Shown here piece after piece: positions 1-64,000 of a DNA stretch of 64,000 nucleotides. Origin of the DNA: Pseudofrankia sp. DC12 (GTDB lineage Bacteria; Actinomycetota; Actinomycetes; Frankiales; Frankiaceae). The notes below the pieces were generated by a model that saw only the letters and a program-made list of their open reading frames with translations, did no database searches and was not told the origin of the DNA. The position numbers and the translations under genes were made by a program. Numbering within the stretch: position 1 is the stretch's first letter; every line of letters begins with the position of its first letter. Where the stretch lies: NCBI RefSeq assembly GCF_000966285.1, contig NZ_KQ031391.1, positions 4,822,383-4,886,382 on the forward strand, given 5' to 3'.

Positions 1-1717
1 GCAGCTTCTCGCCGACCCCGAGGCCGGTGTAGACGATCTCGGCCTTCTGGCCGCCGGTCTTGGCCGCGGCGCGGGTGGTCAGCCGCTCGGCGACGTCGAC
101 GATCCGCACCGGCTCGCCCATGTCGAGCACCAGGACGTCACCGCCGGAGCCGATCGCCCCCGCCTGCAGCACCAGCTCGACCGCCTCCTGGACGGTCATG
201 AAGTACCGGGTGACCTCCGCGTCGGTGACGGTGAGCGGACCGCCGGCGGCGAGCTGGCTGGCGAAGATCGTCAGGACTGAGCCGTTGCTGCCCAGCACGT
301 TGCCGAACCGCACGCTGACGTAGGGCAGGCGGTGCTCGGCGGCCACGTGCGCGGTGAGCCGCTCGGTGATCCGCTTCGAGTAGCCCAGTACGGACGACGG
401 GTCGGCGGCCTTGTCGGTGGAGATGTTGACCAGCCGCTCGACCCCGCTGGCCGCGGCCGCCTCCAGCACCGACAGCGTTCCCCAGACGTTGGTCTTCACC
501 GACTCGCCGGGGAAGCGCTCCAGCAGCGGCAGGTGCTTGAGCGCCGCGGCGTGGAACACGACCTCGGGGCGCCGCTCGGTGAACAGCGCGGAGACCATGT
601 CGACGTCCCGGATGTCACAGAGCACGACCGAGTCGTCATCAAGGCCGGTATGGCCGTGGAGCGAGAGCTGGACGGCCCGCAGCGCGGACTCGTCCCGGTC
701 GAGCATGACCAGCTCGGCCGGGCCGAAGCGGTGCACCTGGCGGCACAGCTCGGAGCCGATCGACCCGCCGGCGCCGGTCACCAGCACGCGCCGGCCCGCC
801 AGGTAGCCGGCGGTGGTGGCGACGTCGGTGCGGATCTGCCGGCGGCCCAGCAGGTCGTTGATGTCGATCTCCCGGATGTCGGTGACGTCGACGTTCCCGC
901 CGATCAGGTCGGCGACCCTGGGCAGCACCTTGACCGCGAGCCCCGCCACCTCGGCCAGCTCGCTGATCTCGCGCAGCAGGGCCGCGTCCGCGCTCGGGAT
1001 CGCGACCAGCAGGGTCGCGGCGCCGGTGGCCCTGGCGACCGGCGCGATCGCGTCCCGGCCGCCCCGGACCCGGACGCCGTGCAGCTGCAGGTTCCAGCAG
1101 CGCGGGTCGTCATCGAGCAGCGCGACCGGGTAGTACGGGCTGTCGGGCGTGCGCAGCATCGCGGCGAGCACCTGCTCGGCACCCTCGCCGGCCCCGAACA
1201 CGATCAGCGGCTCGGTGCCCTCGGGTGCGGGGCGGCGCAGCCGTTCCTCGGTGAGGCGGTAGAGGTAGCGGACCCCGAACATGACGGAGAGGGTGACCGT
1301 GCCCCCGAGCGGCGGCACCGACAGCGGGATCGGGCGCGGCTGGCCGAACGCGAAGACGGCGATCTCCAGGCCGATCACGGTCAGCGTGACCGAGGTCAGG
1401 ATGCTGAGGACCTCCTCGAACCCGCCGAACCGGTAGCGGCCGAGATAGAGGTGCAGCGCGGTTCCCACGAAGTGCAGCAGGCAGACCGCCAGCAGCACGA
1501 TCACCCAGAACCCGGGGTCCCGCAGCGTCGCGGCCTTGAAGTTGAGACGCCCGGTCTGAGCCGCGGCCAGGCCCGCCACCAGCGCCAGGCTGTCCAGGGT
1601 GATCTGGAGACCGACCCGCTGACGGAGCTCGAGCCGTGACACGAGTCGCGACACGCGCCGCGCGGCTGCCGCCGTCCACTGCGGTTCACGCGCGCCGTCT
1701 ACTCTACGTCTCCACAT
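1..1717 (-). CDS. FlaA1/CapD-type polysaccharide biosynthesis protein (nucleotide-sugar epimerase/dehydratase), 3' end outside window
   Basis: Membrane-anchored enzyme of the FlaA1/CapD family, which modifies UDP-linked sugars for exopolysaccharide or glycan synthesis. The frame stays open to base 1, giving about 572 residues; family members are 600-650, so roughly the last 50-80 residues are missing. Visible features: a hydrophobic N-terminal region with several membrane spans, a Rossmann motif TGAGGSIGSE (codons near 760-790), the STDKAADPSSVLGYSKR block holding the active-site residues (near 370-415), and at the edge the ending GLGVGEKL, matching the family GxRPGEKL. The ATG at 1717 has no clear Shine-Dalgarno sequence, so the start is the least certain point. 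It is divergent from the Wzz/BY-kinase-like gene, consistent with one polysaccharide locus. Confidence 0.9.
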   Translation of the reverse strand, partial: MWRRRVDGAREPQWTAAAARRVSRLVSRLELRQRVGLQITLDSLALVAGLAAAQTGRLNFKAATLRDPGFWVIVLLAVCLLHFVGTALHLYLGRYRFGGFEEVLSILTSVTLTVIGLEIAVFAFGQPRPIPLSVPPLGGTVTLSVMFGVRYLYRLTEERLRRPAPEGTEPLIVFGAGEGAEQVLAAMLRTPDSPYYPVALLDDDPRCWNLQLHGVRVRGGRDAIAPVARATGAATLLVAIPSADAALLREISELAEVAGLAVKVLPRVADLIGGNVDVTDIREIDINDLLGRRQIRTDVATTAGYLAGRRVLVTGAGGSIGSELCRQVHRFGPAELVMLDRDESALRAVQLSLHGHTGLDDDSVVLCDIRDVDMVSALFTERRPEVVFHAAALKHLPLLERFPGESVKTNVWGTLSVLEAAAASGVERLVNISTDKAADPSSVLGYSKRITERLTAHVAAEHRLPYVSVRFGNVLGSNGSVLTIFASQLAAGGPLTVTDAEVTRYFMTVQEAVELVLQAGAIGSGGDVLVLDMGEPVRIVDVAERLTTRAAAKTGGQKAEIVYTGLGVGEKL

Positions 1718-1943
1718 GACGCCATAGAGTAAGCGCAATCGATGGCGGATCCGTCGCTACCAGAGGGCCTCAGTTGACGGGCGTGGCGGGGGCACGGCGC
1801 GGCAGAACCGGGTGTCCCGGACAGGCAGCGCAGACCCCGTCCGGCGCAGACCCCGTCCGGCGCGGCCACCGGACCGGCGGCCGCGCGGCACGCCGCGGAC
1901 ACGACCCGACGGCACACGACGAGACGAAGAGGGTGGGCGACGG
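1718..1943. promoter_or_regulatory. Divergent intergenic region of the polysaccharide genes
   Basis: The 226 bp between the CapD-like and Wzz-like starts must hold promoters for both directions. It contains a perfect 16-bp tandem duplication at 1828-1859. An open frame reaches upstream to 1812 on the plus strand, but the residues are Arg/Pro-rich and lack family similarity, so I treat it as non-coding. No promoter hexamers are convincing. Confidence 0.4.
1828..1859. repeat. 16-bp perfect tandem repeat, two copies
   Basis: The unit GCGCAGACCCCGTCCG occurs twice head to tail upstream of the Wzz/BY-kinase-like gene. It is one of many short tandem duplications in this window. Confidence 0.8.
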
Positions 1944-3581
1944 GTGGAACTACGGGTGTACGCGCGCGTGCTGCGCCGTGGCTGGCTCCTCGTCCTGGCC
2001 CTCGCGGCGGCCGGCGGGCTGCTCTCGGCCGTGGTGACCTGGCAGGCGACCAGGACGTACGCCGCGACCGTGACCATGCTCGTCTCCACCGCCGGTGACG
2101 GCTCGAACGACTCGTCGGCCGACGACAGCGGGCAGCTCTCCCGGCAGCGGGTGAGGTCCTACGCGAAACTGGTCGCCAGCGACCGGGTCGCTGTCGCGGT
2201 GATTGGCCGGCTGCATCTGACCGAGAGCCCCGACGCGCTGCGCAGCCGGATCGTCACCCAGGCCGTGCCCGACACGCTACTGCTGCGGGTCAGCGTCCGC
2301 GATTCGAGCGCGTCGCGGGCCGAGCACCTCGCGGACGCCGTCGGGGCCGCGTTCTCCGCGGCGGTCGCCCAGACCGAGGCGCCCAGCCCGGGCCAGCGGC
2401 CGACTGCCCGGGTCACCGCCTGGGAGGCGGCGAAGCTGCCCGCCGGCCCGGTGACGCCGCGGCCGGCGCGTAACCTGGTGCTCGGCCTGCTCTTCGGCCT
2501 GGCCGCCGGCCTCGGCGCCATGTTCGTGCGGTACCGGCTTTACGCCGGCCACTGCGACGACGCTGAGGCCGCCGCGATCACCGGCCGGCCGGCCCTCGGG
2601 TCGATCGTCTTCGACCCCGAGGCCGCCCGCCGCCCGCTGATCGTGCACGCGAGCCCGCACTCGCCGCGGGCTGAGGGTTTCCGCCTCCTGCGCGCCAACC
2701 TGCGTTTCGCTGGCGTCGACGGCGGGCCACGCTCGATCGTCATCACCGGTTCCGGGCCCGACGAGGGCAGGTCGACGACCAGCTGCAACCTGGCGATCAC
2801 GCTGGCGCAGGCCGGCGCCCGGGTCTGCCTGCTGGAAGGCGACCTGCGCCGGCCGTCGTTCGCCGCATACCTCGGCGTCGACGTGACCGCTGGGCTCACC
2901 TCGGTGCTGATCGGCGCAGCCAAGCTCGACGACGTGCTGCAGCCGTGGCGCACCGGCCGCTATCCGGCGCTGGGCAGCACCGGCCCGTCTTTGGCCGTGC
3001 GAGATGCCGGCCCGTCTTTGGCCGCGGGAAGTGCTGGCCCGTCGTTTGCCGCTGGTGGCAGGGGCTGGCTCGGCGACGGCTGTGTCGATGTGCTGCCGAG
3101 CGGCCCGGTCCCACCGGACCCGAGTGAGCTGTTGGGCTCGCGCGCGATGGCTGAGCTCCTCGAGCAGCTCTCCGGGCGATATGACGTGGTGCTCGTCGAC
3201 GCGCCGCCGCTGCTCGCGACCTCCGACGCCACGGTGCTGGCTGGCCGGGCTGGTGGCACCCTGCTCGTCGTCCGGATCGGGCGGACCCGGCGGGCGCGGC
3301 TGCGCCGCGCGGCGGCGGCGCTGCGGTCGGTCGACGCCAGGGTGCTCGGCACCGTGCTGAACATGGTCCCGCCGCCGGGCTCTGTCGACGAGGAGCGGGG
3401 GCTGTTCGACGCCTTCCCCCCGCGCGGCCGCCGTCCCAGGGCCGAGCTGGCCCTGGCCGGGCGGCCCAGCGTGGCGCGGGCCGCCGACGCGGGCCCGCCC
3501 GATGGGCCGGTCAGCCTCACCCCCCTGCCCAACCAGCGCTCTGACGGGGAAAGCCTGATGACGGGGGCCACCACGCGATGA
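1944..3581 (+). CDS. Wzz/BY-kinase-like polysaccharide chain-length and tyrosine-autokinase family protein with altered Walker A
   Basis: Family role: control of polysaccharide chain length and export through an inner-membrane Wzz domain fused to a cytoplasmic P-loop tyrosine kinase. About 545 residues. Two membrane spans (about 14-32 and 175-197) bracket the Wzz domain; the P-loop domain follows. Walker A reads GSGPDEGRSTTS, with Arg276 where the family has the nucleotide-binding Lys (EGKST); Walker A' is LLEGDLRRP and Walker B is VVLVDAPP. The C-terminal tail has no tyrosine cluster, which true BY-kinases autophosphorylate. The GTG at 1944 was chosen because AGAGGG lies upstream and the protein then begins just before the first span. 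It carries an internal 27-bp x3 repeat and overlaps the DUF4012 gene by 4 bp, so the two are probably cotranscribed. Confidence 0.85.
   Translation: MELRVYARVLRRGWLLVLALAAAGGLLSAVVTWQATRTYAATVTMLVSTAGDGSNDSSADDSGQLSRQRVRSYAKLVASDRVAVAVIGRLHLTESPDALRSRIVTQAVPDTLLLRVSVRDSSASRAEHLADAVGAAFSAAVAQTEAPSPGQRPTARVTAWEAAKLPAGPVTPRPARNLVLGLLFGLAAGLGAMFVRYRLYAGHCDDAEAAAITGRPALGSIVFDPEAARRPLIVHASPHSPRAEGFRLLRANLRFAGVDGGPRSIVITGSGPDEGRSTTSCNLAITLAQAGARVCLLEGDLRRPSFAAYLGVDVTAGLTSVLIGAAKLDDVLQPWRTGRYPALGSTGPSLAVRDAGPSLAAGSAGPSFAAGGRGWLGDGCVDVLPSGPVPPDPSELLGSRAMAELLEQLSGRYDVVLVDAPPLLATSDATVLAGRAGGTLLVVRIGRTRRARLRRAAAALRSVDARVLGTVLNMVPPPGSVDEERGLFDAFPPRGRRPRAELALAGRPSVARAADAGPPDGPVSLTPLPNQRSDGESLMTGATTR
2980..3060 (+). 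repeat. 27-bp in-frame tandem repeat, three copies
   Basis: Three imperfect 27-bp copies starting at 2980, 3007 and 3034 encode three 9-residue units built on GPSLA (GPSLAVRDA, GPSLAAGSA, GPSFAAGGR) in the Wzz/BY-kinase-like protein. The insert lies between Walker A' and Walker B, in a region that is normally short, and probably forms a flexible loop. Confidence 0.85.
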
Positions 3582-5770
3582 CGACGGACCGAGCCGGCAA
3601 CCGAGCCGGCGGCACCAGCGCGCAGCCCGGCCCGGACGAGGCTGCCGCACCGGACGAGGCCCCCGCCCCGGACACCGCCGCCGCCGCCGGCGGCGGCGCC
3701 CAGGTGCCCGCGCAGCGCTCACCCGGCAATGCCTCAGGCCAGCCACTCGGCGCCGCCGCGGCGGACCTGGCAGATGCGGAGACGGTGGCGGCGGCTGTGC
3801 CAGCCGAGCGTCCTGCCGGCGGTGCCGGCGGTGCCGGCCGCCGCGCGGCCGAGCCCGCGACGGCCGGGAGTCCCTCGGCGGGACTTGGGCGGCGCGCGTT
3901 GGCGGCCGGGGCGCGGGTGGGCTCCTGGCCGAGCCGCGCGGTGCTCTGGCCATGGCGGCTGCGGCGGCCGAGCCGGCGGGCGCTGCTGGTAGGTGTGTGT
4001 GTCGCCCTGCCGGTGCTGGCCGTCTTCGGCTGGGTGGGTGTGCGCGGGCTGCTCGCCTACCACGAGCTGGCCCAGACCCGTTCCGGCCTGGCCCGGCTCG
4101 AACAGCGGCTGCTCGACGGCGACGTCCCGCCGCCTGCCCAGCTCGCCGCCGAGGTGAGCCGGATCGGCCGCCAGACCCACTCCGCCCGGAGCCTGACCGG
4201 TGACCCGGTGTGGTCCGTGGCCGGGCACCTGCCCGTTGTCGGGTGCCCGATGCGAGCGGCGCACGCGTTGGTAGTAGCCGTCGACGGGATGGCCTCGGGG
4301 GGGCTGCCGGCGATGGCCCAGGCCGCCGACGCGTTGAACCCGGCGTCGCTGCGGTCGGGAATGTCGATCGACCTGCTCGCGCTCGCGCGCGGCAAGGTGC
4401 CTGTCGACCGGTCCGCGGTCGCGGCCGGGCGGTTCCGCGCGATGCTCGACGACGTCCCGGGCTGTGGCTGGACCGGCCGCACCCTGGGCCTCACCCCGGC
4501 TCGCGACACGGCGGTGGCCCAGGCGCGCCGGCTCACCGGAGCGTTCGCCGGTCTGAAGCTCGCGATCCAGCTGGCACCGCCGATGCTCGGCGGTCAGGGC
4601 GAGCCGCGCCGTTACCTGTTGATCGTGCAGAACCCGGCCGAGTCCAGGGCCAACGGTGGGATCATCGGCGGGTTCGGGCTGCTCACGGCCCAGAACGGGA
4701 AACTGAGCCTCGACAACATCTCCGGCAACGGGCAGCTGCCGCCGCTGCGAGCCGGCTCGCCACTGCTCACTCACTCGATGCTGCCGGCGGACCTGACTGC
4801 GCGCTACGGCCCATATGATCCGGCCCGAATCTGGGCCAACGCCAACCTGACGCCCGACTACCCGACGGCCGGCCGGTTCTACTCGGGCCTGTACCAGGGC
4901 GGCACCGGCACCAGCGTAGATGGCACCATCAGCATCGACCCGACCGCGCTGTCCTATCTCCTGGGCGCCACGAGACCGGCCGTCATGCCGGACGGCAGAG
5001 TGATCACCGCGGGGAATCTCGTCAAGCTGGTCGAGTCGGACGCGTACTCGCTGATCAACGGTGAAGGCCCCCGCGACCAGTTCTTCGCCGACGTCGGCAA
5101 GGCTGTCTACCAGGCGGTGACGGCCGGCGGTGGGAACACGGCCGGCCTGCTGGAGGCGCTCGGGCGCTCGGTGGGCGAGGGCCGGCTGCTGGTGTCAAGC
5201 AACCACGCCGACGAGGAAAAGGTGCTGGCCACGACCTCGCTGGGTGGCGCGCTTCCCACCGGGCCCGGGCCTTTCCTGGCCGTACTGACCCAGAACTCCG
5301 CGGCCAGCAAGCTCGACTACTGGGCCCGTCGGACGGTCGACTACCGGTGGCAGCCGCGCCCGGATGGCAGCGGCATCGCGATCATCACGGTGCAGGTGCT
5401 CAACGCGGCTCCGGACGGCCTGCCCGACTACGTGCGCTACCGGCTGGACCTCGGCGGGCCGGGGGGAAACCCGGACGGGCAGAACAAAGTCTGGCTGTCC
5501 GTCTACACGGGTGTGGGCAGCCAGCTGCTGGCCTCCAGCCTCGACGGCCGGCCGACGACCCTGGCCCGCGACACGGAGGCCGGGCACCCCATCGCCTCAA
5601 CGTTCCTGTCGTTGGACAGGGGAAAGCCCAGGACGCTCGTGCTGGAGGTCTGGGAGCCCGCGGGCGGCCCGGTGCTCACCGTGCGTCAACAGCCTTTGGT
5701 GAAGCCAGCGCAGTTCACCGTCGAAGGGCTCGCTGTTCGCCGCCCATGGTCACTCTCTGCAGGCAAGTGA
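3578..5770 (+). CDS. DUF4012 domain-containing membrane-anchored protein
   Basis: 730 residues. The first 130 are Ala/Pro/Gly-rich and look disordered; one membrane span follows (about 133-155, LLVGVCVALPVLAVFGWVGV), then a long extracytoplasmic part. The segment LLIVQNPAESRANGGIIGGFGLL is typical of DUF4012, a family of unknown biochemical function that is common beside exopolysaccharide genes in high-GC Gram-positives. The start codon overlaps the stop of the Wzz/BY-kinase-like gene (ATGA), so translation is probably coupled. From context I infer a role in assembly or surface attachment of polysaccharide; no catalytic motif was recognised. Confidence 0.85.
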   Translation: MTTDRAGNRAGGTSAQPGPDEAAAPDEAPAPDTAAAAGGGAQVPAQRSPGNASGQPLGAAAADLADAETVAAAVPAERPAGGAGGAGRRAAEPATAGSPSAGLGRRALAAGARVGSWPSRAVLWPWRLRRPSRRALLVGVCVALPVLAVFGWVGVRGLLAYHELAQTRSGLARLEQRLLDGDVPPPAQLAAEVSRIGRQTHSARSLTGDPVWSVAGHLPVVGCPMRAAHALVVAVDGMASGGLPAMAQAADALNPASLRSGMSIDLLALARGKVPVDRSAVAAGRFRAMLDDVPGCGWTGRTLGLTPARDTAVAQARRLTGAFAGLKLAIQLAPPMLGGQGEPRRYLLIVQNPAESRANGGIIGGFGLLTAQNGKLSLDNISGNGQLPPLRAGSPLLTHSMLPADLTARYGPYDPARIWANANLTPDYPTAGRFYSGLYQGGTGTSVDGTISIDPTALSYLLGATRPAVMPDGRVITAGNLVKLVESDAYSLINGEGPRDQFFADVGKAVYQAVTAGGGNTAGLLEALGRSVGEGRLLVSSNHADEEKVLATTSLGGALPTGPGPFLAVLTQNSAASKLDYWARRTVDYRWQPRPDGSGIAIITVQVLNAAPDGLPDYVRYRLDLGGPGGNPDGQNKVWLSVYTGVGSQLLASSLDGRPTTLARDTEAGHPIASTFLSLDRGKPRTLVLEVWEPAGGPVLTVRQQPLVKPAQFTVEGLAVRRPWSLSAGK

Positions 5771-5867
5771 TCTCGCGAGGTGCGTGACACTCAACGTCAC
5801 TCTGCGTAACCTCTGCGTAGTCAATCCTCCGACTGCTTGCACTGATCACCCCATGGGGAGTGCCTCA
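5771..5867 (+). promoter_or_regulatory. Leader of the LPFTG surface-protein gene with an 11-bp direct repeat
   Basis: Two adjacent near-identical copies, CTCTGCGTAAC and CTCTGCGTAGT, lie about 50-70 bp before the start codon. A good ribosome site, GGGGAG, sits at 5855-5860, 7 nt before the ATG. The repeat may be a regulator site; that is inference. Confidence 0.35.
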
Positions 5868-6986
5868 ATGAAACTCCGCGCGCTAGGAGTCGCGCTGCTC
5901 GCCAGCTGCGGGCTCGCGCTCGCCGTACTGCCGGCGTCCGTGGCCGCCGCGGTCGACGACCCAATGTCCGTGACCAGCCCGGTCACCTCCGAATTCAGTC
6001 CGCCGCCGGCGACCGGCATGGACCCGGCGGCCGTGACTGGTCCGGACGGCCCCGAGGCCGGTCGGTCGCCCGGGACGGGCGAGGACCCGGCGGCCGTGAC
6101 CGGTCCTGACGACCCCGAGGCCGGTCAGTCGCCGACGACTGGCATCGACCCGAGCTCGGTCATGAGCTCGTCCATCCTCGACGACAAGACGCCGCCTGCT
6201 GCCGGCCCGTACCCGCCCTCTGAGAGCTGCGGCGGCCTCACCGGAGCCCTGTCGGTGAACAGGTCCGTGCTCATCGTCGGCGAGTCGGTCGTGTTCAGCG
6301 CCTGTGGCTTCATCCCGCGTGCGCACATCACCATCACGGTCAACGGTTCCAGCATCGGGGCCGTCACCGCGGACACCAATGGCGACATCGTTGGCGAAGC
6401 TGCGTTCAAGCAGATCGGCAGGGCGACGATCACGGCCACCGGTGAGGGCCGCCAGCACCTCGGCATCCTCGGCGACATCGACAACGGCCCCGGCATCAAC
6501 GTCGGCCTCGCCGCCCCGGTCGGGACCGCGTCGATCACCCGCATCGTCTCCGTCGAGGTGAACGTCCTCGACCACAACGGCAGGGACATCAACGGGACCT
6601 TCATCCCGATCCCGATCCCGATCTTCATTGGTGGGAACGACGGCAGGAACAACTGCATCAACAAGGACGGTAGGACCGGCCTCGCGGCCGTCGACGACAA
6701 GAACAACATCGACGACAAGAACAACAAGGACGGCAACAACAAGGACGGCGTGAACTGCGTCGGTGGCGTCGGTGTCGGTGTCGTCGGTGTGGGCGTCGGC
6801 GGCGGTGGTGTCGGTGGTGCTGGTGGTGCTGGTGGTGCCACCCCGGCCGGCGGGGCGCTGCCCTTCACCGGTGTGGAGACCGGCGCCATGGCGTCCATCG
6901 CGCTCGCGCTGCTCGGCGGCGGTCTGCTGCTGCGCGTCGCGGCTCGGCGGCGGCGGAACACCCTCAGCGCGCACACCGAGGGCTGA
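5868..6986 (+). CDS. Secreted, sortase-type (LPFTG) cell-wall-anchored low-complexity protein
   Basis: 372 residues. An N-terminal signal peptide (MKLRALGVALLASCGLALAV...ASVAAA) is followed by three imperfect repeats around DPAAVTGPD, then a compact domain with regularly spaced Cys. Next come an Asn/Asp/Lys-rich stretch (repeated DDKNN) and a Gly/Val-rich stretch. The tail is a classic sorting signal: LPFTG at 331-335, a hydrophobic span, and RRRR near the end. This predicts covalent attachment to peptidoglycan by a sortase, which is not in this window. The ATG at 5868 was chosen because GGGGAG precedes it and the signal peptide starts there. Its position after the polysaccharide genes suggests a surface-coat protein. 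No homologous function is recognised. Confidence 0.8.
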   Translation: MKLRALGVALLASCGLALAVLPASVAAAVDDPMSVTSPVTSEFSPPPATGMDPAAVTGPDGPEAGRSPGTGEDPAAVTGPDDPEAGQSPTTGIDPSSVMSSSILDDKTPPAAGPYPPSESCGGLTGALSVNRSVLIVGESVVFSACGFIPRAHITITVNGSSIGAVTADTNGDIVGEAAFKQIGRATITATGEGRQHLGILGDIDNGPGINVGLAAPVGTASITRIVSVEVNVLDHNGRDINGTFIPIPIPIFIGGNDGRNNCINKDGRTGLAAVDDKNNIDDKNNKDGNNKDGVNCVGGVGVGVVGVGVGGGGVGGAGGAGGATPAGGALPFTGVETGAMASIALALLGGGLLLRVAARRRRNTLSAHTEG

Positions 6987-7005
6987 GCGAGGTCGAACCG
7001 CCTCA

Positions 7006-7033
7006 CCGTCAGCTGGTAGCCGCCAGCTGACGG
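7006..7033 (+). terminator. Hairpin just after the LPFTG gene
   Basis: An 11-bp perfect stem (CCGTCAGCTGG pairing with CCAGCTGACGG) with a 6-nt loop begins 20 nt after the stop codon. There is no U-tract, as is common for actinobacterial terminators. Confidence 0.6.
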
Positions 7034-7147
7034 GAGCCGCCCGGCTTGCACCTCGAGCGGCTCGGTGTCCCTCAGCGACACGGCAGAGGGCCTGACGGGC
7101 GGCCGGCTGCCAGGCCCAGGCCAGGCAGCCGGCGCCTGAACCAGGAA

Positions 7148-7177
7148 GGGCCGCTCCCGCGGACGTGGGAGCGGCCC
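7148..7177. terminator. Strong hairpin between convergent LPFTG and sdhB genes
   Basis: An 11-bp perfect stem, GGGCCGCTCCC pairing with GGGAGCGGCCC, with an 8-nt loop is followed by GTTCCTTGTTT on the plus strand. It is placed to stop transcription from both sides. Confidence 0.75.
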
Positions 7178-7260
7178 GTTCCTTGTTTCGCGGCCTTGCC
7201 CAGCCGGAAGCCGAGCCCACCCGGGCCCGGCTTCCCCTGGGCCGGCCGCTGGCTCCGTCG

Positions 7261-8025
7261 TCAGGCGCCGTCCCCCGAGCCGCGGTGCAGCCGGCGGCCG
7301 ATCGCGGCTATCGGGTCGTAGGACGCGTCCACGACCCGCTCCTTGAGCGGGATGATGCCGTTGTCGGTGATCTTGATATGTTCCGGGCAGACCTCGGTGC
7401 AGCACTTGGTGATATTGCAGTAGCCGATGCCGGCCTCGGCCCGCAGCAGGTCGCGGCGGTCGTTGGTGTCCAGCGGGTGCATCTCCAGCTCGGCGTACCG
7501 GATCATCAGGCGCGGGCCGGCGAAGACCTTCTTGTTGTCCTCGTGGTCGCGGATCACATGGCAGACGTTCTGGCACATGAAGCACTCGATGCACTTGCGG
7601 AACTCCTGGACGCGGTCCACGTCCGTCTGGGCCATCCGGTGGTGGCCGTCGTCGCCGGTCGGCCTCCCCGGGGCGAAGGTGGGCACCTCCTCGGCCTTCT
7701 CGTAGTTGAACGTCACGTCGGTGACCAGGTCGCGCACCACCGGGAAGGCGCGCAGCGGGGTGATCGTCACTGTCTCGCCCGGCTCGAACAGGTTCAGCCG
7801 GGTCATGCACATCAGCCGGGGCCTCCCGTTCACCTCGGCCGAGCACGACCCGCACTTGCCGGCCTTGCAGTTCCACCGGACGGCCAGGTCGTTCGCCTGG
7901 GACGCCTGCAGCCGGTGCACCGCGTCGAGGACGACCATGCCCTCCTCGACGTCGACGGTGAAGTCCTGCAGCCCGCCGCCGTCGGCGTCACCGCGCCACA
8001 CCCGCAGCGCGAGCTCGTAGCCCAT
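7261..8025 (-). CDS. sdhB: Succinate dehydrogenase/fumarate reductase iron-sulfur subunit
   Basis: 254 residues. This subunit passes electrons from the SdhA flavin to quinone through three clusters. The [2Fe-2S] ligands are Cys53, 58, 61 and 73 (CKAGKCGSC...C). Two ferredoxin-like groups follow: CIECFMCQNVC (Cys145-155) and CNITKCCTEVC (Cys203-213). These hold the [4Fe-4S] and [3Fe-4S] clusters. The ATG lies one base after the sdhA stop, so translation is coupled. It is the last gene of the sdhC-sdhA-sdhB operon, with a shared terminator at 7148-7177. All cluster ligands expected for the family are present. Confidence 0.96.
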   Translation of the reverse strand: MGYELALRVWRGDADGGGLQDFTVDVEEGMVVLDAVHRLQASQANDLAVRWNCKAGKCGSCSAEVNGRPRLMCMTRLNLFEPGETVTITPLRAFPVVRDLVTDVTFNYEKAEEVPTFAPGRPTGDDGHHRMAQTDVDRVQEFRKCIECFMCQNVCHVIRDHEDNKKVFAGPRLMIRYAELEMHPLDTNDRRDLLRAEAGIGYCNITKCCTEVCPEHIKITDNGIIPLKERVVDASYDPIAAIGRRLHRGSGDGA

Positions 8026-8026
8026 C

Positions 8027-9943
8027 TCAGCCGTTCCCTTCGTTGCTCGCCCCGGCGGCCGTGGGCGCCTCGGGTGGGGTGGTGTCGGGCGTGGCCGGCG
8101 CCGGGACGGCGGCCGGCGCCGCGGGTGGGTCGAACAGCTCCGCGAGGTCCGCCGGCATCTGCGGCAGCGGCTGGGCGATGAGCTCCAGCTGGCCCGCGCG
8201 CAGCCGGAGCACGTGGTTGACCTTGGCGAACTCCGGGTCGGTGCCCGGGTAGTCGTCGCGGGTGTGCCCGCCCCGGCTCTCCTTGCGGGCCAGGGCCGCG
8301 GTCGCGACGCACTCGGCGACCAGCAGCATCGAGTTCAGGTCCAGAGCCAGGTGCCAGCCCGGGTTGTACTGCCGGTGTCCCTCGACGGCGACCTTCTCGG
8401 CCCGCTGGCGCAGCTCGCCGATCTCCTTGAGGGCCTCGGTGAGCTCGTGCTCGGTCCGGATGATCCCGACCAGCGACTGCATCACCGCCTGCAGGTCGGA
8501 CTGCAGGGTGTACGGGTTCTCGGCGCCGTCGGTGCCGAGCCGCTCGAACGGCGCGAGCGCCGCGGCCGAGGTCTCGGTGAGCTGGGCCTCGTCGGCCGCC
8601 GGCCGCGCGTCCGGCGCGAGCGCCGCCGCGTAGCCGGCCGCGGCGGCGCCGGCACGCCGGCCGAACACCACCAGGTCCGACAGCGAGTTGCCACCGAGGC
8701 GGTTCGAGCCGTGCAGCCCGGCGGCGCACTCGCCGGCGGCGAACAGGCCGGGCAGCGTGGTCGCCTGGGTCTCCGGGTCGACCTTGATACCGCCCATCAC
8801 GTAGTGGCAGGTCGGGCCGACCTCCATCGCCTCCTTCGTGATGTCGACGTCGGCCAGCTCCTTGAACTGGTGGTACATCGACGGAAGCCGCCGCCGGATC
8901 GTCTCCGGGTCACGGCGCGACGCGATGTCGAGGAATACGCCGCCGTGCGGGGTGCCGCGCCCGGCCTTCACCTCGGAGTTGATCGCCCGGGCGACCTCGT
9001 CACGGGGGAGCAGCTCCGGAGGCCGGCGGGCCGTCTTTTTGTCCGTGTACCAGCGGTCGGCCTCCTCCTCGGTGTCGGCCGTGTCCGCGGCGAACACCTC
9101 GGGGATGTAGTCGAACATGAAGCGGCGGCCTTCGGAGTTGCGCAGCACGCCGCCGTCACCGCGCACGCCCTCGGTGACGAGGATGCCCTTCACCGACGGC
9201 GGCCAGACCATGCCGGTCGGATGGAACTGCACGAACTCCATGTCCATCAGCGCGGCCCCGGCCCGCAGCGCGAGCGACTGGCCGTCGCCGGTGTACTCCC
9301 ACGAGTTCGACGTCACCTGCCAGGACTTCCCGATGCCGCCGGTGGCCAGAACGACGGACGGCGCGTCGAACCGGACGAACGTGCCGGTCTCGCGCCAGTA
9401 GGCGAACACGCCGGCGATCCGCTCGCCGCCGCCCGCCGGGTCCGGCGCGGTCAGCAGCCGCTGCACGGTGCATTCCATGAAGACGTCGAGCTTCTTCGCG
9501 ACGACGCGGTTCTGCAGCGTGCGGATCAGTTCCAGGCCGGTGCGGTCGCCGACGTGCGCGAGGCGCGCGTAACGGTGGCCGCCGAAGTCACGCTGGAGAA
9601 TCTTGCCGTCCGGGGTCCGGTCGAAGACGGCGCCCCATTCCTCCAGCTCCCAGACCCGGTCCGGGGCCTCCTGCGCGTGGATCTGCGCCATGCGCCACTG
9701 GTTGAGCATCTTGCCGCCGCGCATGGTGTCGCGGAAATGCACCCGCCAGTTGTCCTCGGGCCATACGTTGGCCATGGCGGCGGCCATGCCGCCCTCGGCC
9801 ATCACGGTGTGCGCCTTGCCCAGCAGGCTCTTGCAGACGATCGCGACGCGGGCGCCCTGCTCGTGCGCCTCGATCGCGGCCCGCAGCCCGGCTCCGCCGG
9901 CGCCGACCACCACGACGTCGTAGGTGTGTGTCTCGGCTGTCAC
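8027..9943 (-). CDS. sdhA: Succinate dehydrogenase flavoprotein subunit
   Basis: 638 residues. It oxidises succinate to fumarate on the cytoplasmic face of the membrane. The FAD motif VVGAGGAGLRAA is at about 11-22, and KAHTVMAEGG contains the His expected to bind FAD covalently. Substrate-site elements HPTG and GSNRLGGNSL are present. The last 40 or so residues are a Pro/Ala-rich extension that is not part of the usual fold. The start is GTG at 9943, preceded by AAGGAA. It lies 101 bp downstream of sdhC and directly joins sdhB. This is the actinobacterial/fumarate-reductase-like type, paired with a large single cytochrome b anchor. Confidence 0.96.
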   Translation of the reverse strand: MTAETHTYDVVVVGAGGAGLRAAIEAHEQGARVAIVCKSLLGKAHTVMAEGGMAAAMANVWPEDNWRVHFRDTMRGGKMLNQWRMAQIHAQEAPDRVWELEEWGAVFDRTPDGKILQRDFGGHRYARLAHVGDRTGLELIRTLQNRVVAKKLDVFMECTVQRLLTAPDPAGGGERIAGVFAYWRETGTFVRFDAPSVVLATGGIGKSWQVTSNSWEYTGDGQSLALRAGAALMDMEFVQFHPTGMVWPPSVKGILVTEGVRGDGGVLRNSEGRRFMFDYIPEVFAADTADTEEEADRWYTDKKTARRPPELLPRDEVARAINSEVKAGRGTPHGGVFLDIASRRDPETIRRRLPSMYHQFKELADVDITKEAMEVGPTCHYVMGGIKVDPETQATTLPGLFAAGECAAGLHGSNRLGGNSLSDLVVFGRRAGAAAAGYAAALAPDARPAADEAQLTETSAAALAPFERLGTDGAENPYTLQSDLQAVMQSLVGIIRTEHELTEALKEIGELRQRAEKVAVEGHRQYNPGWHLALDLNSMLLVAECVATAALARKESRGGHTRDDYPGTDPEFAKVNHVLRLRAGQLELIAQPLPQMPADLAELFDPPAAPAAVPAPATPDTTPPEAPTAAGASNEGNG

Positions 9944-10044
9944 AGCAGTTTCCTTCTTTCCTTTCCGACCGTGTGAGCGATGGACCGCTCAGGGGACCTG
10001 GCCTTGCCGCGCGAAAGGGCGACGCCCCGCGCGGCGGCGGTCGC

Positions 10045-10944
10045 CTAGGAGATCCAGTGCGGGTCGGTGATGGTCCCGGAGGCGACCAGCCAGACATAGA
10101 AGTCGGCCACCATGATCCAGAGCAGGCTCGCCCAGGCGAACCACATGTGGTTGCGGTTGAGCACCGAGAGCTGGGCCCAGACCCGCCGGCGCAGCGGCGC
10201 CTTGGACAGCAGCTTCAGCCCGCCGCCGCACAGGTGCCGGCAGGAGTGGCAGGACAGCGTGTAGCACCAGATCAGCGCCGAGTTCACCACCAGGACACCG
10301 GTGCCGACGCCGACGCCGAACTTCCCGCCCGGGAAGATGAACGCGAGGACCGCGTCATACGTGAGCAGGGCGGCGAAGACGAGCGCGAAGTAGAAGAAGT
10401 AGCGGTGCGCGTTCTGCAGCAGCAGCGGGAACTTCGTCTCACCCGAGTAGCCGCGCCGGGCGTCCGGGACGGCACACGCCGGCGGGGCCCACCAGAACGA
10501 CCGGTAGTACGCCTTCCGGTAGTAGTAGCAGGTCAGCCGGAACCCGAGCGGGAACACCAGGATGAGCAGCGCCGGCGAGACCGGGTTGATGTTGCCGAAG
10601 ATGTGCGGCGTCGCGTCGTCGGCGCAGTTCGAGGTGAGGCACGGCGAGTAGAACGGCGACAGGTACGGCTTGGCGAAGTAGTTGCCGTTGCGCAGCGCGG
10701 CCCAGATGCCATACACGGTGAACCCGGTCAGCACGGCCACGGTGAACACCGGCGCGATCCACCAGTTGTCCTGGCGCAGTGTTCGAGCGTCGACGGCGGC
10801 GCGGGGCCTGGGTACCGGTCTGGGGCGCGCGGGCGTGGCCGCGCCGCTGGGTGCCTCGGCCCCGTTGGGCGAGGCCGCGCTGGTCGGCGGTGCGGTGGAC
10901 GGGGCCGGGTCCGCGACCGGCGCGGGTCTGGTCCGAACGGGCAT
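10045..10944 (-). CDS. sdhC: Succinate dehydrogenase cytochrome b/membrane anchor subunit
   Basis: 299 residues with about five membrane spans. It anchors SdhAB and delivers electrons to menaquinone. The N-terminal 60 or so residues are a Pro/Ala-rich cytoplasmic tail; the membrane part starts at DNWWIAPVFTVAVLTGF. Several His residues in or near spans (for example QNAHRYFF, SCHSCRHLCGG and NRNHMWFAW) are candidate haem ligands. The CxxC-like SCHSCRHLC element is typical of this actinobacterial family. A ribosome site GAGGAGA precedes the ATG by about 8 nt. First gene of the operon; there is no separate sdhD, as is usual for this type. Confidence 0.9.
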   Translation of the reverse strand: MPVRTRPAPVADPAPSTAPPTSAASPNGAEAPSGAATPARPRPVPRPRAAVDARTLRQDNWWIAPVFTVAVLTGFTVYGIWAALRNGNYFAKPYLSPFYSPCLTSNCADDATPHIFGNINPVSPALLILVFPLGFRLTCYYYRKAYYRSFWWAPPACAVPDARRGYSGETKFPLLLQNAHRYFFYFALVFAALLTYDAVLAFIFPGGKFGVGVGTGVLVVNSALIWCYTLSCHSCRHLCGGGLKLLSKAPLRRRVWAQLSVLNRNHMWFAWASLLWIMVADFYVWLVASGTITDPHWIS

Positions 10945-11468
10945 GGTTGTTGTCTCCTCGGCTGTGCGATCCAGGGCCAGCCACGGGCCTGGCGCCGCGA
11001 CGGGCGTCCCGGCGCCGGCCCGCTGGCGCGGACCGCTCGGGTGCCCCGCGGGAAACGCGGATGCCGCGCGGGCTCGCCCGGAGGCGGCCGCGCGCGGCCC
11101 GAGACGCGCGGCTGCGCGGACCCTCCGGCCCCGGACGCGGGGCTCGCCTGTACCTGACTGCTCAGACGCAGAGGGTCCGTGTGCTGCACATCACGGCCCA
11201 CGGCGCAGTCTGGCCGATCTCCGATCGGTTGACCAGAGCCTTCGAGGAACGTGTTCTCGTTTCTCCGGGTGCGGATCATCGTGCGCCCGTGGCAATGGCC
11301 CGGCAGTGGCCGCTGATCTGCCGATCTGCGCGGCCCGGTAGTTCGTGGCGCCCAGGGCGACGCCGCGCGGAGGCCGCTGTAGATCTACTTGTCTGTAGTC
11401 GTTCGTGTCGGTGTCGCCTCGTGGTCACGTCGGGCTGGAAGCCTGACGGCCGGCGAAGGAGGCTCCAT
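10945..11468. other. Divergent intergenic region, sdh operon / phoX-like gene
   Basis: 524 bp without a supportable gene. It must contain the sdhC promoter (minus) and the promoter of the phosphatase gene (plus). The plus-strand ribosome site GAAGGAGG is at 11455-11462. I looked for a Pho box (GTTCACC direct repeats) before the phosphatase gene and did not find one. Confidence 0.5.
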
Positions 11469-12812
11469 ATGTCTGTAAATCGTCGTCAGCTTCTCGGTAC
11501 CGGCGCGGCCGGCCTGGGCATCGTCCTGTCCGGCGCAGTGGGGTCGGTCTTCGGCGCTCCCGCCCAGGCGGGTGGCCCACAGGGCCCCGGCAGAGGCCCG
11601 GTGTTCAAGGGTTACGGCGACCTGGTGGCCGATCCCAACGGCGTCTGCGACCTGCCCAGGGGATTCAGCTACACGAAGGTCTCCGTCCAGGGCACCCCGC
11701 TGGCCGGCGGCGGGCTCAGCCCGGCCTTTCAGGACGGCATGCACACGTTCGCGGCCGGCCGGCACACCGCGATCGTGCGCAACCACGAACTCACCCACGA
11801 AGTGACCTACCCGGTCCCGCACGTGACGGGCCTCGTCTACGACGAGGGGGCCGACGGCGGGAACACGGTGCTCGTCGTCGACGGCGGCAGGCTGGTCTCG
11901 GAACGGGTCGGCCTCGCGGGCACGGTCCGCAACTGCGCCGGCGGCCCGACCCCCTGGGGCACCTGGCTGACCTGCGAGGAGACCGAGCTCTCCCCAGCCG
12001 ACGACGCCAAGCTGACCAAGCGGCACGGCTACGTCTTCGAGGTCGACCCGTTCGGCCGGCTGCACGACGCTGCCCCGGTGCCGCTGGCCGCCCTGGGCCG
12101 CTACGCCCACGAGGCGGTCGCGGTCGACCCGCGGACCGGCACCCTCTACCTGACCGAGGACGCGTCCGGGCCGTTCGGCCTCGTCTACCGGTTCCTGCCG
12201 AAGCGCCCGCTCGGCGGCCCCGGCAGTCTTCGCGCCGGCGGCAAGCTTCAGGCGTTGTTCGCCGGTGGCCTCGCCGACCTCTCGGGCGTCACGACGCTGG
12301 GCACGAAGCTGGCGGTGAAGTGGGTCGACGTGCCGGACCCGGGCGCGGCCTCGACCTCGGTGCGCAAGCAGTTCGCCGACGGCACCGTCTCCCGGGTGCC
12401 CAAGGCCGAAGGCATCTACTTCCGCGACGGCTCGGCGTACTTCGTCTCCAGCTACGCCAAGGCGGCGCCGGCAGTCGGCCTGCACGAGGGCCAGGTGTGG
12501 CGCTACGACCCACGGGCGAACACCATCGAGCTGGTGCTCCGGTTCGCGCCGAGCGGGCCGTTCGACGGGCCGGACAACATCCACATCTCGGCCTGGGGCG
12601 AGATGATCCTGTGCGAGGACGGCGACGGAGACAATCACCTGGTCGTCGTCGGAGACGATGGCAATCCCTACCCGCTGGCCCGCTCCGTCAGCCAGGCCGA
12701 GTTCGCGGGCGCCACCTTCTCCCCGGATGGCGCCTGGCTCTACGCCAACATCCAGGAGGACGGCGTAACCCTCGCCATCAAGGGACCGTGGCAGTCAGGC
12801 CGTCGCAGGTAG
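11469..12812 (+). CDS. PhoX-family (DUF839) secreted phosphatase-like protein
   Basis: 447 residues. The N-terminus NRRQLLGTGAAGLGIVLSG...APAQA is a twin-arginine-type signal, so the folded protein is probably exported. The rest matches the PhoX/DUF839 beta-propeller family, whose characterised members are calcium/iron-dependent alkaline phosphatases. Family segments seen: RNHELTHE, GTWLTCEE, YAHEAVAVDPRTGTLYLTED and GPDNIHISAWGEMILCEDGD, which supply the acidic metal ligands. The start at 11469 is set by a strong GAAGGAGG six bases upstream. It stands alone and is convergent with the aldo/keto reductase. True phosphatase activity is likely but not proven by sequence. Confidence 0.85.
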   Translation: MSVNRRQLLGTGAAGLGIVLSGAVGSVFGAPAQAGGPQGPGRGPVFKGYGDLVADPNGVCDLPRGFSYTKVSVQGTPLAGGGLSPAFQDGMHTFAAGRHTAIVRNHELTHEVTYPVPHVTGLVYDEGADGGNTVLVVDGGRLVSERVGLAGTVRNCAGGPTPWGTWLTCEETELSPADDAKLTKRHGYVFEVDPFGRLHDAAPVPLAALGRYAHEAVAVDPRTGTLYLTEDASGPFGLVYRFLPKRPLGGPGSLRAGGKLQALFAGGLADLSGVTTLGTKLAVKWVDVPDPGAASTSVRKQFADGTVSRVPKAEGIYFRDGSAYFVSSYAKAAPAVGLHEGQVWRYDPRANTIELVLRFAPSGPFDGPDNIHISAWGEMILCEDGDGDNHLVVVGDDGNPYPLARSVSQAEFAGATFSPDGAWLYANIQEDGVTLAIKGPWQSGRRR

Positions 12813-12860
12813 CCAGCGCGTCAGCCCGGCGCCAGCGCGTCAGCCCGGCGTCAGCCCGGC
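12812..12860. repeat. 19-bp tandem repeat directly after the phosphatase stop codon
   Basis: Two perfect copies of GCCAGCGCGTCAGCCCGGC (12812-12830 and 12831-12849) and a partial third begin at the last base of the phosphatase stop codon. Confidence 0.8.
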
Positions 12861-12893
12861 GCCAGCGCGGCGTCAAGCCGCCGGGCTGGCACC

Positions 12894-12977
12894 CAGCTGA
12901 TCGCTGCCCCGGCCCTGGGTGCGGTCGCGAACCGGGCCCACCCGCGACCAGGCCAGGGCAGGGACGGCGATCAGCTG
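12894..12977. repeat. Dispersed palindromic element, copy 1
   Basis: Left arm 12894-12929 and right arm 12943-12977 form an imperfect inverted repeat with a 13-nt loop. The outer 11 bases (CAGCTGATCGC) pair perfectly, the GCCCTGG core pairs, and the inner GGTCGCG pairs with CGCGACC. It shares the GATCG.../GGCCCT.../GGTCGCG layout of copies 2-4. It lies between convergent genes. Confidence 0.75.
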
Positions 12978-13055
12978 GCCGGGTCTGCGCGTCGGTCACT
13001 AGGCCGTGGCCTGGGCGCCGTCCAGCGGCCTGGCGCCACCGGCCTCGCCGGTCGT

Positions 13056-13127
13056 GATCGCCGTCTTGGCCCTCGGCTGGTCGCGAGCAGCGCGGTCTTC
13101 CGGTCGCGGGAGGGCCAAAACGGCGAT
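13056..13127. repeat. Dispersed palindromic element, copy 2
   Basis: Outer arms ATCGCCGTCTTGGCCCT (13057-13073) and 13111-13127 pair with one mismatch over 17 bp. Inside the arms GGTCGCG appears as a direct rather than inverted pair, so the inner part has rearranged. It lies 78 bp after copy 1 and ends 12 bp before the aldo/keto reductase stop codon, so it could serve as its terminator. Confidence 0.75.
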
Positions 13128-13139
13128 TCGCCAGGACGT

Positions 13140-14165
13140 CTACCGGCGCCGCAGCGCCGGCTTCGCCAGCGACGGCGCGATCCAGCCGGCGTCGGCCGGG
13201 TTGACGTTCGTGCCCGGCGGGACGAGCTCGTCGATGCGGTCGAGCGTCGCGTCGTCGAGCGTCACGTCGGCCCCGGTGAGCTGGCTTTCCAGGTGCTCCA
13301 TCGTGCGCGGGCCGATGATCGCCGAGGTCACCGCCGGGTGGCGGATGACGAACGCGATGGCCAGCTCGATCAGGCTGATCCCGGCCTCGACCGCCACATC
13401 GGCCAGCGCGATGGCCAGCTCGGCCTTGCGTCGGTTGGTCGCAATCGTCATGTCGAACCGCTGCGGAATCCGCTCGGCCCGGCTGCTCGTGACGTCCAGT
13501 CCGCTGTTACGGGTGTACCGGCCGGAAAGGTAGCCGCCGGCCAGCGGGCTCCACGGAAGCACGCCCATGCCGTATTTCTGGGCGACGGGCAGCAGGTCGG
13601 CCTCAATGCCGCGGACCAGGATCGAGTAGGGCGGCTGCTCGGTGACGAAGCGCTCCCGGCCGCGCTTCTCGGCCATCCACTGCGCCTCGACCACCTCGTG
13701 CGCCGGGAACGTCGAGCTGCCGAAGTAGCGGATCTTGCCGGCCCGGACCAGGTCGGTGAGCGCGCCGAGAGTCTCGTCGATCTCGGTCGTCGGGTCGGGC
13801 CGATGCACCTGGTAGAGGTCGATGTACTCGGTGTTGAGGCGGCGCAGGCTGTTCTCGCACTCCTGGATGAGCCAGCGCCGGGACAGACCGCCCCGGTTCG
13901 GGCCCTCGCCCATCGGCATGTACGCCTTGGTCGCCAGCACGACGTCGTCGCGGCGGCCGGCCAGCGCCTTCCCGACGATCGTCTCCGACTCGCCGGCCGA
14001 GTAGACGTCGGCGGTGTCGACGAAGTTGACCCCGGCGTCCAGGGCCCGGTGAATGATCTTTATGGACTCGTCGTGGTCGGGATTCCCCCAGGCGCCGAAC
14101 ATCATCGCGCCCAGGCACAGTGGGGTAACCCGCACGCCAGTGCGGCCGAGTACTCGGTAGTTCAT
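13140..14165 (-). CDS. Aldo/keto reductase
   Basis: 341 residues, a TIM-barrel NADPH-dependent oxidoreductase of the YghZ/Kv-beta-like branch. The catalytic tetrad is visible: Asp50 and Tyr55 (DTADVY), Lys80 (ATKAYM) and His121 (QVHRPDP). The C-terminal cofactor region AFVIRHPAVTSAIIGPRTMEHL is typical. The natural substrate cannot be predicted. The ATG at 14165 fits the usual family N-terminus (NYRVLGRTGVRVTPLCLG); no Shine-Dalgarno sequence precedes it, and the divergent amidohydrolase start is only 25 bp away, so a leaderless transcript is likely. Confidence 0.92.
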   Translation of the reverse strand: MNYRVLGRTGVRVTPLCLGAMMFGAWGNPDHDESIKIIHRALDAGVNFVDTADVYSAGESETIVGKALAGRRDDVVLATKAYMPMGEGPNRGGLSRRWLIQECENSLRRLNTEYIDLYQVHRPDPTTEIDETLGALTDLVRAGKIRYFGSSTFPAHEVVEAQWMAEKRGRERFVTEQPPYSILVRGIEADLLPVAQKYGMGVLPWSPLAGGYLSGRYTRNSGLDVTSSRAERIPQRFDMTIATNRRKAELAIALADVAVEAGISLIELAIAFVIRHPAVTSAIIGPRTMEHLESQLTGADVTLDDATLDRIDELVPPGTNVNPADAGWIAPSLAKPALRRR

Positions 14166-14190
14166 CGTCACGTGGGTTAAGCATGGTCGC

Positions 14191-15318
14191 GTGGCGAACA
14201 CATGGCAATCAGGGGACCGGCGCGAAGTCCTCCATGTCGCCGGCCGGATCCTGGCCGGGCCGACGGAGGCCCGTGACGAGCTGTGGGTCGTCGGCGGCCG
14301 GATCACCTTCGACGCCCCCACCGGCCCGGCCGACGTCCGCACCGTGCGGGGCTGGGCGCTGCCCGGCCTCGTCGACGCCCACTGCCACGTCGGCCTCGGC
14401 GCGCACGGCGCCGTCGACGGGGACACCACGCTCGCCCAGGCGCTGGCCGACCGGGACGCCGGTGCCCTGCTGCTGCGTGACGCCGGCTCGCCGGCCGACA
14501 CCCGCTGGATCGACGACCGCGACGACCTGCCGCGGCTCGTGCGTGCCGGCCGGCACATCGCCCGCAGCCGCCGCTACATCCGCAACTACGCCGAGGAGGT
14601 CGAGCCGGCCGGCCTGGCCGCCGAGGCCGTGCGCCAGGCCGGCCGTGGCGACGGCTGGGTGAAGCTCGTCGGCGACTGGATCGACCGCTCGCTCGGCGAC
14701 CTCGCGTCGTGCTGGCCGGCCGACGCCGTCACCGAGGCGATCGCCGCCGCGCACGCCGCCGGCGCCCGGGTGACGGCGCACTGCTTCGCCGAGGACTCGC
14801 TGCCCGACCTCGCCGCCGCGGGCATCGACTGCGTCGAGCACGCGACCGGCCTGTCCGACGACACCATCTCCGTGTTCGCGGCCCGCGGCATCGCGATCGT
14901 CCCGACGCTGGTCAACATCGCCACGTTCCCGGCGATCGCGGCCCCGGCGCAGGACAGGTTCCCCCTTTACCACAAGCACATGCTCGCTCTGCACGCCCGC
15001 CGGTACGCGACCATCGGCGCCGCCCACGACGCGGGGATCCCCATCTACGTCGGCACCGACGCCGGTGGGTCGCTGCCGCACGGACTGGTCGCCGCCGAGG
15101 TGGCCGAGTTGGTGAAGGCGGGCCTGCCCCCGCTCACCGCGCTCGCGGCCACGACCTGGTCGGCCCGCGCCTGGCTCGGCTTCCCCGGCCTGGACGAGGG
15201 CGCCCCCGCCGACCTGGTCGTCTACCCCGAGGACCCGCGCGCCGACGTCTCCGTCCTGGCGGCGCCCGACCTCATCGTCCTGCGCGGCCGGCCGACCCCC
15301 GGCACCTCGGTGGCCTGA
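14191..15318 (+). CDS. Amidohydrolase-superfamily metal-dependent hydrolase (imidazolonepropionase-like)
   Basis: 375 residues. The metal motif HxH (LVDAHCHVG) is near residue 67, a Lys (WVKLVGD) is in the position of the bridging carbamylated Lys, later His ligands occur in VTAHCF and CVEHATG, and the Asp is in YVGTDAGG. This set marks the binuclear or mononuclear amidohydrolases that hydrolyse cyclic amides or related bonds; the substrate is unknown. GTG at 14191 starts 25 bp from the divergent aldo/keto reductase ATG, without a good ribosome site. Convergent with the adenine deaminase gene. Confidence 0.88.
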   Translation: MANTWQSGDRREVLHVAGRILAGPTEARDELWVVGGRITFDAPTGPADVRTVRGWALPGLVDAHCHVGLGAHGAVDGDTTLAQALADRDAGALLLRDAGSPADTRWIDDRDDLPRLVRAGRHIARSRRYIRNYAEEVEPAGLAAEAVRQAGRGDGWVKLVGDWIDRSLGDLASCWPADAVTEAIAAAHAAGARVTAHCFAEDSLPDLAAAGIDCVEHATGLSDDTISVFAARGIAIVPTLVNIATFPAIAAPAQDRFPLYHKHMLALHARRYATIGAAHDAGIPIYVGTDAGGSLPHGLVAAEVAELVKAGLPPLTALAATTWSARAWLGFPGLDEGAPADLVVYPEDPRADVSVLAAPDLIVLRGRPTPGTSVA

Positions 15319-15430
15319 GCCCCCTGGCTGGCTGGGCCCGGTCCTGCATTGTGGCCGCTGCCTGAGCGTTGCCGGGACCATTCCGTAGGACTCGGCGGCG
15401 GGTGGTCCCCAACCGCTGGCAGAACGGTGG

Positions 15431-17212
15431 TCAGGCCAGGAGGGGGGAGGGGATGAGCTGGCCGGTGGTGCCGTCGATGAGGCCGAGGTCGGTGACGTGC
15501 GGGCCGGGCAGGCAGGCCAGGGCCGCGACCATCACGTGGAACAGCGGCTGGGTGAGCAGGTGCAGGTCGAGGCCGATCTCGCGGGCGGCCTCGGTCAGGG
15601 CTCGCTGGGCGGCCGCGACCTCTGGGGCGGTCAGCGGGGAGAGGATGCCGGCGATCGGGAGTGCGATCGACGCGGTGGCCTCGCCGCCGGCCGCGACGGC
15701 GACACCGCCGCCGGTCGAGATCACCCGGTTGGCCGCGGCGGCCATGTCGACCGGGTCGCGGCCGAAGACGACCAGGTTGTGGGTGTCGTGCGAGACCGAC
15801 GTGGCGATCGCCCCGGTCCACTCGCCCCAGCCGGAGATCAGCGCCGCCTGCGGCCGGGCCGAGATCCGGCCGTGGCGGTGTGCCGTGAGCTGGAGCATGT
15901 GCCCCGGCGGTGGCACGACGACGCCGTCGCGGATCTCCGCCTCGGCCTCGCCCCACTGGGTGAAGATCGGTCCGGCGAGCACCCGGAGCCGGGCGGAGCC
16001 GTTCGCGGTGCCGCCCGGCAGGTCGCCGACGCGCAGGACCATGTCGGCCGGCGTCACGGGGCCGATCTTCATGGTGTCCAGCGGCGGCTCGCTCGGCCCC
16101 TCGACGACGTCGACGAGCATCCGCCCGCCGGAGGCGACATGGCGGCCGGCGGTGAAGACGTCGTCGACCGTCACCGACGCCAGATCGGACAACACGATGA
16201 GGTCGGCCTGCCGGCCGGCGGCGACCAGGCCGAGGTCGGTGCGCTCCAGGCGGTAGGCCGCGTGGTAGGTGGCGATCCGCAGCGCCCGCACCGGGTCGAG
16301 GCCGAAGCCGATCAGGCGGCGCAGCAAGTGGTCGACGCCGCCGTCGGTGAGCAGGGTCAGGGCGAACAGGTCGTCGGTCGCCGCGCACAGGTGTGTCGGC
16401 AGCTCCGGCAGCGCGTTCAGCTCGGCGACGAGGCCGGGGAGCAGGTGCTCGAACGCGCCGCGCAGCTCGACGGTCATCCCGCTGCGCAGCTTCTCCATCG
16501 CGTCCGGCTCGGCAACGATCTCGTGGTCCGAGGTGATCCCCGCCGCAAGGTACGCCTGCAGTTCCGGCCCGCTCAGGCCGGCGGCGTGGCCACTGACGAT
16601 CTTCCCGCTGGCCAGCCCGGCGGCGACGACGTCGACCATCCGGCCGTCGCTGGTCAGCACGCCGAGCATGTCCATCACCTCGGCGAGGCCGCCGACCTCC
16701 GGCCAGGCGAGCATCTCGGCGACGTCCGGGCCGTGCAGGTCGGCCCCGGAGAGCTCCAGGCCGGGCATCGGCGGCACGCACGAGGGCGCCTGCACGATGA
16801 ACCGAACCGGCAGGCCGCGGCTCGCCTCGACGGCGTAGCGCACCCCGGCGACGCCGGCGACGTTCGCCAGCTCGTGCGGATCGCCGAAGATCGTCGTCGT
16901 GCCGCGCGGGCAGACGGCGGTGGCGTAGGCGCCGGGCGTCAGCATCGAGCTCTCGAAGTGGACGTGCATGTCGACCAGGCCCGGGGCGACGAACCGGCCG
17001 GTCGCGTCGAACACATCCAGCGCGTCGGTCCGGCTGCCGGTGGGGTGGACCGAGGCGATCAGCGGCCCGACCAGCCCGACATCGGCCGGGCGCACCTCGC
17101 AGGTTCCGACGTCGACGACGCTGCCCCCGGTGATCAGCAGATCGAACGGGCCGGCGCCCCGGGCGGCGTCTACGGCGCGCCGGCGCAGGGCGGGATCGAC
17201 AGCATCGTTCAT
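15431..17212 (-). CDS. ade: Adenine deaminase
   Basis: 593 residues, normal for the Ade family (EC 3.5.4.2), which converts adenine to hypoxanthine in purine salvage. The N-terminal composite domain leads to the metal motif VDMHVHFESSMLTPGAYA. SGHAAGL and ITSDHE are family signatures, and the C-terminal half has the extra domain seen in microbial adenine deaminases (SVSHDTHNLVVFG). ATG at 17212 is preferred over a TTG nine bases upstream; neither has a clear ribosome site. No purine-riboswitch-like structure was seen upstream. Confidence 0.93.
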   Translation of the reverse strand: MNDAVDPALRRRAVDAARGAGPFDLLITGGSVVDVGTCEVRPADVGLVGPLIASVHPTGSRTDALDVFDATGRFVAPGLVDMHVHFESSMLTPGAYATAVCPRGTTTIFGDPHELANVAGVAGVRYAVEASRGLPVRFIVQAPSCVPPMPGLELSGADLHGPDVAEMLAWPEVGGLAEVMDMLGVLTSDGRMVDVVAAGLASGKIVSGHAAGLSGPELQAYLAAGITSDHEIVAEPDAMEKLRSGMTVELRGAFEHLLPGLVAELNALPELPTHLCAATDDLFALTLLTDGGVDHLLRRLIGFGLDPVRALRIATYHAAYRLERTDLGLVAAGRQADLIVLSDLASVTVDDVFTAGRHVASGGRMLVDVVEGPSEPPLDTMKIGPVTPADMVLRVGDLPGGTANGSARLRVLAGPIFTQWGEAEAEIRDGVVVPPPGHMLQLTAHRHGRISARPQAALISGWGEWTGAIATSVSHDTHNLVVFGRDPVDMAAAANRVISTGGGVAVAAGGEATASIALPIAGILSPLTAPEVAAAQRALTEAAREIGLDLHLLTQPLFHVMVAALACLPGPHVTDLGLIDGTTGQLIPSPLLA

Positions 17213-17588
17213 GCCGGTCAACGTAAGACTGCCCTGTTACACCCACAAGACGGCCGGTTGGTCGTTCGTTACGCCTGTTGCCAGCCAGAACGAGACGCGG
17301 CTGGCCCGCGTTGTCAACAGGAACGGGCTGCGAGCCGGAACACGTTGCGAGCGAGAACAGGTTGTCCGTCCGCGTCGGACCGGGGTGGCGAACCTGTGTC
17401 GACGACGACTCGTTGGTAGAGCGCACGGTCGCTGGACCAACACCAAGCGCGAACCCAGCGGGAACCGGGCATGCGACGACCACCGGAACACCATCGGACA
17501 GACATGCCCAAGACCCGCGCATTCTTCGTGCTCAGCGGCGCATACGCTCAATCTGTCAATATCCGTCAACGGCCGGTCGTGAGGGAGC
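17213..17588. other. Divergent intergenic region, ade / FMN reductase
   Basis: 376 bp with no gene. Two imperfect 17-bp direct repeats with the core GCGAGC...GAACA occur around 17329-17362, where a protein could bind. On the ade side TGTAACAG lies about 20 bp upstream of the ATG and could be a -10 region for a leaderless transcript; this is weak. Confidence 0.35.
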
Positions 17589-18314
17589 GTGCGGGTGGAC
17601 GGGTTCGGAACCATTCCGGCTTCGGTACGCGACGGCTCTCCGATGGCGGTCCGTCGCCCCGCGGGAGCGCCGGCCGACCTCGGCGGCGGGATGGGGCCGG
17701 GGCTGGAGCGCCGTAATCCGGGCGTCGGCCCGGGCCAGTCCGGGCGGCGGCGGCCGGTGATCGTCGGCCTGGGCGGCTCGCCGCGGGCCGACGCGCCGAC
17801 GATGCGTGCCCTGGGCGCGGCGATCAAGATGGTGGCACAGGCCGGTGCCGAGACGGTGATCATGAGTCTCGCCGAGCTGGAGCTGCCGCCCTACCAGCCG
17901 GACGGCGGCGAGCGTGCCGCGGGAGCCCGCCGCCTGGTCAGCGAGATCGGCCGCGCCGACGGCCTGCTCATCGCCGCCCCCGACTACCTCGGCGGGACGT
18001 CGAGCCTGGTCACGAACGCGCTCGACTACCTGTGGGACCTGCGGGACGCGCCGAGGCCGTGCCTGGAGGCCCGGCCGGTCGGGCTGCTGGCCTGCGATGA
18101 GGGCCCGGGTGCCGGCGGCGCGCTGCCGGCGCTGCGCGCCCGCGTGCACGCGCTCGGCGGCTGGCCCACCCCGCTCGGGATCAGCCTGAGCAAGCACGAG
18201 AGCGCGGCGATCGACCCGTATGGCGCGATCGCGAACCCGTCGGTCGCCGACCGTTTCGAGACGCTGACCGACCAGATCATGGGCTTCGCCTACGCCTGGT
18301 CGCACCTGATCTGA
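17589..18314 (+). CDS. NADPH-dependent FMN reductase family protein
   Basis: 241 residues with a flavodoxin-like fold. The core begins at VIVGLGGSPRADAPTMRAL, the FMN phosphate loop. PDYLGGTSSLVTNALDYLWD is the usual second FMN-contacting segment. The N-terminal 55 or so residues are Gly/Pro-rich and not part of the fold, so translation may begin later than the GTG at 17589; GAGGGAG immediately upstream favours the region around 17589-17595. It probably reduces FMN or a quinone-like acceptor; the partner is unknown. Not obviously cotranscribed with livK. Confidence 0.8.
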   Translation: MRVDGFGTIPASVRDGSPMAVRRPAGAPADLGGGMGPGLERRNPGVGPGQSGRRRPVIVGLGGSPRADAPTMRALGAAIKMVAQAGAETVIMSLAELELPPYQPDGGERAAGARRLVSEIGRADGLLIAAPDYLGGTSSLVTNALDYLWDLRDAPRPCLEARPVGLLACDEGPGAGGALPALRARVHALGGWPTPLGISLSKHESAAIDPYGAIANPSVADRFETLTDQIMGFAYAWSHLI

Positions 18315-18343
18315 CGGCGGCCGAGCCGGTCCGGCCGGTCCGT

Positions 18344-18402
<59 letters not shown>

Positions 18403-18529
18403 CGGGCCACTACGGCGCAGCGTACGCGGCAGGCGCGCTCGGCCGGCCCCGACCACCCACACGCCGGTGACGGATCCGGCCCGGCTACCGTGTCGGTGCT
18501 CGGCCCAGCGAGCCAGAGACACCGACGGC

Positions 18530-18650
18530 ACGACGGGTTCGGCGGCCACGACGGGTTCGGCGGCCACGACGGGTTCGGCGCCACGACGGGTTCGGCGCCA
18601 CGACGGGTTCGGCGGGCGCGAAGCTTTGCGGGCACAACGGGTTCCGCGGC
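18530..18650. repeat. 17/18-bp tandem array upstream of livK
   Basis: Units CACGACGGGTTCGGCGGC (18 bp, twice) and CACGACGGGTTCGGCGC (17 bp, twice), a fifth partial and a degenerate sixth copy. The array ends about 40 bp before the livK start. The 17-bp units would shift any reading frame, which also argues that it is not coding. Confidence 0.85.
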
Positions 18651-18687
18651 GACGCCGGGTTGCGCGGAAACGACGAGGAGGTCCCAG

Positions 18688-19950
18688 GTGGGACGACGGC
18701 ACACGCTGCGCCTGGCCGGCGCCGCGCTCGGCGCCGCGCTGGCCCTGGCCGCGTGCAGCGAGTCCGGGACCGGCGGTGGCACCGGGAGCGGCGCGGCCTC
18801 CCTCGCCGCCGGCGCATCGGTCAAGCTCATGGTCATCGCGCCGACCGGGACCGCCGGCTCGAACTACCCGGACATCCTCGGCGCGACCAAGGCCGCCGTG
18901 CGTGGCCTGAACACCCGTGGCGGGATCAAGGGCCACCCGGTCGAGCTGGTCTACTGCAACGAGAAGAACGACGCGGAGACCGCCAAGTCCTGCGCGGACC
19001 AGGCGGTCAGCGAGCACGTCCTCGCCGTCGTCAACGAGGTCAGCGCCAGCGGCGGCATCATGCCGATCCTGGAGGCCGCGCACATCCCGTCGATCGGCTC
19101 GGCCGGGATCTCGATCGACGGCTCGGAGCTGTCCTCGTCGGTCAGCTTCATGCTCAGCCCGCTGACCTACTACCCGGCCGTCTGCCCGGCGCTGCTGAAG
19201 GCGGCCGGCGCGACGAAGCTCGGCGCGGTCGGCTACAGCCTGCCGCAGGTCGACCGGCTGATGAAGATGGCGGACCTGGGTGCGAAGCAGGCCGGCTCCC
19301 CGCTCGTCCTCGAACCGCGGGTCCCGATCGACACCAGCGACTTCACCCCGACGGCGACCCAGCTGCGGCGCGCCGGCGTCAACGGCACCGTGCTCGTCGT
19401 CGTCGACCAGGGCGCCTACGCGGAGGTCAGGGCCGGCGGCTCGACCGGCCAGAAGTACTGCCACGCGATGGGCGTCCTGTCCCGTGACTGGCTGACCCAG
19501 GAGGGCGCCGCGGCGGGCTCGCTCGTCTTCGCGAGCGCCTTCCCCGAGCTCAGCGAGTCCGCCCAGTACCCGGAGATCGCCCGGGCGCTCAAGGAGCTCG
19601 ACGCCGAGGTCGCGGCCGGCGACCAGGACGCGGCGGTGCGGACCAACTCGACGGACACGATCGGTGCCTGGCTGTCGGTGCAGATCGTCGAGAAGGTCGC
19701 CGGCGCCATCCCCGGCGACGCGCTGACGTCCGCCGCGCTGCTCGATCAGCTGGACAGGACCTCGAACCTGGACCTGGGCGGCATCACCCCGGCGCTGGAC
19801 TTCACCAAGCCGTCACCGATCCCCGGCGCCCAGCGGCTGTTCAACACGACGATGCGCGGTGTCCGCTGGGACGCTGCGACCAAGGCCTACGTCCCGCTCG
19901 GCAACCAGACCTATGACGCGCTGAAGATCCTGGAGCAGGCCGGAGCCTGA
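18688..19950 (+). CDS. livK: Branched-chain amino-acid type ABC transporter substrate-binding lipoprotein
   Basis: 420 residues, periplasmic-binding-protein type I fold. The signal peptide ends in a lipobox (ALALAAC), so the mature protein is lipid-anchored outside the membrane. The body (VKLMVIAPTGTAGSNYPDI..., GGIKGHPVELVYCNEKNDAETAKSC) is typical of the LivK/Leu-Ile-Val family; members also bind amides, urea or aromatic acids, so the ligand is uncertain. GTG at 18688 is set by GAGGAGG six bases upstream. Its permease/ATPase genes start at 21345, with the opposite-strand TerD-CAP gene in between. Confidence 0.88.
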   Translation: MGRRHTLRLAGAALGAALALAACSESGTGGGTGSGAASLAAGASVKLMVIAPTGTAGSNYPDILGATKAAVRGLNTRGGIKGHPVELVYCNEKNDAETAKSCADQAVSEHVLAVVNEVSASGGIMPILEAAHIPSIGSAGISIDGSELSSSVSFMLSPLTYYPAVCPALLKAAGATKLGAVGYSLPQVDRLMKMADLGAKQAGSPLVLEPRVPIDTSDFTPTATQLRRAGVNGTVLVVVDQGAYAEVRAGGSTGQKYCHAMGVLSRDWLTQEGAAAGSLVFASAFPELSESAQYPEIARALKELDAEVAAGDQDAAVRTNSTDTIGAWLSVQIVEKVAGAIPGDALTSAALLDQLDRTSNLDLGGITPALDFTKPSPIPGAQRLFNTTMRGVRWDAATKAYVPLGNQTYDALKILEQAGA

Positions 19951-19965
19951 GCGGCCCCGTTGTCA

Positions 19966-19991
19966 CCGCGGCGGCGAGTCTGCCGCCGCGG
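19966..19991. terminator. Bidirectional hairpin between livK and the TerD-CAP gene
   Basis: A 10-bp perfect stem, CCGCGGCGGC pairing with GCCGCCGCGG, with a 6-nt loop lies in the 49-bp convergent gap. Confidence 0.7.
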
Positions 19992-19999
19992 CGTGGGCC

Positions 20000-21202
20000 T
20001 CACCAGGTGCGCGGCGTGCCGAACACCTGGGTCCAGTAGCAGCCGTAGACGTCGGCGCTGGGGGAGTAGCCGACGCCGATCTGGGTGATCTCGGGCAGCA
20101 GGATGTTGCGCCGGTGGCCGGGGCTGTTCATCCAGCCGTTGACCACCTCGGCTGGGGTCCGCTGGCCGGCCGCGATGTTCTCCGCGACGGTCCCGAACCG
20201 GTAGCCGAGCGCGGTGACCCGGTCGGCGACCTGCAGCCCGTCCGGGTTGCGGTGGTCGAAGAACTGGCGGGCGGCCATGTCCGCGCTGTGCGCCGCGGCG
20301 GCCCTGGCCAGCAGCGGCTCCGGGGCCAGCGGCGGCAGCCCGTTCAGCTGGCGCTGCTGGTTGGTCAGCATGACCACCTCGGCCAGCGGGTCGCGGCCGT
20401 ACGGCTGCGCCCACTGCCCCGGCTCGGGCGAGGGGCCGGACACGCCGAACACCCGGGCCCGCCCCTGCCCTGACCAGGGCGAATGGTCGGACGGCGACTC
20501 CGGTACCGGCGGCGGTGGCGTCATGAGCGGCGGCGGCACCGGGACCCGGGTGGGAATCGAGCCTGGGACCGACGGGTCGGGCCCGGAGCCAAACCAGGGC
20601 CTGGCCGCGGGTGCCGACGGAGCGTCGTTCGGGCTCCGGCCGGCCGGGACCCGTGGTGCGGCCGGCCCGGCGGGCGCGGGGCTCTCGTCCACGTCGACGC
20701 CGAAGTCGCGGGCGAGCCCGGCCAGCCCGTCCGCGTAGCCCTGGCCGATCGTCCGGACCCGCCAGCCGCCCGCCCGCCGGTAGATCTCGCCGACCAGCAG
20801 CGCGGTCTCCGGGCCGAGCCGCGGCGGGACGAGCCGGACCACGGCGGCGCCGGCACTGTCGTACAGCGTCGCCGTCGGCGCTGGCAGCCGGCCGAACGGG
20901 GTGCTCCCGTCGGCGGGGCTCGCGACCAGCATCACCCGCTCCGCGCCGGGCCGCAGCCGCCCAGGCTCCACCGTCACCTCGTCCGCCCCGATCAGGACGG
21001 CGCGGCCGGGGCCGGCGGGCCGGGCGGAGGTGAGCCGGACGCCACGGCTCGACGGCTGGTTGTAGAAGACGAAGTCGTCGTCGCCGCCGACCCGTCCGTC
21101 GGCGCCGATGACCAGCGCCGACAGGTCGAACGGGCCGGGCAGCCGCGCCTGGACCACGCCGTGCGGTAACGGTCCGTTCGCCCCCGCGACCAGCTCCAGC
21201 AT
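20000..21202 (-). CDS. TerD-CAP fusion protein
   Basis: 400 residues. Residues 1-170 or so match the TerD tellurium-resistance/stress family (LPHGVVQARLPGPFDLSALVI..., DFVFYNQPSS, calcium-binding fold). A Pro-rich linker (about 170-270) leads to a C-terminal CAP/SCP (YkwD-like) domain (ARAAAAHSADMAARQFFDHR, AENIAAG, GWMNSPGHRRNIL). Stand-alone CAP proteins are usually secreted, but no signal peptide is visible, and TerD proteins are cytoplasmic. ATG at 21202 is supported by GAGGGGAG 7 nt upstream and by the standard TerD N-terminus. Function is unknown; a stress or calcium-linked role is inferred from TerD only. Confidence 0.85.
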   Translation of the reverse strand: MLELVAGANGPLPHGVVQARLPGPFDLSALVIGADGRVGGDDDFVFYNQPSSRGVRLTSARPAGPGRAVLIGADEVTVEPGRLRPGAERVMLVASPADGSTPFGRLPAPTATLYDSAGAAVVRLVPPRLGPETALLVGEIYRRAGGWRVRTIGQGYADGLAGLARDFGVDVDESPAPAGPAAPRVPAGRSPNDAPSAPAARPWFGSGPDPSVPGSIPTRVPVPPPLMTPPPPVPESPSDHSPWSGQGRARVFGVSGPSPEPGQWAQPYGRDPLAEVVMLTNQQRQLNGLPPLAPEPLLARAAAAHSADMAARQFFDHRNPDGLQVADRVTALGYRFGTVAENIAAGQRTPAEVVNGWMNSPGHRRNILLPEITQIGVGYSPSADVYGCYWTQVFGTPRTW

Positions 21203-21344
21203 CGGCAACTCCCCTCGCTCGTTCAACGAACGACGCCGGCCCCGGTTCCGGGTGAGCGCTGTGCGACCATGCCCCTTGGTCAGAATGCCGCGTTTCCCCG
21301 GAAGCCGGGGGTTTCGGCTCGACGGGTGCAAGGGGTAGGCCACG

Positions 21345-24300
21345 GTGAACGACGTGATCGGCTACGCCCTGCTGGGTCTGGGCACGGCCGGCCTGTACGC
21401 GCTGATGTCGGCCGGGATCGTGATCGTCCAGCGTGGGTCCGGCGTGCTGAACCTGGCACACGGCGCGCTGCTGGCCTGGGCCGCCTACTCCTTCCACGGG
21501 GCGGCCGTGATCTGGTCGCTGCCCACCTGGTTCGCCGCGGTGCTCGCCGTCGGCTCGACCGCGCTGATCGGGCTGCTGTTCCACCTCCTGGTGATGCGCC
21601 CGATGCGGGACGGCTCGGCGCTGACGAGGGTGATGGCAACGCTCGGGCTGCTGATCATCCTTCAGGCGCTGCTCACCCTGATCTACAGCACGGCCGTGCG
21701 CTCCTCGCCGACCGTGCTGCCGACCGGCCAAGTGACGCTGTTCGGGATGCCGGTCGACTGGGGCATCTTCGTCCGGCTCGGCGTCGTCGGCGCCGTGCTG
21801 GCCGGCCTGTGGGCGCTGTTCCGGCACACCACGATCGGGCTGGCGGCGACGGCCGTCACGGAGAACCCGCGGGCGGCGGCGACGTTCGGGTGGTCGCCCG
21901 ACCTGGTGGCCGCCGGGGCGTGGACGCTCGGGGCGGCGCTGGCCGGGCTCGCCGGGGTGCTGCTCGCCCCGCTCCAGCAGCCGCTGGGCGCGCCCAACCT
22001 GATGCTGCTGATCGTGCCGGCGCTGGCGATCGGGCTGGTCGCCGGGTTCCGCTCGTTCCCCGCGGTGTTCGTCGCCTCCGTGGTGCTCGCGATCGTCGAG
22101 GTGGAGACGCAGGTCCAGCTGGTCAGCAAGCACCCGGCCTGGAGCGGGGTCGACCGGGCCATCCCGCTGCTGGTCATCGTCTTCTATCTGGCCATCCGCG
22201 GCCGGCACATCCCGGACCGGGGCCACGTCAACGAGAAGCTGCCGGCGCTCGGCAGCGGCCGGATCCACTGGCCGGCCCTGATCGTGACGATGACCGTGGC
22301 GATCTGCCTGATCTGGTACGCGCTGCCGGTCGACTGGGTGAACGCGCTCGATGTCAACGCCCAGTGGTCGATGCTGATCCTCTCGGTCGTGGTGCTGGTC
22401 GGCCTGACCGGGCAGCTCTCGCTGGCTCAGCTGGCGTTCTCCGGGGTGGCCGCGCTGATCGCCGGACGGCTGGTGGCGGTGCGCGGCTGGCCGCTGGAGG
22501 CGGCGCTGGCGCTCGGTGTGCTCGGGACGGCCGCGGTCGGGGTGCTGTTCGCGCTGCCGGCGCTGCGCACCCGGGGCCTGCAGCTCGCCGTCGTCACCCT
22601 CGGCCTGGGCGCCGCGGCCGACTCGATCCTGTTCCAACGCGGATACCACACGCCGCCGCCACCCGGCTCGGCCGCGGCGGCGTTCGGAGTGCTCGGCGAT
22701 CCGGAGGGCACCGTCGTCGGGCATCAGACGCTGTTCGGCGTCCGCCTCGACACGGTCGAGGCGCCGCGGGCGTTCGCGACGCTGTCGCTGCTGTCCTTCG
22801 GCGTGCTCGCGGTGGCCGTCGCGAACCTGCGCCGCGGCCGGGTAGGGCGCCGGCTGATCGCGGTCCGGACCAACGAGCGGGCCGCCGCGGCGCTCGGGAT
22901 CAGCGTCGTCGGCGCGAAGCTCTACGCCTTCGCGCTCTCGGCCGCGATCGCGGGCTACGGCGGCGTCCTGTTCGCCTTCTACTCCTACGGCGCCCGCGGC
23001 AACATCGACTACGGTGGCGGCCTGTTCTCGCCGTTCACCTCGATCCTGCTGATCGCCTTCGCGGTGCTCGGTGGCGTCGGCTGGGTCAGCGGCGCGTTCG
23101 CCGGTGCCACCTGGGCGACCGGCGCGCTTGGCACCCGCCTCGGCGCCTGGATCGGCGACCTGCTGACCGGCGTCGCCGCCTTCGCCCGCACCGTGATCGC
23201 CCTGCTCGGTACCGTCGTCGGCTTCAGCCTCGGCGCGCGCCTGGGCCCGGCGGCGGGACGAGCGACGGCCCCGCCCGATCTCGCCGACAGGGCTCCGGCA
23301 CCTGGCGTCATGGCGGCGTCAGCCGACGGCGGCACCGTGCCGCCCGCCGACGAGGCAGGGCTGCCGGGCGGCGAGCCGGCGGCGGGCCGGCCGGTGTGGC
23401 GCCGGCCGGCGCCGTGGGTGGGCGCGGCCGTGCTCACCGCCGTGGCCGTGGCGGCCAGCGACCGGGTACTCGACTGGCTGACCCAGCTGGACCGCTACGT
23501 CCCGTTGCTCGGCGGGATCGTGCTCGTCACGATCCTCGCGACGTCGGGCGGCGGGATGGCGCCCGGCAACGCCGCCGCGGCCCGGGCCGTGGCGACCGGC
23601 CTCACGCCTCCGTCGCGGCGCGGCCGGTACGCGTCGCGCGAGCGGCGCCGGGCCGACCAGCTGCTCGCCGCGAGCGCGGCCGACCTGGCTGCCCCGGACC
23701 TGAACCCGCCCGGCCAGCTGATCCCGCCGGGCGAGCCGGGAGCGGCCAGGAGGCTGGCCGCGCTCGGCCGGGGCGCCGGCGTGATCAAGCCGGCGACGCT
23801 GTCCGTCTGGGGCCTGACGGTCCGGTTCGGTGCCGTGACCGTCGTCGACGACGTGAACCTTCGGGTGACACCCGGCCAGATCGTCGGCCTGATCGGCCCG
23901 AACGGCGCGGGCAAGACCACCGTGGTCGACGCGATCACCGGGTACACGCCGGCCAGGGCGCGCCAGCTGACCCTCGGGGAGCACCGGCTCGACCGGCTGC
24001 CCGCGCACCGGCGGGCCCGTCGCGGCGTCCAACGGTCGTTCCAGAACCTCGAGCTGTTCGAGGACCTCACCGTCCTGGAGAACATCGAGGCCGCCAGCGA
24101 CCCGCGTGACCTGCGGGCGTACCTGACCAACCTGGTCTGGCCGCGGACCAGGGTGCTGCCACCCGCGGCTCGGGCCGCGATCGAGGCCTTCGGCCTGCGC
24201 GACGACCTGACCCGCGCCGTCACCGAGCTGCCCTACGGCCGGCGCCGGCTGCTCGCGATCGCCCGCGCGGTCGCCGCCCGGCCCGCGGTGCTGCTGCTCG

Positions 24301-24629
24301 ACGAGCCGTGCGCCGGCCTGGACGAGAACGAGAGCCGCGAGGTCGCCCGGCTGCTGCGCCGGCTCGCCGACGAGTGGGGGCTGGGCATCCTGCTCAACGA
24401 ACATGACATGGACGTCGTGATGTCCGTCTGCGACCGGATCCTGGTGCTGGACACCGGCCGGATGATCGCCGAAGGCACGCCGGCGCAGGTCCGCGACGAC
24501 CCGAACGTGCAGCTCGCCTACCTCGGCGAGCAGGTCAGCGCGGACGTGCGCCGCCGCGCCAGCCCGCGTCCACGCGCCGCCCGGACCGCCAGCACCGACG
24601 CCCCGGTCGCTCCAGGAGCCGGCCGATGA
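21345..24629 (+). CDS. LivH-LivM-LivG triple fusion: BCAA-type ABC transporter permeases and ATPase in one chain
   Basis: 1094 residues. Residues 1-290 or so are a LivH-type permease (GSGVLNLAHGALLAWAAY is the family hallmark). About 300-630 is a LivM-type permease (SLVGLTGQLSLAQLAF-like segment, RTRGLQLAVVTLGL). A linker of some 170 residues with one or two extra hydrophobic stretches leads to a LivG ATPase with Walker A GPNGAGKTT (near 855), a weak signature LPYGRRR, and Walker B LLLDEPCAGLD. In most bacteria these are three genes. GTG at 21345 follows AAGGGG. It overlaps livF by 4 bp and works with LivK to import branched-chain amino acids or similar compounds. Confidence 0.9.
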   Translation: MNDVIGYALLGLGTAGLYALMSAGIVIVQRGSGVLNLAHGALLAWAAYSFHGAAVIWSLPTWFAAVLAVGSTALIGLLFHLLVMRPMRDGSALTRVMATLGLLIILQALLTLIYSTAVRSSPTVLPTGQVTLFGMPVDWGIFVRLGVVGAVLAGLWALFRHTTIGLAATAVTENPRAAATFGWSPDLVAAGAWTLGAALAGLAGVLLAPLQQPLGAPNLMLLIVPALAIGLVAGFRSFPAVFVASVVLAIVEVETQVQLVSKHPAWSGVDRAIPLLVIVFYLAIRGRHIPDRGHVNEKLPALGSGRIHWPALIVTMTVAICLIWYALPVDWVNALDVNAQWSMLILSVVVLVGLTGQLSLAQLAFSGVAALIAGRLVAVRGWPLEAALALGVLGTAAVGVLFALPALRTRGLQLAVVTLGLGAAADSILFQRGYHTPPPPGSAAAAFGVLGDPEGTVVGHQTLFGVRLDTVEAPRAFATLSLLSFGVLAVAVANLRRGRVGRRLIAVRTNERAAAALGISVVGAKLYAFALSAAIAGYGGVLFAFYSYGARGNIDYGGGLFSPFTSILLIAFAVLGGVGWVSGAFAGATWATGALGTRLGAWIGDLLTGVAAFARTVIALLGTVVGFSLGARLGPAAGRATAPPDLADRAPAPGVMAASADGGTVPPADEAGLPGGEPAAGRPVWRRPAPWVGAAVLTAVAVAASDRVLDWLTQLDRYVPLLGGIVLVTILATSGGGMAPGNAAAARAVATGLTPPSRRGRYASRERRRADQLLAASAADLAAPDLNPPGQLIPPGEPGAARRLAALGRGAGVIKPATLSVWGLTVRFGAVTVVDDVNLRVTPGQIVGLIGPNGAGKTTVVDAITGYTPARARQLTLGEHRLDRLPAHRRARRGVQRSFQNLELFEDLTVLENIEAASDPRDLRAYLTNLVWPRTRVLPPAARAAIEAFGLRDDLTRAVTELPYGRRRLLAIARAVAARPAVLLLDEPCAGLDENESREVARLLRRLADEWGLGILLNEHDMDVVMSVCDRILVLDTGRMIAEGTPAQVRDDPNVQLAYLGEQVSADVRRRASPRPRAARTASTDAPVAPGAGR

Positions 24630-25396
24630 TGCCCCGGCTGCCAAGCTCCCGGCGGGGCGAGACCACCCGGCCACCCGGGGGGCTCCGCCGTGCCAGGCCG
24701 GCGCCGGCCGCGCCCCCCGTGCTCGCCGCCCGCGGGCTGTCCGCCGGCTACGGTGGCGCGCCGGTCGTGCGCGACCTCGACCTGTCGGTGCGGGCCGGCG
24801 AGGTCGTCGTGCTGCTGGGCCCGAACGGCGCCGGCAAGACGACGACGCTGCTGACCCTGGCCGGGGCGCTCGCGCCGCACTCCGGCGAGGTGCACTGGGC
24901 CGGCGCCGCGACCACCGCGCCGCTGCACCGGCGGGCTCGGGCCGGGCTGAGCCTGGTCCCCGAGGACCGTTCGGTGATCATGAGTCTGACCGTGCGGGAG
25001 AACCTGCGGGTCGGGCGCTGCGACCCGGGCCTCGCGCTGGCCGCCTTCCCCGAGCTGGACGAGCATCTGGACCGCAAGGCCGGCCTGCTCTCCGGCGGCC
25101 AGCAGCAGATGGTCACCCTGGCGCGGGCGCTGGCGCGGCGGCCGGTCGCGCTGCTCGCGGACGAGCTGTCGCTCGGCCTGGCGCCGCAGCTCGTCACCCG
25201 GCTGCTCACCGCGGTGCGGGCCGCGGCCGACGACGGCCTCGCGGTCCTGCTCGTCGAGCAGCACGTCCGCAGCGCGCTGACGATCGCCGACCGGGTCCAC
25301 GTCCTGCGGCACGGCCGGGTCGCCTGGTCTGGCACGGCCGCCGAGGCCGAGGCCAACCGTGAGGCCGTCGCCAGCGCCTACCTCCCACTGGCCTGA
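24626..25396 (+). CDS. livF: BCAA-type ABC transporter ATP-binding protein
   Basis: 256 residues. Walker A GPNGAGKTTT (near 65), a complete signature LSGGQQQM, and Walker B LLADELSLGL, with Ala-Asp-Glu in place of the more common Asp-Glu-Pro. The switch His is in VEQHVRSAL. About 30 N-terminal residues precede the fold. The start overlaps the LivHMG stop (ATGA), so the two ATPases are made in step. It is the second ATPase of the transporter; a hairpin at 25444-25473 follows. Confidence 0.92.
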   Translation: MMPRLPSSRRGETTRPPGGLRRARPAPAAPPVLAARGLSAGYGGAPVVRDLDLSVRAGEVVVLLGPNGAGKTTTLLTLAGALAPHSGEVHWAGAATTAPLHRRARAGLSLVPEDRSVIMSLTVRENLRVGRCDPGLALAAFPELDEHLDRKAGLLSGGQQQMVTLARALARRPVALLADELSLGLAPQLVTRLLTAVRAAADDGLAVLLVEQHVRSALTIADRVHVLRHGRVAWSGTAAEAEANREAVASAYLPLA

Positions 25397-25443
25397 GGCG
25401 TTTCCCTGGTCTGCGGCCTCGGTTCCGCTGGGCTGTGGCCTGC

Positions 25444-25473
25444 CCCGGGGGCCGACGGCCTCGCGGCCCCGGG
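25444..25473. terminator. Hairpin between convergent livF and lipocalin-like genes
   Basis: CCCGGGGGCCG pairs with CGGCCCCGGG (one bulged G) across a 9-nt loop, 47 bp after livF and 30 bp beyond the end of the opposite gene. Confidence 0.55.
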
Positions 25474-25503
25474 CCGCCCAGGGGGCCGCGAGTGTCGCGT
25501 GCG

Positions 25504-26637
25504 TCAGATCCCGAGCAGGTTCTTCACGGACTGCCAGACGTAGCCATGGCCCGGCATGTCGATGAAGGGGATGACCTCGGCGTAGGCCTGGCCGGTCACG
25601 GCCTGGCCGTTGATCGTGCCCGCCACGGTCGAGGTGCCCTCCCAGTAGTTGCCCTGCGGGATGAGGCTGCTCCAGACCTCCTGGTTCACCAGCTGTGGCG
25701 TGACGGAGAGCGTCCCGCCGGGAATGTTCACCGTCGAGGCCACCGGATAGGTGATTCCGGTGTCCGGACTTGTCCACGTTCCCGTGGTCGCGCGGCTGAG
25801 CTGCGCCGCCGGCAGGTCGGTCGTCGTGCCGTCCGCGTTGACCCGGGTGCCGATCGTCTGGACGTAGTTGCCGTTCGCGTCGCGGATGAAGTAGAGCATG
25901 TACTGGGTGTTGTTCGACAGCTGCAGGCTGTACCACTCCCAGCCGCCCTGGCCCGGCGTCCAGTTACCCCACTGGTGGTCCAGCCAGGCGGTGCCGGTCA
26001 CGTTCACCGGGCTGCCGTGGTCGAACAGGGTGCCGGTGACGTGCAGGTTCGTCTCGGAGTAGTAGCCCGACGTGCCGAACGGCCCGTAGCCGATGGTGCC
26101 GGCACTGCCGTGCAGCGCGGCCGGGGCCGTCTGGCTCGCGGTCATGGTGCCGAACACGTAGCTCAGGTCGGAGAAACCGCCGGAGAAGTGGTTGACCAGG
26201 TTCTTGCCGTCGATGTGAATGGGGCCCGCACTGACGCTGAAGCCGCCGCCGGCCGGGACGTTGTCCGGGCTGATGCTGTAGAGGCTCTTCGTCGAGGTGT
26301 AGGTGCCCCGAGTCAGGTCCGCGATCGCGAAGTTACCGTTGTAGATGGTGGCGACGGGCGCGGCCGAGAGACCGTCGACGCGATTGACCAGGGTCTCGAA
26401 GCCGTACGAGTGCGTCTTTCCGAGGAGGTCCTTCCCGCTCAGGTGGCCGGTGATGTACCACCATTCCATCCCGGCACTCACATGCGGGGACTCGTCCGTG
26501 GGCAGCGACACCCCCGTGGCGGCGTGCGCCGTTCCCCCGGTGCACACGAGCAGCAGGCTCGTCAGGCTTCCTAACAAAAGCGCGGCCAGTTTTCGGAAAC
26601 GCATTCTTCGTGGATCCGGACGGGTGGATCTGGACAT
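25504..26637 (-). CDS. Secreted lipocalin/AttH (CrtC-like) domain protein
   Basis: 377 residues. A signal peptide (FRKLAALLLGSLTSLLLVCTGGTAHAA) is followed by a CrtC/AttH-type double lipocalin fold. Diagnostic segments are MEWWYITGHLSG near the mature N-terminus, TAWLDHQWGNW in the middle, and the late QGNYWEGTSTV. Relatives include carotenoid 1,2-hydratases and many secreted proteins of unknown ligand. The ATG at 26637 was chosen because AGAGGGG lies 7 nt upstream; a second ATG at 26604 is possible. Lower-GC codons than its neighbours in places. No carotenoid genes lie nearby, so the CrtC activity should not be assumed. Confidence 0.8.
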   Translation of the reverse strand: MSRSTRPDPRRMRFRKLAALLLGSLTSLLLVCTGGTAHAATGVSLPTDESPHVSAGMEWWYITGHLSGKDLLGKTHSYGFETLVNRVDGLSAAPVATIYNGNFAIADLTRGTYTSTKSLYSISPDNVPAGGGFSVSAGPIHIDGKNLVNHFSGGFSDLSYVFGTMTASQTAPAALHGSAGTIGYGPFGTSGYYSETNLHVTGTLFDHGSPVNVTGTAWLDHQWGNWTPGQGGWEWYSLQLSNNTQYMLYFIRDANGNYVQTIGTRVNADGTTTDLPAAQLSRATTGTWTSPDTGITYPVASTVNIPGGTLSVTPQLVNQEVWSSLIPQGNYWEGTSTVAGTINGQAVTGQAYAEVIPFIDMPGHGYVWQSVKNLLGI

Positions 26638-27113
26638 GCTGGTGCCCCTCTCACGGTGCGCGCGGTGGTGGCGCGCGGCGGATACCGCGCGCCCGTCGGC
26701 GACCTTGCAGGCCGCCGATGCTCATGGGATATGTCCGCGGCCACGCGCCAACGCGTGTGGGCAGCGGTGGGCGCCCTGGGGCGGCCGCGCCGCCGGGGCG
26801 ACGGTCATTGCGGCCGGGCCGCGATGACCGGTCCTGCGCACGGCGACATACCAGGACGCCCCCGCGCGGCCTTGATAAATATTTAGAGGTATCGACCCTG
26901 ACGATGGGACGATAGAAGTGACCCGTGTTCATGTCAACGATCAGTTTCGCCGCCGCAGTTGCAGGCCTTTGAGCTGCGGCGCAGGCTACCCGGGGCCGTC
27001 GAGCCTCGGCCGTAGGGTGCGGATGTGTCGTCGGTCAGGCCTCGACGGCGCGGGCATACGTTAATATCTTTCTGGACGCCGGGCCCGCCTGCCGCGGCGC
27101 GATGGCGCTCCCG
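26638..27113. other. Intergenic region upstream of the lipocalin-like gene
   Basis: 476 bp with no supportable gene. It holds two AT-rich islands unusual for this DNA (about 26870-26885, TTGATAAATATTTAGAGG, and 27055-27072) that may carry the promoter of the minus-strand gene. Two hairpins occur: 26802-26830 (11 of 12 bp pairing) and 26951-26981 (CGCCGCAG with CTGCGGCG). The latter could terminate the mtnA-like gene. Confidence 0.4.
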
Positions 27114-28346
27114 TCAGCGGGTGAAGGGGGAGGCGGGCAGCCGGGCGCCCTGTTCGGTGATCAGCGCGTCGACCAGGCCGGCCGGGGTCACGTCGAAGGC
27201 CGGGTTGTGGGCGCGGGCGCCCGTCGGCGCGACGCGCTGGCCCGCGATGGTCAGGACCTCTTCGTCGGGGGCCTGCTCGACCGGTGCTGCCGCGCTGCCC
27301 GTCGGCTGCTCGTCGACGTCGGACGCGCTGGCCGCGACGACGAACGGGACGCCGGCGTGCGCGCACGCGAGCGCCACGCCGAGGGTGCCGAGACTGCTGC
27401 GTACATCGCCGTTGGCGGCGATCCGGTCGGCCCCGACGATCGCGACGTGAACCAGCCCGCCGATGATCACGCCGGCGGCGGCGCCGTCCACCTGGACGCG
27501 GTAGTCGATACCCGCCTGGGCCAGCTCCCAGGCGGTGAGCCGGCTGCCCACCAGCAGCGGCCGGGCCTCGTCCACGTAGACCAGCTCCACGCGGCCGCGG
27601 GCGTGCAGCTCGCGGATCACGCCGAGGGCGGTCCCCCAGACCGCCGTGGCCGGTGCGCCGGTGTCGGAGTGGGTAAGGACGCGCAGCGGGCGGTCACCGA
27701 GCCGGGCGAGGACCCAGTCGGCGCCGTGGCGGCCGATCGCCCGGCTCGCCCGCTCGTCCGCCGTGGCGATGGCCAGCCCGACGGCCACGACGGCGTCGAG
27801 CCCTTCGTCGATCCTGGCGTACGCCGTGTCGACCCCCTGGGCGAGCGCGGTCATGGCCGGCCCGGCGGCGCGCAGCCGGCCGACCGCGGCGGTGAACGTG
27901 GAGCCGTCCCAGCCCTCGCGGCCGGCCTGGGTGATCGCGAGCGCGACGCCGTACGCGCCAACGGCCCCGAGCGCGGCGGTGCCCTGGACAGCGAGCCGTT
28001 CGACCGCGGTGACCAGGTCGTCGACCCGGTGGATCTCGACGTCGGCTGTCTGGCCGGGCAGCAGCCTCTGGTCGCGCAGCCGGATCGAGCCGCCCGTCCA
28101 CGTCACCGGCCGCGGCCCGGCGCCCACTCGGTCCGTCGCGCGGGACCGGCGCGCCGCCGGGCCGCTCGGCCGCGGCGGCACGGTCGAGGACGGCACGGTC
28201 GAGGACGGCACGGTGGTCCGGGCCGGTGCGGCCGCGCGCGGCGGCTGCGCGGGCGGGGGCGGCGGTGGCCAGCGATGCGGCGGCCGGTGCGCCGGCCGGG
28301 GCGGCCGCGGAACCTCCTCCGGTTCCGGGATCGGCGGCTGCGACAT
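27114..28346 (-). CDS. MtnA-like (eIF-2B alpha/M1Pi family) sugar-phosphate isomerase homologue with altered active site
   Basis: 410 residues; about 75 Pro-rich N-terminal residues precede the fold. The body aligns with methylthioribose-1-phosphate isomerase (methionine salvage): TWTGGSIRLRDQRLLPG, GTALGVIRELHARG, VDEARPLLVGSRLTAWEL and VGADRIAANGD are recognisable. Two active-site motifs differ. The catalytic Cys of THCN(A/T)G is replaced by Ser227 in THSDTG, and the substrate-binding VRGAPAIG is VQGTAALG. The general-acid Asp in GADRIAANGD is kept, but the usual NK after GDV is replaced. Either the reaction changed or this is a non-catalytic paralogue. No other methionine-salvage gene is near. 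The ATG at 28346 lacks a clear ribosome site. Confidence 0.8.
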   Translation of the reverse strand: MSQPPIPEPEEVPRPPRPAHRPPHRWPPPPPPAQPPRAAAPARTTVPSSTVPSSTVPPRPSGPAARRSRATDRVGAGPRPVTWTGGSIRLRDQRLLPGQTADVEIHRVDDLVTAVERLAVQGTAALGAVGAYGVALAITQAGREGWDGSTFTAAVGRLRAAGPAMTALAQGVDTAYARIDEGLDAVVAVGLAIATADERASRAIGRHGADWVLARLGDRPLRVLTHSDTGAPATAVWGTALGVIRELHARGRVELVYVDEARPLLVGSRLTAWELAQAGIDYRVQVDGAAAGVIIGGLVHVAIVGADRIAANGDVRSSLGTLGVALACAHAGVPFVVAASASDVDEQPTGSAAAPVEQAPDEEVLTIAGQRVAPTGARAHNPAFDVTPAGLVDALITEQGARLPASPFTR

Positions 28347-28939
28347 GCCGGCACTATGCGGACCTGGCCGACGGTGGGTCAAGGCGGCGGCGCCGAACAG
28401 GTGGCCTGGGTAGAACGGGTGAACCATTTCGTCCGGGCCGTGACGGGAGAGCGGGCGCCGAGCCCAGCCGGATGAGGCTGCGTCCACGTGCTGCCGGTCG
28501 TACCGCACCTTCTCCCACCGGGACGATCTCGGATCGCGCTCTGGTCTCGGCCCACCGGCCTCCCGCCGGGCTCGATCGCGCGAGGGCGCCGACCGGGAAT
28601 GCGCGCGGCCGCCACGGCCTTTAAAGAGGCGCACTGGCAGTCCTATTTGCGTGCTCCGACGCCGGCAGCGGATCGGCCTGATGACGGCGGCTTCGAGCCG
28701 TCGAGTGGCGTGACGTTGCCGACATCTGATGAGGGTGTGATGTCGGCGACAGCGCGACCGAGCTTAGGCAACCCGGCTACGGGTCGAAACTCACGCTGGT
28801 GCTCCCACCGCAACCTGCCGTTCCTGTGGGATGGTCGAGGAGAACAACGCGGAAACGAGCGCAAACTCTGGCAGACGGCGGAGCGCACTGGTCCCGGCTG
28901 GCGCCGCTGGAAGCCTCGGTACACAGGTGGAGAGGAATT
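28347..28939. other. Intergenic region upstream of ndh
   Basis: 593 bp between the divergent mtnA-like and ndh starts. The only ordered element seen is the 12-bp inverted repeat at 28715-28750. The ndh ribosome site GGAGAGG is at about 28929-28935. No gene or RNA could be recognised. Confidence 0.5.
28715..28750. promoter_or_regulatory. Inverted repeat, possible operator upstream of ndh
   Basis: GTTGCCGACATC (28715-28726) and GATGTCGGCGAC (28739-28750) form 12-bp arms with one mismatch around a 12-nt spacer, about 190 bp before the ndh start. The spacing suits a dimeric regulator with separated half sites; a leader hairpin is the alternative. Confidence 0.45.
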
Positions 28940-30481
28940 GTGACCGCGAACACTTTCGCCAACACTGACAGCCCGGCGGAGGGCGGCGTCTACCGGCACC
29001 GCGTCCTGGTCATCGGCTCCGGGTTCGGTGGGCTGTTCGCCGCTCAGGCACTGCGAAGCGCCTGGGCCGACGTCACCCTGGTCGCCAAGACCTCCCACCA
29101 TCTGTTCCAGCCGCTCCTTTACCAGGTCGCGACCGGCATCCTGTCCGAGGGCGAGATCGCACCGCCGACCCGCGAGGTGCTGCGCCGCCAGCGCAATGCC
29201 CGGGTCGTGCTCGGCGAGGTGACCAACATCGACCTCGCCGAGCGGACCGTCACGTCCGAGCTGATCGGCCGCACGACGGTGCACCACTACGACAGCCTGA
29301 TCGTCGCCGCCGGCGCCGGGCAGTCCTACTTCGGCAACGATCAGTTTGCTGAGCACGCGCCCGGCATGAAGAGCATCGACGACGCTCTGGAGCTGCGCGG
29401 CCGCATTCTCGGGATGTTCGAGCTGGCCGAGGCCTCGACCGATCCGGCCGATATCGAGCGGCTGCTCACGTTCGTCGTCGTCGGCGCGGGCCCCACCGGT
29501 GTGGAGATGGCGGGCCAGATCGCCGAGCTGGCCCACCGGACGCTGCGGCGGGATTTCCGGAACATCGATCCTCATCAGGCGCGCATTGTCCTGCTGGACG
29601 CCGCACCCGCGGTGCTTCCCGCGTTCGGGGACAAGCTCGGCGGCTATGCCGTGAAGCGGCTGGAGAAGCTGGGCGTCGACGTGCAGCTCGGCGCGATGGT
29701 CACGGACGTGGACGCGACCGGTATCGAGATCAAGGACGCCACGACCTCCCAGACCGGCTCCGCCGATGCGGCGGGAACCCCGGGCGGCAAGCGGCGGATC
29801 GAGTCGGTCTGCAAGGTATGGGCCGCGGGCGTGCAGGCCAACCCGCTCGGCAAGCAGCTGGCCGAGCAGTCGGGCGCGGGGCTTGACCGTGCCGGCCGGA
29901 TCGAGGTCGAGCCGGACCTCACGCTGCCCGGCCACCCCGAGGTGTACGTCGTCGGCGACATGATCTCGCTGAACCGGCTGCCCGGTGTCGCGCAGGTCGC
30001 GATTCAGGGTGGTCGGCACGCCGCTCGCGACATCCGGGCCCGGATCAACGGCCGGCAGTCCGGAAAGATCTTCAAGTACCACGACAAGGGGAGCATGGCG
30101 ACGATCTCGCGGTTCAGCGCGGTCGCCAGCATCGGCAGGCTGAAGCTGACCGGGTTCCTGGCCTGGCTGATGTGGCTCGCCGTCCACCTCGTCTACATCA
30201 TCGGCTTCAAGCACCGGGTCACGACGCTGCTGCACTGGGCGGTCAGCTTCGTCGGCCGGGGCCGCTCGGAGCGGACCGTCACCCATCAGCAGATCTTCGC
30301 CCGGACCGCTATCAGCCGGCTGGGTGAGAACTTCGCGCCGACGCTGCCGCCGAGCCCGGATGGGCGCCCGTCCTGGAGCGGGAACGTCAGCGCTCTCGTT
30401 CCCAGGCCGGCAGAGGCTCCCGGGCAGACGGAGCCCGCGGACGCCAAGGAGCCTGAACCAGCGGCTTCCAGCGCGGTCTGA
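28940..30481 (+). CDS. ndh: Type II NADH dehydrogenase (NDH-2)
   Basis: 513 residues. A single-subunit flavoprotein that passes electrons from NADH to menaquinone without pumping protons. The first dinucleotide motif GSGFGGLFAAQAL binds FAD, the second VVVGAGPTGVEMAGQ binds NADH, and the late GDMISLNRLPGVAQVAIQGG is the usual FAD/quinone region. A C-terminal hydrophobic segment (GFLAWLMWLAVHLVYIIGF) is the membrane-attachment region of actinobacterial NDH-2. The C-terminal tail of some 50 residues is Pro/Glu-rich. GTG at 28940 is set by GGAGAGG just upstream. A strong hairpin at 30501-30546 follows. Confidence 0.92.
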   Translation: MTANTFANTDSPAEGGVYRHRVLVIGSGFGGLFAAQALRSAWADVTLVAKTSHHLFQPLLYQVATGILSEGEIAPPTREVLRRQRNARVVLGEVTNIDLAERTVTSELIGRTTVHHYDSLIVAAGAGQSYFGNDQFAEHAPGMKSIDDALELRGRILGMFELAEASTDPADIERLLTFVVVGAGPTGVEMAGQIAELAHRTLRRDFRNIDPHQARIVLLDAAPAVLPAFGDKLGGYAVKRLEKLGVDVQLGAMVTDVDATGIEIKDATTSQTGSADAAGTPGGKRRIESVCKVWAAGVQANPLGKQLAEQSGAGLDRAGRIEVEPDLTLPGHPEVYVVGDMISLNRLPGVAQVAIQGGRHAARDIRARINGRQSGKIFKYHDKGSMATISRFSAVASIGRLKLTGFLAWLMWLAVHLVYIIGFKHRVTTLLHWAVSFVGRGRSERTVTHQQIFARTAISRLGENFAPTLPPSPDGRPSWSGNVSALVPRPAEAPGQTEPADAKEPEPAASSAV

Positions 30482-30500
30482 GCTTTCACCTCGACTCGAT

Positions 30501-30546
30501 CCGGCGCGGACCTCGCGGGGCATGGCACCCGCGAGGCCCGCGCCGG
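30501..30546 (+). terminator. Strong hairpin after ndh
   Basis: 19-bp arms (30501-30519 and 30528-30546) pair at 18 of 19 positions with an 8-nt loop, 20 bp after the ndh stop codon. Confidence 0.8.
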
Positions 30547-30815
30547 TCGTCGTCTGACCCGGAGGCGGTCGACTCTCGCGCTGACGAAGAGCGCCACGGG
30601 ACGGACCCGGATAATGCCTTGACCCCTTTCGGCTGGGGCGCGACGCTCGCCAACGCGGGAATACCCGGCAGCGTGGGTTCGCTGCGCCATGGGGTGTTAT
30701 GTGCCCCTGGTCGCGGTCGGCGCCGGCCGCGAACCGGTTGCCGTATGAGACCGTCTGTAGGCGGAGAGACCCGAACTGGAACCGCCGCATCCCCGAATCG
30801 GAGAGCCTCGTCGCC
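30547..30815 (+). other. Leader region of hrpA
   Basis: Non-coding stretch after the ndh terminator. An ATG at 30699 is in frame with hrpA and would add 39 residues, but the GTG at 30816 has GGAGAG ten bases upstream and is preferred. No promoter sequence is convincing. Confidence 0.4.
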
Positions 30816-33800
30816 GTGACCTCGTCGCCAGCCGTGCAGCCGACCGGCTCGCCGGTCGTCGCCGCCGGCGAGCCTGGTGGCTCCGGCGACGCGGCAGGCC
30901 GGGTGGACTTCCCGAACCGGCCGGCCGCTGGCGGCCGCAAGCCGGCCGAGGGCTCCGGGCGGCCGAACCGCAAGCGTCGGCCCGGGCGCTCCGGCGGCGA
31001 GGCCGGCGCGGCACGCGGGCCCGCGGCGCGGCGGGAGCGGGACGGTGGACGGCCCGTCGAGCTGCACGTCGCCGAGCGTGCGGAGCTCGCCGGCCTCTCG
31101 GCTCGGCTGCCCGCGCTGATGCTGCGCGACGGGCACCGGCTGGCGCGCCGACTGGACGCGATCCGCCACGACGCCGACGCCGAGGCGCGGGCGTGCGCGA
31201 TCCACGCGGTCACCGACGAGGTCGAGACCGCCGAGATTCGGGTCGCGTTGCGCCGGGACGCGGTGCCCACGTTGAAATACCCGGCCGAGCTACCGGTGAG
31301 CCAGCGCAAGGACGAGATTCTCGCGGCTATCCGGGACAACCAGGTCGTCATCGTGGCCGGTGAGACCGGCTCGGGAAAGACGACGCAGATCCCGAAGATC
31401 TGCCTTGAGCTCGGCCGTGGGGTCACCGGAATGATCGGGCATACGCAGCCGCGCCGGCTGGCCGCCCGGACTGTTGCCGACCGGATCGCCGAGGAGACCG
31501 GTGCGGAGGGCCTGGGCGGGATCGTCGGCTACCAGGTGCGGTTCACCGACCAGGTCGGCGAGGACACCCTGGTCAAGCTGATGACCGACGGCATTCTGCT
31601 CGCCGAGCTCGGCACCGACCGGCTGCTCCGCCAGTACGACACGCTGATCATCGACGAGGCGCACGAGCGCAGCCTCAACATCGACTTCATTCTCGGGTAT
31701 CTGCGCCGGATCCTGCCGCGCAGGCCCGACCTGAAGGTCGTCATCACGTCGGCGACGATCGAGACCGAGCGGTTCTCCCGGCATTTCGGCGGCGCGCCGA
31801 TCATCGAGGTGTCGGGGCGGACCTACCCGGTCGAGGTCCGCTACCGGCCGGTCGTCGACCCCGACGACCCGGAGGCCGATCCGGACCGGGATGTCGTCAC
31901 CGCGATCTGTGACGCCGTCGACGAACTGTCGGTCGGAGGGCCGGGCGACGTCCTGGTCTTCCTCTCCGGTGAGCGAGAGATCCGGGACGCCGCGGACGCC
32001 CTGGCCCGCCGGCCGAGCAAGGAGCTGCTGCCGCGCGAGATCCTCCCGTTGTACGCGCGGCTGTCCGCGGCCGAACAGCACCGGGTCTTCCAGCCGCATC
32101 CTGGCCGCCGGATCGTTCTCGCGACGAACGTCGCCGAGACCTCGCTGACCGTTCCCGGCATCAAGTACGTGGTCGACGCGGGCACGGCGCGGATCTCCCG
32201 GTACAGCCACCGGCTCAAGGTTCAGCGGCTGCCGATCGAGCCGGTGTCGCGGGCCTCGGCGAACCAGCGGGCCGGCCGGTGCGGACGGACGTCCGACGGC
32301 ATCTGCATCCGGCTCTATGCCGAAGACGACTTCGAGGCGCGGCTCGAGTACACCGACCCGGAGATCCTGCGCACCAACCTCGCCTCGGTGATCCTCTCGA
32401 TGGCGTCCCTCGGGCTCGGCGAGGTGGCCGACTACCCGTTCCTCGACCCCCCCGACCCGCGCCAGGTCACCGACGGTCTGGCGCTGCTGCACGAGCTCGG
32501 CGCCTTCGAGGACGTCCGCCCCCGTCGGGCCCCGGCCGAGGCCGCGCCTGTTGCGGCGCCTGTTGCCGCGGCTGGCGCTGTCGGCCTGGCTGCTCCGGCC
32601 GGCCCGGCGGCCGCCGGGCCGGCCGGAGCAGCCGAGGACCGGACGCCGCGCCTGACGCCGCTCGGGCGCCGGCTCGCCCGGCTGCCGATCGACCCGCGGC
32701 TCGCGCGGATGATCCTGGCCGCCGAGGAGCAGGGCGCGCTCGCGGAGGTGCTGGTCATCGCGGCGGCGCTCGCGGTCGGCGACGTCCGCGAGCGCCCGGC
32801 GGACGCCCAGCAGGCCGCGACCGAGAGACACGCGCGGTTCACCGAGCCGACGTCGGACTTCCTCGGCTACCTCAACCTCTGGACCTATCTGCGGGAAAGG
32901 GCCGCCGAGCTGAGCTCGAACCAGTTCCGTCGGATGTGCCGCGCCGAGTACCTGCACTACCTGCGCGTCCGGGAGTGGCAGGACGTCCACAGCCAGCTGC
33001 GCCAGGCGGCCCGTTCCCTCGGCCTGTCCACCAACGCGACCCCGGCGAGCCCGCAGCAGGTGCACACCGCGCTGCTCACCGGACTGCTCTCGCACATCGG
33101 CCTCTTCGACCCCGAGAAACGCGACTACGCGGGTGCCCGTGGCGCCCGGTTCGCGGTCTTCCCCGGCTCCGCGTTGTTCAAGAAGCCGCCGCGCTGGGTC
33201 GTCGCCGCCGAACTGGTCGAGACCTCCCGGTTGTGGGGCCGCGTCGCGGCGAAGATCGAGCCCGAATGGGTCGAGCCGCTGGCCGGGCACCTGATCCGCC
33301 GGTCGCACACCGAGCCGCACTGGTCGCGCCGCGCCGCCGCCGTGCTCGCCACCGAGAAGGTGACGCTGTACGGCGTACCGATCGTCGCGGCCCGGTCGGT
33401 GACCTACGGCGCCCTCGACCCGCCATTGTGCCGTGAGCTGTTCATCCGGCATGCCCTCGTCGAGGGCGACTGGGAGACGAAGCACGCGTTCTTCGTCGAG
33501 AACAGCCGGCTGCTCGTGGACGCCGCGGACCTGGAGCACCGCGCCCGGCGCCGTGACATCGTCGTCGACGACCAGACGGTCTTCGACTTCTACGACGCGC
33601 GGATTCCGGCGGACGTCGTCTCCGGCCGCCATTTCGACGCCTGGTGGAAGAAGACCCGTCCGCAGACGCCCGGCCTGCTCACGTTCGACCCGGCGATGCT
33701 GGTCTCGGAGACGGCCAAGGGCGTGCGGGCCGAGGACTTCCCGGACACGTGGCCGGCCGGCCGCGACGGCGAGCACAGCGTCGGGCTGACGTACCAGTTC

Positions 33801-35330
33801 GAGCCCGGGTCGGCCGCCGACGGCGTGACCGCGCACATTCCGCTCGCCATCCTCAACCAGGTCGAGCCGGACGGCTTCGACTGGCAGGTGCCCGGACTGC
33901 GCGAGGATCTCGTCACGGAGCTGATCAGGTCGCTCCCGAAGGCCCTGCGGCGCAGCTACGTGCCCGCGCCGAACTACGCCCGCGCGGTGCTGGGGCGGGT
34001 CGGCCCCGCCGACGGCCCGTTGCTGGCCGTCCTCGAGCGTGAGCTCAACCGGATCGGTGGCGGCACGACCGTGTCCCGCGCCGACCTGGATCTCAGCCGG
34101 CTTCCGCCGCACCTGCGCATCACCTTCCGCGTCTACGACGGCACCGGCGGCCGGACGGACCGGAGGGACGGACACGCCGGCCGGGACGGTGACGGCGCGG
34201 ACCGGCGGGAGAAGCCGTCCGAGTCGGCACGGCGGACGCTTGCCGAGGGCAAGGACCTCGACGAGCTGAAACGCCGGCTCGCCCCCAAGCTGACCGCGGC
34301 GGTGTCGGCGGCCGGCGGCAACCTGGAACGCACCGGCCTGACCGGCTGGGGCGACCTCGGGACGATCCCGCGCACCGTCGAGCGCAGGTCGGGCCGCCAC
34401 CAGGTCCGTGGCTATCCGGCGCTGGTGGCCGAGCCCGCCGGTGTGGCGCTGCGGGTGCTGGCGACCGAGGCGGACCAGGCCCGCGCCCACCCGCTCGGCA
34501 CCCGCGCGCTGCTGCTCGCCTCCGTCGCGTCCCCGATCCGGTACATCAACACGCAGCTGTCCAACGCGGCCAAGCTGGCGCTGCGCCACCACCCGCACGA
34601 GAGCGTCGGCGCGCTGCTCGACGACGCCGTCGCGGCGGCGGCCGACGCGCTCATCGACGAGTCCGGCGGCCCGGTCTGGGACGAGGCCGGCTTCGAGCGC
34701 CTTCGCGACGAGGTGCGGGCCGAGCTGCCCGAGCGCTCCCTGGCCGTCGTCCGGGCCGCCGAACGTGTGTTGACACTCGCGCACGACGTCGAGACCCGGA
34801 TCGACGCGTTGACGGGTCGTCCGACGGCCGGCCGGGCGCCAGGGCGTCCGGCGCAGCTGACCGACCTGAGATCGCTGGGCTCCGCGTTCGCCGCGGCCCA
34901 GGGCGCGAAGACCCAGGGGGCAAAGGCCGGTGGCGCCGCCAAGCTGAGCCCCGCGCTCACGGCGAGCGTCGAGGACCTGCGCCGCCAGCTCGCCGAACTG
35001 GTCCACCCCGGCTTTCTCGCCGGTACCGGCGCCGACCGTCTCGACGACCTGGCCCGCTACCTCAGCGGCGCCCTGCGCCGCCTCGACCGGCTCCCGGCCG
35101 ACGCCACCGCCGAGCAGCCGAAACTCGCCAAGATCACCAGGGTCCGGGACGCCTACGACGAGCTGTCGGCCGATCTTCTCCCGCCCGGCGTCCCACCAGG
35201 ACCGGACCTGCTGCGGATCCGCTGGATGATCGAGGAGCTGCGGATCAGCCTCTTCGCCCAGACCCTCCGCACGCCGTACCCGGTCTCGGAGGAGCGCCTC
35301 TACCGGGTCATGGACGAGCTCGCCCCCTGA
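30816..35330 (+). CDS. hrpA: ATP-dependent RNA helicase HrpA (DEAH box)
   Basis: About 1504 residues. DEAH-box RNA helicase. The first 160 or so residues are low complexity (Pro, Gly, Arg, Ala). The helicase core has Walker A GETGSGKTTQIPK, DEAHERSLN (motif II), SATIE (motif III), TNVAETSLTVPGI and QRAGRCGRTSDG (motif VI). The helicase-associated and OB-fold regions follow, with an Ala-rich insert in the winged-helix part and the long HrpA-specific C-terminal domain. It is larger than typical bacterial HrpA (about 1300) because of the N-terminal tail and inserts. It acts in RNA metabolism; in E. coli HrpA has been linked to rescue of stalled ribosomes. The gene stands alone. Confidence 0.93.
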   Translation: MTSSPAVQPTGSPVVAAGEPGGSGDAAGRVDFPNRPAAGGRKPAEGSGRPNRKRRPGRSGGEAGAARGPAARRERDGGRPVELHVAERAELAGLSARLPALMLRDGHRLARRLDAIRHDADAEARACAIHAVTDEVETAEIRVALRRDAVPTLKYPAELPVSQRKDEILAAIRDNQVVIVAGETGSGKTTQIPKICLELGRGVTGMIGHTQPRRLAARTVADRIAEETGAEGLGGIVGYQVRFTDQVGEDTLVKLMTDGILLAELGTDRLLRQYDTLIIDEAHERSLNIDFILGYLRRILPRRPDLKVVITSATIETERFSRHFGGAPIIEVSGRTYPVEVRYRPVVDPDDPEADPDRDVVTAICDAVDELSVGGPGDVLVFLSGEREIRDAADALARRPSKELLPREILPLYARLSAAEQHRVFQPHPGRRIVLATNVAETSLTVPGIKYVVDAGTARISRYSHRLKVQRLPIEPVSRASANQRAGRCGRTSDGICIRLYAEDDFEARLEYTDPEILRTNLASVILSMASLGLGEVADYPFLDPPDPRQVTDGLALLHELGAFEDVRPRRAPAEAAPVAAPVAAAGAVGLAAPAGPAAAGPAGAAEDRTPRLTPLGRRLARLPIDPRLARMILAAEEQGALAEVLVIAAALAVGDVRERPADAQQAATERHARFTEPTSDFLGYLNLWTYLRERAAELSSNQFRRMCRAEYLHYLRVREWQDVHSQLRQAARSLGLSTNATPASPQQVHTALLTGLLSHIGLFDPEKRDYAGARGARFAVFPGSALFKKPPRWVVAAELVETSRLWGRVAAKIEPEWVEPLAGHLIRRSHTEPHWSRRAAAVLATEKVTLYGVPIVAARSVTYGALDPPLCRELFIRHALVEGDWETKHAFFVENSRLLVDAADLEHRARRRDIVVDDQTVFDFYDARIPADVVSGRHFDAWWKKTRPQTPGLLTFDPAMLVSETAKGVRAEDFPDTWPAGRDGEHSVGLTYQFEPGSAADGVTAHIPLAILNQVEPDGFDWQVPGLREDLVTELIRSLPKALRRSYVPAPNYARAVLGRVGPADGPLLAVLERELNRIGGGTTVSRADLDLSRLPPHLRITFRVYDGTGGRTDRRDGHAGRDGDGADRREKPSESARRTLAEGKDLDELKRRLAPKLTAAVSAAGGNLERTGLTGWGDLGTIPRTVERRSGRHQVRGYPALVAEPAGVALRVLATEADQARAHPLGTRALLLASVASPIRYINTQLSNAAKLALRHHPHESVGALLDDAVAAAADALIDESGGPVWDEAGFERLRDEVRAELPERSLAVVRAAERVLTLAHDVETRIDALTGRPTAGRAPGRPAQLTDLRSLGSAFAAAQGAKTQGAKAGGAAKLSPALTASVEDLRRQLAELVHPGFLAGTGADRLDDLARYLSGALRRLDRLPADATAEQPKLAKITRVRDAYDELSADLLPPGVPPGPDLLRIRWMIEELRISLFAQTLRTPYPVSEERLYRVMDELAP

Positions 35331-35437
35331 CCGGGCCTCGGCGCCTGGCGGCCGGTGGTGCTGTCCGACGCGTAACTCGTGCCGCCCACCCAGATGGTCG
35401 GTAACGTCCCGGACCGGCGTCTACCCGGGAGGTACTG

Positions 35438-36247
35438 GTGCCGACGGCGACCGTGAACGGGATCGCGATCTACTTCGAGCGGCGCGGCGAAGGGCCGCGG
35501 TTGCTGTTCGTCAACGGGTCAGGCGCGACCCTCGAACGGATGGGGCCGTTGCTGGACATCCTGGCGACCCAGTTCGATCTGCTGGCGCATGACCAGCGCG
35601 GCCTCGGCAGGACGGCGATACCCGCGGAGCCCTACTCGATGGCCGACTACGCGGCGGACATCGCCGGGCTGCTCGACCACGTCGGGTGGGATCGGTGCCG
35701 GGTCATGGGCCTCAGCTTCGGTGGGATGGTCGCCCAGGAGTTCGCGGTGACCTGGCCCGGTCGGGTCGAGCAGCTGGCGCTACTGTGCACGTCGCCCGGT
35801 GGCGCGGGCGGATCATCGTACCCGCTGCACGAGCTTGAGCAGCTCGGCCCGGACGAGCGGGCCGCGCTGGCCTCCCGGCTGGTCGACAGCCGGTTCACCC
35901 CGGAGTGGCTGGCCGATCATCCGGCCGACCGGATGATGGTGGCGGGCCTCGCGGGCGGGGCGAGCGCCGGCCTGACGGACAAGCAGCGCCGAGGCGCGGC
36001 CGCGCAGCTGGACGCGCGCCGCTTCCACGACGTCTTCGGCCGCCTCGACCGGATCACCTGCCCCACCCTGGTCGGGGCCGGCCGGTACGACGCCATCGCG
36101 CCCGTCGCCAACAGCGAGGCGATCGTCTCCCGCATCCCCGACGCCGAGCTGCGCGTCTACGAGGGCGGACACGCCTTCTTCGGGCAGGACCCGAAGGCGA
36201 TTCCCGAAACCTTCGACTTCCTGCGGGGCGACTCGGCAGCCGGCTGA
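35438..36247 (+). CDS. Alpha/beta-fold hydrolase
   Basis: 269 residues. Ser nucleophile in GLSFGG (near 95), Asp in GAGRYDAIAP, and His in EGGHAFFG near the end make a complete catalytic triad; NGSGATLE supplies the oxyanion region. The overall pattern resembles 3-oxoadipate enol-lactonase/haloalkane-type hydrolases, but substrate assignment is not possible. GTG at 35438 follows GGGAGG at 6 nt. It ends 26 bp from the convergent dehydrogenase gene. Confidence 0.9.
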   Translation: MPTATVNGIAIYFERRGEGPRLLFVNGSGATLERMGPLLDILATQFDLLAHDQRGLGRTAIPAEPYSMADYAADIAGLLDHVGWDRCRVMGLSFGGMVAQEFAVTWPGRVEQLALLCTSPGGAGGSSYPLHELEQLGPDERAALASRLVDSRFTPEWLADHPADRMMVAGLAGGASAGLTDKQRRGAAAQLDARRFHDVFGRLDRITCPTLVGAGRYDAIAPVANSEAIVSRIPDAELRVYEGGHAFFGQDPKAIPETFDFLRGDSAAG

Positions 36248-36273
36248 GCCGGACCGCTGCCGGAGGCCCGGCG

Positions 36274-37896
36274 TCAGCGCACGTGCAGCCGCTTCAGGAC
36301 ACCCAAGGTCTGCGTGAGTACCGCGGCGTAGCGCTCCTGGCTCAGGAAGCTCGGCGGGTCGAAGCCGAGCAGGCGCTGGCTGGCGACGGTCTGCGGCTCG
36401 GTGAGCTTGAGCAGGCCGTCCGCGCCGTGCCGGCGGCCGAGCCCGGAGGACTTCATCCCGCCCATCGGCGCGCCCTGTGAGCCGTAGGTCGCCGCGTACC
36501 CCTCGTTGACGTTGACGGTGCCCGCCTCGATCCGGGCCGCGACCGCGCGGGCCCGGCCGAGGTCCCGGCTCCAGACGCTGGCGTTCAGGCCGTACTCGGT
36601 GTCGTTCGCCGCCGCGATGGCCGCGTCGTCGCCGTCCACCGGGTAGACCGCGACGACCGGGCCGAACGTCTCGTCGCGGTAGAGGGCCATGCCCGGGGCG
36701 ACGTCGGACACCACGGTCGGCTCGTAGAACAACGGGCCGAGCTCCGGCCGGGCCTTCCCGCCGACGAGCACGGTCGCGCCCTTGCTCACGGCGTCGTCCA
36801 GGTGGGCGCTGACCGCGTCGAGCTGGCGCTGGTAGGTCAGCGACCCCACGTCCGCGGTGTAGTCGAGCGCGGCGCCGAGCCGAAGGTCCTCGACCTCGCC
36901 GACGAAGGCCTTGACGAACGCGTCGTAGACCGACCGGTCGACGTAGATCCGCTCGATCGAGACGCACAGCTGGCCGGCGTTGCTGAAGCAGGCCCGGATC
37001 GCACCCTTCGCCGCCTTCGCCACGTCGGCGTCCGCGAGGACGACCATCGGGTTCTTCCCGCCCAGCTCCAGCGAGCAGCCGACCAGCCGCGCCCCGGCCC
37101 GCGCCGCGATCGCCCGGCCGGCGGCCGTCGAGCCGGTGAAGGCGACGAAGTCCGCGCCGTCGATGAGCGGGTCGCCGACGACGTCGCGGCTGCCCACCAC
37201 GATCTGCCAGACGGCTGGCGGCAGGCCGGCCTCGATCGCGAGCGAGCGCAGCCACAGCGCCGAGAGCGCCGTCTGCGTGTCCGGCTTCTGGACGACCGCG
37301 TTGCCGGCCACCAGCGCCGGCAGCACGTCGTCGGACAGCGCGAGCGGGTAGTTCCACGGCGTGATCACGCAGACGACACCCTTGGGGCGCCTCGCCTCGA
37401 TGGCCCGGGTAAGCACCGGGAACGCGCCGGCTCGACGCTTCGGCGTGAGCAGCCGCGGCGCGCGCCGGCCGAAGTACAGGGCGCAGACCGCGGTCTCCAG
37501 CACCTCCTCGAACGCGTGCGCACGGGCCTTGCCGGTCTCCCACTGCAGGATGTCGAGCACCTCGTCCTGCCGACTCAGCACGAGGTCGTGCAGCCGGGCC
37601 AGGACGGCGGCGCGCTCGCGGACCGGGGCCGCGGCCCAGGCCGGCTGCGCGGCCCGCGCGGTGGCGTAGGCCGCGGCCACGTCGCCGATGCTCGCCTGCG
37701 GCAGCGAGACCAGCGGCTCGCCGGTGAACGGGGCCGGAACGTCGATCGCGTCGCCCGTCGCGGTGAGGCCGTCGACCAGCTGCTTGAGCAGCACCGGGTC
37801 GAGCCGGCGGGCCGGGCCGATGACCCGTCCCGTGGCGGCGCGCGCCCCCGCGCCGGCCTGCGCCGGGGTGGTGCTCGCTGGCGTCGTGGCGGTCAT
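36274..37896 (-). CDS. gabD2: Aldehyde dehydrogenase, succinate-semialdehyde type
   Basis: 540 residues. NAD(P)-dependent oxidation of an aldehyde, most similar in layout to the mycobacterial succinate-semialdehyde dehydrogenase GabD2. The catalytic Cys lies in NAGQLCVSIERIYV, the Glu in LELGGKNPMVVL, and FTGSTAAGRAIA is the nucleotide-binding turn. The N-terminal 25 residues are Ala/Thr-rich. ATG at 37896 follows GGAGGAG, which lies in the first unit of a 25-bp tandem repeat. It would feed succinate to the TCA cycle, where Sdh acts. The GabD2 label is family-level. Confidence 0.85.
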   Translation of the reverse strand: MTATTPASTTPAQAGAGARAATGRVIGPARRLDPVLLKQLVDGLTATGDAIDVPAPFTGEPLVSLPQASIGDVAAAYATARAAQPAWAAAPVRERAAVLARLHDLVLSRQDEVLDILQWETGKARAHAFEEVLETAVCALYFGRRAPRLLTPKRRAGAFPVLTRAIEARRPKGVVCVITPWNYPLALSDDVLPALVAGNAVVQKPDTQTALSALWLRSLAIEAGLPPAVWQIVVGSRDVVGDPLIDGADFVAFTGSTAAGRAIAARAGARLVGCSLELGGKNPMVVLADADVAKAAKGAIRACFSNAGQLCVSIERIYVDRSVYDAFVKAFVGEVEDLRLGAALDYTADVGSLTYQRQLDAVSAHLDDAVSKGATVLVGGKARPELGPLFYEPTVVSDVAPGMALYRDETFGPVVAVYPVDGDDAAIAAANDTEYGLNASVWSRDLGRARAVAARIEAGTVNVNEGYAATYGSQGAPMGGMKSSGLGRRHGADGLLKLTEPQTVASQRLLGFDPPSFLSQERYAAVLTQTLGVLKRLHVR

Positions 37897-37897
37897 T

Positions 37898-37972
37898 GCT
37901 CCTCCAGACAGAGCCGACGGGTGCTCCTCCGGACAGAGCCGACGGGTGCGCCTCCGGACAGAAGCGACGGGC
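37898..37972 (-). repeat. 25-bp tandem repeat, three copies, carrying the gabD2 ribosome site
   Basis: Units start at 37898, 37923 and 37948. Read on the minus strand each contains GGAGG(A/C)GC, so the leader has three Shine-Dalgarno-like sites spaced 25 nt, the last one just before the gabD2 ATG. The repeat also stays in frame with gabD2. Confidence 0.85.
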
Positions 37973-38089
37973 GTGCCGGCCGCGTCGAACGGCTCTACCG
38001 GACGGTAACCACATGTCGCGACGAACGCCACGCCCGCCGACCCGCCCCCCGGCCAGGCGCGCTCCCCGGGCCGGCATCGCCGTGCCCTC

Positions 38090-38425
38090 CTACCCAGCCG
38101 GGGCGTCGCGGAGCCCTGGATTCCCGGTCCCGGCGTCCAGGCTCGGGTGCGCGGCGAGCCGGCGCACGATCGCCGCGGCGGCGATCGCGTGTCCGGCGGC
38201 GTTCGCGTGCACCCGGTCGCTGGCGAAGATGTCGGGATCCGCCGCCCGTCGATGGTGGTGCGTGTCGACATGCAGCCTGCCGGCCTGGGCCGCCACGGCC
38301 GCGGTGATCTGGTGGAGCTCGTCGAACCTGTCGGTCATCGCGGCGGCGAACCGCGGCGACACCGAGGCCGCCACCTGGGCGATGCAGGCGCTGCACACTC
38401 TGCTGGGCGTTGCCGCCCGGGCCAT
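38090..38425 (-). pseudogene. C-terminal fragment of an SGNH/GDSL hydrolase
   Basis: About 111 residues from an ATG at 38425. The stretch FDELHQITAAVAAQAGRLHV followed by DPDIFASDRVHANAAGHAIA matches the last third of SGNH hydrolases, including the DxxH catalytic pair (Asp and His of SDRVHANAAGH). The GDS nucleophile block, Gly block and GxND block are absent upstream, where the frame gives Arg/Pro-rich text. So this is probably a decayed remnant; expression as a small protein cannot be excluded. Confidence 0.6.
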
Positions 38426-39362
38426 TGCGACGACAACCTCCTGACCGCCGCGACAACTCGGCCCGGCCGGCGAACTGAATACTGTATGAAATCTGGAAAT
38501 CATTTTCCGAAAGCCAGCCGAGCGGTGGCGGGGTGGCGATCTGCCACGCTTTCGGTGCCAGACCGAGTGTAGTCGGGCCGTGTTCGGGCCGACGCGCTCG
38601 GATGCTGCTTGTTGTGACGTTGCCGACCCGCCCGGGACGTTGTTGACAACAGATTGCCGCGGCGCGGTCCTCGGGTTCGCGCAGGTGGTGGGCCGACCTG
38701 GCTGGCCGTTCCGGGCCCGCCCTGGCCGGTGCGCGGGGGCGCCTGGTGGCCCACCGGGCCGGACCACATTCCTGATTCAGACACAAGTGATTGACCGGGC
38801 ACCGCCCGCATCGGTACCAAATATTCTCACCGCTTTGGTGTCGGCGAGAGGGATGAACATGGCCCGCCCCCGCCGGTGATTCGAGCACGCGCCTGCCCAG
38901 ACGACGCCTGACCAGACCAGTGCCTGACCAGACAGCCCGCCTGACCAGACAGCCCGCCTGACCAGACAGCCCGCCTGACCAGACAGCCCGCCTGACCAGA
39001 CGACCTGCCCGCCCTTCTCGCTTCCGCCAGTCGACTCATTCGCACCCGCGTCGTGAGTCCCGGACGCAATTCAACTCGGTTTGCTCCGCGTCAAAGGCCC
39101 GCCGGCACGCCGCCGGCGGGACGACCTGCGTTTCCCCCGTTGTGCCCACCCGTCCATGGAGGTCACCCGTGTACCCGCTACCAGCAGCACCACCAGCGCC
39201 TGGCGCCGTCGCCGCGGCCAGGCCCGACGATCACGACTTCACTCGTCTCGGCAGAGCCGCGCGTGGAATGACGCGGCAGGTTCGCCGTAGCTCCGGCCGG
39301 CTCGGTGGCGGCGGTGGACTGGCCGGCTCGGCCACTCCGGTCGGGAAGGGGCACCACGCGCG
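38426..39362. other. Long gene-poor region upstream of the pnt operon
   Basis: 937 bp with no gene. It holds a lower-GC stretch (38470-38530), TTGACC near 38792 followed after 18 bp by TACCAAAT (a weak promoter candidate reading toward pnt), and the 17-bp minisatellite at 38907-39001. GGAAGGGG lies about 12 nt before the pntAA start. Confidence 0.45.
38907..39001. repeat. 17-bp minisatellite upstream of the pnt operon
   Basis: Four perfect copies of CTGACCAGACAGCCCGC at 38924-38991, preceded by a 16-17-bp variant and followed by a partial copy. The copies are directly adjacent, so this is not a CRISPR array. Confidence 0.9.
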
Positions 39363-40598
39363 ATGAGAATTGGTGTCGTACACGAGACCGCCGCGGGCGA
39401 GTGCCGGGTCGCACTGATCCCGCAGGAGGTTGACGGGCTGCGCAAGGCCGGCCATGAGGTGCTCGTCGAGACCGGCGCGGGCGCGGCGGCCGGTTTCCCG
39501 GACGCGGCCTACGCCGAACGTGGCGCCCTGATCGCCTCGGCCACGGACGTCCTGGGCGCCGAGGTCGTGCTCTTCGTCCGGGCGCCGGGGTCGGCCCCGA
39601 CCCTCGCGGACGCGCTGGTCGCCTGGCTTCGGCCGGGGCAGGTGACCATCGGCCTCGCCGATCCGCTGGGCTCGCCCGCGGCCGCCGCGGCGATCGCGGC
39701 CGCCGGGATCACCAGCTTCGCGCTCGACCTGCTGCCGCGGATCACCCGGGCGCAGGCGATGGACGTGCTGAGCTCGCAGGCCACGCTCGCGGGCTACAAG
39801 GCCGCGCTGCTGGCCGCGAGCCGGCTGAACAAGATCTTCCCGATGCTCACGACGGCCGCCGGCACGCTGCCGCCGGCCCGGGCGCTGGTGATCGGCGCCG
39901 GCGTCGCCGGGCTGCAGGCGATCGCGACCTGCAAGCGGCTCGGCGCCGTCGTCTCCGCGTACGACGTCCGCCCGGCCGCCCGGGAGCAGGCCGAGAGCGT
40001 CGGCGCGAGCTTCGTCGACCTCGGGCTTGACGCCGCCGGCGCCGAGACCACGGGCGGCTACGCTGCCGCCCTCGGCGAGGACTTCTACCGTCGCCAGCGC
40101 GAGGCGCTCGGCAAGGTGGTCGCCGCCAGCGACATCGTCATCACGACCGCGCAGGTGCAGGGCGTGCGCGCGCCGGTCCTGGTCACCGCCGAGATGGTCC
40201 ACGCGATGTCGCCGGGCTCGGTCGTCGTCGACCTGGCCGCGGCCCAGGGCGGCAACTGCGAGCTGTCCGAGCCGGACACCGAGGTCGACGTCGACGGCGT
40301 GACGCTGCTCGCGCCGACGAACCTGCCGGCGACCGTGCCCGCGCACGCCAGCCGGCTGTACGCCAAGAACCTCACGAACTTCCTGAAGCTGCTGATCGTC
40401 GACGACGCGGTCCGGCTCGACCTCGACGACCCGATCATCGCCGACACGCTCGTCACCCATGGTGGCGAGGTAGTCGCCCCACGGGTGCGTGAACGGCTCG
40501 GCCTCGCCGCCGCCGAGCCCGCGCCGCCGGCTGCCGCCGAGCCGATCGGGCCCGCGGCGGGCCAGGCGACCGACGTCCCGACCACGGCTGGGGGCTGA
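39363..40598 (+). CDS. pntAA: NAD(P) transhydrogenase subunit alpha part 1
   Basis: 411 residues, the cytoplasmic NAD(H)-binding component (dI) of proton-translocating transhydrogenase, which makes NADPH using the proton gradient. The N-terminus MRIGVVHETAAGECRVALIP and the NAD loop GAGVAGLQAIATCKRLGA are standard for the family; the mobile-loop region follows. The C-terminal 25 residues are Ala/Pro-rich. It is the first gene of a three-gene operon, with only 3 bp to pntAB. As in many bacteria with split subunits, this domain is soluble. Confidence 0.95.
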   Translation: MRIGVVHETAAGECRVALIPQEVDGLRKAGHEVLVETGAGAAAGFPDAAYAERGALIASATDVLGAEVVLFVRAPGSAPTLADALVAWLRPGQVTIGLADPLGSPAAAAAIAAAGITSFALDLLPRITRAQAMDVLSSQATLAGYKAALLAASRLNKIFPMLTTAAGTLPPARALVIGAGVAGLQAIATCKRLGAVVSAYDVRPAAREQAESVGASFVDLGLDAAGAETTGGYAAALGEDFYRRQREALGKVVAASDIVITTAQVQGVRAPVLVTAEMVHAMSPGSVVVDLAAAQGGNCELSEPDTEVDVDGVTLLAPTNLPATVPAHASRLYAKNLTNFLKLLIVDDAVRLDLDDPIIADTLVTHGGEVVAPRVRERLGLAAAEPAPPAAAEPIGPAAGQATDVPTTAGG

Positions 40599-40601
40599 GC
40601 C

Positions 40602-41006
40602 ATGTCCACCGCGATCGAGAGCGGCCTGTACGTGTTCCTGCTGGCGAGCTTCGTCGGCTTCGAGGTGATCCGGCGGGTACCGCCGCTGTTCCACACCCCG
40701 CTGATGTCGCTGACCAACGCGGTCGCCGGCATCTCCCTGGTCGGCTCGCTGGTGATCGCCGGCTCCGGCAAGGGCGCCGTGTCGACGCTGCTCGGCACGA
40801 TCGCCGTCACCGCGTCGACGATCAACGTGGTCGGCGGCTTCCTGATCACCGACCGGATGCTGAAGATGTTCCGCCCGCGCGGGGCGGCGAAGGAGGCGCC
40901 CGCCGGCGGTCCGAGCGCCTGGGACTGGCTGCGGGCGAGGTTCTCCCGCACCGCCGATCCGGCCGCGATCCCGAGCACCGCCGTGACCGGGGAGGCCGGC
41001 CGATGA
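40602..41006 (+). CDS. pntAB: NAD(P) transhydrogenase subunit alpha part 2
   Basis: 134 residues, a small membrane subunit with three or four spans (SGLYVFLLASFVGFEVIRRV, HTPLMSLTNAVAGISLVGSL, and GTIAVTASTINVVGGFLITD). It forms part of the proton channel domain dII. The sequence is typical of PntAB, with an added C-terminal tail of about 45 residues rich in Ala and Arg. ATG starts 3 bp after pntAA and the stop overlaps pntB (ATGA), so the operon is tightly coupled. Confidence 0.95.
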   Translation: MSTAIESGLYVFLLASFVGFEVIRRVPPLFHTPLMSLTNAVAGISLVGSLVIAGSGKGAVSTLLGTIAVTASTINVVGGFLITDRMLKMFRPRGAAKEAPAGGPSAWDWLRARFSRTADPAAIPSTAVTGEAGR

Positions 41007-42394
41007 ACGACTACATCATCCCGCTGTGTTACGTGGCAGCCGGTGCCCTGTTCATCGTCGGCCTGAAGGGGATCACCCAGCCGAAGACCGCGCGGCGCGG
41101 CCTGCGCGCCGCCGAGGCCGGCATGCTGCTGGCCGTCGTCGGGACGCTGCTGCACAAGGAGATCGTCGACTTCAAGTGGATTGTCCTGGCGTTCGTCGTC
41201 GGGTCCACGATCGGCGCGCTGATGGCGGTCTTCGTCCCGATGACGGCGATGCCGCAGCGGATCGCCCTCTCGCACGCGTTCGGTGCGCTGGCGGCCGGCC
41301 TGGTCGGCACCGCCGAGTACTACAACCACCAGCCGGAGATCGGCGCGTTCACGATGACCGCGATCACGCTGGAGGTGCTGCTCGGATTCCTCACCTTCAC
41401 CGGCAGCCTGATGGCGTTCGGCAAGCTGCACGAGATCCTGCCCGGCCGGCCCCAGGTCTACCGGGGGCAGAACGTCCTCAACCTCGCGACGTTGGCACTC
41501 GCCGCCGGCGCGGGCGTCTGGCTGGTCGTCGACCCGTCGAGGACCTTCCTGTTCCCGGTGGTCGCCGTGCTCGCGGCCGCGTTCGGCGTGATGCTGATCG
41601 TCCCGATCGGCGGCGCGGACATGCCGACCGTGATCTCGCTGCTGAACTCCTACGCGGGACTCTCCTCGGTCGCGATGGGATTCGCCCTGGACAACAAGGC
41701 GCTCATCATCGCCGGTGCCCTCGACGGCTCGGCCGGTTTCCTGCTGTCGGTCATCATGTGCCGGGCGATGAACCGGTCCTTCACCAACGTGCTGTTCGGC
41801 GCGTTCGGCCAGGTGGACGCGTCGGCGGCCAGCAGCGGGGTGATCGAGGAACGGCCGGTCCGCAGCGCCACCACCGAGGAGGCGGCGATGCTGTTGGAGA
41901 CCGCCCGCTCGGTCATCATCGTCCCCGGCTACGGCCTCGCCGTCGCCCAGGCGCAGCACCGCATCCGAGAACTCGCCGACGTGCTGACCCGCAACGGCGC
42001 CGAGGTCCGCTTCGCCATCCACCCGGTGGCGGGCCGGATGCCCGGCCACATGAACGTGCTGCTCGCCGAGGCGGACGTCCCCTACGACCAGATCCTCGAC
42101 ATGGACGAGATCAACGCCGATTTCGCCCAGACCGACGTCGCGCTGGTCGTCGGCGCGAACGACGTGACGAACCCGGCCGCCCGCACCAACAAGGACAGCC
42201 CGATCTACGGCATGCCGATCCTCGACGTCGAGTCGGCCCGGACCGTCATGGTCGTCAAACGCGGCATGAAGGCGGGATTCGCGGGTGTCGAGAACGAGCT
42301 CTACTACCAGGACAAGACCCTCATGATCTTCGGCGACGCCAAGAAGGTCGCCGAAGGCCTCGTGCACGACCTCGAGGCGACGGCCCGCGCCTGA
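41003..42394 (+). CDS. pntB: NAD(P) transhydrogenase subunit beta
   Basis: 463 residues. The N-terminal membrane part of eight or nine spans completes the proton channel; the C-terminal domain dIII binds NADP(H) (VPGYGLAVAQAQH is the GxGxxA/V motif, then VGANDVTNPAA and GMPILDVESARTVMVVKRGM). All the usual elements are present, ending normally at YYQDKTLMIFGDAKKVAEGL. A long hairpin follows the stop. Confidence 0.96.
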   Translation: MNDYIIPLCYVAAGALFIVGLKGITQPKTARRGLRAAEAGMLLAVVGTLLHKEIVDFKWIVLAFVVGSTIGALMAVFVPMTAMPQRIALSHAFGALAAGLVGTAEYYNHQPEIGAFTMTAITLEVLLGFLTFTGSLMAFGKLHEILPGRPQVYRGQNVLNLATLALAAGAGVWLVVDPSRTFLFPVVAVLAAAFGVMLIVPIGGADMPTVISLLNSYAGLSSVAMGFALDNKALIIAGALDGSAGFLLSVIMCRAMNRSFTNVLFGAFGQVDASAASSGVIEERPVRSATTEEAAMLLETARSVIIVPGYGLAVAQAQHRIRELADVLTRNGAEVRFAIHPVAGRMPGHMNVLLAEADVPYDQILDMDEINADFAQTDVALVVGANDVTNPAARTNKDSPIYGMPILDVESARTVMVVKRGMKAGFAGVENELYYQDKTLMIFGDAKKVAEGLVHDLEATARA

Positions 42395-42403
42395 CCCCGC
42401 GCT

Positions 42404-42453
42404 GAAGGCCGGGTGCCACCGGGGCAATGGCGCCCCGGTGGCACTCGGCCTTC
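42404..42453 (+). terminator. Long intrinsic hairpin after the pnt operon
   Basis: Arms of 22 bp (42404-42425 and 42432-42453) pair with one mismatch around a 6-nt loop, starting 10 nt after the pntB stop codon. This is the clearest terminator of the window together with 57478-57527. Confidence 0.85.
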
Positions 42454-42488
42454 TCCGTCCCGCGATCGCCGCGCCGGCCCGTTGGTCT

Positions 42489-42560
42489 GATCGCGGTTTC
42501 GGCCCTCGGGCGGTCGCGACAGGCTCTGATCACGACCACCCGAGGGCCGAAGCCGCGATC
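42489..42560. repeat. Dispersed palindromic element, copy 3 (best preserved)
   Basis: 30-bp arms (42489-42518 and 42531-42560) pair at 27 of 30 positions around a 12-nt loop. Each arm begins GATCGCGG, contains CGGCCCTCGGG and ends GGTCG. It lies between convergent pntB and the TetR gene. Confidence 0.85.
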
Positions 42561-42621
42561 ATGGGCGAGGACCGATCCTGCGGGCATCCTCCTGCTGGAC
42601 GGGGCGAGAGCCCGAGGTGGG

Positions 42622-43368
42622 TCAGCTGGCGGCGCGCAGGGCGGCCAGGCCCAGATGGTGCAGCAGGTCGGCCATCCGGGTGCGGCCGAGGCGGGCCGCG
42701 CTGCCGGTGGCGCTGTACGGGGTCGAGTTGAGCAGCCCGAAGGTCGCGTGGACGGTGGCCCGGGCCGCGTCCTCGGCGAGCTCGGGGTCGCGGGCCCGCA
42801 GCTGGGTGACCCAGAGCTCCACGTACCTGCGCTGCAGCCGGCGCACCGACCGGGCCGCCGTCTCGTCCATGCTGGCGAGGTCCCGGTCCTGGATGCGGAT
42901 CAGCTCGGGGGAGCCGAGCGCGAACGACACATGCCAGCGCACCAGCGCGTCCAGTGCCTCGTCCGGGCCCGCGGCGGCGTCGGCCCGGACCGTCCCCTCG
43001 GCCAGCAGCCGCTCGCTGATCCCGACCAACAGCTCGGTCAGGATCGCCTGCTTGCTGGGGAAGTGCTTGTAGACCGCCGGCCCGGAGACACCGGCCGCCG
43101 CACCGATGTCGTTGATGCTGACCCCGTGATAACCCCGGTCGGCCATCAGCCGGGCGGCCGCGCCCAGCAGCTGCTCGCGCCGCGCGCCCACCGGCGTGGA
43201 CGGCGTCGTCACCGAAGGCGTGGCGAGCGGCGCCGTGCTCGCCCCGGCCCCGCGCGGCGTGACGGCCGGCGGCGGATCGGCTGGCTGCGGATCGGCTGGC
43301 CGCTGGTCGGCTGGCCGCGGACCCGATGGCGCCATCTCGGCGCGGGTCGGATCGGCTGGCCCAGGCAT
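42622..43368 (-). CDS. TetR-family transcriptional regulator
   Basis: 248 residues. After a disordered Pro/Ala-rich N-terminus of about 60 residues with PADxx repeats, the helix-turn-helix region reads REQLLGAAARLMADRGYHGVSINDIGAAAGVSGPAVYKHFPSK (split here only by family blocks), a canonical TetR domain. The ligand domain includes GTVRADAAAGPDEALDALVRWHVSFAL, a layout common in TetR regulators of acyl-CoA and lipid genes in actinobacteria. A perfect palindrome lies 42 bp upstream, so it probably represses its own promoter. The divergent SMP-30 gene is a candidate target. The ligand is unknown. Confidence 0.88.
   Translation of the reverse strand: MPGPADPTRAEMAPSGPRPADQRPADPQPADPPPAVTPRGAGASTAPLATPSVTTPSTPVGARREQLLGAAARLMADRGYHGVSINDIGAAAGVSGPAVYKHFPSKQAILTELLVGISERLLAEGTVRADAAAGPDEALDALVRWHVSFALGSPELIRIQDRDLASMDETAARSVRRLQRRYVELWVTQLRARDPELAEDAARATVHATFGLLNSTPYSATGSAARLGRTRMADLLHHLGLAALRAAS
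43274..43318 (-). repeat. 15-bp in-frame tandem repeat, three copies
   Basis: Three 15-bp copies (43274, 43289, 43304) encode the PAD-x-x repeats in the disordered N-terminus of the TetR protein. Confidence 0.8.
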
Positions 43369-43409
43369 GCGGGCACATTACCGCCTGTGCCGGCGCTTCC
43401 GACGGTCTG

Positions 43410-43427
43410 GGTTAGCAACCGCTAACC
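43410..43427. promoter_or_regulatory. Palindromic operator for the TetR regulator
   Basis: GGTTAGC-AACC-GCTAACC is a perfect 7-bp inverted repeat with a 4-nt spacer, 42 bp before the TetR start and 222 bp before the SMP-30 start. Its size and A/T-containing arms, in otherwise GC-rich DNA, fit a TetR operator. Confidence 0.7.
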
Positions 43428-43649
43428 AGGTCCGGCCAGCGTGAGCCGGCCCGGCGGGCGTGCTGACTATCCCGTTTCCGACGGGCCGGTGACGTCCGCC
43501 GGTCGTGGGCCGTTACGGTGTGGGCTCGGATTCCGTCGGTCGGCGTCGGTGTCGGTGACGGGGGCCGTCGTTTCGTACGACCCTGTGCCGCTTGGAGAAC
43601 CCTGCCGCGCCACGGCAGCGCCGTGCCCCTGTCGACGGATGGAGATTCC

Positions 43650-44585
43650 GTGTCGTCTTCCCCTGTCTCGGTGCTGCTCGACGGCCGCAGCTTCCTGGAG
43701 GCCCCGCGCTGGCACGACGGCCGGCTGTGGGTCTCGGACCAGTACCTGGGGGAGGTCCTCGCCGTCGACCCGCGGACCGGGGACGCCGAGGTGATGGCCA
43801 GGCTGGACGGCCATCCGGCCGGGCTCGGCTGGCTGCCCGACGGCCGGCTCCTGGTTGTCTCGATGATCGACCGGCGCCTGCTGCGCCAGGAGCCGGACGG
43901 CGGGCTCGTCCTGCACGCCGACCTGTCCGGCTACTGCGGCGGCAGCCTGAACGAGCTGGTGGTCGACGCGCGGGGGCGCGCGTACGCGGGCAACTTCGGC
44001 TTCGACGTGATGTCCGGCGAGGCGACGAAACCCACCGTCCTGGTCCGGATCGACCCGGACGGCACCACGAGCGTCGCCGCGAAGGACCTCACCTTCCCCA
44101 ACGGCACGGTCATCATCCCGCTCGCGGCGCCCGGGTCCGCAGCGGCGCCAGCCGGGCTGTCCGGCGTCGTGGCCACGCTGGTGGTCGCCGAGACGTTCGA
44201 CAGCCGGCTGACCGCGTTCGACGTCACCGGCGACGGCACCCTGCTGCGCCCGCGGCTGTGGGCCGACCTGTCGAGCGGCGCTGGCCGGGTGGCCGGGCTG
44301 CCCGCCGACGACCGGCCGGCCGCCACCGACGGGATCTGCGTCGACGCCGAGGGCGCCATCTGGGTCGCCGACGCCTACCACAACCGGGTGCTGCGGGTGC
44401 GCGAGGGCGGCGAGGTCGTCGACGAGGTCTCGACCGGCGTCGAAGGCACCTACGCCTGCGCGCTCGGCGGCGCCGACGGCCGCACCCTGTTCATCTGCAC
44501 CGCCCGGTCGTTCCTGGACTCCGAGCGGGCGGCGACGCGCGAGGCCCGCCTGCTGACCAGCCGGGTCGACGTGCCGGCCGCCTGA
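43650..44585 (+). CDS. SMP-30/gluconolactonase family protein
   Basis: 311 residues, a six-bladed beta-propeller of calcium/zinc-dependent lactonases. The metal ligands are in the expected places: Glu in LEAPRW, Asn in SLNELVVDARGRAYAGNFG, and Asp in ATDGICVDAEGAIWVADAYHNRV. GTG at 43650 is set by GGAG six bases upstream and gives the usual N-terminus. It is divergent from the TetR gene, with the palindrome between them. It probably hydrolyses a sugar or other lactone. Confidence 0.88.
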   Translation: MSSSPVSVLLDGRSFLEAPRWHDGRLWVSDQYLGEVLAVDPRTGDAEVMARLDGHPAGLGWLPDGRLLVVSMIDRRLLRQEPDGGLVLHADLSGYCGGSLNELVVDARGRAYAGNFGFDVMSGEATKPTVLVRIDPDGTTSVAAKDLTFPNGTVIIPLAAPGSAAAPAGLSGVVATLVVAETFDSRLTAFDVTGDGTLLRPRLWADLSSGAGRVAGLPADDRPAATDGICVDAEGAIWVADAYHNRVLRVREGGEVVDEVSTGVEGTYACALGGADGRTLFICTARSFLDSERAATREARLLTSRVDVPAA

Positions 44586-44707
44586 CGATCCCGGTCGAAG
44601 CGGCCCGGCTGCCCCGGATCTGGGGGTACCTGCCCGTCCGAGTACCGGATGCGCGATCGTGTATGTCCTACGGGACCGCGCAGGCGGCGTATTCGGTGGG
44701 GGACTGG

Positions 44708-47317
44708 ATGACGGCCCGGGCCTTGGACGCGTTCGCCTCCGTGATCTTCCGGGGGCTGGCGGTACTGCGCGCGCTGGTGGTGCTGTATGCCGTCGCCTAC
44801 GTGGCGGTCTGGTGGCACGACTGGTACGGCCCGCATCCGTGGCGGCTGGTCGGCCCGGTACTGGTGCTCGGCTGGTCCGTCGCGTGGGTCGCCGTCGCGG
44901 CCCGGCGGGCGATGCCGCGCTGGATCATCCTGGCCGACGTCGCGGTCGGGGCGGCGATCGGGCTGACGGCGCCGTGGACGGTTCCGGGCCCGTCGCTCGG
45001 AGATCCCAGCTCGTGGGTGTTCTTCTCGGTCCTGCTCGCCGGGATGGGCGCGGTCTGCGCGCTGCGGACCCGCTGGTCGCTGGCGGTGATGCTGGTCCTC
45101 GCGGTGGCGCACGCTGTGCCCGCCTATGACCATCGGCCGCCGATCCTGACCTCGACCGGGCTGCTGCTGTTCATCTGCGTCGCGCTGCGCCAGGCGATCG
45201 TGCTGCTCGTGCGGGTGGCGACGCAGGCGGACGCCTGGCTGGAGGCCGTCGGCGCCCGTGCCCGGGCCGAGACGGTCGCCGCGGCCCGGGCCCGCGCTGA
45301 CCGGGCGCATGAGCGTTTCCTGCACGACACCGTGTTGAACATGCTGGCCGGCATCGGCCTGGGCGGGGCCGGCCGCGCGTGCCCCCCGCAGTCCGCTCCC
45401 GCGTTGACCTCGGCCCAGCCGGCCGTGGCCACGCCCGCTGTGACAGCGCCCGCGCTGGAGGCGGTCCGGTCGCGCTGCCAGCGGATCGTCGGCCAGGTGG
45501 AGCACCTGCTCGCCGGGTCCGGCGACGCTGACGCGGCACCGCAGGCCGACCCGGACGCCAACCTCGACGGGCTGGTCGCGGGCGTGGTCGACGAGGCCCG
45601 CGACGACGGGCTTGACCTGACCTACCAGTTCGTCCGGGTCGAGCGGCCACGCTGGCGGCGCCCGGAGCGGGGCGGGACGGCCGACTGCCCGAAGGCGCTC
45701 GCCGAGGCACCCCTGCCGGTCGACGTCGCCGCCGCGCTGGCCGCCGCGGTACGCGAGGGGCTGACCAACGTCCGCAGGCATTCGGGTGTCGCGGCCGCCC
45801 GGGTCACCGTGGTCCGCTGGCTGGACGGTGTGCGCGTCCGGATCGACGACGCCGGGGTCGGCTTCGAGGCGGCCCACTTCGACGCGGCCCATCCGGACCC
45901 GGCCCTGGCCGGCGCGTCGGCCACCAGGCCCGCGTCCGGCGCGGGGCCTCCGGATGGCCCAGGAACCTCGGATCGCGCGGCGACCTCGACCGGCGGCGGC
46001 CTGACAGGCGGGGACGACGTGGGACGGGCCCGGCTGGGGCTGCGCGGGTCCGTGCACGGCCGGATGGTCGACGTCGGCGGATGGGCTCGGATCGTCTCGC
46101 GCCCTGGTGTCGGCACCCGGGTCGAGCTGCACTGGCAGGCCGCGCAGCCCCCGGCCGCCCGCCCGGACCATGGTGCCGGCCTGCGCCGCGACTACGAGCA
46201 GGCGATCCGCCGCGGCGTCGGCATCGCGGTGCTGACCGGCGTGGCCGTGCTCGCGCTGCCGGCGATCGGCTACCGGGACCGGGCCCGGCTGCCGCCCGGG
46301 CTGCTGCACCCGGTGGCGCCGGTCGCGTCGCTGCTGCTGTGGGCCGTGGTCGCCGCCGGCGCGGCCAGCATGGTCGTGATCATGAGGCGGCGTCCCCTCG
46401 ACGGCCGCGAGGCGCTGGTGGTGCTCGCCTTCGTGGTCTTGGTCATCCTGACCGGGGCGACGCTGGCCCCCGGCGACGAGGTGATCAGGATCTACGACTG
46501 GGCCGGGACGATAGCACCGACCGTCCTGCTGCTGCCGATCACGGTCTCCCGGCCGGCCCGGCAGTGGGCGCTGGCCGTCGCCGTGATCGTCGGTGTGGAG
46601 CTGGCGATCGGCCTGATGCGACTCGGGCCGCAGCCGCTGGATGTCGTCCGGCTGCTGGGCCTGCTCTACGGGGTGTCGACGATCCAGCTGCTGGTGACGG
46701 TCGCCGGGCCGGTGCTGCGCGCGACCGCGGAGACGACGACGGCCGCCGCCGCGATGGACGCCGAGCTCAGCGCGAGCCAGGACTCCGCCGCCGCGGTCCG
46801 TCGCGACCGGGCCCGCCGGCTCGCTCGGCTCAACCGGGACGTGCTGCCGCTGCTGCGTTCCGTGGGGGAGGGTGGCGCCGATCCCCGCGAGGAGACCGTC
46901 CGGCGGCTGTGCGCGAGCCGGGCCCGGGCGCTGCGTCGGATGCTGTCCGGCGGGGGTGGGCCCGCCGGCCCGCTGACCGAGCTGGAGACCGCGATCGACG
47001 CGGCGGAGGCGCGCGGCGCGCTCGTGGTGCTCCAGGTCGCCGGGGAGCTGGCCGCCGTCGACACGGATGTCCGCGAGGAGCTCGTCGACCTGCTCAGCGA
47101 GACGTTGCGGGTGACGCCGCCCGGCCGTGTCACGGTGACCCTGATGTGCGACGGCGGCGAGGGCTTCATCTCCTACCCCGCGGCGCCGGGCGGCTGGGCC
47201 GAGCCGCGGCGGATGTCCCGGCTGGCGGAGCAGAGCGGACTGGTGGCCCGCACCGAGCTGGATGAGGACAACACCGTCGTCGAGCTGCGCTGGCCAGTCG
47301 GCGCCACAGCCGCTTGA
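44708..47317 (+). CDS. Orphan membrane sensor histidine kinase (HisKA_3/NarL type) with a second kinase-like module
   Basis: About 869 residues. Module 1 has some five membrane spans, the phospho-acceptor in HERFLHDTVLNML (His206), and an HATPase_c domain (REGLTNVRRHSG, RIDDAGVGF, GLRGSVHGRM...GVGTRVELHW). Module 2 repeats the plan: five or so membrane spans (about 500-670), then a dimerisation-like helix (ARRLARLNRDVLPLLRSV) without a His in the expected place, and a degenerate C-terminal HATPase-like fold ending VVELRWPVG. So only module 1 looks active. ATG at 44708 follows GGGGGA; an ATG at 44663 is possible. No response regulator gene is adjacent. Confidence 0.8.
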   Translation: MTARALDAFASVIFRGLAVLRALVVLYAVAYVAVWWHDWYGPHPWRLVGPVLVLGWSVAWVAVAARRAMPRWIILADVAVGAAIGLTAPWTVPGPSLGDPSSWVFFSVLLAGMGAVCALRTRWSLAVMLVLAVAHAVPAYDHRPPILTSTGLLLFICVALRQAIVLLVRVATQADAWLEAVGARARAETVAAARARADRAHERFLHDTVLNMLAGIGLGGAGRACPPQSAPALTSAQPAVATPAVTAPALEAVRSRCQRIVGQVEHLLAGSGDADAAPQADPDANLDGLVAGVVDEARDDGLDLTYQFVRVERPRWRRPERGGTADCPKALAEAPLPVDVAAALAAAVREGLTNVRRHSGVAAARVTVVRWLDGVRVRIDDAGVGFEAAHFDAAHPDPALAGASATRPASGAGPPDGPGTSDRAATSTGGGLTGGDDVGRARLGLRGSVHGRMVDVGGWARIVSRPGVGTRVELHWQAAQPPAARPDHGAGLRRDYEQAIRRGVGIAVLTGVAVLALPAIGYRDRARLPPGLLHPVAPVASLLLWAVVAAGAASMVVIMRRRPLDGREALVVLAFVVLVILTGATLAPGDEVIRIYDWAGTIAPTVLLLPITVSRPARQWALAVAVIVGVELAIGLMRLGPQPLDVVRLLGLLYGVSTIQLLVTVAGPVLRATAETTTAAAAMDAELSASQDSAAAVRRDRARRLARLNRDVLPLLRSVGEGGADPREETVRRLCASRARALRRMLSGGGGPAGPLTELETAIDAAEARGALVVLQVAGELAAVDTDVREELVDLLSETLRVTPPGRVTVTLMCDGGEGFISYPAAPGGWAEPRRMSRLAEQSGLVARTELDEDNTVVELRWPVGATAA

Positions 47318-47334
47318 GGCGATCCGCCGGAACC

Positions 47335-47385
47335 GGGCGCGGAGCGCCCTTCGGCGGATCCGCCTGGCTCGGGCGCTGAGCGCCC
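47335..47385. terminator. Two small hairpins between the kinase gene and glpD
   Basis: GGGCGC-GGA-GCGCCC (47335-47349) and GGGCGC-TGA-GCGCCC (47371-47385) lie in the convergent gap. A larger inverted pair (GGCGATCCGCCG / CGGCGGATCCGCC) surrounds the first. Confidence 0.55.
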
Positions 47386-47492
47386 TCCCCAACGTGATTC
47401 TGGGCTGGCGGAGGTGGACGAGGCGGGCGCGGTCCAGGGTCGGGAGCTGGGTTGCGTTTCGCCGGAACCGACGTCCGGCCGGCGCGGCGGTG

Positions 47493-49130
47493 TTAGGACG
47501 GTGCCGGGCGGTGGTAGGGCGAGGAGCGCGCGGGTGGCAGCTGGGCGGACCGCGTCGGGGCCGAGAAGCGCTCGGTGAGCTCGGCGGCCCGCGGCAGCGC
47601 GGCGGCCCGGTCGGCGGCGACGAGACCGATCCGGGTCCGCCGGTCGAGCAGGTCCTCGACGTCGAGAGCACCCTCATGGCGCAGCGCGAACAGCAGCTCG
47701 GCGCCGGTGACGGACGTTCCGGCCGCGATCGGGGTGAGCAGGCCGGGGTCCTCGCCGGCTCCGGCGAGGACCGCGGGCGCCTCGGTGCCGTACCGCTCGA
47801 CCAGCCGCCGGGGCGCCGGCACGGTGGCGAGCTGGGCCCGTGGTGCCGCGCCGACCAGCGGCAGCCGGGCCGTCCGGCACCGCCCGGCGGTGAGACCCCC
47901 CTGCGTGACGGCGGCGTCGACGGCGTCGCGTGCCATCCGCCGGTAGGTGGTCAGCTTGCCGCCGACGATGGTGATCACCCCGTCGGGCCCGACCCGAACC
48001 GCGTGCCGACGGGACAGGTCGGCGCTGCGGGTCTGCGCACCCTCGTGCGCCGGTGCGTCCAGCAGCGGCCGTAGCCCGGCGAACGCGCCGAGCACGTCGG
48101 CCCGGTCCAGTGGAGCGTCCAGCGCCGCGGACACCACGCCGAGCAGCGTCTCGATCTCGGCGGCGGTCGGCTGGGGCACGTCCTCGACGTCCTCGGCGGG
48201 GACGTCGGTCAGCCCGACGTAGACCCGGCCGTCGGCCTGTGGCACCACCGTGACGTAGCTGTTGTGCTCGCCCGGCATCGGCACCGTGACCGCGGCGCGC
48301 AGGCCGCCGAACGCGTCGGCGCCCAGCACCAGATGGGTGCCGCGGCTGGGCCGCAGCCGGATCTCGGGGGCCAGGGTCGGCGCCCATACCCCGGTGGCGT
48401 TCACGACGGTCCGCGCCCGCAGGCTGAACGTCGTACCGCTGACCGTGTCCTCGACGAGCGCCTCGGTGCCGGTGAGCCGAACTGCGCGCAGCCGGGTCAG
48501 CACCCGCGCCCCGTGCGCCGCCGCGGTGCGGGCGAGCGTGACGACGAGGCGGGCGTCGTCGACGAGCTGGCCGTCCCAGTAGAGCAGGCCGCCGCGCAGC
48601 CCGGTCTCCCGCAGGGTCGGGGCGTGCTGGCGGGTCTCGACGGCGGTGAGCCGGCGGGGCGGTGGCAGCGTGCTGCTCGGGGTGCGCGCGCCGCGGCGCA
48701 TCACGTCGGCGACATGCAGGCCCGTGGTCATCAGCACGGCCGAGCGCCGGCTGACCTCCGGCGTCAGCGGGATCAGGATCGGCAGTGGGTGGACCAGGTG
48801 CCCGGCGGTCCGGCGCAGCAGGATGTCGCGTTCCTGCGCGCTCTCCATGGCCAGCCGCAGGTCGCCGCTGGCCAGGTACCGCAGCCCGCCGTGCACCAGC
48901 TTCGAGCTCCACCGGCTGGTGCCCCAGGCCAGGTCGCGTGCCTCGGCGAGGGCGACGGTGAGCCCTCGGCTGGCCGCGTCGAGCGCCACGCCGGTTCCGG
49001 TCACCCCGCCGCCGATCACCAGCAGGTCGACGACCTCGCCGCCGGCGAGCCCGGCGAGCTCCCGCACGCGCCTGGCCGCGGACAGCGACGCCCCCGGATG
49101 AGGTGACATCCCCGCGCCGACCTCGGTCAT
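47493..49130 (-). CDS. glpD: FAD-dependent glycerol-3-phosphate dehydrogenase
   Basis: 545 residues. Membrane-associated enzyme that oxidises sn-glycerol 3-phosphate to DHAP and passes electrons to quinone. The FAD motif is VDLLVIGGGVTGTGVALDAASRG, followed by the GlpD signature TSRWSSKLVHGGLRYL and later GGKLTTYRRMA. The C-terminal DAO_C domain is present. ATG at 49130 follows GAGGGGG at 6 nt. A 27-bp tandem repeat lies just upstream. Its divergent neighbour resembles alkyl-DHAP synthase, which acts on acyl-DHAP, so DHAP links the two genes. Confidence 0.93.
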   Translation of the reverse strand: MTEVGAGMSPHPGASLSAARRVRELAGLAGGEVVDLLVIGGGVTGTGVALDAASRGLTVALAEARDLAWGTSRWSSKLVHGGLRYLASGDLRLAMESAQERDILLRRTAGHLVHPLPILIPLTPEVSRRSAVLMTTGLHVADVMRRGARTPSSTLPPPRRLTAVETRQHAPTLRETGLRGGLLYWDGQLVDDARLVVTLARTAAAHGARVLTRLRAVRLTGTEALVEDTVSGTTFSLRARTVVNATGVWAPTLAPEIRLRPSRGTHLVLGADAFGGLRAAVTVPMPGEHNSYVTVVPQADGRVYVGLTDVPAEDVEDVPQPTAAEIETLLGVVSAALDAPLDRADVLGAFAGLRPLLDAPAHEGAQTRSADLSRRHAVRVGPDGVITIVGGKLTTYRRMARDAVDAAVTQGGLTAGRCRTARLPLVGAAPRAQLATVPAPRRLVERYGTEAPAVLAGAGEDPGLLTPIAAGTSVTGAELLFALRHEGALDVEDLLDRRTRIGLVAADRAAALPRAAELTERFSAPTRSAQLPPARSSPYHRPAPS

Positions 49131-49143
49131 CAGGTCCCCCTCT

Positions 49144-49220
49144 GCTGCCTGCGGCCAGGTGCGGGCTGGTGCTGCCTGCGGCCAGGTGCGGGCTGGTGCT
49201 GCCTGCGGTGAGGTGCGGCC
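49144..49220 (-). repeat. 27-bp tandem repeat, three copies, upstream of glpD
   Basis: Copies start at 49144, 49171 and 49198; the first two are identical and the third diverges in its second half. The array begins 14 bp from the glpD start and directly abuts its ribosome site. Confidence 0.85.
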
Positions 49221-49419
49221 GGTCACCCGTGCGGGCGCGAGCCGGCGCACATCGGACCGAGCCCTGCGCCCAGCGTGCGTGCTGGGTGGCACCGTCGTCC
49301 ACCGGACCTTTTCAACGACCGGAAGGCCACGTTCGGGGCCGGATGGCCGCCCGGAACCTCGGTGAGGCTGGCCACAGGTCGTCGGGGTCGCCCGGCCGCC
49401 GGGGTGGCACAGTGGTCGG

Positions 49420-51141
49420 GTGAGCGAGCCGTCGCTGGATGCCCGGGCCCTGGCCAACGCGGAGCCGGTGTGGTGGGGGTGGCGACGGGCCGACGAACAG
49501 GTCGAGCTGCCGGCGGCGGTGCGCGCGCTCCTGGTCGACGGGCTGGGCTTCGCCGAGCGGGCCAGCCCGCCGGTCGACCTGGCCGATGTCCGGCTGCCCC
49601 CGTCCCGGCTGCCCGAGCCGGCCCGCGCCGATCTCGCGGCCGCCATCGGCTCGGACCAGGTCCGGCTCGACCGGGACGCCCGGATTCGGCACTGCCGGGG
49701 CCGGTCCACCGTGGACCTGCTCGCGCTGCGCGACGGGGACGCGGCGGCCGCGCCGGACGCCGTGCTCACCCCGGCCGGCCACGACGAGGTCGCCGCCGTT
49801 CTCGCCGTCTGCGCCGGCCATCGCGTCGCCGTGGTGCCGTACGGCGGCGGGACGTCCGTCGTCGGCGGGCTCGCGCCGCCGCACACCGGCTACGAGGCCG
49901 TCGTCGCGCTCGACGTGCGCCGGCTGAACCGCCTCCTCGACGTGGACACCGTCTCGCTCACCGCCACGCTGGAGCCGGGGCTGTCCGGCCCGGCGGCCGA
50001 GGCGCTGCTCGCCGAGCACGGCCTGACCCTCGGGCACGTCCCGCAGTCGTGGGAGTACGCCACGATCGGCGGGTTCGCGGCGACTCGTTCCAGCGGGCAG
50101 GCGTCCAGTGGCTACGGGCGGTTCGACGCGGTCGTGGTCGGGCTGCGGGTGGCCACGCCGATTGGCGGCTGGGAGCTCGGCCGGGCGCCGGCCTCCGCCG
50201 CCGGGCCGGACCTGCGCCAGCTCATGCTCGGCTCGGAGGGCGCCTTCGGGGTGATCACCGCGGTCCGGGTCCGGGTCCGGCCGGTGCCGGCGCGGCGCCG
50301 CTACGAGAGCTGGCGGGTCGACGACTTCGCGACCGGGCTCGCGGCGCTGCGCGAGCTGGCCCAGCGCGACCTGCTGCCCGCCGTCGCCCGCCTCTCCGAC
50401 GAGGTCGAGACGGCGGCCGGCGCCACCAGCCCACCCAGCACTTCCGCGCCAGCCGGTTCGCCCGGCACTTCCGCCCGGCCCGGCCCGCCCGGGGCTGCCG
50501 GGTCGGACGCGGGCACGGACGACGTGAAACCTGACGGCGGTGCGGAGGTGCCGGCCGGTGGGTGCCAGGTCGTGCTCGGCTACGAGGGCACGCCCGAACG
50601 GGTCGGCCGGCAGGCGGACGACGTCGCGGCGGTGCTGCGCGCCCAGGGCGGGCAGCCGCTGGGCGCCGAGGCTGGCTGGGCGTGGGTACACGGTCGCTTC
50701 AACGGGCCGCGCCTGCGGGACGCGCTGCTGGACGCCGGGATGTTCGCCGAGACGCTCGAGACCGCCACGTTCTGGTCCGGGGTGGACGGCCTGCACGCGG
50801 GCGTCCAGGATGCGCTCGCGAAGTCCTACGCCGCGGCCGGGGTACCGGCGGTGGTGATGTGCCACGTCTCGCACCTCTACCCGACCGGCGCGTCGCTCTA
50901 CTTCACCGTCGTGGCCGGCCACAGTGCCGACCGCGGCGGGCTCTGGGCGGTGGCGAAGGCCGCGGCGAGCGACGCGATCGTCGCGGCCGGCGGGACGATC
51001 ACCCATCACCACGCCGTCGGCACCGACCACCGGCCCTGGCTCGGCGCGGAGATCGGCGACGTGGGCGTCACCGTGCTGCGCGCCGTCAAGCGGGCGCTCG
51101 ACCCGACCGGAATCCTCAACCCGGGTGTTCTCATCCCGTAG
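49420..51141 (+). CDS. Alkyldihydroxyacetonephosphate-synthase-like FAD-binding oxidase
   Basis: 573 residues of the FAD_binding_4/FAD-oxidase_C family. The PCMH-type FAD domain (VVPYGGGTSVVGGL, GFAATRSSGQASSGYGRFD, LGSEGAFGVITAVRVRV) and the C-terminal domain are complete. Near the end, TITHHHAVGTDH contains the triple-His loop characteristic of alkylglycerone-phosphate synthase, the enzyme that makes the ether bond of ether lipids; D-lactate dehydrogenases lack it. A Pro/Gly/Ala-rich insert sits at about 328-375. GTG at 49420 has only a poor ribosome site. Divergent from glpD. Actinobacterial members of this family are not all proven ether-lipid enzymes. Confidence 0.82.
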   Translation: MSEPSLDARALANAEPVWWGWRRADEQVELPAAVRALLVDGLGFAERASPPVDLADVRLPPSRLPEPARADLAAAIGSDQVRLDRDARIRHCRGRSTVDLLALRDGDAAAAPDAVLTPAGHDEVAAVLAVCAGHRVAVVPYGGGTSVVGGLAPPHTGYEAVVALDVRRLNRLLDVDTVSLTATLEPGLSGPAAEALLAEHGLTLGHVPQSWEYATIGGFAATRSSGQASSGYGRFDAVVVGLRVATPIGGWELGRAPASAAGPDLRQLMLGSEGAFGVITAVRVRVRPVPARRRYESWRVDDFATGLAALRELAQRDLLPAVARLSDEVETAAGATSPPSTSAPAGSPGTSARPGPPGAAGSDAGTDDVKPDGGAEVPAGGCQVVLGYEGTPERVGRQADDVAAVLRAQGGQPLGAEAGWAWVHGRFNGPRLRDALLDAGMFAETLETATFWSGVDGLHAGVQDALAKSYAAAGVPAVVMCHVSHLYPTGASLYFTVVAGHSADRGGLWAVAKAAASDAIVAAGGTITHHHAVGTDHRPWLGAEIGDVGVTVLRAVKRALDPTGILNPGVLIP

Positions 51142-51318
51142 CCGGACTCCCGCAGCGGAGCCGGTCGGATCCGGTCCGGGCCACCTGGGTGGAGCATCAC
51201 GGCCCAGGGATCGATACGCTGAACAGGTCGCCTACGACGTCCAGTAGAACTGGGCCCGGCCAGCCGGGCGGCAGGTCTTCGATCTTCCCCCCTTGCGGTG
51301 GGGCTGGAGGGATTCGCA

Positions 51319-51477
51319 GTGGTCATTGGTGCCGTGGTGATCTTCGCGCTGTTGATGCTGATCCCGCCGCTGATCGTCTTCCCCCCGATCGTCTACTACT
51401 ACCGCAAGTCGGCGCCGCTGCGGGCGCAGGCCGAGCTCGACCGCACCCGTCGCGCGCGCGAGCTCGCCCGCCGCTGA
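51319..51477 (+). CDS. Small single-span membrane protein (52 residues)
   Basis: GTG at 51319 is preceded by GGAGGG with 7-nt spacing. The product is a hydrophobic N-terminal segment (VVIGAVVIFALLMLIPPLIV), a FPPIVYYYRK boundary, and a highly charged Arg/Glu tail ending RARELARR. It has the layout of a small membrane protein with a cytoplasmic basic tail. Lies 177 bp after the AGPS-like gene. No function is recognised. Confidence 0.65.
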   Translation: MVIGAVVIFALLMLIPPLIVFPPIVYYYRKSAPLRAQAELDRTRRARELARR

Positions 51478-51551
51478 CGCCGTCCGCCGGCCAGCGGATT
51501 CGAACGCGTTTTCGGTAACCCGGCAGCGCACCGGCCGTTAGGCAGGCCAAG

Positions 51552-52310
51552 ATGGGCGCTATGCCACCGGAACCGCCGCCACCGGCCGGCGCCGGGCCCG
51601 AGCCACCGCGGCCCCCGGTCACCCGTGGGCTGGTGCTCGTCGGGCCCGGTTCCGCGTTCGGTGCCGAGCTGCTCATCCGGTTCGGGCTGGAAGGCTTCCG
51701 GCTCGGCGTCGTCGCCCGGTCGACGGACACCCTTGGCCGGCTGACCGAGGAACTGGCCAGCGCCGGGCTGACGATGCGCGGCGCCGTCGCGGACGTCACC
51801 GATGCCGCCGGTTTCGGGGCGACCCTCGCGGGGCTTGCCGCCGACCTCGGCGGCCTGACCGTTCTGGTCTACAACGCGAAGCTGTCCATCCGCGGCAGCG
51901 CGTTCTCCGTCCCGGCCGACGCCCTGAACCAGACGCTGGCCGTGAACGTGACCGGTGCGCTCACCGCCGTCCAGGCCGCCACGCCGCTGCTGCTGGACCG
52001 GGTGGGCGCGACGATCCTGGTCACCGTCGCCGGAAACCGCACCGAGCCACCCGGTGGCCGGTTCGCGCTGGCGGCCGGGAAGGCCGGGCTGGCCGCGCTC
52101 GCCGGCGCCGTCGGCCCGACGCTCGCCGACCAGGGCATCCGGATGCGGACCGTGGTGCTCGACGGCCGGGTCGGGCCGGCCGGGCCGCTGCGGCCGGCCG
52201 CGGTCGCCGACCACTTCTGGCAGGCCTACGCCGCGCCCCGCGGCGCCGTCTTCCGGCTCGCCCCGGCCGGCCCGCGCCGCCCCGCCGCGACCCTGCCGCT
52301 GGAGGTCTGA
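51552..52310 (+). CDS. SDR-like protein lacking the catalytic tyrosine
   Basis: 252 residues with a Rossmann fold like short-chain dehydrogenases. The glycine motif is changed to VGPGSAFGAE (usual TGxxxGIG), NNAG is YNAK, and in the active site the YxxxK pattern reads LAAGK within FALAAGKAGLAAL, so the Tyr is missing while the Lys remains. Catalysis by the usual SDR mechanism is therefore unlikely; it may bind a nucleotide or act on other proteins. About 25 Pro-rich N-terminal residues precede the fold. Start at 51552 or the ATG at 51561; no good ribosome site for either. Confidence 0.75.
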   Translation: MGAMPPEPPPPAGAGPEPPRPPVTRGLVLVGPGSAFGAELLIRFGLEGFRLGVVARSTDTLGRLTEELASAGLTMRGAVADVTDAAGFGATLAGLAADLGGLTVLVYNAKLSIRGSAFSVPADALNQTLAVNVTGALTAVQAATPLLLDRVGATILVTVAGNRTEPPGGRFALAAGKAGLAALAGAVGPTLADQGIRMRTVVLDGRVGPAGPLRPAAVADHFWQAYAAPRGAVFRLAPAGPRRPAATLPLEV

Positions 52311-52624
52311 CGCCGGTCTCGCCGGCGGCCGGCGGTGGCCCCCACCGGACGGGCCCCACTTGCGTGCCCCGCCGCCCCGGGGCCCGTTGAGCGCGCAGGA
52401 CAGCGGCCCGGGACGGTGCGCCTGACCGGGCCGGCGGCGTCGTCCTCGGCGTCGGCAACCCGACGCGGGGAAACGTCAAAAAGCGGACAGCGGATCGCGG
52501 TGGGCGATCAGACCCTCGACGCTCCCAAGAGGCGCTGGACGTGCGACCATCCGGTGGATGAGCCGACGGGGTGGGGACGTCCTCGCGCGCGTGGGTCGGC
52601 GTGCCCCTGATGGGAGATGACCCC
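52311..52624. other. Intergenic region before the DUF2993 gene
   Basis: 314 bp. The only clear element is GGGAG at about 52613-52617 before the GTG at 52625. No gene, hairpin or repeat was recognised. Confidence 0.4.
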
Positions 52625-54283
52625 GTGAACAACCCAGCAGACGACGACGGGTACGAGCCGGGCGAGTCGACCAGTGTCCGGCCCCCGCGGCCCGGTGAGC
52701 CCGTGCGCCCGACGCCGGCGCGCCCGGGCGCGCCGAGCGCTCCGCCGCCGCCCGCTGACTCCTTCCGGCCGGCGGGCCCGCCGCCGCCGGTCGACTGGTT
52801 CAAGCCCGCGCCCGGCCGGGACGGGCAGGCCGGCGGATCCGGGGCCGGCCGCGGCGCTCCCGCGGGCTCCGGCGGTGGCGGGCAGGCCTCCCGCCCGCGC
52901 CGCGACGCGGGCCCGGGCCGGGCCGGCTACACGTCGCAGCCCGGCATCCCGGCCGAGCGCTACCCGACTCCGCGCCCCGGCGAGTTCCCGTCCCCGGTGC
53001 CGCCGACCCGGAGGTCTCCACCGCCGACGACCTCGCGTTCCGACCGGTCGGAGCGCTCCGACCGGTCCGGCGGCGGCGACCGGTCCGGCGGCGGCGACCG
53101 GTCCGGCGGCGGCGACCGGACCGGTGGCCGGCCCGGTCCGGACCGTCCGGCCGCGCGGTACGACCGTCCGGGGTCCGGCTCGGGGGCACCCCCGGCCCGG
53201 CCCGGCGAGGCGACCGAGTACCTCGGCTACGGCGCCCGCGGTGGCCGCCCGGCCGAGACCACCGAGTACGCCTACGGCCAGCAGGCCGGCGGCAAGGACG
53301 TCGGCGGCAGGGGTGGTCCGGATCCGGCCACGGCCGCCTGGTCCGCCGAGGACTCCGGCGGCTGGTCAGCCGGCCGCTCGACGGAGGACTACACGACGCT
53401 GGCCGGCCCGGGCACCGGCGGCACGCCGGTCGGCCCGTCGACAGGCGGCGTGGCGCTGGGCGACCAGCCGCCCCCGAAGCGGCGGCGCAAGCGTGGCCGG
53501 ACGATCGCGCTCATCGTCGTGCTGCTGCTGTTGGTCCTCGCGATCCCGGTGGACCGGATCGCCGCGCACATCGCCGTCGGCCAGATGCGCAAGCAGGTCG
53601 ACACCGCGGTCGCCGCGAACCTCAAGCCAGGACAGCAGCCGCCGACCATCCGGAAGGTCAGCATCGGCGGGTTCCCGTTCCTCACCCAGGTGCTGTTCGG
53701 CAAGTTCAAGGACATCGGCGTCTCGCTGGAGAACATCCCGACGACGCCGGACGGCCCGAGGATCGCCGCGGTGGACGCGCACCTCAAGGGCGTGCATGTG
53801 CCGTTCAGCGACGCGATCTCGAACAAGGTGGGCAAGGTCCCGGTCGACAACGTCGCGGCCACGGTCCTGATCGGCTACGACGACCTCAACAAGTTCCTCG
53901 ACACCGACAAGACCTTCCACCTGCACCTCACGCCGGTCGACGGCGGCAAACAGGTCAAGGTGACCGGCAGCACGACCCTGGACGTGCCCGTGCTCGGCAG
54001 CCTGCTCGGTGGCCAGAGCGCGGCCTTCAGCGGCACCGGCGCGTTCAACGTCCAGAACAACAAGCTGTTCATCAACCCGACGAACCTGTCCTTCGGCGTC
54101 GGTGGGCTCGGCGCCAGCGTGCCGATCCCGGCGCAGCTGGGCGCCGCGATCCCGATCCCGCTGCCGGACAACCTGCCGTTCAGCCTGACGGTCGTCAGCG
54201 CCGGATCGACCGCGACCGGCCTCTCGGTGAGCGCGACCGCCAAGAACGTCGTGCTGCCCGCCGCGCCCGCCGCCAAGAAATAG
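52625..54283 (+). CDS. DUF2993 (LmeA-type) membrane-anchored lipid-binding protein
   Basis: About 552 residues. The first 270 or so are Pro/Gly/Arg/Asp-rich and disordered, with a DRSGGG repeat. One membrane span follows (RTIALIVVLLLLVLAIPVDRI). The C-terminal part (QVDTAVAANLKPGQQPPTIRK, GGFPFLTQVLFGKF, SGTGAFNVQNNKLFINP) is the DUF2993 domain. The mycobacterial member LmeA binds phospholipid and is involved in mannan elongation of lipomannan. By analogy a role in envelope glycolipid assembly is inferred. GTG at 52625 is preferred; an ATG at 52610 is also in frame. Confidence 0.82.
   Translation: MNNPADDDGYEPGESTSVRPPRPGEPVRPTPARPGAPSAPPPPADSFRPAGPPPPVDWFKPAPGRDGQAGGSGAGRGAPAGSGGGGQASRPRRDAGPGRAGYTSQPGIPAERYPTPRPGEFPSPVPPTRRSPPPTTSRSDRSERSDRSGGGDRSGGGDRSGGGDRTGGRPGPDRPAARYDRPGSGSGAPPARPGEATEYLGYGARGGRPAETTEYAYGQQAGGKDVGGRGGPDPATAAWSAEDSGGWSAGRSTEDYTTLAGPGTGGTPVGPSTGGVALGDQPPPKRRRKRGRTIALIVVLLLLVLAIPVDRIAAHIAVGQMRKQVDTAVAANLKPGQQPPTIRKVSIGGFPFLTQVLFGKFKDIGVSLENIPTTPDGPRIAAVDAHLKGVHVPFSDAISNKVGKVPVDNVAATVLIGYDDLNKFLDTDKTFHLHLTPVDGGKQVKVTGSTTLDVPVLGSLLGGQSAAFSGTGAFNVQNNKLFINPTNLSFGVGGLGASVPIPAQLGAAIPIPLPDNLPFSLTVVSAGSTATGLSVSATAKNVVLPAAPAAKK
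53061..53114 (+). repeat. 18-bp in-frame tandem repeat, three copies
   Basis: Three perfect 18-bp copies at 53061, 53079 and 53097, followed by a diverged fourth, encode the DRSGGG repeat in the disordered N-terminal part of the DUF2993 protein. Confidence 0.9.
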
Positions 54284-54894
54284 CGTCCCAGGTGCCGTGA
54301 CCTCGGTCGGTTGCCCGACAGGACAGCAGGTTCGGGGTCACGGGAGAGGATGCTCGAACCCGTCCGACCCGGCTGTGAACACACCGGATCGGTACCTTCG
54401 TCGCGACAGGGATGGTGGCGCACTCGGCGCCGCCGTCTCCGCCTGGTCGTCTCCGAAGCGGGAGCGGGAGTCTGGATGGTTGAGGGTGGCGCCGTGAACA
54501 CGGCGGCGGGGCGAGCCCGAGACGCCGTGAACCTTACGGTACGTGCTCGGTCGCGGCCCGTGCGTACGGGCTCGGTCGGACACGCTGAGAAACCGGAGGC
54601 CAGCGGGCGCGCGGCCCGCCGGCGACGTCACCCGGCCCGCTCGCTGCGGGCCACGCAACGCTACGATCCGGACATCCCGCAAGATCGGTCTTTTCAGGAC
54701 CCGGGCGGTTCGAGAGACTGGCGCAGTTCGAGAGACGAGGTTGGTTCGGAAGTGACACCGCGGCTCTACGCTTTCCGCGCCTCGGGAGCGTCCCGGGGCG
54801 GGAGCGTACCGGTCCTGGCGGGACCGGCGGCAGGCGGAAAGTGCGAGTTTGGCGGGGCAGTCCGGCCAGCGTCCCGTCCTGAAGGGGGAAACAC
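54284..54894. other. Intergenic region upstream of the FHA-ABC gene
   Basis: 611 bp with no supportable gene. It contains the 18-bp-spaced direct repeat array at 54708-54754. The ribosome site GGGGGA is just before the GTG at 54895. No hairpin after the DUF2993 gene is convincing. Confidence 0.45.
54708..54754 (+). promoter_or_regulatory. Three direct repeats at 18-bp spacing upstream of the FHA-ABC gene
   Basis: GTTCGAGAGAC at 54708-54718 and again at 54726-54736, then GTTCGGAAGTG at 54744-54754, each start 18 bp after the last. The regular spacing is near two helical turns, as for a regulator binding on one face. The site is about 140 bp upstream of the start codon. Confidence 0.45.
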
Positions 54895-57456
54895 GTGCCT
54901 ACGGCCGTTCTGAAGATAAGCAGCGAGGCCGGCCAGGTGATCGTCCCCACGGGACAGCCGCGGTTCATCATCGGCCGAGCCCGCAACGCGGACTATGTCA
55001 TCGCGGACAGCCGGGTCTCCCGGCAGCACCTGATGATCGAAGAGACGGACTACGGCTGGGCCGTCCGGGACGTCAGCTCCAACGGCACCTGGTACGACGG
55101 TGGCCGGATGCTGAACACGGTCGAGGTCCGGGGCGAGACGCGGTTCCGCCTGGGCACGCCGACCGGTCCCGAGGTCATCATCCTCGACGAGCTGCCCTCG
55201 CAGCGGTCTCCGTACGACGACCCCTACAGCGGGGACGCCGACATGCAGACCATGCTGCCCAACCAGACCGGTTACAGCCCGCCGCGTACGTCGAACCGGC
55301 CCACCCGGCCGACGCGGCGCGAGGACCACGACGCCGGCCGTCGTGGCACCTACAACGGCCAGCCCGCCGCCGACCCGGCCGAGGTCAGCGGCCACACCCG
55401 GCTGGACCGCGAGCACGAGCGCAGCAACACCTACCCGCTGCGCCAGGGGACGATGACGATCGGTCGCGCCCGCGACAACGACGTCGTCATCACCGACCTG
55501 CTCGCCTCCCGTCACCACGCCTCGCTGACCGTTCGCGGCCAGAACGTCGACGTCCTCGACATGGACTCGGCGAACGGCACGTTCGTCAATGGCCGCCGCA
55601 TCCAGCGCGCGCAGGCCAAGCAGGGCGACGTCATCGCCGTCGGCCACCACGTCTTCCAGCTCGAGGGCAACCTGCTCGTCGAGTACGTCGACTCCGGTGA
55701 CGTCAGCTTCGAGGCCGAGCACCTCAACGTGTGGGCCGGCGAGAAGCAGCTCATGCACGACATGACCTTCCGGCTGCCCGGCCGGGCGCTGCTCGGCGTC
55801 GTCGGCCCCTCGGGTGCCGGCAAGTCGACGCTGCTCAACGCGCTGACCGGCTTCCGGCCGGCCGACCAGGGCACCGTGCGCTACGCCGGTCGAGACCTCT
55901 ACACCGAGTACGACGAGCTTCGCCGCAGGATCGGCTACGTGCCGCAGGACGACATCCTGCACACCACGCTGACCGTGCGGAAGGCGCTCGAGTTCGGCGC
56001 CGAGCTCCGGTTCCCGCCGGACGTGACCTCGGCCGAGCGCAGCGCCCGGGTGGACGAGGTCCTCCAGGAGCTGAACCTCACCAGCCACGCGAACACCGTG
56101 GTCTCGCGGCTGTCCGGTGGCCAGCGCAAGCGGACCTCGGTGGCGCTGGAGCTGCTGACCCGCCCGACGCTGCTCTACTTGGACGAGCCGACCTCGGGTC
56201 TCGACCCGGGCATGGACCTGCAGGTCATGCAGTCGCTGCGCAAGCTGGCCGACGACGGCCGTACGGTCGTCGTCGTCACGCACTCCGTGGCGCAGCTCGA
56301 CCTGTGTGACTACATCCTGGTGCTCGCGCCGGGTGGCTACGTCGCCTACTTCGGGCCACCCCAGGACGCGCTGCCGTTCTTCGGCGCTGACGGCTACCCG
56401 TGGGTCTTCCTGAACCTGCAGGAGAACCCCGGTGCCGAGTCCGCGGCCCGGTTCCGCCAGTCACGGCACTACGTGCCCGCGTCGGTGACCGCTCCGTCGG
56501 CCCGGCCCGCGCCGGAGGAACTGCCGAGCATCCGGCAACAGTCGGTGTTCTCCCAGCTGATAACGCTGACAAGACGAACATTCGCGGTCATCGGGTCCGA
56601 CAAGGGCTATCTGCGGCTGGCAATCGCGTTCCCGTTCGTGCTGGGTGTGATCCCGCGGGCGATCGGCGGAAACTTCGTCGATACCCACGACAAGTTCACA
56701 CCCAACTCGGACGCGCCCACGATCTTCCTGATCATGGTGCTGTGTGCCTGCTTCATGGGTATGTCGAACTCGGTCCGAGAGATCGTCAAGGAACGGGCGA
56801 TCTATCAACGAGAACGCGCGATCGGCCTTTCGAGAGCCGCGTACGTGGGCTCGAAGGTTCTCGTTCTCATCATCATCACGGTCCTGCAGTCGATCCCGTT
56901 CACGGTCATCGGTCTGATCGGCCGGCAGCCACCGAACCACCTGGCGCTCGGCAACACACTGCTGGAATGTCTCCTCGCGGTGTTCGTCGTCGGCTTCGCC
57001 TCCGGCATGGTCGGCCTGGTGATCTCGGCGATGGTGGACAACGCCGACAAGACGATGCCGCTGCTGGTCATCGTCACGATGATCCAGCTCGTGTTCTCCG
57101 CGGGCATCGTGCCGATCGCCGGCAAGGTCGGCCTCGAGCAGGTCGCCGTCGTCTCACCGGCCCGGTGGGGCTACGCGGCGATGGCCGCCGACGCCGACTT
57201 CAACGCGATCACCCGGGCCGGCGTCCAGCGGCCCAAGACCGTGAACGGCCAGCCGGTGGCCGGCCAGACCGTGCCGGTCAACCCGCGGGCGCCGATCCCG
57301 GACACGCTGTTCCAGCACACGAACAAGCAGTACGCGATCGACATCGGCGCCGGGCTCGCCATCAGCCTTGTATACGTCGGTATCACGTCGCTGCTGCTGC
57401 GCAGGCTCGACCCGAAGACGAGCAAGAAACGCAAGGCGGCACCGGCGACCACCTGA
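54895..57456 (+). CDS. FHA-domain ABC transporter (ATPase plus ABC-2 membrane domain), Rv1747-like
   Basis: 853 residues. Two N-terminal FHA phosphothreonine-binding domains: GRARNADYVIADSRVSRQH (about 27-46) and GRARDNDVVITDLLASRHH (about 190-210), each with the Arg, Ser and His that contact phosphothreonine. An ABC ATPase follows (Walker A GPSGAGKST near 304, LSGGQRKRT, Walker B LLYLDEPTSGLDPG), then a six-span ABC-2 domain. The design matches mycobacterial Rv1747, an exporter controlled by the Ser/Thr kinase PknF through its FHA domains. A Ser/Thr kinase gene lies 1.5 kb downstream. GTG at 54895 follows GGGGGA. A long hairpin follows the gene. Confidence 0.93.
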   Translation: MPTAVLKISSEAGQVIVPTGQPRFIIGRARNADYVIADSRVSRQHLMIEETDYGWAVRDVSSNGTWYDGGRMLNTVEVRGETRFRLGTPTGPEVIILDELPSQRSPYDDPYSGDADMQTMLPNQTGYSPPRTSNRPTRPTRREDHDAGRRGTYNGQPAADPAEVSGHTRLDREHERSNTYPLRQGTMTIGRARDNDVVITDLLASRHHASLTVRGQNVDVLDMDSANGTFVNGRRIQRAQAKQGDVIAVGHHVFQLEGNLLVEYVDSGDVSFEAEHLNVWAGEKQLMHDMTFRLPGRALLGVVGPSGAGKSTLLNALTGFRPADQGTVRYAGRDLYTEYDELRRRIGYVPQDDILHTTLTVRKALEFGAELRFPPDVTSAERSARVDEVLQELNLTSHANTVVSRLSGGQRKRTSVALELLTRPTLLYLDEPTSGLDPGMDLQVMQSLRKLADDGRTVVVVTHSVAQLDLCDYILVLAPGGYVAYFGPPQDALPFFGADGYPWVFLNLQENPGAESAARFRQSRHYVPASVTAPSARPAPEELPSIRQQSVFSQLITLTRRTFAVIGSDKGYLRLAIAFPFVLGVIPRAIGGNFVDTHDKFTPNSDAPTIFLIMVLCACFMGMSNSVREIVKERAIYQRERAIGLSRAAYVGSKVLVLIIITVLQSIPFTVIGLIGRQPPNHLALGNTLLECLLAVFVVGFASGMVGLVISAMVDNADKTMPLLVIVTMIQLVFSAGIVPIAGKVGLEQVAVVSPARWGYAAMAADADFNAITRAGVQRPKTVNGQPVAGQTVPVNPRAPIPDTLFQHTNKQYAIDIGAGLAISLVYVGITSLLLRRLDPKTSKKRKAAPATT

Positions 57457-57477
57457 CCCGGTCCGCTCGCCCCGCGA

Positions 57478-57527
57478 CCGACGGCGGCGGGTGGCCCTCC
57501 ACATGGAGGGCCACCCGCCGCCGTCGG
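57478..57527 (+). terminator. Long perfect hairpin after the FHA-ABC gene
   Basis: 23-bp perfect arms (57478-57500 and 57505-57527) around a 4-nt loop, ACAT, starting 21 nt after the stop codon. Confidence 0.85.
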
Positions 57528-57633
57528 CGTCTGTCGGTTCCGGCGTCCGGCCTTGGCTGGTCGCCGGCTGTGCTCTCCGGTCGCCGTGAAACGACCGTGG
57601 CCCCTGCTGCCCAAGCCGGGGCCAGCCCAGGGC

Positions 57634-58088
57634 CAGCCGGACCGGGAGTGCCTTGAAGGCGTTGTTCAGGTTGGACCGGGCCCGCACTGGCGCGCCGGCC
57701 CGCTCGATGCCGCGGAACGCGGTGAGCAGCTCCTCGAAGAACACCCGGCCCTCCAGCCGGGCCGGCTGGGCGCCGAGGCAGAAATGCTCACACCGCAGGG
57801 TGTGGACGGAGCCCGCGGGTTCGTAGAGGTAGGAGCCGGCGCGGTTCACGTAGTCGTACTCCTTGTACTTCCACCCGCCGGCGACCGTGTAGCCGAAAAC
57901 GGGGCCGGCGTGCCGGTGGGTCGCCACCTCATAGCCGGCCTGAAAGATGTTCTCCACGATCCACAGGCCCTCGGCCGCGCGGACGTGAACCACCTTCAGC
58001 TTGTTCCCGCCGCCGATCTCGACAAAGTTAAGTCCTCGGCGAGGATGTGAGTCGCCAGCGGTGTGTTCCGGCTGTCCAGCGCGGTCAT
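57634..58088 (-). pseudogene. Chimeric pseudogene: cupin acetophenone-dioxygenase-like 5' part, frameshifted, fused to a cytochrome P450 3' end
   Basis: An ATG at 58088 (with AAAGGCGG upstream) starts MTALDSRNTPLATHILAED, then the frame must slip by -1 at about 58032 to continue LNFVEIGGGNKLKVVHV. The text then follows the 2,4'-dihydroxyacetophenone dioxygenase-like cupin family (THRHAGPVFGYTVAGGWKY, NRAGSYLYEPAGSVHTL). At about 57785 it changes abruptly to HFCLGAQPARLEGRVFFEELL...RSNLNNAFKALPVRL, the last 55 or so residues of a cytochrome P450, including the haem-ligand Cys. No stop follows the P450 end. The frameshift and the fusion both argue for decay through deletion between two once-separate genes. 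Confidence 0.75.
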
Positions 58089-58997
58089 GAGGTCCGCCTT
58101 TCCGCGGGAGGATTCGGACCGGGCCAGGCGCGTCGACGTCCGGCCACGGGATGCCGGCGGCCGGGTGAGGCGGAGCCCGGGCGGGCCTCGGCCGCGTGTG
58201 CGCCTGGCCGGCGGAGCCGGGAACCGGCCCGCACCGGCCGGCGTCGGCGAGCATGTGCGGACGGTACGGTCGGCCTGACTGGTCGTCAAGGGACCCTCCG
58301 CACGCAATGGCAGGTGGCGGCTACTACGCGGCCGGATCGGTTTCCGTGTACCGCTCGGACACGTATTGTTCGCTACCGGTGGGCGAAAACCCGCCGAGGC
58401 GGCCGGCCTGCCCGCCCAGGCGCCGTGCTGGGCCGCGCCGGCCGGCGGCCGTCGGCGGCTTGCGGCTGGTGGTTCGGGACCGTCCAAGAAATCTTGCGGA
58501 ATATCGTACAGATACGGTTTCTTCGCCGCGGTCCCGCGGTGAGATGCCTATGGCTGGACCGCCACCCAGAACCGGCACGCGGGGGGCGTCAGTTCGGGCC
58601 AGCGGCCAGCGGTCCAGCCACCCACTCATCGCTCGGCCCACGGTTGGCCGGGCACGTCAGGCAGGCGGGCCGGCCGTCGGCGATCGGATGACGCGACCGA
58701 GCCCGACTGGCCAGGCCGCCGAGGACGCCAGAAGAACGGGCCCGCGCGCGACACTTCACGTCGCACCGCAGCCCAGGCCGGCCGAGAGCCCGGGTTAGGC
58801 GCTACCGGCACTCCGCTTGTCCGGCCCGTGGTCCGCGATGCGCCGCAGTGTCTCGAGGTGTCGCGCCGCCGACCCTTGCCGCTTCGATTCCGAGGCATTC
58901 CCGGAATTCGGCAGACGGTAGCATTCTGCCCGCATGGGATCGTTATTCGGGACCGTCGCGTGTCCGGCGTCGGGTGGGGGAGAACAGAGGTGGGGCA
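58089..58997. other. Gene-poor region between the chimeric pseudogene and the Ser/Thr kinase
   Basis: About 909 bp with no supportable gene. A locally AT-richer stretch at 58485-58535 and an imperfect palindrome at 58345-58363 (CGTGT...ACACG) may be old regulatory DNA of the decayed gene. GGCAGA/TCTGCC (58910-58930) is a short inverted repeat before the kinase gene, whose ribosome site GAGGTGGGG is near 58987. Confidence 0.4.
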
Positions 58998-61226
58998 GTG
59001 ACGTCGTCAGAGGCGAATGTCAGCAGCCGCGCGACGCCGTTGGGTGAGAACGACCCGCGGACGCTCGGTGCGTACACGCTGCTGGGCAAGCTCGGGCAGG
59101 GTGGGATGGGCACGGTCTACCTGGGCCGGTCCGAGCTGGGGCGCCTGGTGGCCATCAAGGTGGTCCGCGCGGACGTGGCCGACGACCCGCAGTTCCGCAG
59201 CCGGTTCCGCCAGGAGGCGGCGACGGCGCGCCGGGTCGCTCGGGTGTGCACCGCCGAGGTGCTCGACTTCGACCCTGACGCGGTGCAGCCCTACCTGGTC
59301 ACCGAGTTCATCGAGGGCCCGACGCTGTCCAGCTTCGTCTCCCGGGGCGGCCCGCTGATGGCGGCCAACCTCGAGCAGCTCGCCGTGGGTGTGGCCGCCG
59401 CGCTGCGGGCCATCCACGCCGCCGGCATCGTGCACCGCGACCTCAAGCCGTCGAACGTCGTGCTGTCCCCGTTCGGCCCGCGGGTCATCGACTTCGGCAT
59501 CGCCCGGGCGATGGACTCCGCGACCAACCTCACCGGCGACCTTCAGCAGCTGGGCACGCCCGCGTTCATGTCCCCCGAGCAGATCCGCGGCGACGCGATC
59601 ACCTCGAAGGCGGACATCTGGGCCTGGGGCGGCCTGGTGACCTACGCGGCGACCGGCCAGTACCCGTTCGGCACCGGCAGCGCCCAGGCGCTCCTCTACC
59701 GGGCGATGAACGAGGAACCGCAGCTCGACGGCGTCGACCCGGCGCTGCGGCCGATCGTCTGGGACGCGATGCGCAAGAGCCCGGCCAACCGGCCGACCGC
59801 CAGCCAGCTGATGGACCGGCTCCTCGGGGACGAGGCCGGGGACACGGGTAACCAGGAAGAAGCGGTCACCAACGTCCTCGCGGACTGGAACGTGCCTTCT
59901 CCGGGTGCTGGCGGCCCCCCGTCCGGCCCCGCTACGGTCGGCGGCCCGCCCGACATGGCCACCCTCGCCTCGACCAGGCCGGGCGGCACGGCGGACCAGG
60001 ACTACGTCTCGACCCAGCTCGCGACCCAGCGGGTGGCCCCGCCCCCGGCCGGTCCCGGGCACCCGGGCCAGGCTCAGCCACCCGGCCCGGCGCCGAAGAA
60101 GAGCCGGACGCCGATGATCCTCGGGATCGCGGCGGTGGTCGTGGTCATCGCGGTGCTGGCCGCCGTGATCCCGATGGTGCTGAAGAGCGACTCCAAGAAC
60201 ACCCCGAGCGCGACCGTCGGTACCGGCACGGCCAGCGCCGCGCCGGCCGCGTTCGCGCTGCCGAAGGCGGCCACCGGGCTGGGCGACGACACCCTCGTCC
60301 TCAGCCGGAACGCGGAGGCGCCAGGCGGCGGGAAGTACAGCCTCGTCACCGCGGTGGTCCCGAACCCCGACAGCGCCGACGCCACGCTGCCGAAGATCTC
60401 CACGTTCAAGACGATCTTCAGCGACAAGACCCAGAACCTGCAGTTCCCGGTGATCAGTCCGGACCGCAAGACGATTATCTATGTCGACAACTCGACCGGC
60501 AGCACGACACTGTGGGCCATCGCGTCCGACGGTTCCGGAAAGCCGGTCCAGCTGCTCACCACCGGGCAGGGAGCGAACCTGTCGCCGGCCGCCGACGGGC
60601 GGCCGTCGCTGTCGCCGGACGGCAAGTTCCTGGTGCTGCGCTCGACGACGGACGCGACCGGCCAGCCCAACCCGGGCCTGTACATCAGCTCGATCGACGG
60701 CAAGACCGTCCGTCGGCTCGACACCCAGCCAGAGGCGTCTGACCCGTCGTGGTCGCCGGACGGCGAGCGGATCGCCTACTGGTCGAACACCGTCGCGGGC
60801 GGCGGCGGCGGCTTCCTGGTGCTCATCTCGACCCAGCCGGGTGTCGCCGCGGTGCCGTTCAACAAGGACGAGTTCATCTCGGAGGGCGACAAGCCCAATC
60901 TCGACTCCGAGCCGACCTGGTCGCCCGACGGCAAGTACCTCGCCTTCGTCCGCCAGATCGCCAGCAACCCCAATGACCAGCAGATCGCGATCGTGAACGT
61001 GAACACCAAGCACGTCACCGCGGTCACCGGCGAGCACAGCACCCAGGACGGCCCGAGCTGGTCGGCGTCCGGAAGTGATCTCCTGCTCTTCACCGCCAAC
61101 CGGGACCCCGACCACCCGGACGACCGGCAGCTGTTCATGACCAACCAGAAGAACCTCGACGCCGCCGACCGTCAGCTCACCGACGGCCGGGGCGACTTCG
61201 CGTTCCCCCGGTGGTCCGCGCTCTGA
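58998..61226 (+). CDS. Membrane Ser/Thr protein kinase with extracellular TolB/WD40-like propeller
   Basis: 742 residues. Kinase domain about 24-285: Gly loop LGQGGMGTVYLG, Lys in VAIKVVRAD, HRD in VHRDLKPSN, DFG in VIDFGIA, and SPEQ. A Pro-rich juxtamembrane stretch leads to one membrane span (MILGIAAVVVVIAVLAAVIP). The outside part has PD40-type repeats (SPDGKFLVLRS, WSPDGERIAYWSN, WSPDGKYLAFVRQ, WSASGSDLLLFTA), a beta-propeller likely to sense a ligand or cell-wall part. Complete active site. It is a plausible partner for the FHA-ABC exporter upstream. GTG at 58998 follows GAGGTGGGG. Confidence 0.92.
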   Translation: MTSSEANVSSRATPLGENDPRTLGAYTLLGKLGQGGMGTVYLGRSELGRLVAIKVVRADVADDPQFRSRFRQEAATARRVARVCTAEVLDFDPDAVQPYLVTEFIEGPTLSSFVSRGGPLMAANLEQLAVGVAAALRAIHAAGIVHRDLKPSNVVLSPFGPRVIDFGIARAMDSATNLTGDLQQLGTPAFMSPEQIRGDAITSKADIWAWGGLVTYAATGQYPFGTGSAQALLYRAMNEEPQLDGVDPALRPIVWDAMRKSPANRPTASQLMDRLLGDEAGDTGNQEEAVTNVLADWNVPSPGAGGPPSGPATVGGPPDMATLASTRPGGTADQDYVSTQLATQRVAPPPAGPGHPGQAQPPGPAPKKSRTPMILGIAAVVVVIAVLAAVIPMVLKSDSKNTPSATVGTGTASAAPAAFALPKAATGLGDDTLVLSRNAEAPGGGKYSLVTAVVPNPDSADATLPKISTFKTIFSDKTQNLQFPVISPDRKTIIYVDNSTGSTTLWAIASDGSGKPVQLLTTGQGANLSPAADGRPSLSPDGKFLVLRSTTDATGQPNPGLYISSIDGKTVRRLDTQPEASDPSWSPDGERIAYWSNTVAGGGGGFLVLISTQPGVAAVPFNKDEFISEGDKPNLDSEPTWSPDGKYLAFVRQIASNPNDQQIAIVNVNTKHVTAVTGEHSTQDGPSWSASGSDLLLFTANRDPDHPDDRQLFMTNQKNLDAADRQLTDGRGDFAFPRWSAL

Positions 61227-61247
61227 TCGTTGCTTCTACCGCGCGGT

Positions 61248-61282
61248 GGCCGACCGGGACGTGCGACACGTCCCGGCCGGCC
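61248..61282. terminator. Hairpin between convergent kinase and small membrane protein genes
   Basis: 16-bp arms (61248-61263 and 61267-61282) with one mismatch and a 3-nt loop, 22 bp after the kinase stop codon. Confidence 0.8.
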
Positions 61283-61304
61283 TGTCGTCAGCTCGCCCGG
61301 AACG

Positions 61305-61592
61305 CTAGCCACGGGCTCGCTTGCGCACCACCCGGAACAGCAGATACAGCAGCACAAGGATCACCAGGACGACGACCAGGCCGATGACGACGTGGCCGAC
61401 ATTCCGGTCGTGCTTCTTGGCCGCGGCCAGCGGCGTCGCCGCCATGGCGGCGCTCGCCGGCACCAGCGCCAGCGCACTCGCCGCGACCACGAGGTACCAG
61501 GCCCGGGTGACGAGCCGCGTTACGCCTCCCGTCGGGCGACTGCTCACGAGACGCCCAGCGGCGCGGCGAGAAAGCCGACGTTCCCTGCTCAT
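61305..61592 (-). CDS. Small exported or membrane protein (95 residues)
   Basis: An Arg-rich N-terminus is followed by a hydrophobic segment with a signal-like end (YLVVAASALALVPASAAMAA), a short polar stretch (AAAKKHDRNVGH) and a second strong span (VVIGLVVVLVILVLLYLLF), ending RVVRKRARG. So it has either a cleaved signal and one span, or two spans. ATG at 61592 follows GGGAG at 5 nt. A frame continues upstream to 61796, but this part is not protein-like. Function is unknown. Confidence 0.65.
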   Translation of the reverse strand: MSRERRLSRRAAGRLVSSRPTGGVTRLVTRAWYLVVAASALALVPASAAMAATPLAAAKKHDRNVGHVVIGLVVVLVILVLLYLLFRVVRKRARG

Positions 61593-62019
61593 CGCCACTC
61601 CCGCGCGCTCGTCTTCCGTACCCGCCGACAATGAAGTCCTCCCCCTACCCGACGCCCAGCCAACCCGGAGCGTTGGCCGCCGACCTCCGCCCACCAGCCG
61701 GCGGAATGTCGTTGGATTGGCCGCGATCGTAGCGGGTGCCCCAGAAGTCCCCTTCGCGGCCCGCCCACCGGTCCCCGCCGTCCACCCTGACGTCACGACG
61801 CCGTCGGCGGACGTTCGCGCTCAGCCCTGGGTCGCCCGGCGTCTCGCGGCTGCCGCAGCTCGCCCGCGCTCCGCCTCACCCCCGTGATCGTGGCTTTCAC
61901 CCTCGGGTGGTTGCAAATAGGCCCTGGTTACGGCCGCCGGAGGGCCGAAGCGGCGGTCAACCGGCGCGGTTGGGGTATCCGTCGACGCCGGTTCCACTCG
62001 CCAACTGGTGATCACATGG
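61593..62019. other. Intergenic region with palindromic element copy 4
   Basis: 427 bp. It contains the decayed palindromic element at 61886-61960, downstream of the BBE oxidase stop. No gene could be recognised. Confidence 0.5.
61886..61960. repeat. Dispersed palindromic element, copy 4 (decayed)
   Basis: The left arm starts GATCGTGGCTTTCACCCTCG and the right arm, read on the minus strand, includes GACCGCCGCTTCGGCCCTCC. The arms match each other at only about 19 of 30 positions, but each keeps the landmarks of copies 1-3. Confidence 0.55.
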
Positions 62020-63408
62020 CTATGCGTTCGCTCCGCTGCCTTCCGCGGTGCCTGTACCTGTGCTCGGTCGCGGCCGGCCGAGCCAAGGGAGGAACAGCCC
62101 GTCGGGATCCCATCTCGCGCGCAGGGCGTCGAGGCGACGGAGGTTCTCGTCGGTCACGAACCGGAACGGGCGGTTGATCAGATTCTCGTCGGCCAGCTGG
62201 ATTCCGGTGGCGTACGGCTCCCAGGCTCGCATGTGGTCGGTCACCCAGCTCGTGTACCGGTGGTCATCGGCCGCGTCCGTCCAGGCCGCATACAGTCCGT
62301 AATACAGCTCGTCTTCGATCGAATACGCCATCGGCGGGCGCTCGGGCTGTCCCTCGTACCCTCCCCAGTTGAACAACACCAGGTGCGACGGCGACGGCGG
62401 CCAGGTCTCCAGCATGCTCGCGAAGTTCGGCCACAGGTCGTCGAAGCAGGCGTGCGTCCACATGTTGTCGGCCAAATATCGCTTGGCCTCGTCGTAGCGT
62501 GCGTCGGTGCCGACCCGGCTCAACGTGGCGGTATCGGTGACCTCGTATAGCCGTGTCCCGATCAGGTGAGCCCGCGCGGGACAGGACTTGTAGATCGACA
62601 GCTGCTCCCGGGCCTCCTCCTCGGTGTCAGTGAAGGCCGTCGCGTTGAGCGATAGGAGGGGCTCGCCGTTCGTCAGCGGATCCCGGTTACAGAGGAGATT
62701 GATCTCCGTCGGCGTCGCACGGCTGACCTCGTGCACGAAGCTGTACACCTCTGGTGCGGCCGTGGCCGGCCAGAGATAGCCGCTGTTCATCGTGACCCGC
62801 CTGCGCGGGTAGAACCTGACGAAGAACCTGGTCACGACGGCGAAGAAGCCGGGACCCGCGCCGCGGGCCGCCCAGAAAAGGTCCGAGTTCTGTGTCGCGT
62901 CGGCGTGAACCCGCTCGCCGCTCGCCGTGACCACGTCGATGCCGGTGACCGACATGCAGGCCGGCCCGTAGTCCCGCCCGGCCCAGGCAAACCCGCCCTG
63001 CAGCAGGTAGCCGCCGAGGGAGACACCCGTACAGTGCCCCGTGGGGAAGAAAAGGCCCTCATCGGCCAGCATCGAGTCGAGTTCTGATCCTCTTATGCCG
63101 GGCTGGGCGGTGCCCGCCATCGCTTCCCTGCTGACCGTCACGTGCCGCAGGTTCGAGAGGTCGATCAGCACGGCACCGTCGCGCAGGTGCGACCCAGACC
63201 AGCTGTGGCCGCCGGAGCGGACCGAGATCCGCCGGCCCTCCCGCCTGGCGAGCCCCACCGCTTTGACGACATCGTCCTCGTTGTTCACCAGGACGATCAC
63301 CTCGGGATAACGGTCGGGCACCCCCGCGTGCCAGCAGGCCTCGCGGCGCCGGCTCTCATAGTGGTAGTCGCCGCGCCGCAGCACTCTGCCCTCGATCCGG
63401 GTCGACAT
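62020..63408 (-). CDS. BBE-type FAD-linked oxidoreductase
   Basis: 462 residues. Berberine-bridge-enzyme family. The FAD domain has SVRSGGHSW, whose His forms one covalent flavin bond, and PTGHCTGVSLGGYLLQGG, whose Cys forms the second, so bicovalent FAD is predicted. The C-terminal NRPFRFVTDENLRRLDALRARWDPDGLF is the BBE substrate/flavin tail. Such enzymes oxidise phenols, sugars or polyketides. ATG at 63408 is supported by AAGGAAGGG upstream. It lies 114 bp behind the DAPG-hydrolase-like gene on the same strand, so they may share a pathway on an aromatic polyketide or acylphenol. Confidence 0.9.
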   Translation of the reverse strand: MSTRIEGRVLRRGDYHYESRRREACWHAGVPDRYPEVIVLVNNEDDVVKAVGLARREGRRISVRSGGHSWSGSHLRDGAVLIDLSNLRHVTVSREAMAGTAQPGIRGSELDSMLADEGLFFPTGHCTGVSLGGYLLQGGFAWAGRDYGPACMSVTGIDVVTASGERVHADATQNSDLFWAARGAGPGFFAVVTRFFVRFYPRRRVTMNSGYLWPATAAPEVYSFVHEVSRATPTEINLLCNRDPLTNGEPLLSLNATAFTDTEEEAREQLSIYKSCPARAHLIGTRLYEVTDTATLSRVGTDARYDEAKRYLADNMWTHACFDDLWPNFASMLETWPPSPSHLVLFNWGGYEGQPERPPMAYSIEDELYYGLYAAWTDAADDHRYTSWVTDHMRAWEPYATGIQLADENLINRPFRFVTDENLRRLDALRARWDPDGLFLPWLGRPRPSTGTGTAEGSGANA

Positions 63409-63522
63409 GTCATTTCCCTTCCTTCCGCCTCCGCGCGCGTCCAGGGCCGGCATCCGTGTCCGGCCCGTGCCCCCGGAGGTGCCCGAGCATGGCGGGTGGG
63501 CTGCCGGGCGCTTCGGCGGCGC

Positions 63523-64000
63523 TCACCGCGGGCCCGGTCCTCTCGGCCGGCCGCGAGTGGGCAGGCATGCCCTGTCGGGCTGGCTGACCTGTCTACGGCG
63601 GCCAAACTCGTCGAATATGTCCGGTAGAAACGTGGCGAGATGGCTCATCTCCTGTGAGCAATGCACGGCCATGGCGCGGGCCTGCACATCTCCGAGACGT
63701 GTCACACCTGCCGCGGCCGTTCTGAACTCGCCGGACGGTGGGGCCTGCCCGCGAGCCGCGACGTTCTGGCCGCCCATCCAGAAACGTGAACGCATCTCGG
63801 CACCTCCATTCACCAGGCGTACATGATGAACAAAATATCCCCAATCCAGGGGGAGCCGCGAGAATCCGACTCTCGCGCAGACCGCGGTCGCCTCATCGGG
63901 ATCGAGCCGGTCATGGGAGAAACCGAACGCCGCGGGCTCGGCGAAGTGGATCGCGAGTTCCCCGAGCGTGCTGCCGACATACTCGTCGACGAACGACGTG
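63523..64000 (-). CDS. DAPG-hydrolase (PhlG-like) family protein, 5' end outside window
   Basis: About 159 C-terminal residues, open to the window edge. The text runs EYVGSTLGELAIHFAEPAAFGF, then LDWGYFVHHVRLVNGGAEMRSRFWMGG, and VHCSQEMSHLATFLPDIFDEFG. I recognise this as the DAPG hydrolase family, which cleaves the C-C bond of acetylated phloroglucinols in PhlG and includes many untested members. The RSRFW and HCSQEMxHL segments contain likely metal-binding His/Glu. The final 25 residues are Arg/Pro-rich. A short ATG-initiated part alone would be truncated, so the real start lies beyond 64000. Upstream of the BBE gene. Confidence 0.65.
   Translation of the reverse strand, partial: TSFVDEYVGSTLGELAIHFAEPAAFGFSHDRLDPDEATAVCARVGFSRLPLDWGYFVHHVRLVNGGAEMRSRFWMGGQNVAARGQAPPSGEFRTAAAGVTRLGDVQARAMAVHCSQEMSHLATFLPDIFDEFGRRRQVSQPDRACLPTRGRPRGPGPR

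Follow-up and report, generated by a model that had tools for sequence, protein, structure and literature searches.

A recent deletion pseudogene, in all probability, joins the remains of a conserved cupin–cytochrome P450 gene pair in Pseudofrankia sp. DC12

Introduction

The gene pair considered here resembles two described kinds of enzyme, 2,4'-dihydroxyacetophenone dioxygenase (DAD) and the CYP125/steroid C26-monooxygenase group of cytochromes P450, and its fused remnant in the soil actinobacterium Pseudofrankia sp. DC12 resembles deletion pseudogenes between adjacent bacterial genes. The intact enzymes used for comparison are those of a congener, G001, which we take to be strain EuI1c. The iron ligands of DAD are His76, His78 and His114 (PMC4219425), and in the enzyme from Alcaligenes sp. 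4HAP (PDB 4p9g, 5bpx), with which the G001 protein shares a cupin domain, they align with H61, H63 and H99 of the latter. The alignment covers about 90 residues at E 5e-8, which does not amount to close sequence kinship with the characterised enzyme, and the intact G001 cupin is closer to the uncharacterised cupins 3cjx and 3ebr than to DAD. Given how remote the kinship of this cupin to DAD is, the label "2,4'-dihydroxyacetophenone dioxygenase family protein" under which databases list it tells little about its substrate. The cupin also differs from DAD in that its usual partner is a P450, and the DC12 copy lacks the C-terminal part.

The intact G001 P450 contains the PF00067 domain with the haem-thiolate cysteine, and its best matches among solved structures are CYP125 entries (PDB 8vxg, an ancestral CYP125, as well as 2x5w and 5dqn), with 365 bits to entries named CYP125MRCA and 229 bits to a natural CYP125. 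As judged from its sequence, this P450 would thus be CYP125-like, differing from the described group by being paired with a cupin; the DC12 copy comprises the haem loop and C-terminus only. With deletion pseudogenes between adjacent bacterial genes, the DC12 locus has in common the joined neighbours, the frameshift, the lost stop and the intact orthologues in relatives. It differs from them in nothing of principle, its joint being in frame by a one-in-three chance, and the lesion is ordinary gene decay.

Results

The window is the whole stretch of DC12 DNA that was analysed, 64,000 nucleotides long. Open reading frames and alignments place in it, at 57622-58088 on the minus strand, a fused pseudogene with a cupin front and a P450 tail, in which the first two thirds of a cupin gene are joined in frame to the final 55 codons of a P450 gene. 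The translation passes from the cupin (NFVEIGGG...SYLYEPAGSVHTL) into EHFCLGAQPARLEG...LNNAFKALPVRL, which is the haem loop and C-terminus of a P450, with no stop between them. The cupin remnant (57790-58088, minus strand) begins with the start codon at 58088 (ATGACCGCG) and keeps its codons up to SVHTL-R-C, about 55 terminal codons having been deleted. Its match to Pfam Cupin_7 (2.8e-11) passes the cut-off of that family, and all three iron-ligand histidines are still encoded. A ribosome-binding-like GGAAAGGCGG has been retained ahead of the dead start (58094-58103, minus strand) and is similar in G003-G006. No second copy of the cupin that could serve as a replacement was found in the DC12 genome. 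The P450 remnant (57625-57789, minus strand), delimited by DNA alignment and by matches to congener P450s, spans from the haem-thiolate cysteine (EHFCLGA) to the C-terminus and has lost about 400 first codons. It is too short for Pfam and matches P450 models in NCBIfam weakly (0.0002-0.002). Its match is nevertheless not due to chance, since it shows 70-91% identity (E 5e-27 to 2e-19) to the cupin-adjacent P450 of all seven congeners.

These congeners, G001-G007, are seven other genomes of the genus, among them Frankia sp. AgB1.9, F. nepalensis CN7, Pseudofrankia asymbiotica and Pseudofrankia sp. BMG5.36; G007 is a 5.4-Mb metagenome bin. The first-pass annotation had proposed that two neighbouring genes were fused by a deletion and had called for a search of relatives for the intact pair. 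The proposed fusion is borne out: we found the two genes separate, intact and adjacent, cupin then P450, in all seven. The congener cupins are 86-95% identical to the DC12 remnant over the shared part (95% for G001), and in each genome the best match of the DC12 P450 tail is the P450 immediately downstream of the cupin. The fused architecture, whose presence in several species would have meant a real fusion protein, was found in none of the seven. In G001 and G002 the cupin stop and the P450 start overlap by 4 bp (ATGA), an arrangement that typically marks a translationally coupled operon. The locus is flanked by an FHA-domain ABC transporter gene (54895-57456, plus strand), convergent with the P450 remnant, and by a Ser/Thr protein kinase gene (58998-61226, plus strand), divergent from the cupin. 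Both are conserved neighbours, kept at the same place in G001, G002, G004, G005 and G006; the G003 contig ends past the P450, and the ABC gene of G007 occupies another place on its contig.

Three separate lesions distinguish DC12: a 1.35-kb deletion, a 1-base frameshift and a lost stop. Alignment to relatives puts the deletion junction at 57789-57791 (minus strand), near the position of about 57785 given by the first-pass annotation. DC12 aligns to G001 at 57624-57791 and 57795-58073, and 1.35 kb of G001 DNA lies between as a clean gap. The net deletion amounts to 1,349 bp against G001 (EuI1c) and 1,319 bp against G002 (AgB1.9), the two closest relatives, a difference due to internal length variation of the P450. 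The short homology for which the junction was to be inspected is 3 bp at most (GTG, common to both ends if the ancestral cupin side read TGT-GTC), and at least 3 bp are shared by chance at about 8% of random breakpoints with such spacing. Homology therefore had no visible part in the event, and we reject a homology-driven deletion, for which the ends offer no repeat. Since cupin and P450 occupy different frames in G001 and G002, the open fused frame is a one-in-three accident.

The frameshift, evident from both the DNA alignment and the list of open reading frames, is the loss of one base at 58024-58028 (minus strand), after about codon 20 of the cupin, where DC12 has GACTTA-ACTTT and its relatives GACTTACCCTTC. 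Reading from the ATG at 58088 stops after 30 codons at 57996, and the rest of the cupin lies in another frame. The off-frame start had thus been recognised correctly in the first-pass annotation, with the shift placed at about 58032. A base-call error at this site is unlikely given an average coverage of 657x (PMC4541282). The third lesion, which the annotation did not contain, affects the former P450 stop codon (57622-57624, minus strand): TAG in the two closest relatives, it is TGG in DC12, and the frame consequently extends to 57154, antisense to the ABC transporter gene. As a separate observation, a rare TTA leucine codon stands at 58029-58031 of the cupin in DC12, G001, G002 and G003, with CTG or CTA at this place elsewhere; it is possibly a point of bldA-type control.

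Compared with the two sister genomes, DC12 differs in eight codons that change the amino acid, four each in the cupin remnant and the P450 tail. One of the four cupin changes (H>Y) is ancestral in DC12, and six of the eight changes, namely T>A after HRH, A>G, H>Q, L>P, V>A and S>A, alter residues that the seven relatives share without exception. The dN/dS of the P450 tail is about 0.36, versus 0.18 between the sisters. The excess of amino-acid changes on the DC12 branch is only suggestive, with a Fisher p of 0.05-0.08 in a short sequence. Because the cupin part is still 95% identical to that of G001, we regard the decay as recent and the data on selection as weak; either the break is young or the sequence compared is too short for a stronger statement.

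Between cupin and kinase lies a divergent intergenic region of 909 bp (58089-58997). The first-pass annotation had held that the lesion would explain these gene-poor 0.9 kb, a claim that the relatives contradict. The same gap measures 755 bp in G001, 756 in G002, 1000 in G004, 1201 in G005, 856 in G006 and 820 in G007, a range of 755-1,201 bp over six genomes whose genes are intact, so that no lesion is needed to account for it; the region is a divergent promoter region of the ordinary kind. Directly upstream of the cupin start, DC12 carries about 176 bp (58074-58249) versus only 19-35 bp in G001 and G002. The GGAAAGGC box, kept in DC12 and G003-G006, is also absent from these two, whose cupin may be started without a leader. 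Further upstream, a 73-bp element (58551-58623; TGGCTGGACCGYCACCCAGAACCGGCACGCGGGGGGCGTCAGTTCGGG...GGTCCAGCCACCC) is 87-96% conserved in five congeners, in contrast to most of the sequence around it. It is present once in each genome, its two ends form a 12-bp inverted repeat, and it folds no more stably than shuffled sequences (z -0.4 to -0.9); it could be an operator, or else a leader RNA, for the kinase gene or the cupin gene. On the other side of the locus, between the ABC gene and the P450 remnant, a long perfect hairpin (57478-57527, plus strand; fold z-score -8.5, inverted blastn matches in relatives) is probably a two-way terminator. An Rfam search of 57400-59100 returned only two sub-threshold microRNA models, both on this hairpin and attributable to chance.

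Beyond the genus, we surveyed 80 related loci from a species-level genome collection. A matching P450 lies within 4 kb of the cupin at 60 of them; it is directly downstream on the same strand at 42 by a strict test, and at a 43rd (L088, in G004) that the distance rule had overlooked, and it is adjacent in another orientation at 7. In 11 of 12 genomes (8 gammaproteobacterial, 4 actinobacterial) the P450 that, across the entire genome, is most similar to the G001 protein is the one that adjoins the cupin; in the twelfth, a gammaproteobacterium, no P450 match passed the threshold used. The pair thus recurs across Actinomycetota and Gammaproteobacteria. Recurring neighbours at the 80 loci are an SDR, two amidohydrolase families, a thiolase-like protein, a ChsH2-type OB-fold protein, a luciferase-like monooxygenase, an alpha/beta hydrolase and a class III CoA-transferase, a company that suggests CoA-linked breakdown of lipids, steroids or isoprenoids. 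A literature search of open-licence papers found no described cupin-P450 or cupin-CYP125 pair, and the intact pair is apparently a widespread, uncharacterised two-enzyme unit. In G001 a further cupin-P450 pair lies at a distance of about 4.5 Mb (locus L029, cupin match 1501-1731, P450 frame 1863-3086), in which the cupin is 64% and the P450 tail 63% identical; this pair is absent from DC12.

Discussion

Since no fused orthologue was found, we conclude with near certainty that the DC12 frame is a recent pseudogene created by a deletion in this lineage, and not a fusion protein. In the ancestor of DC12 the cupin and, behind it, the CYP125-like P450 would have formed an operon of two genes, transcribed leftwards, with the Ser/Thr kinase gene diverging from it on one side and the ABC transporter gene converging on it from the other. 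A deletion of about 1.35 kb in the line leading to DC12 would then have removed the DNA between roughly codon 100 of the cupin and a point immediately ahead of the P450's haem-cysteine loop, with an in-frame fusion as the accidental result. The break was presumably repaired by end joining or slippage, with no long homology involved. The remnant should yield no working enzyme, because the cupin has lost its conserved C-terminal region and the P450 everything before the haem loop. The locus captures gene loss cleanly, with the break in one catabolic operon still fresh.

A functional fusion protein would require a new start, and the upstream ATG at 58254 does open an uninterrupted frame of 366 amino acids that reads through the cupin and the P450 tail. 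A product is thus possible in principle, and codons remain for the three iron-ligand histidines as well as for the haem cysteine. However, the N-terminal part of this frame lies in DNA that does not align to the two sister genomes, the cupin is without its conserved C-terminal region and the P450 without about 400 codons, and the frame, its stop lost, ends in a tail antisense to the ABC gene. Such a protein is extremely improbable, and we reject it, as no relative among the seven congeners has the fusion. It could also be that the strain itself still has both genes intact and that the assembly collapsed or miscalled them, for the DC12 genome is a draft of 12 contigs in one scaffold whose gaps were closed by PCR and editing (PMC4541282). 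Yet the junction contains no repeat that would collapse, the average coverage is 657x (PMC4541282), and neither the stop loss nor the additional changes at invariant sites depend on the junction, all of which makes an artefact highly improbable. The first-pass annotation had seen in the locus a lost aromatic-ketone pathway, an idea encouraged by the NCBI name of the cupin's relatives and by the conservation in the cupin of the three iron-binding histidines of DAD (PMC4219425). This reading did not survive the comparison: similarity to DAD is weak (E 5e-8) and below that to 3cjx and 3ebr, the usual partner is a CYP125-like P450, and the neighbours that recur elsewhere (SDR, thiolase-like, ChsH2-type OB, CoA-transferase III, luciferase-like, amidohydrolase), suggestive of CoA-linked lipid, isoprenoid or steroid catabolism, point away from acetophenones. 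We consider the loss of a specific acetophenone pathway very unlikely.

As a tentative further reading, which we hold to be possible though less likely than not, the ancestor may have possessed a conserved, unnamed unit, shared by Actinomycetota and Gammaproteobacteria, in which a mononuclear-iron cupin and a particular CYP125-like P450 carry out consecutive oxidations of a lipid- or isoprenoid-like substrate. The linkage of the cupin to a specific P450 across phyla predicts a common substrate. The conserved pair is a lead worth keeping and more useful than the pseudogene itself.

The fused pseudogene fits a general loss of P450s in a reduced genome. At 6,884,336 bp (PMC4541282), DC12 has the smallest isolate genome among the genus members compared and about one third of the usual P450 count: a uniform search gave 24 matches in DC12 versus 71, 77, 82, 82, 82 and 85 in six congeners, and 18 in G007, the 5.4-Mb metagenome bin. 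Loss of the operon may accordingly have been part of a wider loss of P450 catabolism in DC12. Two other P450 matches in this genome, L003 (1501-1671, G000:C1:6533638-6533808) and L006 (1501-1710, G000:C1:2434315-2434524), cover only the C-terminal third when any frame within 1.5 kb is compared with a two-sequence P450 profile, and are possible further P450 remnants.
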